23,717 bases of DNA. Origin: a virus. Made by a program: the position numbers and the translations under genes. Below the pieces are notes generated by a model that had not been told where the DNA came from, made no database searches, and was given only the letters and a program-made list of their open reading frames with translations. The stretch spans positions 1-23,717 of IMG/VR virus record IMGVR_UViG_3300002460_000162; one strand, 5' to 3'. This document shows, one piece after another, positions 1 through 23,717 of the stretch (the first letter of the stretch is position 1; each line of letters begins with the position of its first letter).

Positions 1-242
1 TTGCGGATCGCGTAGATGTGCATCGTGGATGCTCCGGTGAAGCTGTCGCGCTCGACAATGAGCAGCTTACCCTTGTGCCCGGCGGACATTCCGCACCGCA
101 CCGCGTCGTCGATATTCTCGAACGTCTCAGGATAGGGGCGCGGGCGGTTCGGCGCGCTGGGGTTCCAAGCGCTCGCCATCTCCGTGATGTTAAACGCCTC
201 GAAACTGTAGCGGCTAAGGGTTACAGGGCGGGCGGCGCTCAT
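1..242 (-). CDS. Hypothetical phage protein, partial (C-terminus outside window)
   Basis: The leftward reading frame starts at ATG 242 and stays open to base 1, so the C-terminus is missing. The first ~80 residues begin MSAARPVTLSRYSFEAFNIT. The start is well supported: it overlaps the stop of the upstream leftward gene as ATGA (239-242), and a GAGGG ribosome site lies 7 bases before it. No domain is recognised. Being the second gene after the distal operator pair, it is probably co-transcribed with the 239-619 gene and under repressor control. Function unknown. Confidence 0.65.
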   Translation of the reverse strand, partial: MSAARPVTLSRYSFEAFNITEMASAWNPSAPNRPRPYPETFENIDDAVRCGMSAGHKGKLLIVERDSFTGASTMHIYAIR

Positions 243-619
243 GCCGCAGCCCTCGCGCGGTCAGCCCCGGCGATCTGCGCAGCGACGCGCGCCACATCGT
301 CGCGGTAATAGCATGTCGAACCGCCGACATCCCGGCCAGTCGCGGCGTCGATTGCCATCGTGACGGTGACGGACAGGCCAACATCATCCGCGAGGCGTGT
401 GCGCTCATCGCGGGTCAGCTCGCACTCATCGAGGATCGGCGTCACGGCGGCGCAATGAATCCGACCCAGCCGGATCACGCGGGCGTCTCTGCTGTCGTAG
501 CCCGTCCACTCATCGACAGTCTGGGTATAGCGATCGAAGTGCCGAACCACGGCGGGGTGATTACGCGCCGCGTCGTCCAGAACTTGGAGCGCTTCAGGCC
601 TCAGATACCAGGGTTGCAC
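239..619 (-). CDS. Hypothetical phage protein (126 aa), GTG start
   Basis: Leftward gene of unknown function, rich in Asp and Arg. The frame also has an ATG at 658, but that codon lies inside the palindrome 652-666 and has no ribosome site. The GTG at 619 has GGGAG (631-627) at 7-base spacing, so I prefer it. With that start the protein begins at VQPWYLRPEALQVLDD, and the two palindromes at 652-700 fall in the promoter region instead of in the gene. It overlaps the next leftward gene as ATGA. No signal peptide or membrane segment is seen. Confidence 0.65.
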   Translation of the reverse strand: MQPWYLRPEALQVLDDAARNHPAVVRHFDRYTQTVDEWTGYDSRDARVIRLGRIHCAAVTPILDECELTRDERTRLADDVGLSVTVTMAIDAATGRDVGGSTCYYRDDVARVAAQIAGADRARAAA

Positions 620-651
620 TTCGCGTCTCCCATCGGGTTGATGGGAGATTG

Positions 652-666
652 TTCGCATATTGCGAA
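652..666. promoter_or_regulatory. Putative repressor operator (distal pair, site 1)
   Basis: TTCGCATATTGCGAA is a perfect palindrome with 6-base arms (TTCGCA/TGCGAA) and a 3-base centre. The same arms and spacing occur at 686-700 and 1809-1823. It lies 33 bases upstream of the GTG start at 619, in the gap between two leftward genes. Inferred role: binding site of the repressor encoded at 1409-1738, controlling leftward transcription into 619-1. Confidence 0.7.
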
Positions 667-685
667 TGTTACGTCAACAAGGTAT

Positions 686-700
686 TTCGCATTTTGCGAA
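686..700. promoter_or_regulatory. Putative repressor operator (distal pair, site 2)
   Basis: TTCGCATTTTGCGAA has the same perfect 6-base arms and 3-base centre as 652-666. The two centres are 34 bases apart, about three helical turns, so dimers could bind on the same DNA face and cooperate. It lies in the 122-base gap between the stop at 742 and the start at 619 of two leftward genes. Confidence 0.7.
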
Positions 701-741
701 TATCATGCATCCGACACGTCAGCGGCCACGGAATTGCCTTT

Positions 742-957
742 TCACTGGCTATCTGGGAAGCAGCGACATTGCCTTCCGCGCTCAACGATACGACCAACTA
801 TGTAATCAACCTCATATCCATGAGGCCGTGAAGAGAATTGAGAAAGCAACACGTCAAGCTCCGTCTCCAAAACCTCGCAAAGGGAAGCAGCGGAAATCGT
901 AATTAGCACCGGCCTGTCACGCCCTTGGGTGGTATCAGAATCAGCGTGCTTTGTCAT
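742..957 (-). CDS. Small hypothetical protein (71 aa), lysogeny operon
   Basis: Leftward gene with ATG 957 and an AAGG-type ribosome site upstream (GGAAGG about 10 bases before). A longer in-frame ATG exists at 984 but lacks a ribosome site. The product starts MTKHADSDTTQ. It has a leucine-rich helical middle (around ETELDVLLSQF) and ends in a Cys-containing tail (RQCRCFPDSQ). No family is recognised. It is third in the leftward operon after the repressor and the lipoprotein, so it is probably expressed in the lysogen. No gene on the other strand looks more plausible here. Confidence 0.5.
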   Translation of the reverse strand: MTKHADSDTTQGRDRPVLITISAASLCEVLETELDVLLSQFSSRPHGYEVDYIVGRIVERGRQCRCFPDSQ

Positions 958-990
958 GTATATATCTGCCTTCCGATTCTGCAAATCGTC

Positions 991-1416
991 CTATGCGGTG
1001 CAGTGCTTCCAAAGTGCATCGAACCCAGCCTGATCGGAGATTTCCTCGATAAGCCGATCCGCTCGGCGGCATGGTTCTTCGCCAGACATGGCGCACAATC
1101 TTTCTGCGCTGATAATATCGGCTTCGTCCGACGACACAACAGGGTCAATCATCGCCGAACCTGATGATGGTTCAGCCACGAACCGATGGAACCCGGAATA
1201 CCCGCCAAGTCCGTTGCGCGCATTCACCTGACCGCACACCATCGCCAAACCATCATCAGGTTCGGCTACTTGAATATCCCGAAACATGGCGGATTGCGGG
1301 TCTTTCAACGTCGTGCGAACATCACTTTCCGCCTTTGACCTGAGGTTCGAGTCAGTGCCTGGTATGAATTGGCACGCCCCCAAAAACGGAATGAGAAACA
1401 CCACAATCCTACTCAT
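991..1416 (-). CDS. Phage-encoded lipoprotein in the repressor operon
   Basis: The 141-residue product has a lipoprotein signal: Ser-Arg, a hydrophobic stretch (residues 4-14) and the lipobox L-G-A-C, which makes Cys15 the lipidation site. Residue +2 is Gln, not Asp, which in enterobacteria would favour the outer membrane. The mature part contains four more Cys, so disulfides are possible. I chose ATG 1416 over ATG 1425 because GAAGG lies 9 bases before it and directly abuts the upstream ATG. It overlaps the end of the repressor gene by 8 bases, so the two are probably translated together in the lysogen. Inferred role: lysogenic conversion or superinfection exclusion. No specific family is recognised. 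Confidence 0.75.
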   Translation of the reverse strand: MSRIVVFLIPFLGACQFIPGTDSNLRSKAESDVRTTLKDPQSAMFRDIQVAEPDDGLAMVCGQVNARNGLGGYSGFHRFVAEPSSGSAMIDPVVSSDEADIISAERLCAMSGEEPCRRADRLIEEISDQAGFDALWKHCTA

Positions 1417-1738
1417 AAGTCCCATCCTTCGGCACTATGACCTGAGCCATTTTGACGAGCTGGCGACGTTGCTCGTCATTCGCGCTAAGCCATATCTCAA
1501 CTATGTCGGATGGCAAAGTGTAGGGATTGTGGTCGAGAAGGTGGCCCGGAGTTGTGCGGAGCTCCGGAGCAAGGCGCCGTAACCATTTTGCTGACAGCGC
1601 GCGGTTGCTGTTCACCAGATCGCTGACCATGCCGGGTGTGATGTTGAGCTTTCTTGCGAGGTCTGCGCCCTTCACTCCCTGAAAACGCATCCAGTCGCCG
1701 AGGTAATTAGGGCCGCCGTTTTTGTCGGAATCATGCAT
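1409..1738 (-). CDS. XRE-family phage repressor (CI-like, short)
   Basis: This 109-residue protein has a helix-turn-helix at about residues 23-50 (GADLARKLNITPGMVSDLVN). It is divergently placed against a small Cro-like gene with operator palindromes between them, the classic layout of a temperate switch. It ends in a short helical tail (residues 77-102) and has no S24/LexA-type peptidase domain, so RecA-stimulated self-cleavage is not expected. ATG 1738 is chosen because the longer frame upstream (to 1885) runs through the operators and reads as non-coding. A GGGGA lies only 2 bases before the ATG, so its ribosome site is poor. It overlaps the lipoprotein gene downstream. Confidence 0.8.
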   Translation of the reverse strand: MHDSDKNGGPNYLGDWMRFQGVKGADLARKLNITPGMVSDLVNSNRALSAKWLRRLAPELRTTPGHLLDHNPYTLPSDIVEIWLSANDEQRRQLVKMAQVIVPKDGTYE

Positions 1739-1739
1739 G

Positions 1740-1754
1740 TCCCCATTTTGCGAA
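1740..1754. promoter_or_regulatory. Degenerate repressor operator
   Basis: TCCCCATTTTGCGAA matches the palindrome at 686-700 at 13 of 15 positions, with a perfect right arm and two mismatches in the left arm. It sits directly upstream of the repressor start (1738), where binding could give autoregulation. A weaker half-site with a perfect TGCGAA arm ends at 1788. Confidence 0.45.
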
Positions 1755-1797
1755 AGCGGGAAATGTATGTCGTTACCACTTTTGCGAATTTTGGCGC

Positions 1798-1826
1798 TTG
1801 CTACAACGTTCGCAATTTGCGAATAT
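1798..1826 (+). promoter_or_regulatory. Candidate rightward early promoter
   Basis: TTGCTA (1798-1803) and GAATAT (1821-1826) are separated by 17 bases and could act as -35 and -10 elements. Both are weak matches to a sigma70 promoter. Transcription would begin at or next to the ATG at 1833, which fits the absence of a ribosome site there. The perfect operator 1809-1823 fills the spacer, so bound repressor would block RNA polymerase. Confidence 0.3.
1809..1823. promoter_or_regulatory. Putative repressor operator (early promoter)
   Basis: TTCGCAATTTGCGAA is the best of the three palindromes, with perfect 7-base arms and a single central base. It lies between the divergent repressor gene (start 1738) and the Cro-like gene (start 1833). 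Confidence 0.75.
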
Positions 1827-1832
1827 GACGCC

Positions 1833-2057
1833 ATGCTGAAACCTGAACGCCCCACTGATCTCGCTTTGCTGGCCGGCATAAGCATTTCTTACGCAAGCGA
1901 AATCTTGGGAGGCACGCGCAAACCATCGCGGCCGCTTGCCATCCACATATTCCAGAAAACAGGATGGCGGCACGACAGTATTACCGATCTCACCGATGAG
2001 CAGATCGACCTGCTGTCGCAAATCGAGCCATATCCATCCTCGGAGGCCGCCGCATGA
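1833..2057 (+). CDS. Cro-like small DNA-binding protein
   Basis: This 74-residue protein is the first rightward gene, opposite the repressor. Residues ~9-35 read as a helix-turn-helix (LALLAGISISYASEILGGTRKPSRPLA is the region, with the core at ALLAGISISYASEIL). Such short proteins in this position usually act as Cro, repressing the repressor promoter to commit to lytic growth. ATG 1833 has no ribosome site and sits just after the operator and candidate -10, so the mRNA may be leaderless. It overlaps the next gene as ATGA (2054-2057). A longer frame back to 1722 crosses the operators and is rejected. Confidence 0.7.
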   Translation: MLKPERPTDLALLAGISISYASEILGGTRKPSRPLAIHIFQKTGWRHDSITDLTDEQIDLLSQIEPYPSSEAAA

Positions 2058-2338
2058 TCTGGCGGGTGGGGGATGTCGCTGTTTGTGTTGCGACAGGCGA
2101 ATGGGTTGCCTTCAGGCGCCTCCTGATCTTCCGCATTCGCCGACACGGACCAGCCTATCGCCAGACCCTGCGCGTCGTCAAGGCAATTACCGACGCCAGC
2201 GGAACATGGCTCTACTTTCCGCAATGGCAGACGTGGTTCAACGCACGATGCTTTCGCCCGGTTCAGCCCGCCGAGCAGCCTTTTGCGCAGGCAATGCGCG
2301 ATCTCAAATCCCCCATTCATGGAGAGCCTTGTGTCTGA
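2054..2338 (+). CDS. Small phage protein, possible SH3-like fold (94 aa)
   Basis: The start overlaps the preceding stop as ATGA. The N-terminus (MIWRVGDVAVCVATGEW) followed by a Thr-Leu-Arg-Val-Val strand and an aromatic segment (WLYFPQWQTWFNARCFRPV) resembles small phage proteins with a 'VGD..VCV ... G..Y.V' beginning that probably form an SH3-like barrel. That likeness is from memory of the pattern only. It belongs to the early rightward chain between two DNA-binding proteins. Function unknown. Confidence 0.65.
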   Translation: MIWRVGDVAVCVATGEWVAFRRLLIFRIRRHGPAYRQTLRVVKAITDASGTWLYFPQWQTWFNARCFRPVQPAEQPFAQAMRDLKSPIHGEPCV

Positions 2339-2804
2339 TTTTTCCGGCAATGTCTTGCGCGTCAATTCGGTCGAGGAACAAACAGCTTACCGGTCGGCGA
2401 TTGCGCGCATCATCACCAATATCATGCGCGATCACGATCAGACGATGGTCGAAATCGCCGAGAAAATAGACATTTCGGTCGGCACGATCTCCAATGCCGC
2501 GAACAAGAAAACCGATTTGCAGGCGGTCTATCTCAAGCGCCTCGCCGAACATTACGGCCCGGCGACGCTCGACCCTTATGCGGCGCTATGCGGCGGGCGG
2601 GTTGTTCCGATCGATGCCGAAGATGTCGACGCGATGGTGCCGCTGGCGGCGTCGGTTCATCGGCTGGCGGTGGCGCAGGCGTCCGGAAGTGAGGGCGGCG
2701 CTGCGATCACGCATCGCGAACTTCTCGGCATGGTCCCTGATCTGCACGCGGCGCAGAGAGCCATCAGCAGCTTGCTTGCGCGGGCGGAAAGGGTGGCGGC
2801 GTGA
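2331..2804 (+). CDS. XRE-type helix-turn-helix regulator (157 aa), GTG start
   Basis: The N-terminal half contains a helix-turn-helix of the form MVEIAEKIDISVGTISNAAN, followed by helices that end near KRLAEHYG. A C-terminal helical part (from ~residue 90) ends in Arg/Ala-rich residues. I chose GTG 2331 because GGAGA lies 5 bases upstream and it overlaps the previous stop by 8 bases. The ATG at 2319 lacks such a site. It could be a CII-like activator of lysogeny or a regulator of the replication genes that follow; the sequence does not decide between these. Confidence 0.7.
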   Translation: MSDFSGNVLRVNSVEEQTAYRSAIARIITNIMRDHDQTMVEIAEKIDISVGTISNAANKKTDLQAVYLKRLAEHYGPATLDPYAALCGGRVVPIDAEDVDAMVPLAASVHRLAVAQASGSEGGAAITHRELLGMVPDLHAAQRAISSLLARAERVAA

Positions 2805-3241
2805 GGGATATTCTTCCCATGTCGGAACGCGCCCGGATTGTCATGGGCATGTTGAACGCCGCCGCAGAAAGAAACGACTTTTGCCCGAGCAATAGCCTGA
2901 TTGCTACCGCGATTGGCGCCGCGAGCATGTCGGCTGGTGCGAATATCATTTCGTTCCTCGAGATCAATGGAATGATCAAGGTTGAGCGCTCGCGCAAGAG
3001 CCGTGTGGTCACAATTCGCGAAACCGGGAAGCGAACGCGCGGATCGATTGCAAAAACTATCAACCCCGCTTGCCGCACGCCGTCGTCCGCATGGAACGCC
3101 AGACGCGACGCTATCCTGATGGAGGCTATCGCCAACGAACTGGATTTCGAGCAGGCGGCAAAACTGATCGGGTGCTGCCCAGAACAAGGGGCGGCGCGGT
3201 TCGATTATTTGCGCTCCACAATGGGGGCACAGGCGGCATGA
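2801..3241 (+). CDS. Winged-helix DNA-binding protein (146 aa)
   Basis: Residues ~8-68 look like a winged helix: SERARIVMGMLNAAAERN, then a recognition-helix region (SNSLIATAIGAASMSAGANII), then a wing (MIKVERSRKSRVVTI). The C-terminal part (~100-146) may contain a second helix-turn-helix (FEQAAKLIGCCPEQGAARFD). GTG 2801 overlaps the preceding stop as GTGA. ATG 2819 is an alternative start 6 codons later. It is probably an early regulator or a replication-associated DNA-binding protein. Confidence 0.65.
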   Translation: MRDILPMSERARIVMGMLNAAAERNDFCPSNSLIATAIGAASMSAGANIISFLEINGMIKVERSRKSRVVTIRETGKRTRGSIAKTINPACRTPSSAWNARRDAILMEAIANELDFEQAAKLIGCCPEQGAARFDYLRSTMGAQAA

Positions 3242-3570
3242 CCCTCCTCGACCACCTCGCCCGTTCGCAAGCAAGGCAAAACCGCTGGGCGCATCAGGAC
3301 CAGACCAACGATGCTATCCGGCGCATGATCCGCGCAGGCGCGACGATAGAGGATGTGCGCCGCCGCTTTCACGTTTCTCAGACCGGATACGAGCGGTTGA
3401 AGCAAAATCAGTATTTCTCCCCGGCGTCCGGCGGCGTCGATAACGAGGCGATGGGGTTGTGCTCGTCCCCGAGCCCGGTGGGAGCGCGGGGGTCATCCTT
3501 TCCCAGTTGTGACGGGCTCCCGCCCGAGCAACGACCGCGCCGAGAATCTTCTTCCGCCGGGAATTCATAA
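3238..3570 (+). CDS. Small HTH-containing phage protein (110 aa)
   Basis: The start overlaps the previous stop as ATGA (3238-3241). Residues ~27-60 resemble a homeodomain-like helix-turn-helix (IRRMIRAGATIEDVRRRFHV, then SQTGYERLKQ). The remainder is Ser/Pro/Gly-rich and looks disordered. It is the last of the small early genes before the replication module, 14 bases upstream of the helicase gene. Function unknown. Confidence 0.6.
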   Translation: MTLLDHLARSQARQNRWAHQDQTNDAIRRMIRAGATIEDVRRRFHVSQTGYERLKQNQYFSPASGGVDNEAMGLCSSPSPVGARGSSFPSCDGLPPEQRPRRESSSAGNS

Positions 3571-3584
3571 ACGAGGGGTGGGGG

Positions 3585-4985
3585 ATGATGGAGCTTCGGC
3601 CATATCAACAGACCTTGCTCGACGATGCCAGGCAGGCGTTTCGGCAAGGTCATCGCGCGGTGCTGTTGCAGATGCCGACCGGTGCCGGAAAGACGGTGAG
3701 CGGCTCCCATATGATAGGGGGTTCGTCGCGTCGCGGTAATGTCTGCTGGTGGCTGTCCCATCGCCGGGAACTGATCGCTCAGACTTCAAAAACATTCGCG
3801 GCCGTCGGCATCCCGCATGGCATCATCGCTGGCGGGCATTCAACCGACCCTCACAAGCTTGTCCAGATCGGATCGGTTCAAACCGTTGCGCGCCGTCTCG
3901 ACAAGTTGACACCGCCTGATCTCATCATCTTTGACGAGGTTCATCACCTTGGCGCTACCCAATGGGGGAAAATCTATGAGGCTTTCCCCGCCGCCAAGAT
4001 TGTCGGTCTGACCGCTACACCATGGCGGCTCGATGGCAAGGGGCTGGGCCGGTGGTTCGGGGCTATGGTCAATGGTCCCTGTGTTGCCGATCTGATCGAG
4101 GCTGGTGCGCTATCTCCCTATCGGCTGTTTGCTCCATCCGCGCCCGACCTTTCGGCGGTCGCAACGCAAGCGGGAGACTTCAAGAAAGATCAACTCGCCA
4201 GCGTCATGGACAGGCCATCGATCGTTGGCGATGCCGTTGGCCATTACCGCAGGCTCTGTTCAGGCAAGCGCGCGGTGGCCTTTGCCGTCAACATCGAGCA
4301 CAGCCGCCATATCGTCGACCAGTTCCGTTCGGCCGGGATCCCCGCCGAGCATGTCGACGGCACGATGGATACGGCATCGCGCGATGGAGCCATCCAGCGC
4401 TTCACCGCTGGCGAAACACTAATCCTGTCAAATTGTGAACTGTTCGGCGAGGGTTTCGACGTTCCCGCGATCGAGGCGGCAATATTGCTGCGCCCGACGA
4501 AATCGCTCAGCCTTCATTTGCAGCAGGTGGGCCGAGCATTGAGACCGGCGCCTGGGAAAGACGCCGCGATCATTCTTGACCATGCCGGTAACAGCCTGAT
4601 CCACGGCCTGCCCGACGATGAGCGCGAATGGAGCCTTGATGACCGCGAAAAGCGCAAGGCCGGCGAGCGCGGCGAGGTAACGATCAAATCCTGTCCGGAA
4701 TGCTTCGCGGTGCATCGTCCATCGCCGTCCTGCCCTCATTGTGGATATGTTTATGTCGCGGCCTCGCGCGAGGTCGAGGTGGTCGATGGGACGCTGGAGG
4801 AGGTGGACCCTGCCGTGCTTCGCGCTGCGCGCAAACAGGAAGAACGGGCCGCTCAAACGATTGATGACCTGATTCGCATAGGACAGGAGCGCGGGTATAA
4901 AAATCCGGCTGGATGGGCCAGAAATTACTTTGCCGCGCGCCAAGGTGCCAGACAGCGCTACCAGCCAGATCGGCGGTGGGCATGA
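3585..4985 (+). CDS. SF2 DEAD/DEAH-box helicase with C-terminal zinc ribbon
   Basis: This 466-residue helicase has the SF2 motifs in order: Q-like start (LRPYQQTLLDDAR), Walker A PTGAGKT (31-37), DEVH (117-120), TATP (143-146), a motif V region (LFGEGFDVP) and motif VI (QQVGRALRPAPGK). After the helicase core, four Cys (370, 373, 383, 386) form a CxxC-x9-CxxC zinc ribbon. ATG 3585 has GAGGGG 6 bases upstream; ATG 3588 is a close alternative. Expected role: ATP-driven DNA unwinding or remodelling in phage replication or recombination. It is translationally coupled to the next helicase by an ATGA overlap. Confidence 0.9.
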   Translation: MMELRPYQQTLLDDARQAFRQGHRAVLLQMPTGAGKTVSGSHMIGGSSRRGNVCWWLSHRRELIAQTSKTFAAVGIPHGIIAGGHSTDPHKLVQIGSVQTVARRLDKLTPPDLIIFDEVHHLGATQWGKIYEAFPAAKIVGLTATPWRLDGKGLGRWFGAMVNGPCVADLIEAGALSPYRLFAPSAPDLSAVATQAGDFKKDQLASVMDRPSIVGDAVGHYRRLCSGKRAVAFAVNIEHSRHIVDQFRSAGIPAEHVDGTMDTASRDGAIQRFTAGETLILSNCELFGEGFDVPAIEAAILLRPTKSLSLHLQQVGRALRPAPGKDAAIILDHAGNSLIHGLPDDEREWSLDDREKRKAGERGEVTIKSCPECFAVHRPSPSCPHCGYVYVAASREVEVVDGTLEEVDPAVLRAARKQEERAAQTIDDLIRIGQERGYKNPAGWARNYFAARQGARQRYQPDRRWA

Positions 4986-6097
4986 GTTGGTCCCCTCAAC
5001 AGGAGCGCGCCATCAGCGATGTTGCGACATGGTTGAAAGACCCGCACGGAAAGCAGGTATTCCGCCTTTTTGGTTATGCAGGAACCGGTAAGACAACTCT
5101 GGCAAAAGAACTGGCCAAGACAGTGAAGGGCAAGGTTCTGTACGCCACATTCACCGGCAAAGCGTCACTTGTATTGCGCAGTAAGGGCTGCGACGAAGCG
5201 TCAACGATTCATTCGCTGATCTACAAGGTCGAGATAGACGAGAAGACTGGCGAGGCGTTATTTTCGATCAATCACGATAGCGATCTTGCCGCCGCCGCAC
5301 TCCTCATCATCGATGAAGTTTCGATGGTCGGTGAGGCGTTGGCGAAAGACCTTCTCAGCTTCGGGAAGCGCATCCTGGTGCTTGGTGATCCCGCTCAGCT
5401 CCCGCCTGTGAAGGACGAAGGGTTTTTCATCAACGCTGCGCCCGATGTCATGCTGACGGAGGTCCATCGCCAAGCGCAAGATAATCCGATCGTCCGCATG
5501 AGCATGGATATTCGGGAAGGTAATCGCCTGCGCGCTGGCACATATGGTGAAAGCCTTATTGTCGATCGGGGGGACATAGACCGGGACGAACTGGCCCAAC
5601 TGGTTTTGTCTGCTGACCAGTGTCTTTGCGGCCTCAACCGAACGCGCGTCACTTATAATCAGCGCATTCGGGCACTGAAAAATCTTTCCGGTAGCGCGCA
5701 GCCTTGGCACCCCGCCATCGGCGACCGTGTGATCTGCCTGAGAAACGACCGGCAGAAGCATATTTTCAACGGCTCACTATGGGATGTCGATGAGGTCGCC
5801 GACAAAATGGGTCGGCTCGATATGATCGTCGAAAGCATGGATGAGGATCGTTCGCCCGTCGAGGTGAGCGTCCACGAGGAATTTTTCAACGGGACTGAAA
5901 GCTGCCTTAAATGGTGGGAGAAGCGGGGGACGCAGGAGTTCGCATTCGGCTGGGCGATCACCTGTCATAAGAGTCAGGGATCACAGTGGGATAACGTCAT
6001 TGTGTTCGACGAAAGCCGCGCATTTCGGGAGGCTCAACGCAACTGGCTATACACCGCCGTCACGCGCGCCGCCGAGAAGGTCACGGTGATCATATGA
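4982..6097 (+). CDS. RecD-like SF1B DNA helicase
   Basis: The 371-residue protein has Walker A GYAGTGKTT (31-39), a Walker B/motif II region with DEVS (111-114), motif III GDPAQLPPV (135-143) and, near the C-terminus, the UvrD_C_2/RecD-type segments AITCHKSQGSQW and WLYTAVTRA. This is the Dda/RecD2-like 5'-3' helicase group. It is compact and lacks the N-terminal extension of RecD2. The start overlaps the SF2 helicase stop as ATGA. Having two different helicases back to back suggests a phage-specific replication or recombination complex. Confidence 0.9.
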   Translation: MSWSPQQERAISDVATWLKDPHGKQVFRLFGYAGTGKTTLAKELAKTVKGKVLYATFTGKASLVLRSKGCDEASTIHSLIYKVEIDEKTGEALFSINHDSDLAAAALLIIDEVSMVGEALAKDLLSFGKRILVLGDPAQLPPVKDEGFFINAAPDVMLTEVHRQAQDNPIVRMSMDIREGNRLRAGTYGESLIVDRGDIDRDELAQLVLSADQCLCGLNRTRVTYNQRIRALKNLSGSAQPWHPAIGDRVICLRNDRQKHIFNGSLWDVDEVADKMGRLDMIVESMDEDRSPVEVSVHEEFFNGTESCLKWWEKRGTQEFAFGWAITCHKSQGSQWDNVIVFDESRAFREAQRNWLYTAVTRAAEKVTVII

Positions 6098-6417
6098 GCG
6101 CAAAACACGACGATCTGGTCAACTTGATCCGCCTCTACCTCTCCGAAATCGGGGCGGTGTCTGTTTCAGTCGACACCCCCGGCTTGCTTTATACCCGCGA
6201 CGGTCGGCCAGCGAAGTTCGGCACGAAAGGCGCGCTCGACATTGCAGCGACATTCAAAGGCCGAGCCATCTGGATTGACGCCAAGACCGGTAAAGATCGC
6301 CTCAAACCGGCGCAGGTCAAATTTGCCGTCGCGCAGGAACGGGCGGGGGGAATAGCCTTCGCGGCATGGTCGGTCGACGACGTCAGGGCGCGCCTTGCTG
6401 CGGAGGGCCTGCTGTGA
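6094..6417 (+). CDS. VRR-NUC domain nuclease
   Basis: This 107-residue single-domain protein fits the VRR-NUC branch of the PD-(D/E)XK nucleases. Visible features are the G-x-x-D position (KGALDIAATFKG), the strand with Asp and Lys (AIWIDAKTGKDRLKPAQ) and the typical Q-x-x-F helix after it (AQVKFAVAQERAGG). Phage VRR-NUC proteins are stand-alone nucleases that often cut branched or flap DNA and are usually encoded beside helicases, as here. ATGA overlaps link it to the upstream helicase, and a GTGA overlap links it to the downstream gene. Confidence 0.85.
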   Translation: MSAKHDDLVNLIRLYLSEIGAVSVSVDTPGLLYTRDGRPAKFGTKGALDIAATFKGRAIWIDAKTGKDRLKPAQVKFAVAQERAGGIAFAAWSVDDVRARLAAEGLL

Positions 6418-7220
6418 GGGACCGTGATTACCTGTTCGCTGGCAACGCCATCAGCGAGGTGAAGGCCAAAATCCACAACCAGATCGTCGATCACTACAAC
6501 TGGATGGACGAGGCTCTGATCAATGCTCTGAATGACGGCAAAGACCCGATGGCGGTGACGCGCCTTTGGGGGCGCAATATCCGCGCACTTGGCGAAATGG
6601 CTGGCGAACTGTTACCGGACAGGCCGTGGCACGCGGCAAAGATGCGCGAGTTGACCGGCAATGCGAAGAAAGTGCTGAGATGGAAGGCTAGCGCTCTTAA
6701 CTTTAACCCCGACAGTCCAAATCTCGATCTGGCGCTATCGGGGATGACGCCGTGGAACGATGGTGAAAAGTGGATGCTGGCCGTGGCATTGCCTGCGCCG
6801 GAGCCATTCTCGTTCGCACGAGAGCATGGTGGCCCCGATGGCATCATTCTGATCGATCCGAAGACCGGTGAGGCGTCTGTTCTGGGTGATTCTAACCCAG
6901 CGCTGATCCTGCCTATCGAGACAGATCACCTCACCGTCCACACCGACGCCAGGCTATGGGCGCGGGACTTCGCGACGGCCCGCGTCGAGTGGCTGTTCGG
7001 GAAGTTCAACGCCGAGCGCGTTGCCAACATCACGCCCAAATGGACAGGGATGCCCCCCGCAGCGCTGCTGATTGGCGACCCTATCAAGGTGGCGTGGCCT
7101 AGAGGTGCCAACATCACGGTTGGAGAAGGCGTGGACGCCAAGGCCATCCAGAAGGCGATCTACGCCCAGTCCAGAACCAGCCGGGTGCATCAGTCACAGA
7201 AAATAAAGAGGGTGGCATGA
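6414..7220 (+). CDS. Unknown replication-module protein (268 aa), GTG start
   Basis: The GTG start at 6414 overlaps the VRR-NUC stop (GTGA), the same linkage used throughout this operon. The protein begins VRDRDYLFAGNAISEVKAK. The N-terminal ~100 residues are helical; the middle has short strands (WMLAVALPAPEPFSF and GIILIDPKTGEASVLG). The C-terminus is basic (SRTSRVHQSQKIKRVA) and could contact DNA. No family is recognised. It lies between the nuclease and the VapE-like ATPase, and the module has no recognisable primase or polymerase, so a priming or loading role is possible but unproven. Confidence 0.7.
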   Translation: MRDRDYLFAGNAISEVKAKIHNQIVDHYNWMDEALINALNDGKDPMAVTRLWGRNIRALGEMAGELLPDRPWHAAKMRELTGNAKKVLRWKASALNFNPDSPNLDLALSGMTPWNDGEKWMLAVALPAPEPFSFAREHGGPDGIILIDPKTGEASVLGDSNPALILPIETDHLTVHTDARLWARDFATARVEWLFGKFNAERVANITPKWTGMPPAALLIGDPIKVAWPRGANITVGEGVDAKAIQKAIYAQSRTSRVHQSQKIKRVA

Positions 7221-8413
7221 TGAGCACCAATGTCGTCGATCTCAATGCATGGCGTCATAATCTCCAGATGGGAGACAAGGGGCCGAAGCGAAACCTGACG
7301 AATCTAATGGTTCACCTGCGTAATCTCCCCAGCCTCGGGAAGACGATCAAGCTCAACGAGATGACCGGCATAACCGAGTGGCGCGGAGATCCAATCACCG
7401 ACACCGATTATGTCGATATCCAGATGATCATCGAGCAGGCGAGTTTCCAGCCGAACAAGAATGACATCCCGATCGCTGTGGCACGCATCGCAAAGGACAA
7501 CGCTTATCATCCGGTGCGGGATTATCTCGACGGCTTGCAGTGGGACAATGTGACCCGACTGGACCAGTTTTTGCCCATCCTTTTTGGCACGCCAGACACG
7601 CCATATGAGCGAATGATCGGCGTGAAATGGATGATTGGCGCCGTCGCGCGTGTCTATCAGCCGGGCTGTAAAATGGACAATATGCTTGTCCTGGAAGGCC
7701 CGCAGAACATCGGCAAATCGTCGGCGCTCGCGGCATTGTTCGGCCGCCAGTTTTTCACCGAAATGGTGAACGAACTCCGCGACCACAAGAAATTCATGGA
7801 ACAGATCGCCGGTAAATGGGTGGTCGAATTTGCCGAACTATCGGCCATCCGCCGCGCTGATGTCGAACTGGTGAAGGCCATAATATCGATGCAGGTCGAT
7901 CGATCGAGGATGTCCTATGGCCGCAACCCGGTCGAGAATCCGCGCCAATGCGTTCTGGCCGCGTCGGTCAATCCAAAGCACGACAGCGGCTATCTTACGG
8001 ACCCGACCGGCAATCGCAGGTTCTGGCCGGTGAGATGCTCATCGATCGACATCGCCAGATTGATACGGAAGCGCGATGATCTTTGGGCTGAGGCCGTCGT
8101 CAGATACCGCTCCGGCGAGAAATGGTGGCTGGATGACGACGAGGCGGGCGTGGCTGGAGGAGAGCAGTCCGAGCGCATGGCCGTCGACCCTTGGGCGGAT
8201 GTGCTTTCCGCCAAACTGGTCGCTGGGTACTCTTATACCTCAGTCGCTATTTTGACCGAAATGATCAAGGTTCCAACTGACCGCCTTGACCAGTTCCAGA
8301 AGACCCGCCTCGCTGATGTGATGACGTTTTTGGGGTGGAAACAGCATGTCGCGAAGCGCCGTGGCGACGGCGGAAACAGGGTCAGTGTTCGCGAGTGGAG
8401 AATGTCGGAATGA
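7217..8413 (+). CDS. VapE/VirE-family P-loop ATPase (probable replicative helicase)
   Basis: The 398-residue protein matches the virulence-associated E family: YLDGLQWDNVTRLDQFLP (103-120), Walker A GPQNIGKS (161-168), Walker B WVVEFAEL (201-208), the RMSYGR region (231-236) and the sensor-like TGNRRFWPV (264-272). In phages and satellites these SF3-like ATPases commonly act with a primase as replicative helicases. The usual N-terminal primase or Toprim domain is absent, so priming must come from another protein. Two start codons (7217, 7220) overlap the preceding stop. The iteron region begins 20 bases after the stop, which fits an initiator or helicase role at an adjacent origin. Confidence 0.88.
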   Translation: MMSTNVVDLNAWRHNLQMGDKGPKRNLTNLMVHLRNLPSLGKTIKLNEMTGITEWRGDPITDTDYVDIQMIIEQASFQPNKNDIPIAVARIAKDNAYHPVRDYLDGLQWDNVTRLDQFLPILFGTPDTPYERMIGVKWMIGAVARVYQPGCKMDNMLVLEGPQNIGKSSALAALFGRQFFTEMVNELRDHKKFMEQIAGKWVVEFAELSAIRRADVELVKAIISMQVDRSRMSYGRNPVENPRQCVLAASVNPKHDSGYLTDPTGNRRFWPVRCSSIDIARLIRKRDDLWAEAVVRYRSGEKWWLDDDEAGVAGGEQSERMAVDPWADVLSAKLVAGYSYTSVAILTEMIKVPTDRLDQFQKTRLADVMTFLGWKQHVAKRRGDGGNRVSVREWRMSE

Positions 8414-8700
8414 CGGTTTTTGCGATGAACCGATGTCTACACCATTTCGTCGCATTTTTGCGATTTGGCACTTACCTGTCTACGGGTTTTAGGCGAATTG
8501 TCTACGCCATTTTCCACACTGGCGTAGACACAAAAAAGCAAGCATTCCCAGCATCTTGCCCCGCTGTCTACACTGTCTACACTCTAAAAGACTATATAAA
8601 TAAAAGGGTGATTTTAAGGGCTCTAAGGGGATGGGTGTGGTCAGGTGTAGTCACCCGTAGACAGGGGTGGTCTATGCGCACGGAATATGGTGCAAAATGA
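8410..8700 (+). CDS. Questionable small ORF across the iteron region (96 aa)
   Basis: For: the frame starts with ATGA overlapping the VapE stop, has GGAG 9 bases upstream, and ends in a TGA that again overlaps the next start as ATGA, just like the real genes around it. Against: the iterons dictate much of its protein sequence (for example VYTVYT), its third codon positions lack the strong G/C preference of its neighbours, and the DNA carries inverted repeats and an AT-rich tract typical of an origin. It may be a non-coding bridge with an accidental frame, or a coupled small peptide spanning the origin. Confidence 0.3.
   Translation: MTVFAMNRCLHHFVAFLRFGTYLSTGFRRIVYAIFHTGVDTKKQAFPASCPAVYTVYTLKDYINKRVILRALRGWVWSGVVTRRQGWSMRTEYGAK
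8499..8530. repeat. Perfect 10-base inverted repeat around a DnaA-box-like site
   Basis: TGTCTACGCC (8499-8508) and GGCGTAGACA (8521-8530) are perfect inverted copies separated by 12 bases. There is no T-run after either side, so it does not look like an intrinsic terminator. Confidence 0.8.
8565..8582. repeat. Tandem direct repeat of the iteron TGTCTACAC
   Basis: Two abutting copies of the 9-mer TGTCTACAC (8565-8573 and 8574-8582) stand directly before an AT-rich tract. The same 9-mer occurs once more at 8434-8442. Abutting iterons next to an AT-rich segment are typical of initiator-binding sites. Confidence 0.85.
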
Positions 8701-8861
8701 CCCTCCCCCTCACCGACTACATCACCGCCCTGATGCGCCAACCACGAGAAAAGCTCGCACGCATCAATCCCGACAAGGCGGCGGCCCATTACGGCATCAG
8801 GCCGGACGTCGCGGAATATTATCTCAGGCAGGAACACATGCGCAGGAGGGCAGCACGATGA
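8697..8861 (+). CDS. Small hypothetical protein (54 aa)
   Basis: ATG 8697 gives a 54-residue, mostly helical, basic protein (MTLPLTDYITALMRQPREKL at the start, ending in MRRRAAR). The segment AAAHYGIRPDVAEYYLRQE may be a short helix-turn-helix. It overlaps the next gene as ATGA (8858-8861), which supports a real coding unit. A longer frame from 8667 is possible but has no better ribosome site. Adjacent to the candidate origin, it could be an accessory DNA-binding peptide. Function unknown. Confidence 0.6.
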   Translation: MTLPLTDYITALMRQPREKLARINPDKAAAHYGIRPDVAEYYLRQEHMRRRAAR

Positions 8862-9373
8862 ACGCATTACAGACGATCGAACCAGATCAGGTTTTTGAGG
8901 GATGGGTCGAGGCCGGCCGATCACTGGCCAATCAACGCCGCAACGTCGACTGGCAGATCGGCGACTGGATGGTCGAAGGCCGGGAGAAAGGATTCCTCAG
9001 TCAAGCCGGGTTCGATTTCCTATCCGAAAATCTCGGCATGACCCCAAAACGCCTGAAGGATATTGCTCGCGCCGCCGAAGCATTTCCCGCCCATATGCGC
9101 GACGCAAGCCTGAGCATTGACCACCACGCCAGCGTTGCCGACATCGAACCGCAACTTCGCATCGATTTTCTGTCACGCGCCAAGCAGGAGCACTGGACGC
9201 CTGAGCAGGTCAGGCATGAGGCGCACCATGCATCCGAACCACGCCAACTCAATCGCGGCCATGATGCCATGCTCGAAAGTTTCATCCGCCACTGGAACCG
9301 ACTTCCGCGTCCGGCCAGGCTTGAAGCCGCCGAAATGATCGCGCAAAGCCATGGGGACGAGATAGAGCCATGA
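8858..9373 (+). CDS. ParB/LmbU-like DNA-binding protein (171 aa)
   Basis: The pattern IGDWMVEGREKGFLSQAGFD, then LGMTPKRLKDIARAAEAFP, then SIDHHASVADIEPQ and WTPEQVRHEA follows the layout seen in LmbU-like and plasmid partition-related proteins: IGDWL..G, a helix-turn-helix with 'TL.....ARRF', 'LS..HH..VA.L.P', and 'W....LR.E'. This makes a DNA-binding helix-turn-helix protein likely. It lies directly after the iteron region and could bind it, or could regulate the late genes that follow. The start overlaps the previous gene as ATGA. The assignment rests on pattern memory. Confidence 0.6.
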   Translation: MNALQTIEPDQVFEGWVEAGRSLANQRRNVDWQIGDWMVEGREKGFLSQAGFDFLSENLGMTPKRLKDIARAAEAFPAHMRDASLSIDHHASVADIEPQLRIDFLSRAKQEHWTPEQVRHEAHHASEPRQLNRGHDAMLESFIRHWNRLPRPARLEAAEMIAQSHGDEIEP

Positions 9374-9410
9374 ATTTTACGATCTCAGCCACGTACAGAG
9401 ACAAAATGGC

Positions 9411-9418
9411 GTCCGTAG
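9411..9418 (+). repeat. Recurrent intergenic motif GTCCGTAG, copy 1
   Basis: The first of four exact copies lies in the 100-base gap between the last replication-side gene (stop 9373) and the first late gene (start 9474). A GATAAT at 9439-9444, 20 bases downstream, could be a -10 element. Its role is unknown; it may mark a late promoter or a module boundary. Confidence 0.5.
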
Positions 9419-9473
9419 GTATCGGAGGGCCAAGAGTTGATAATTGCGCTCTATGGGGCTCAGGAGGGCAAAT

Positions 9474-9692
9474 ATGAGCATAACGGTTTATTGCCGTCCG
9501 TACGAACCAGCGCCCGAGGGGTTCGCGTCACGCTTCGTCAAGGATGGATGGCGCGGCATCGAACGCTATTACGGCGCTCGTACCGACATCATGCTCCGGT
9601 GGCTCAACGAATGCGACAAGGAGCGTCTACGTACCCTGCGCCGCCGTTACATGCGGGGGGATGTGACGGCTTTGGAGGAGGTTTCGCCATGA
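9474..9692 (+). CDS. Small hypothetical protein upstream of the terminase (72 aa)
   Basis: ATG 9474 has a near-perfect AGGAGGG ribosome site (9462-9468) at 5-base spacing, the strongest in the window. The product (MSITVYCRPYEPAPEGFASR at the start) is rich in Arg, Tyr and Trp, with a basic helical C-terminus (LRTLRRRYMRGD). It ends in an ATGA overlap with the small terminase. It could be a packaging accessory or an HNH-less remnant, but no motif supports a specific function. Confidence 0.65.
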   Translation: MSITVYCRPYEPAPEGFASRFVKDGWRGIERYYGARTDIMLRWLNECDKERLRTLRRRYMRGDVTALEEVSP

Positions 9693-10201
9693 CGCCAAAG
9701 CAAGAGGCGTTCGTCCGCGAATACCTGATAGACCTGAATGCGACGGCCGCAGCACGCCGTGCTGGATACAGCCAGAAAAACGCTGATCGCATCGGCCCAG
9801 AGTTGCTTGGGAAAACTTGTGTAGCAGCCGCTATCGAAAAGGCTTTGGCCAAGCGCGCCGAACGCGCCGAAATAGATGCTGCCTATGTGCTGAAGCGTCT
9901 TGTTGAAATCGACGATATGGATGTGCTCGACATCATGGGCGAGGACATGACCCTGAAGCCTATTTCACAGTGGCCTTCGGTTTGGCGTCGATATCTCTCA
10001 GGCTTCGACGTTGCGGAGATGTTCAAGGGCCGTGGCGATGATCGTCAGATTGTCGGCATCCTGAAAAAGATCAAATGGCCGGATAAGGTCAGGAACCTCG
10101 AATTGCTCGGCAAACATGTCGGCGTGCAAGCATTCCGCGATCAGGTCGCGCAAACCGGCACGATCAATATCAACATCGGCTCGGAGGATGCGGAACTCTG
10201 A
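9689..10201 (+). CDS. terS: Terminase small subunit
   Basis: The N-terminus MTPKQEAFVREYLIDLNATA followed by AARRAGYS is the typical Terminase_2 (PF03592) beginning, with a helix-turn-helix that recognises phage DNA at the packaging start. The 170 residues are a usual length. The C-terminal part (residues ~100-150) also fits, ending in WPDKVRNLELLGKHVG, the common oligomerisation/end segment. The start at 9689 overlaps the previous stop as ATGA. It initiates DNA packaging with the large subunit just downstream. Confidence 0.9.
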   Translation: MTPKQEAFVREYLIDLNATAAARRAGYSQKNADRIGPELLGKTCVAAAIEKALAKRAERAEIDAAYVLKRLVEIDDMDVLDIMGEDMTLKPISQWPSVWRRYLSGFDVAEMFKGRGDDRQIVGILKKIKWPDKVRNLELLGKHVGVQAFRDQVAQTGTININIGSEDAEL

Positions 10202-11526
10202 CCGCCGTCCTCACCCCAAAACAACGCGAAGCAAACCGCCTCCTCGCCAGCCCCGCCCGCAACATCATGCTCCGGGGCGGTTCGCGTTCCGGCAAGACGT
10301 TTCTCCTGTGCCGGGCGATCGTGCAAAGGGCGATAAATGCGCCGAATAGCCGCCATGTCATCTTCCGTTTCAGGTTCAACCACGCGAAGACATCGATCTG
10401 GGCCGACACACTGCCCAAGGTCATCAAGCTATGCTTCCCGACGTTGCGGGTGCGGTTCGACAAGACGGATTTCTACGCTGAACTGCCCAACGGTTCGCAA
10501 ATCTGGATAGCCGGCCTCGACGACAAGGATCGCGTCGAGAAGATACTCGGATCTGAGTACGCCACCGTCTATTTCAACGAATCCTCGCAAATCCCGTGGG
10601 GGTCGATCGAGACCGCCATGTCTCGCCTTGCCCAGAAGTGCGCGCTGGCACCCGAGATAGCCAAGGCAACAGGGCGGACGGCACTCGCGCTCAAGGCATA
10701 TTTCGACTGCAATCCACCCTCAAAGCTCCACTGGTCCTATCAGCTTTTCCGGCAGAAACTGAAGCCAGGCACGAAAGAGGCGCTGGCCAACCCTGACGAT
10801 TACGCCGAGATGAAGGTCAACCCCGAGGACAACCGCGAGAACCTGCCGGAAGAATATTTCGACGTGCTCGACACCATGTCCACCGCCAAGCGCCTGCGGT
10901 TCAAGGAGGGCGAATGGGCGAGCGAGGTCAACAGCGCGCTCTGGACGATGGAGGACCGTTCCGCGCACGATGGCAAGCCTATCCCCGGCATCGACACAAC
11001 CCGCGTTGCCGAGCATCCGAAACTTCGCCGTATCGTCGTCGCGGTCGATCCATCCGGAACCAAGGGCGATGACACAGGCGATGACATCGGCATTGTCGTG
11101 GCCGGTGTAGGCATTGATGGGCGCGGCTATGTGCTGGAAGACGCCACCTGCCAGTTGAGCCCGGAAGGATGGGCGCGCCGGGTGATCGAGATGTACCGCC
11201 GATGGAACGCAGACAGGATCATCGCCGAACGCAATTATGGTGGCGCTATGGTCGCGGCCGTCATCAAGGCCGCCGACCGCTCAGCGTCGTACAAGGAGGT
11301 CGTGGCAAGCCGTGGCAAGGTCGTTCGCGCCGAACCGATTGCAGCGCTCTACGAACAGGCGAAGGTCAGCCACTGTGGCCATTTCCCGGATTTGGAGGAT
11401 CAGATGTGCAACATGACGGCTTCGGGCTACGTCGGTGAAGGCTCCCCCGACCGCGCCGATGCTCTGGTCTGGGCGCTGACGGAATTGATGCTCGATGGCG
11501 CTCGCCCATGGACCGACGCGCTTTAG
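10198..11526 (+). CDS. terL: Terminase large subunit, probable CTG start
   Basis: The packaging motor ATPase and nuclease has Walker A GGSRSGKT (residues 27-34 with the CTG start), Walker B/catalytic Glu in TVYFNE (E128), and RNase H-like nuclease acidic residues D284 (AVDPSG), D315 (LEDAT) and D421 (RADAL). The first ATG (10267) would put Walker A four residues from the N-terminus and drop a typical lead segment (LTPKQREANRLLASP). CTG 10198 restores it, overlaps the small-subunit stop as CTGA, and has GGAGG 10 bases upstream. No ATG, GTG or TTG is available nearby in frame. Length 442 aa is normal. Confidence 0.9.
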   Translation: MTAVLTPKQREANRLLASPARNIMLRGGSRSGKTFLLCRAIVQRAINAPNSRHVIFRFRFNHAKTSIWADTLPKVIKLCFPTLRVRFDKTDFYAELPNGSQIWIAGLDDKDRVEKILGSEYATVYFNESSQIPWGSIETAMSRLAQKCALAPEIAKATGRTALALKAYFDCNPPSKLHWSYQLFRQKLKPGTKEALANPDDYAEMKVNPEDNRENLPEEYFDVLDTMSTAKRLRFKEGEWASEVNSALWTMEDRSAHDGKPIPGIDTTRVAEHPKLRRIVVAVDPSGTKGDDTGDDIGIVVAGVGIDGRGYVLEDATCQLSPEGWARRVIEMYRRWNADRIIAERNYGGAMVAAVIKAADRSASYKEVVASRGKVVRAEPIAALYEQAKVSHCGHFPDLEDQMCNMTASGYVGEGSPDRADALVWALTELMLDGARPWTDAL

Positions 11527-11529
11527 CCC

Positions 11530-11537
11530 GTCCGTAG
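11530..11537 (+). repeat. Recurrent intergenic motif GTCCGTAG, copy 2
   Basis: An exact copy lies 3 bases after the large-terminase stop, in the 45-base gap before the portal gene. Confidence 0.5.
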
Positions 11538-11571
11538 CTTTCGCGCGCGCCAACAAGGCACCGTCCGCCCC

Positions 11572-13503
11572 ATGGTCACCATCCTAGACGCACGCGGAAA
11601 TCCCATCGCGCCAAGGTCCAACGTCGTGCGTATGCACCGCGATGGACTCGCCAATCTCGTCAGTGGCGCTGGGACATCGCGAGACCGCAGCATCTTCGAT
11701 CTGTGGTCGTTCATGGCGATGGATCAGCAGCAGCTAATGGCCGCCTATCGATCCAACTGGCTCGTTGGCAAGATCGTCGACATTCCGGCCGAAGACATGG
11801 TGCGCGAGTGGCGCAACTGGCAGGCCGAGAAAGACCAGATCGAGAAACTGGAGGAAGCCGAGCGCAAATTCGGCATCGTTGGCAAGGTTCAGTCCGCGCT
11901 CGCATTGTCGCGGCTGTGTGGTGGCGCCGCGATCCTGCTCGGTTTTGGCGATGTCAATCCGTCCATGCCGCGCCCTTCCAGTATCGGCCTCGACGCGCTC
12001 AAATACGTTCATGTTTTCAACCGTTTCGAACTGAGCCTTGGGGAGAAAAACAAGGACATTACGTCGCCATGGTACGGACATCCCCAATATTTCCGCATCG
12101 CCAGCGATTATCAGTCCGTCCCCATCCATCCATCGCGCATGGTCGTATTCCCCGGCGCGCCGGTCCCGAACATGGGCATGACGACATGGGAGGATCAGTT
12201 CTGGGGCGACAGCGTGATCCAGCGCGTCGACCGCGCCGTCAAAAACGCGGTCAAGGCCAACGACGGGTTCGCGCGCCTGATTGACGAAGCCAAGATCGAT
12301 GTCTACCGCATGGCAGGCTTCATGGAGCAATTGGCGGCGAATGAGGCCACCGTCCGCCAGCGCGTCGAATATACCGACGCGGGCAAATCTTCCCTGCGCG
12401 GGGTATTTCTCGACAAGGATGACGAGTTCATCCAGCGCCAGCTTACCCTGACCGGAATGCCGGAAATGATCGAGTGCCTGATGGCGGTCGTGGCCGGCGC
12501 CGCCGATATCCCAGCGACACGCCTGCTCGGTCGCGCCCCGCAGGGCATGAACGCCACTGGAGAGGGTGACGAGAAAAACTACCACACGATGATCCGGTCG
12601 AAGCAGCGGCTTTACCTCGCGCCGACCATCGATCGCATCGACGATGTGCTGATCCCGTCCGTTCTGGGCACTGATCCCGCCAGCATCAGCTACGTCTGGA
12701 ACTCGCTGGCGATCATATCCGACAAGGAGCGCGCCGAGATCGAGAACATGGAGGCGGATACCGTCTCGAAGATCGTATCGACCGGCCTCGTGCCCGATCC
12801 CGCGCTGTCAAAGGCTGTGCAGAACCGCATGATCGAATCGCAACGCTGGCCCGGCCTTGAACAAGCGATTGAGGAACTTCCGGACATGTCGTTTGATCCG
12901 GGCTCCGAAGACCCATCGGCTTTGACGCAACCGAACGGAAAGGAGGTTGATCCAACATCTCCCACGGCGCAGGGGCCGAGCGGAAGTCCGGCCCCTGCAC
13001 GTGCGGCGAATGACGCGTGGCTTGCCGATGCATCACCTCGCCCGCTTTACGTTCAGCGCAAGATCTTGAACGCCGCCGATCTGGTTGATTGGGCAAAGGC
13101 GAATGGCTTTGCGTCGACACTGGCGGCAACCGACATGCATGTGACGGTGCTGTACTCTCGCGCCCCGGTCGATCCGATGAAGATGGGCCGTGACTGGTCA
13201 GAGGACGAGAAAGGCCGGATTATCGTTCGACCAGGTGGCCCACGTGCCATAGAGCGCTTGGGCGAAAACGCCGTCGTGTTGCGCTTTGTCGCGCCGTCAC
13301 TCGAATATCGCCACCGCGATCTGATCGAGGCGGGCGGAAGTCATGACTATGACGAATATCGGCCCCATGTAACGCTGAGCTATACCGTTCCCGATGATGT
13401 TGATCTGGACGCAATCAAGCCATTCAACGGCGAACTCGTGTTCGGCCCGGAGATTTTTGAACCCTTGGATCTGGACTGGAAGGTGAAGGTCTCGGAGGAG
13501 TAG
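11572..13503 (+). CDS. Portal protein fused to an Acb1 anti-CBASS domain
   Basis: Residues ~40-440 are a DUF1073-type portal, the dodecameric ring through which DNA enters the head (AMDQQQLMAAYRSNWLVGKI and RLLGRAPQGMNATGEGD regions). A Ser/Pro/Gly linker follows (~443-485). Residues ~489-643 match Acb1, the 2H phosphodiesterase that cleaves cyclic nucleotide signals of bacterial CBASS immunity: LYVQRKILNAADLVDWAKANG (493 on) and the paired catalytic motifs H523-V-T525 and H599-V-T601, 76 residues apart. Both H-x-T motifs are intact. ATG 11572 lacks a strong ribosome site. The gene follows the terminase, the usual portal position. The fold is confident; the anti-defence activity is inferred from the family. 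Confidence 0.88.
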   Translation: MVTILDARGNPIAPRSNVVRMHRDGLANLVSGAGTSRDRSIFDLWSFMAMDQQQLMAAYRSNWLVGKIVDIPAEDMVREWRNWQAEKDQIEKLEEAERKFGIVGKVQSALALSRLCGGAAILLGFGDVNPSMPRPSSIGLDALKYVHVFNRFELSLGEKNKDITSPWYGHPQYFRIASDYQSVPIHPSRMVVFPGAPVPNMGMTTWEDQFWGDSVIQRVDRAVKNAVKANDGFARLIDEAKIDVYRMAGFMEQLAANEATVRQRVEYTDAGKSSLRGVFLDKDDEFIQRQLTLTGMPEMIECLMAVVAGAADIPATRLLGRAPQGMNATGEGDEKNYHTMIRSKQRLYLAPTIDRIDDVLIPSVLGTDPASISYVWNSLAIISDKERAEIENMEADTVSKIVSTGLVPDPALSKAVQNRMIESQRWPGLEQAIEELPDMSFDPGSEDPSALTQPNGKEVDPTSPTAQGPSGSPAPARAANDAWLADASPRPLYVQRKILNAADLVDWAKANGFASTLAATDMHVTVLYSRAPVDPMKMGRDWSEDEKGRIIVRPGGPRAIERLGENAVVLRFVAPSLEYRHRDLIEAGGSHDYDEYRPHVTLSYTVPDDVDLDAIKPFNGELVFGPEIFEPLDLDWKVKVSEE

Positions 13504-13506
13504 GCC

Positions 13507-14319
13507 GTGCCCATCGACCTCGCCACACTCGCACGCGCGAAAGGCATAAAAAGGGCGGTTACCCTCCGCCCGATCAACCCGACGCAGGCGCAGGCGCAGG
13601 AACTCGCCGCCATTCTCGTGCAGGTGACGAACGTCTGGAAAAGCTGGCTACCTGCCATCCTTGCCGGGTACGATCCGAAACCGCTCGGCGATGCGATGCT
13701 CACAGACACCGCCGACGCCATGCGTGGGGCCATCGAAACGGCGAACAGCGAGATTTCCCGACTGGTCATCCCGATCACGGCGCAATTGCGCAACTGGTCG
13801 GCGAAGATCGAGAAGTGGCATCGCGGCAAGTGGATCGACGCCGTCAACACCGCAACGAATGTCGATCTGTCCAATGTGTTGACGGCGATGCCGGTTCAGG
13901 AGACGCTCGGCTCGTGGCTTGAGCGCAATGTCGCTTTGGTCCGCGATGTCTCGGATCAGACGCGCGGGCGAATTTCGGACATCGTGTTCCGCGAGTATCA
14001 GAACCGCACACCCATCCGTGAAGTCGCCAAGCAACTGAACGAGGCTGCGGCGTTGGGCCGGAAGCGCGCGATACGGATAGCCGCCGATCAATCGTCGAAG
14101 CTGTCGGCGCAACTCGACATGGAGCGGCAGGCCGAGGCTGCGATTGAGCAATATCGCTGGCGTCATAGTGGAAAAGCGCATCCACGGCTCGAGCATCAGG
14201 CGCGCAACGGGAAGTTGTTCAAGCTGGGTGAGCCGTCAGGAGACACGCCAGGGCAGGCGCCGTACTGCGGTTGCCGCGCTCAAGCCTACCTCCCCCTTAT
14301 GGATGAATTTGGGCTTTAG
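13507..14319 (+). CDS. MuF-like head morphogenesis protein
   Basis: The 270-residue protein has the C-terminal phage Mu F-like (PF04233) signature: WRHSGKAHPRLEHQARNGK, then GDTPGQAPYCGCRAQAYL near the end. These proteins are minor head components, injected or bound at the portal. The N-terminal ~190 residues are helical (EISRLVIPITAQLRNWSAK). GTG 13507 starts 3 bases after the portal stop and uses GGAGGAG from the end of that gene. Gene order terminase, portal, MuF, protease, capsid is the standard head module. Confidence 0.85.
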   Translation: MPIDLATLARAKGIKRAVTLRPINPTQAQAQELAAILVQVTNVWKSWLPAILAGYDPKPLGDAMLTDTADAMRGAIETANSEISRLVIPITAQLRNWSAKIEKWHRGKWIDAVNTATNVDLSNVLTAMPVQETLGSWLERNVALVRDVSDQTRGRISDIVFREYQNRTPIREVAKQLNEAAALGRKRAIRIAADQSSKLSAQLDMERQAEAAIEQYRWRHSGKAHPRLEHQARNGKLFKLGEPSGDTPGQAPYCGCRAQAYLPLMDEFGL

Positions 14320-14350
14320 GAAGCACAGGTTTCTGTGTTAAGCACCCATC

Positions 14351-14725
14351 ATGATGATCCTCACTCTGACTGCCCTTACCGCGTCAGTTCAGCCTCCTGC
14401 TGACAGATCATATATTCTCGTCGATACAGAGCGACCGGCGCAGGAAATTGCGCAATGTGTTGCTGGTTATTGGGACGAAGGAGGTAGGTCCGACGTTGGT
14501 GTGACGGCCTATGGCTTTAAGGTCGATTTTCGCTTCGGCAATTTCGGAGGTGCCGTCAAAGACCCTACCGTTTCCATGGAAATTCATGCCACAGAAGGTG
14601 GTAATTCGCTGCTGATGTACGGATTCGGTACATGGCGCGGCGCAATCAAGAATTTGTGGAAGCAGACAGCGAAGCGCTGTTATCCCGAACTGTTCAAAGT
14701 CAGTGTGGTTAAGGCGCTACCATGA
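14351..14725 (+). CDS. Small exported or envelope protein, probable moron (124 aa)
   Basis: The protein begins MMILTLTALTASVQPPADRS, a short hydrophobic N-terminus that could be a weak signal peptide. The mature part is strand-rich (DVGVTAYGFKVDFRFGNFGG) with Cys residues in AQCVAGYW and KRCYPEL. It interrupts the fixed order MuF-protease, has no strong ribosome site, is visibly less GC-rich than its neighbours, and is followed by GTCCGTAG. These are features of a moron: a gene inserted between structural genes, often expressed in the lysogen. ATG 14354 is an alternative start. No family is recognised. Confidence 0.6.
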   Translation: MMILTLTALTASVQPPADRSYILVDTERPAQEIAQCVAGYWDEGGRSDVGVTAYGFKVDFRFGNFGGAVKDPTVSMEIHATEGGNSLLMYGFGTWRGAIKNLWKQTAKRCYPELFKVSVVKALP

Positions 14726-14761
14726 CCCCGATTGGTGGGACATCACAGAGTTCGGATGACC

Positions 14762-14769
14762 GTCCGTAG
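14762..14769 (+). repeat. Recurrent intergenic motif GTCCGTAG, copy 3
   Basis: An exact copy lies in the 77-base gap between the moron-like gene and the protease. It abuts a hairpin-forming stretch. Confidence 0.5.
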
Positions 14770-14802
14770 AGCATAACCCCATGCTCGCGCCAAACATGGC
14801 GC
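14769..14802 (+). promoter_or_regulatory. Two hairpins immediately before the protease start
   Basis: GAGCAT (14769-14774) pairs with ATGCTC (14781-14786), and GCGCCA (14787-14792) pairs with TGGCGC (14797-14802). The second hairpin ends directly at the ATG of the protease gene (14803), where no ribosome site is visible. The structure may regulate or restrict translation, or mark an end of the upstream transcript. Confidence 0.4.
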
Positions 14803-15906
14803 ATGTATTTTGCCGACCGCCTCACTCTGGACGCACCGCGCCGCACCAAGGATGGCTTTCTTGCCGTTCGCGCCAAGGCTGCGCGGCTCGGCGTCTATGA
14901 CTATGCAGGCAGCGAGGTAGACCCCGAGAACAAGCACGGCCTGCGCGATCAGGCGACGGTCAAGGTGCTGCGCGACGAAAATACCGTTTTCGACGAGCGC
15001 GCGGTCAAGAGCTTCATCGGTAAACCGATCACCGACAATCATCCCAGTCAAGCCGTCACCGCCGACAACTGGCGGCAGCACGCGCGCGGCACCGTCATGG
15101 GGGCAATGCGCGACGGCGATTATCTCGCCTTCGACCTGATGGTCACGGATGCTGAGGCAATCAGCAAGATCGAAGCGGGCAAGCGCGAATTGTCCAACGG
15201 ATACGCCGCCGATCTCGAGTTCGGCTTGTTCACCGCCGCCGATGGCACCGTGTGCCCGGTTCGGCAGGCCAGCATTTCCGGCAACCATGTCGCTTTGGTC
15301 GATCATGGCCGCGCCGGTTCCAATTGCGCGATCAAGGATGGCGAGAAATTCGCCATTTGCGACGCAAACCCCGCCGCGATGTCGGCGTTCAATATGGAGA
15401 AGAAAGTGCCAAAGATCACGCTTGACGGCCTTGTGGTCGATCTGTCGGACGCGGCTGCCGTCGAAGCCGCGATCAAAAAGTTTCAGGACGCCGCGACGGC
15501 CGCTCAGAAAACCCTCGCCGACGCAAAGGCCGCCCACGACAAGGAGATGGCCGCGAAGGACGCAGAGATCGACAAGCTGAAAGGCCAGGTGGTCGATCAG
15601 GCGAAGATCGACGCGCTCGCCGACGCCAAGGCAACCGTCGTCGCCGATGCAAAGAAGATCGCTGGGGACAAGCTCGGCGACACCGCCGGCAAGACCGTCG
15701 CGGACGTTCGCCGCATGGCTGTTGCGGCCAAGCTCGGCGACGCTGCGGTTGCGGATAAGTCCGACGACTACATCGAGGCGCGTTTCGACGGGCTCAAGGA
15801 TGGCGGCACGAGCGACCCCATCGCGCAAAACCTGCGGGATCAGCGGCATTCCACCACGAACGACAACGCTAGCGTGCGCGATTTCGTCCGCGCTGCTCAG
15901 TATTAA
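14803..15906 (+). CDS. DUF2213 prohead protease with scaffold-like C-terminus
   Basis: Residues 1-185 are a DUF2213-type protease: FIGKPITDNHPSQAVTADNW with His80, KRELSNGYAADLEF with Ser131, and the end motif NHVALVDHGRAGSN. Residues ~213-310 are Ala/Lys/Asp-rich and predicted coiled coil (AAIKKFQDAATAAQKTLADA), like a capsid scaffold. This is therefore a protease-scaffold fusion that would guide capsid assembly and then cleave it. An internal ATG at 15394 (MEKKVPKITLDG) could in principle yield a separate scaffold, but it has no ribosome site. The cement and capsid genes follow. Confidence 0.85.
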   Translation: MYFADRLTLDAPRRTKDGFLAVRAKAARLGVYDYAGSEVDPENKHGLRDQATVKVLRDENTVFDERAVKSFIGKPITDNHPSQAVTADNWRQHARGTVMGAMRDGDYLAFDLMVTDAEAISKIEAGKRELSNGYAADLEFGLFTAADGTVCPVRQASISGNHVALVDHGRAGSNCAIKDGEKFAICDANPAAMSAFNMEKKVPKITLDGLVVDLSDAAAVEAAIKKFQDAATAAQKTLADAKAAHDKEMAAKDAEIDKLKGQVVDQAKIDALADAKATVVADAKKIAGDKLGDTAGKTVADVRRMAVAAKLGDAAVADKSDDYIEARFDGLKDGGTSDPIAQNLRDQRHSTTNDNASVRDFVRAAQY

Positions 15907-15917
15907 GGGAGGCGATA

Positions 15918-16631
15918 ATGGCTGAACTTCAGACCACCTATTCCAACACGATCGCCGCCGCTTATGCAGGCATGATCGCCAATGGTGAAACGGGCAACCG
16001 CATCACCCGCACATGTGAAACCGCTGCCGGGATCGGCTTCGGTAAGGCCGTGTATCGCGGCGCGAACGATCACGGATGCCTCCTTGCGCAGACGCTGGCA
16101 GGCGCGGGTTCGGAGGCCGCTGGCAACGTCGGCACCGGCACGATTACCGCTACGCCGACGATTTCGGCTGGCGCAAAGATCGGGCGCTACACCGTCACCC
16201 TGCTCGCTACTTCGGCGACCGGCGCTTTCAATGTCACCGATCCCGATGGCATCGTTATCGGCACAGGCAAGATTGCCACGGCATTCAGTGCTGGTGGTGT
16301 CGCCTTCACCTGGGCGAACGGCGACACGATGACGATTGGCGATCAGGCCTATGTCGACGTCACCGGCAACGCCTTCCTCGGCATCTCCATTGCCACGTCG
16401 GGTCAGCAGATTCTCACCGGGCAGGATGCTGACGAATATCAGCAGTATGACAACGTGCCGATCCTGACTTCTGGGGCCATATGGGTGACCGCTGGCGGTA
16501 CGGTAACGGATGGCGCCGCCGTCCATGTCGCTGCCGATGGCGATTTCGATACCAGCGGCATCCCGCTGCCCGGCTGGGTTTTTGATACGAGCGGGGCTGA
16601 TACGAACCTTGTCAAGATCGTGAAGCGCTGA
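15918..16631 (+). CDS. Head cement/decoration protein (structural, 237 aa)
   Basis: ATG 15918 has GGGAGG upstream. The protein is Gly/Ala/Thr-rich and strand-dominated. The middle (TPTISAGAKIGRYTVTLLAT onward) resembles a decoration domain that recurs in phage head proteins, and its position between protease and major capsid fits a cement protein of the gp24/DUF2190-like type. It would bind the capsid surface and stabilise the expanded shell. The family call is from pattern and position. Confidence 0.75.
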   Translation: MAELQTTYSNTIAAAYAGMIANGETGNRITRTCETAAGIGFGKAVYRGANDHGCLLAQTLAGAGSEAAGNVGTGTITATPTISAGAKIGRYTVTLLATSATGAFNVTDPDGIVIGTGKIATAFSAGGVAFTWANGDTMTIGDQAYVDVTGNAFLGISIATSGQQILTGQDADEYQQYDNVPILTSGAIWVTAGGTVTDGAAVHVAADGDFDTSGIPLPGWVFDTSGADTNLVKIVKR

Positions 16632-16644
16632 GGAGACGACAAAA

Positions 16645-17742
16645 ATGAACGCGATCACTCATAATTTCTTCGACAGCGCTTCGGGTCGCATCACCGATCC
16701 TGTCGCATTCATGGCCGCCCCGGCGGATGTGAAGGCCCATGTCATGCGGGTGTGGGCTGCGGACAACGCCCGCACCGCCGCGACGTTTGCAGACAAGGTT
16801 GACGCATTCCTGAGCGACTCTCAGGTTGGTTACGCCTTCCTGACGCCGCAGCTCTACCGCATCGAAACTGAGGTCTATATGACCCGGTATCCCAGCTTCG
16901 ACATCAGCCGTTTCATGACGGTCGATACCTCGGGTGATATGTGGGACGTGGGCACCCTGGTCTATTCGATGGATCAGGTTGGACAGGCTGAGTTTCTGTC
17001 CGGCGCATCCTTCGATATGCCTTATGCATCCGCCAAGATGGCGCAGGCCACGCATAACTTTCACCTCGCTGCCGTTGGCTATGAGTGGAACACGCAGGAA
17101 TTGCAGCGCGCCGCCAAGTTGGGACGTTCGCTCTCGAACGACAAGGCGATGGCTGCCAAACAGGCGGCCGATCGCTTCATCTACCAGATCGCGATGGACG
17201 GCAAGACGCCGACCGCCGTGGCCGAAAAGGGTTGGACCGGGTTCATCAACAACGGGTCGGCGCCTTCCGCGCAGGTTGCAGCCGATGGCACCGCGTCATC
17301 GCGGCTGTGGTCGGCAAAAACGGCGGACCTCATCCTGCGCGATATTAACGAGGCGCTGACGACGGTCGAAACCGGCACTGGCGAAACGCATGTGGCAAAT
17401 ACTCTGGTCCTGCCTACCACGAGCTACAACTACATCGCCACTCAGCGCATCGGCGACACCAACGCGACGATCCTGTCCTTCCTGCTGGCGAACAACGTGG
17501 CTGGTGAAGGTCTGACGATCCTCAAGAGCCGCGCGCTGGAAACCGCTGGCACCGGATCGTCCACACGCATGGTCGCCTATGACAACAACAGCCAGGTGCT
17601 GAAGTTCCACTTGCCCGGTGCGCATCAGTTCCTGCCGCCGTTCCAGAAGTCGAGCATGACCTATGAAGTCGGTGGGATCATGAACGTCGGCGGGCTGGAA
17701 ATCCGGCTTCCCAAGGCAATTGTCTACCGGGACAGCTTCTGA
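16645..17742 (+). CDS. Major capsid protein (DUF2184-like)
   Basis: The 365-residue protein matches the DUF2184 major capsid group: FLTPQLYRIETEVYMTRYP, then ALGRSLSNDKAMAAKQAADR-type helices (here KLGRSLSNDKAMAAKQAA), TLVLPTTSYNYIAT, and the end PPFQKSSMTYEVGGIMNVGG. An HK97-like fold is expected for the family. ATG 16645 has GGAG upstream. It follows the protease and cement genes. No N-terminal scaffold is seen in it, which fits the scaffold-like part on the protease. Confidence 0.88.
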   Translation: MNAITHNFFDSASGRITDPVAFMAAPADVKAHVMRVWAADNARTAATFADKVDAFLSDSQVGYAFLTPQLYRIETEVYMTRYPSFDISRFMTVDTSGDMWDVGTLVYSMDQVGQAEFLSGASFDMPYASAKMAQATHNFHLAAVGYEWNTQELQRAAKLGRSLSNDKAMAAKQAADRFIYQIAMDGKTPTAVAEKGWTGFINNGSAPSAQVAADGTASSRLWSAKTADLILRDINEALTTVETGTGETHVANTLVLPTTSYNYIATQRIGDTNATILSFLLANNVAGEGLTILKSRALETAGTGSSTRMVAYDNNSQVLKFHLPGAHQFLPPFQKSSMTYEVGGIMNVGGLEIRLPKAIVYRDSF

Positions 17743-17912
17743 TGGCTAAGGCCAAGGTCAGGAACATCTCGACCGGCCCACGCGGCGCATATCTCGATGG
17801 TGTGCTCGTGTGGGCCGCGCCGGGCGAAGAAATCGAGGCGGACGACTTCTCGGAAGAGTGGTTCGAAAAGATCGCGGCAAAAGCGGTAAAGTCTGCGGAC
17901 AAAGAGGGCTGA
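17742..17912 (+). CDS. Small structural-module protein (56 aa)
   Basis: ATG 17742 overlaps the capsid stop by one base (TGATG). The product begins MAKAKVRNISTGPRGAYLDG and ends in acidic and Lys-rich helices (DDFSEEWFEKIAAKAVKSAD). Such short 'RNIS.GPRG..' proteins are common after phage capsid genes and may be head-completion or decoration peptides. The next gene starts 3 bases after its stop. Confidence 0.75.
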   Translation: MAKAKVRNISTGPRGAYLDGVLVWAAPGEEIEADDFSEEWFEKIAAKAVKSADKEG

Positions 17913-17915
17913 TAA

Positions 17916-18353
17916 ATGGTCGCGTTCACCAAGCTGAATGGTTTTGTCGAGGATCTCGCCGAAAAGGTCCACAACCTCGGCAGCGATCAACTCGTCATCG
18001 CCCTTTCGAACACGGCGCCCGGCTCGGAGACCACGCCTCCGACCGGCGCAACCGGCACCAATATCCTCGCGAACATCACGCAGATCAGCTACACCAACTG
18101 CTCGACCCGCAATATCACGACGTCATCGAGCGCGCAGTCGGCTGGCACCTATACGCTGGCGCTGACTGATTTGGTTCTGACGGCGAGCGGTGGCACGGTC
18201 GGGGCATTCCGCTACGTCTACATCTACAACGACACGCCCACGTCGCCCGCCGATCCGCTGATCGGGTATTGGGATTACGGATCGTCGATCACGCTCAATA
18301 GTGGTGAGACGCTGACAATCGACTTCGCCGCTGGCACCATGACGCTTGCTTGA
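17916..18353 (+). CDS. Structural protein, unknown (145 aa)
   Basis: GAGGG precedes ATG 17916. The protein starts MVAFTKLNGFVEDLAEKVHN, then is Thr/Ser/Gly-rich with strands (FRYVYIYNDTPTSPADPLIG, then YWDYGSSITLNSGETLTIDF). This resembles small strand-rich head or tail-fibre-like proteins that follow the capsid gene in many alphaproteobacterial phages. Position suggests a head-decoration role. No family is recognised with certainty. Confidence 0.7.
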   Translation: MVAFTKLNGFVEDLAEKVHNLGSDQLVIALSNTAPGSETTPPTGATGTNILANITQISYTNCSTRNITTSSSAQSAGTYTLALTDLVLTASGGTVGAFRYVYIYNDTPTSPADPLIGYWDYGSSITLNSGETLTIDFAAGTMTLA

Positions 18354-18363
18354 GGGACGAACG

Positions 18364-18630
18364 ATGAAATTCACGACTGAAGCAATCCAGAAGCGCATGG
18401 ATGAGCTGGGCGAACAGCGCGTGCCGCTATCGGATCAGCGCGATGCGTTGTGGGCCGAGCTGAGCGCGCTGAGCGCTGGCGATACCGAACTGTCGGTCAA
18501 GGATGCCCGCGCGCGCGAATCGACCATCCGCGACGAGATCAAGGCCTTGAATGCCAAACTGGCGCCGATCGATGACGAGCGAGCAAATTGCGCGCGTGCG
18601 TTGGGAGCCAAGCGCCTGCTCGCTGAATGA
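18364..18630 (+). CDS. Small coiled-coil protein (88 aa)
   Basis: GAGGGACGAACG precedes ATG 18364. Nearly the whole 88-residue protein is a charged helix with heptad-like spacing (EAIQKRMDELGEQRVPLSDQ, then ARESTIRDEIKALNAKLAP). It probably forms a helical hairpin or coiled coil. It lies between two strand-rich structural genes. Function unknown. Confidence 0.7.
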   Translation: MKFTTEAIQKRMDELGEQRVPLSDQRDALWAELSALSAGDTELSVKDARARESTIRDEIKALNAKLAPIDDERANCARALGAKRLLAE

Positions 18631-18648
18631 CGCTAAGGGTGTAGCAAT

Positions 18649-20466
18649 ATGGGCGCTCCTGTCGGAAACGGCTTGCTGGTCGATTCATCGGCCAGTCAAT
18701 CGACCTATACCGACGCCAATGGCGGCAGCGCTTATACGGTCGGTTCGGGATCAAATCGCGCCGTTATTATTTCGGTGTGCGGCTATCTGGACTCCGGCTC
18801 CGGCACGCCCGGCGCATCGGCAATGGTGTTCGGCACGCACAGTATTGCGAACGGCCAGATTGTTGCGCTGGGGTCTTACACCCGCAATGGCGCGAGCTGG
18901 GTTCAAAATTTCGTTGTCGTCAATCCAACGGCGGGTTCCTCAAGTTTCTCCATAACCTGCACCAACCTGCACCGCGCGATGGTGGTTCGGGTTGCCGAAT
19001 ATAACGACATCGATCAGACCACGCCGGTCGGGTCGAACATCGGCACGTACAACAACGCATCCTCGGCTACCGCCACCGGCACGCTGACGACGACGGCTGA
19101 CGACAGCACAATTCATTTTGCGGTCTGCCACGAGGCGGATTTCGGCACCGTGACTGCTGGCGACGGCGGAACGCTGATCGGCAGCACCGCCACTGGCACG
19201 CTTGGCACGAACGACTGTACCGGCGCGACCAGTTACGAGGTGATTTCGGGGGCTTCCGGAGCTTCGGTCAGCACGTCAATCAGCGGCACGGACACGGACA
19301 ACACGGTTGGGCAACTGATCGAGTTGATTCCGGCGTCATCGGGCTACACCCTCACGGCCGATGCATCCTCCTACAGCTTCACTCCGGCGGCGGCCGGAGT
19401 TCTGGCGTCGCGGTCACTGTCTGCGGGTGCTGCGTCATTCTCGTTCGGCGTTGCCGATGCCGGGCTTTCCGTCAGCCGCACGATCACCGCTGCGGCAGGA
19501 TCATTCGCGTTGACCGGCGCGGATGCTGGTTTTTCAGCAAGCAGGACGCTCACAGCGGATGTTGCGTCGTTTTCGTTTGCCGGTGCAGACGCCACAATTT
19601 CCTATGGCCTGATAATGTCGGCGGGGGTCGCGTCCTATTCGGTCTCATGGGCTGATGCCAGCGCGCTATATGGTCGCGTTCTGACCGCTGGGGCGGGTTC
19701 ATACACATTCACGGCCGCCGATGCTGCGATAGCCGGTTCTGCGGCGTTTACTGCCGACGCGGCGTCCTTCGCGCTGACATTGGCCGATGCGTCTTTCCTG
19801 CGCGGCAATATCCTTGTCAGCGAGGCGGCGTCCTATTCACTTGCCGTCGCCGATGCATCGTTCGCGCTTGGGCTGGGTATGACCGCTGGCGCCGCCTCCT
19901 ACACACTGACCGGCGGTGGCGTAACATTCCTGCGCGGTCTGGTTATGCCCACTGAGGTCGCGTCCTATACGTTCACTGGCGCGGATGTCGTGTTCAGCGG
20001 CGATCAGTTCATGACCGCCGAAGCCGCGTCGTTCAGTCTCGCGGTGGCCGACGCTGGCTTTGCGCGCAGCATGTCGATGGCGTCCGATGCCGGGGCGTTC
20101 GCGTTCACGGGATCTGCGGCCGCTATGACCCTGAGCCGCATCATCCCAGCCAGCGCCGCCTCGTTCAGCCTCGCCATTGCTGATGCCGGGTTGAACTATG
20201 GGCACAGGATGCAGGCGGATTCGGTCGGCTATACGCTCACCGCTGGCGACGTGACGTTCTATCGCGACCTTTCGCTTGTGGCGGGCGTGGGGTCATTCAT
20301 AGCGACCATCGGCGATGCTGCGCTCGCCTATTCGGGCGCCATCACCTATGCGGTTCCGTCGATCCGCAACGTCGACAGCATCGCCGGGCCGCGCGCCGCT
20401 GTGTCGATCTCGTTCGCACGCGATGCGGCGTCGATGTCGGTATCGAGGTCGGTTTCAAGTTCATAG
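18649..20466 (+). CDS. Large repeat-containing virion protein (605 aa)
   Basis: Residues 1-234 are strand-rich (GLLVDSSASQSTYTDANGGS, NRAVIISVCGYLDSGSG) and resemble an Ig- or jelly-roll-like phage domain. Residues 235-564 are exactly fifteen units of 22 residues, with consensus roughly [LM]TA-x-A-[AG]-S-[FY]-x-[LF]-T-x-A-D-A-x-x. Each unit is 66 bases. The last 41 residues are non-repetitive. Such regular Ala/Ser/aromatic units probably form a stacked beta structure, suggesting a surface fibre or decoration that contacts the cell or capsid. AAGGG precedes ATG 18649. No enzyme motif is visible. Confidence 0.78.
   Translation: MGAPVGNGLLVDSSASQSTYTDANGGSAYTVGSGSNRAVIISVCGYLDSGSGTPGASAMVFGTHSIANGQIVALGSYTRNGASWVQNFVVVNPTAGSSSFSITCTNLHRAMVVRVAEYNDIDQTTPVGSNIGTYNNASSATATGTLTTTADDSTIHFAVCHEADFGTVTAGDGGTLIGSTATGTLGTNDCTGATSYEVISGASGASVSTSISGTDTDNTVGQLIELIPASSGYTLTADASSYSFTPAAAGVLASRSLSAGAASFSFGVADAGLSVSRTITAAAGSFALTGADAGFSASRTLTADVASFSFAGADATISYGLIMSAGVASYSVSWADASALYGRVLTAGAGSYTFTAADAAIAGSAAFTADAASFALTLADASFLRGNILVSEAASYSLAVADASFALGLGMTAGAASYTLTGGGVTFLRGLVMPTEVASYTFTGADVVFSGDQFMTAEAASFSLAVADAGFARSMSMASDAGAFAFTGSAAAMTLSRIIPASAASFSLAIADAGLNYGHRMQADSVGYTLTAGDVTFYRDLSLVAGVGSFIATIGDAALAYSGAITYAVPSIRNVDSIAGPRAAVSISFARDAASMSVSRSVSSS
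19351..20340 (+). repeat. Fifteen in-frame 66-base (22-residue) repeats
   Basis: Starting at codon 235 of the gene above, fifteen units of 22 codons follow with no insertion or deletion. Conserved positions are a hydrophobic first residue, A-[AGS]-[SAG]-[FY] near positions 5-8, and A-D-A near positions 13-15. The nucleotide sequences have diverged, so this is an old expansion, not a recent slippage tract. Confidence 0.9.
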
Positions 20467-20475
20467 GAGTGCCAA

Positions 20476-21135
20476 ATGCTGAAATGGTCCCCGAAAGATC
20501 CCGACGAGGTTCTCGATTATAGCTGGACGCCCGCGATCGATACGGGCGACACACTATCGACGGCGACCCTTAGCGTTATTGATGGCTCGGTGGCGATCGA
20601 CAGTCAGGACGATTCGACCGGCATCCTCGTCGCGTTTCTATCGGGCGGCGCGGATGGCGAGATTGCTGAATTTCTCGCGCGGGCAACGACTACGGGTGGA
20701 CGCACGTTCGAGGAAACCATCATCCTGCCGATCAGGGCGACGACGGGTTCTGCTCTCGCCAATACCCTGGTCGATATGTTCCCGGCGTTCGCGTCCGTCA
20801 CCGCCGGAACCGTCGACACATGGCTGACCATCGCCGCGCGCACCGTCACATCCACATTCGGCGACGATGAGGACTACGCCAAGATGCTGCTCGCCTGCCA
20901 CCTGATGACCTTGCAGGGGATCGGCACCGGCGAACAGGCGAAGTTGGCGCAAACCGGCGTTTCCGAAATGAAATCCGGCACGATCTCGCTCAAGTTCGCC
21001 GAGGCCCGGGCCGAGATGGGCGAATATGGCAAGACCTCCTATGGGCGGATGCTATGGCCCTATCTCAAGGCATATATGGGCGGACCTCGGGTGATGGCCA
21101 CCGGCACATACCCCGTCTATCCGAGCCTCACATGA
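20476..21135 (+). CDS. DUF4054-type head-tail connector with N-terminal domain
   Basis: The C-terminal half (FPAFASVTAGTVDTWLTIAA, then DDEDYAKMLLACHLMTLQG) matches the DUF4054 head-tail connector family, a helical adaptor at the portal. The N-terminal ~90 residues (MLKWSPKDPDEVLDYSWTPA, ending near TGGRTFEETIILPIR) form a separate strand-rich domain, so this is a two-domain fusion. AGGAG lies before ATG 20476. The gene ends in an ATGA overlap (21132-21135) with the next connector gene. Confidence 0.78.
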   Translation: MLKWSPKDPDEVLDYSWTPAIDTGDTLSTATLSVIDGSVAIDSQDDSTGILVAFLSGGADGEIAEFLARATTTGGRTFEETIILPIRATTGSALANTLVDMFPAFASVTAGTVDTWLTIAARTVTSTFGDDEDYAKMLLACHLMTLQGIGTGEQAKLAQTGVSEMKSGTISLKFAEARAEMGEYGKTSYGRMLWPYLKAYMGGPRVMATGTYPVYPSLT

Positions 21136-21497
21136 GCTTGCTTGACGGTGGCATCGCATCGGTTTTCGGCTCGGTTTTCGGCGGGCTCTACCCTGATGGC
21201 CTACTACACAGGGACGGCACCGAGCCCGTCTATGACAGCTTCGGCAACATCACCGGGTATTCCACGGCGGAAGACATCGCGATCAAGGTTCAACGCGACG
21301 CCTGCTCCTATTCGATGCAGCGGGCGCAGGGGTTCTCAGATGGCGATGTGATGCTGATCATCCTCGCCGATGGGCTGGACATTCTCGTCACAACGGACAT
21401 GCATGTGACCGATGGCGACGGCAATCGGTGGATGGTCAAAAGCGCCGATCTCGATGCGGCGTCCAGTCATTGGGTGCTTCGTGGGCGCGCGGCGTAA
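21132..21497 (+). CDS. Head-closure/neck protein, probable (121 aa)
   Basis: ATGA links it to the DUF4054 gene. The protein (MSLLDGGIASVFGSVFGGLY at the start) is strand-rich, and ends in DGDGNRWMVKSADLDAASSH WVLRGRAA, the 'G..W.V....D....W.L.GR' type of end found in small neck or head-closure proteins. Its place between the connector and the gp10-like gene supports this. Identity to a specific family is not certain. Confidence 0.65.
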   Translation: MSLLDGGIASVFGSVFGGLYPDGLLHRDGTEPVYDSFGNITGYSTAEDIAIKVQRDACSYSMQRAQGFSDGDVMLIILADGLDILVTTDMHVTDGDGNRWMVKSADLDAASSHWVLRGRAA

Positions 21498-21910
21498 TGG
21501 CGAGGATCACCGGGGCACGCGAACATAAGGCTCATCTCCGGGCGATTCGTTCCGCAACCGCGCGCGAGGTGGGCAAGGCGATATTCGTTGCTGCCGATGC
21601 GCTTGCGGTGGATGCCGCGCTATCGATCACGGAAGGGGCTGTGTCGGGAAAGAACCACGTCGTGAGCGCGCCGGGCGAACCGCCGAATTCCGACACCCAT
21701 CTGCTCGACAGATCGATCGAAGCAACGAAAACCGGGCCGCTCACCGCCGAGGTCAGCGCCAACGCGCCATACGCTGCGGCGCTCGAATTTGGTACGTCAA
21801 AGATGGCCGCCCGCCCTTACATGAAGCCTGCCGCCGAACGTATCAGGCCCAAGGCGGAAGCATTCGTGCGCGCGGCGACAAAGCGCGCCGTCGCAGGGAA
21901 AAAGCTCTAG
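21497..21910 (+). CDS. HK97 gp10-like tail-completion protein
   Basis: The stop TAA of the previous gene overlaps the ATG by one base (21497). The 137-residue product carries the gp10-like (PF04883) signature: SAPGEPPNSDTHLLDRSIEA, then ANAPYAAALEFGTSKMAARP and YMKPAAERI. These proteins form the tail-terminator/neck interface of long-tailed phages. Length and position are normal. Confidence 0.88.
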   Translation: MARITGAREHKAHLRAIRSATAREVGKAIFVAADALAVDAALSITEGAVSGKNHVVSAPGEPPNSDTHLLDRSIEATKTGPLTAEVSANAPYAAALEFGTSKMAARPYMKPAAERIRPKAEAFVRAATKRAVAGKKL

Positions 21911-21918
21911 CCGCGCTC

Positions 21919-21926
21919 GTCCGTAT
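21919..21926 (+). repeat. GTCCGTAT, one-base variant of the intergenic motif
   Basis: It lies 8 bases after the gp10-like stop, in a 74-base gap, matching GTCCGTAG at 7 of 8 positions. Confidence 0.35.
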
Positions 21927-21957
21927 TAATCCCCCACAGCCATCGCCACAATGCCGC

Positions 21958-21973
21958 CTGATCCATAGATCAG
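21958..21973 (+). promoter_or_regulatory. Inverted repeat overlapping the ribosome site of the next gene
   Basis: CTGATC (21958-21963) pairs with GATCAG (21968-21973). The right arm includes the first bases of the AGGAG ribosome site (21972-21976) of the gene starting at 21985, so folding could modulate translation. Confidence 0.3.
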
Positions 21974-21984
21974 GAGATTAGAAT

Positions 21985-22500
21985 ATGGCTGGCGTAACCG
22001 GGGAAATTTCCCTCAGCATCAAGGCATCCCTGTCCGGCACCGCCGATCTCGGCACCCCGCGCGCGGGTATCGACACCATCACGCAGCTTTTGCAGATTTC
22101 GGCTGGCACCGCCGCTGTCAATCAGGCCGATCTGATGTTCGCCGATCAGCGCACGCTCGCTGCCAGCGCAACCGAAGACCTCGATCTTGCTGGCGTGCTG
22201 ACCAACGCATTCGGCGCCACCATTACGGCGGCCGAAATCGTCGCGATCTATATCGAAGCGGCGTCCGGCAACACCAACAACGTCAACGTCACCCGCCCAG
22301 CCTCGAATGGCTTTGTCGGCCCATTCCTTGCCGCTGGCGATGGTATCGGCGTAAAGCCCGGCGAATATGCGCTGCTCGTCTCGCAAACCGGATGGGCAGT
22401 GACGGCTGGAACCGGGGATCTGCTCACCATCACTAACAGCTCGTCCGGCACTGGCGTCACCTATGATATTGTGATCATCGGGCGCTCCGTCGCGGCGTGA
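21985..22500 (+). CDS. Structural tail/neck-region protein (171 aa)
   Basis: AGGAG at 8-base spacing precedes ATG 21985. The protein (MAGVTGEISLSIKASLSGTA onward) is strand-rich and Gly/Ala/Thr-rich, with NTNNVNVTRPASNGFVGPFL and YALLVSQTGWAVTAGTGDLL. It resembles jelly-roll-like virion proteins but I do not recognise a family. It sits between the gp10-like and DUF3168-like genes, which suggests a virion role. Confidence 0.65.
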   Translation: MAGVTGEISLSIKASLSGTADLGTPRAGIDTITQLLQISAGTAAVNQADLMFADQRTLAASATEDLDLAGVLTNAFGATITAAEIVAIYIEAASGNTNNVNVTRPASNGFVGPFLAAGDGIGVKPGEYALLVSQTGWAVTAGTGDLLTITNSSSGTGVTYDIVIIGRSVAA

Positions 22501-22503
22501 TGA

Positions 22504-22776
22504 ATGAAGGTCCGCTTCTCAAAAGGCTATGATCACCGATGGCCCAGCCGGGCAATAACGCATTACCCGGCTGGCTGGGAGGGGACGGTCAAGCGTGAAG
22601 CGGGTGAAGCGGCTGTATCAAAAGGGTACGCGACAGAAGTGCGCGGACGTGGTAAGAATCGCGCCGATGCCGAAACCTCCGACATGGCAGCAACTGACCA
22701 ACTGGCTGGATGCGACGGTCACGCTGATAGTGGGGACGGCATTCCGGTGCACGGGGATGAAACATCCGGCCAATGA
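22504..22776 (+). CDS. Small phage protein with MKVRF-type start (90 aa)
   Basis: The first ~45 residues (MKVRFSKGYDHRWPSRAITH, then YPAGWEGTVKREAGEAAVSKGYA) match the small 'MKVRF..D.D.......I.Y.AG....V...AG.AA...G.A' proteins found in many phage structural modules. The remaining residues are polar, Asp/Gly/Ala-rich and probably disordered. It ends in an ATGA overlap (22773-22776) with the DUF3168-like gene. Function unknown. Confidence 0.7.
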   Translation: MKVRFSKGYDHRWPSRAITHYPAGWEGTVKREAGEAAVSKGYATEVRGRGKNRADAETSDMAATDQLAGCDGHADSGDGIPVHGDETSGQ

Positions 22777-23171
22777 CAATTCTCCCGTTACACTCTGCGC
22801 GAAGCGAGATTCTCTCGACCCTCAAGACTGACAGCGCACTGACGGCTGTTGTGCCAGCGTCACGCATATGGCCCCAGAAGACGCCAGCGAGCCCGACATG
22901 GCCGTTCATCCGCATCGACAGCATGACGGCGACGCCAGGGCGCTATGACTGCGCGGAAGGGTCGGAAATCACCGGAACCGCGCATTGCTTCACGAAGGTT
23001 GACACTTCGGTCCTCGATCCCGAGGCGCAGGCAATGTCGATCTGCGATCTGATGGGCACAGCGCTTGAAGCGTTGGGCGAATGCCATATCGGCGTTGTGC
23101 AGATTATCATGGACCCGGAGGAAGCCGACGCCTTCCACGGCATGGTCCCATTCCGCCTTTCCAAGGTCTGA
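22773..23171 (+). CDS. DUF3168-like tail-completion protein
   Basis: The 132-residue protein has the pattern of DUF3168/tail-terminator proteins: an N-terminal helix (LHSARSEILSTLKTDSALTA), IWPQKTPASPTWPFIRIDS, a GTAHCFTKVD strand, and an EAQAMSICDLMGTALEALGE helix, ending VPFRLSKV. In long-tailed phages this protein caps the tail tube next to the head. It precedes the tail-tube gene, as expected. Confidence 0.82.
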   Translation: MTILPLHSARSEILSTLKTDSALTAVVPASRIWPQKTPASPTWPFIRIDSMTATPGRYDCAEGSEITGTAHCFTKVDTSVLDPEAQAMSICDLMGTALEALGECHIGVVQIIMDPEEADAFHGMVPFRLSKV

Positions 23172-23177
23172 TCGCCC

Positions 23178-23185
23178 GTCCGTAG
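23178..23185 (+). repeat. Recurrent intergenic motif GTCCGTAG, copy 4
   Basis: An exact copy lies 6 bases after the DUF3168-like stop, in the 69-base gap before the tail-tube gene. Confidence 0.5.
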
Positions 23186-23195
23186 AGCCTTGGCC

Positions 23196-23222
23196 TTGAC
23201 GGCCATACCGTTCCCGTAAATT
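23196..23222 (+). promoter_or_regulatory. Possible promoter before the tail-tube gene
   Basis: TTGACG (23196-23201) is a good -35 match. TAAATT (23217-23222) is a fair -10 match, but the 15-base spacing is short. TCCCG (23212-23216) and CGGGA (23227-23231) are inverted copies flanking the AT-rich centre. Confidence 0.25.
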
Positions 23223-23240
23223 AATTCGGGAGTTCCGGAA

Positions 23241-23693
23241 TTGGCCTATACCAACAAGCTCAAGGGTACGCGCGTTGCCATCATGATCGGCGATGGCGCG
23301 ACGCCAGAGGTTTTTACGACGCTGTGCGGCATTTCGACCAAGGGATTCCAGCAGACCCGCGCCACCTCGGACACCACCGATTGGGATTGCGCTGATCCCG
23401 ATGCGATCCCGGTCATCACCCGCGATGTCAACGCAACGGACTGGTCTATTTCAGGCTCTGGCCTTCTGCACCGCCCGTTGCTCGCCACATTGCAGGCGGC
23501 TTATGACACGACGACCACGACCAATTTCCGCTTCTATTTCGATGAGGCGTCGGGCGATGAGGTCATCAGCGGCTATTATGAAGGCCCCGGCATCGTCACC
23601 GATCTCAATATCACTGCCACAAATGGCGAATATATCCAGATCAGCCTGACCATTACGGCGGGCGGCGCAAAAAGCTTCGTTGCCATCCCCTGA
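23241..23693 (+). CDS. Tail tube protein, TTG start
   Basis: TTG 23241 has GGGAG (23228-23232) at 8-base spacing; no ATG fits as well. The 150-residue product (MAYTNKLKGTRVAIMIGDGA at the start, with Met from TTG) has the tail-tube pattern: an N-terminal 'G....I..GDG..PE.FT...G' segment, a 'T.DTTDWDC' centre and a closing GEYIQISLTITAGGAKSFVA. It polymerises into the long tail. The window ends 24 bases after its stop. Confidence 0.85.
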   Translation: MAYTNKLKGTRVAIMIGDGATPEVFTTLCGISTKGFQQTRATSDTTDWDCADPDAIPVITRDVNATDWSISGSGLLHRPLLATLQAAYDTTTTTNFRFYFDEASGDEVISGYYEGPGIVTDLNITATNGEYIQISLTITAGGAKSFVAIP

Positions 23694-23717
23694 TCCATCG
23701 CAACCCTGCACCTACAG

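Follow-up and report, generated by a model that had tools for sequence, protein, structure and literature searches.

All free Acb1 homologues that have been assayed cleave 3'3'-cGAMP and cAAA, and the roles of individual residues in T4 Acb1, including its contacts with cGAMP, have been described (PMC9117128). Fusions of 2H domains to MuF or portal proteins were reported by Iyer et al. in 2017 (PMC5512222), who proposed that such domains are RNases or degraders of immune nucleotides, and a survey published in 2022 (PMC9503650) proposed that they are packaged and injected to act against SMODS, cyclic-nucleotide and CRISPR signalling. An anti-defence function on a head protein is also found in P1 DarA, an internal capsid protein that is ejected along with the DNA, and in other ejected head-internal anti-restriction proteins (PMC12810830). 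The locus analysed here shares with the 2017 and 2022 portal fusions both the architecture and the proposed purpose, namely packaging in the head and countering nucleotide-based immunity, and the novelty that the preliminary description had presumed for a portal–Acb1 fusion therefore has to be given up. Unlike the present analysis, the accessible sections of these two papers contain no residue-level Acb1 assignment, cassette exchange, DarA fusion or linker element. The open-licence literature yielded neither a paper in which Acb1 and DUF1073 are both named nor one describing a packaged Acb1, and a literature search found no assay of a portal-fused Acb1 copy. New in this work are the exchange of the domain as a cassette, its occurrence on further virion proteins, a reading of the Pam3 structure in which the domain is tethered or cleaved, and an anti-SD complement with a hairpin in the linker DNA.

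The window, that is, the whole 23,717-nucleotide stretch analysed (IMG/VR record IMGVR_UViG_3300002460_000162), contains a single open reading frame of 643 codons (11572–13503, plus strand, as are the window features listed below) that encodes the 643-residue fusion protein. The portal core (11572–12801) matches the Phage_portal_3 (DUF1073) profile PF06381 over residues 54–399 (E 2.6e-99), belongs to PHROG 146 (portal) and to the TIGR01555 HI1409 family, and has the Pam3 portal (8hds) as its best Foldseek match. It is followed by a low-confidence linker (approximately residues 437–490; 12880–13041), which has a pLDDT of 35–43 over residues 441–480 in the full-length model and, in the linker alignment, a RAANDA-type motif at its end. 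The Acb1 domain occupies residues 491–638 (13042–13485). The preliminary description had given 12955–13503 for this domain; that stretch does contain it but begins within the linker. Upstream lies the terminase large subunit gene (10267–11526; PF17289, PF04466), and downstream are genes for a Mu F-like head morphogenesis protein (13507–14319; PF04233, E 1.9e-10), a DUF2213 protein annotated in relatives as head maturation protease (14803–15906; PF09979, E 1.1e-54) and the major capsid protein (16645–17742; PF09950, E 2.8e-80). The gene thus stands in a portal context within a normal head operon. Positions 7024–19500 of the window are identical to part of MGYJ01000080.1, a contig of a gammaproteobacterial metagenome-assembled genome, yet the majority of the named relatives are sphingomonad prophages, and the host is therefore uncertain.

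The C-terminal domain matched the Acb1 family PF23474 over residues 491–638 with 134.5 bits against a Pfam cut-off of 27 (E 2.9e-39). In PHROG, the fusion protein was assigned to phrog_755, the T4-57B-type 'RNA ligase' family, in addition to the portal family phrog_146, and the domain sequence also matched solved Acb1 structures significantly. The domain model (pLDDT 85.5) had as its best structural matches the Acb1 of FBB1 (Z 16.8 and 15.8; cGAMP-bound in 7t27) and that of the Burkholderia phage BCSR5 (Z 14.4 and 13.2), and VIA-align superposed 134 residues on 7t27 with an rmsd of 1.9 at Z 16.8. Other 2H enzymes scored lower, with LigT at about 10.9 and the rest below. With Pfam, PHROG 755, the solved structures and the fold in agreement, the match to Acb1 is not a chance one, and the structure prediction called for in the preliminary description came out in favour of the Acb1 fold.

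The fold, the HxT/HxT catalytic tetrad and most ligand residues are common to the T4 and FBB1 Acb1 proteins (PMC9117128; PDB 7t26, 7t27) and the window domain. H523/T525 and H599/T601 are the counterparts of T4 H44/T46 and H113/T115, and mapping through a T4-like 57B sequence placed Y493, Y593, E630 and W636 at T4 Y12, F107, E141 and W147, so that the window keeps eight of the nine positions that serve catalysis or ligand binding in T4, F107 as Tyr. E627 had been considered as the counterpart of E141, but the T4-like RB33 sequence ruled it out in favour of E630. The Acb1-family 2H domain with an intact tetrad, in frame with the portal, is thereby borne out by profile, fold and residue mapping alike, and the LYVQRKILN, DWAKANG and two HVT motifs lie where they had been placed. 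The window domain differs from T4 Acb1, a free-standing protein, in being fused to a portal and in lacking an aromatic equivalent of the fifth ligand residue, W74, for which reason its substrate specificity may differ. Among 77 non-redundant copies (less than 85% identity), H523 and H599 were conserved in 100%, T525 in 98.7% and T601, as T or S, in 97%; certain search patterns included the first HxT motif, which means that its conservation partly reflects selection by the search, and none included the second. Given the fold and the invariance of both catalytic histidines in these relatives, the domain would most probably be an active nuclease of the Acb1 type.

Relatives of the fusion protein were present in 1450 of 50,697 phage records, and only 33 matched over 80% of the length, among them phages of Synechococcus, Pseudomonas and Rhizobium as well as Pam3. 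The portal-core alignment (A1) was too divergent for scanning and a single-protein scan gave two relatives, so the survey rests mainly on searches seeded with the domain. In a sample of 298 Sphingomonadales genomes, PF23474 was found in six and PF06381 in eight. The results showed that the domain and the portal have different histories. The window and relative L007 share 33% identity in the portal core, 82% in the Acb1 domain and 41% in the next gene, and the domain was better conserved than the core in 341 of 351 pairs (61% vs 39%). In the core tree the window groups with L021 (99/100), whereas in the domain tree it groups with L007 and L014 (100/98) and the Acb1 domain of L021 groups with L110 (100/98). 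The portals of Rhodoplanes serenus and Sinorhizobium meliloti, related at 39–42% identity, end without an Acb1 domain. By these sequence comparisons, the Acb1 domain is an exchangeable cassette. The suggestion that fusion to an essential structural part would make the domain hard to lose fits poorly with portals that are close and lack it and with a domain history that departs from that of its portal. A broken prophage in Novosphingobium silvae (L155, 5650–6477) retains an open Acb1 end of the portal gene.

The Pam3 portal (8hds; ON014755) matches the window protein over its full length (residues 24–641) and carries an Acb1 domain at the equivalent place, with H-I-S as the second motif where the window has HVT. 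Its PDB entry contains a 621-residue sequence of the same architecture, of which 442 residues are modelled, and 8hds was not among the 50 best Foldseek matches listed for the domain model. From the modelled length and this missing match, the Acb1 part was taken to be absent from the deposited model. The domain in the Pam3 virion is thus flexibly tethered or removed by cleavage and not part of the ring, which makes it doubtful that it is fixed on the portal ring, as had been proposed.

The domain was also found on other proteins. It is fused to Portal_Mu (PF06074) in L061, L063, L065 and L173, to ChaB and a Peptidase_S78_2 prohead protease in L064, and to ART-PolyVal in L178, and it lies inside a 1600-residue NUDIX protein in L187. 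In a P1-like plasmid prophage of Pantoea (L196, 1877–5020; NZ_CP034366), the only plasmid record found with a protein of this type, it is joined to DarA_N/DarA_C, and the PHROG label of the product is 'released from the phage upon host infection'. This relative of DarA thus bears Acb1 itself. P1 DarA lines the capsid and exits with the DNA, whereas a portal normally stays. The fusion to several virion proteins would favour a virion-borne role for Acb1, and the data are consistent with fused Acb1 on virions and with late expression. Some of the Mu-type fusions (L061, L063, L065, L173) have additional residues C-terminal of Acb1. Free Acb1-like genes annotated as phage prohead protein or protease occur on Rhizobium/Agrobacterium plasmids (L193, L194, L195).

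Taken together, the domain identity, the fold, the invariant catalytic residues, the late-operon position, the cassette exchange and the repeated fusion to virion proteins are best explained by a tethered, catalytically competent Acb1-type 2H phosphodiesterase that is carried on the portal and acts against CBASS, a reading we regard as probable. A domain of this kind could instead act on RNA or 2',3'-cyclic phosphate ends, as an RNase or in RNA-end healing, and not on CBASS signals: LigT, Usb1 and CPDases also belong to the 2H superfamily (Z 9–11), a Usb1-like RNase was one of two options offered for 2H–portal fusions by Iyer et al. (PMC5512222), and T4 W74 is not retained. However, Acb1 structures fit far better (Z 13–17 vs at most 10.9 for other 2H enzymes) and Y493, Y593, E630 and the lid residue W636 match residues of T4 Acb1 that contact cGAMP (PMC9117128), and we consider action on RNA unlikely. 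It is far less probable still that the domain is a structural addition to the portal with no enzymatic role; its attachment to an essential structural protein at 144 of 156 loci under a strict test would suit such a role, but the catalytic histidines are invariant, related portals exist without the domain, the deposited Pam3 portal model does not include it and its tree conflicts with that of the portal.

With the anti-CBASS enzyme preferred, we infer from sequence that the domain would most likely cleave adenosine-containing cyclic di- and trinucleotides made by host CBASS. Because it would be made from the late head operon, the fusion protein should be on hand at the time when CBASS is normally triggered, and each portal could carry as many as twelve Acb1 copies. 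Portals are not normally ejected, so delivery would need cleavage of the linker, or else the enzyme would act within the producing cell; in the next host, Acb1 may act from the portal or once the linker has been cleaved. An enzyme active only late, in the producing cell, with carriage on the virion incidental, is a serious possibility to which we give somewhat less than even chances: T4 Acb1 activity appears at the onset of CBASS killing, late in infection (PMC9117128), and the fusion gene is located in the head operon, but Acb1 is also joined to polyvalent proteins and to a DarA-type protein, the P1 relative of which leaves the capsid with the DNA, and these fusions suggest delivery in at least some members. 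Should the domain be active on virion portals, phages could arrive or assemble with a ready CBASS antidote that is not a free protein, and the presence of Acb1 on several unrelated head proteins makes this hypothesis directly testable. On the host side, SMODS cyclases were found in 6 of 10 genomes carrying such prophages, and complete CBASS operons are present among these hosts, with Sphingobium scionense having a TRIP13–HORMA–HORMA–cyclase–NucC operon plus a cyclase with E1–E2. CBASS was in excess over the background of the order (4/13 vs 19/292, Fisher p 0.011, for small, differently sampled sets with genome size uncontrolled), a statistically weak association.

At 12940–12953 the linker DNA contains AAGGAGGTTGATCC, a version with one inserted nucleotide of the conserved AAGGAGGTGATCC, which is the complement of the 16S rRNA 3′ tail. 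Among 62 non-redundant fused relatives, 11 have it exactly and 24 with at most two mismatches, and the best match in real linkers had a mean of 3.05 mismatches compared with 4.57 in codon-shuffled linkers. The motif occurs in two reading frames among fused relatives, which implies that nucleotides and not a peptide are conserved, and 609 kb of sequence from these loci contained no further copies. A long form was found in 19 viral stretches, both in Acb1 portals and in portals without Acb1 (L214, L215, L223), as well as 3′ of the Phage_lysozyme2 domain in an unrelated gene that also has a tape-measure match (L213, L220, L221, L224); the exact long motif was absent from the 298 Sphingomonadales genomes. 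On the 3′ side of the anti-SD complement lies a hairpin (12969–12998) with a 10-bp stem, GCAGGGGCCG/CGGCCCCTGC, whose arms vary between members while complementarity is kept. The stretch after the motif alone folded at z −4.79 in the window, and the window element including flanks was only moderately more stable than its shuffles (z −1.62). Over 31 copies, which are related and not independent, the mean z was −2.17, with 28 below −1; adjacent control stretches in these genes gave −0.23 to 0.13. The shuffles preserved composition (element 70% GC vs 62–65%). The MAFFT alignment yielded no consensus pairs with RNAalifold and a model (R1) without pairs, probably because the hairpin arms are out of register, and the fold test was therefore made per sequence. 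Rfam gave no match to the element beyond a sub-threshold one, to CC2171 (20.1 bits vs 75).

Two candidate mechanisms at the linker were set aside. As an internal start for a free Acb1, the sole candidate in the scanned stretch of the window was a TTG without an SD-like sequence, and in the relatives there was an ATG in 29 of 62 and an ATG or GTG with an SD-like sequence in 17 of 62, with no common position in the examples shown. No classical slippery heptamer was seen by eye for a frameshift at the anti-SD complement, and since the motif contains TGA, the stops that often come early in the alternative frame (1–2 codons) are no independent evidence of frameshifting. We tentatively propose, at rather less than even odds, that the linker carries a new nucleotide-level element, composed of AAGGAGGTGATCC, a short spacer and a compensating hairpin, that is frame-independent, lies where domains meet in two virion genes unrelated to each other and would act on translation or as a DNA swap handle. 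Acting on translation, a candidate role would be pausing or recoding that sets the number of Acb1-bearing portals, or an effect on domain folding; the other candidate is a recombination handle for domain swapping. If functional, the element would be a new type of signal within virion genes. The RAANDA-type peptide before the domain (window, approximately 12997–13017) is conserved in many fused portals while its codons vary, and we take it to resemble the start of the tmRNA tag.
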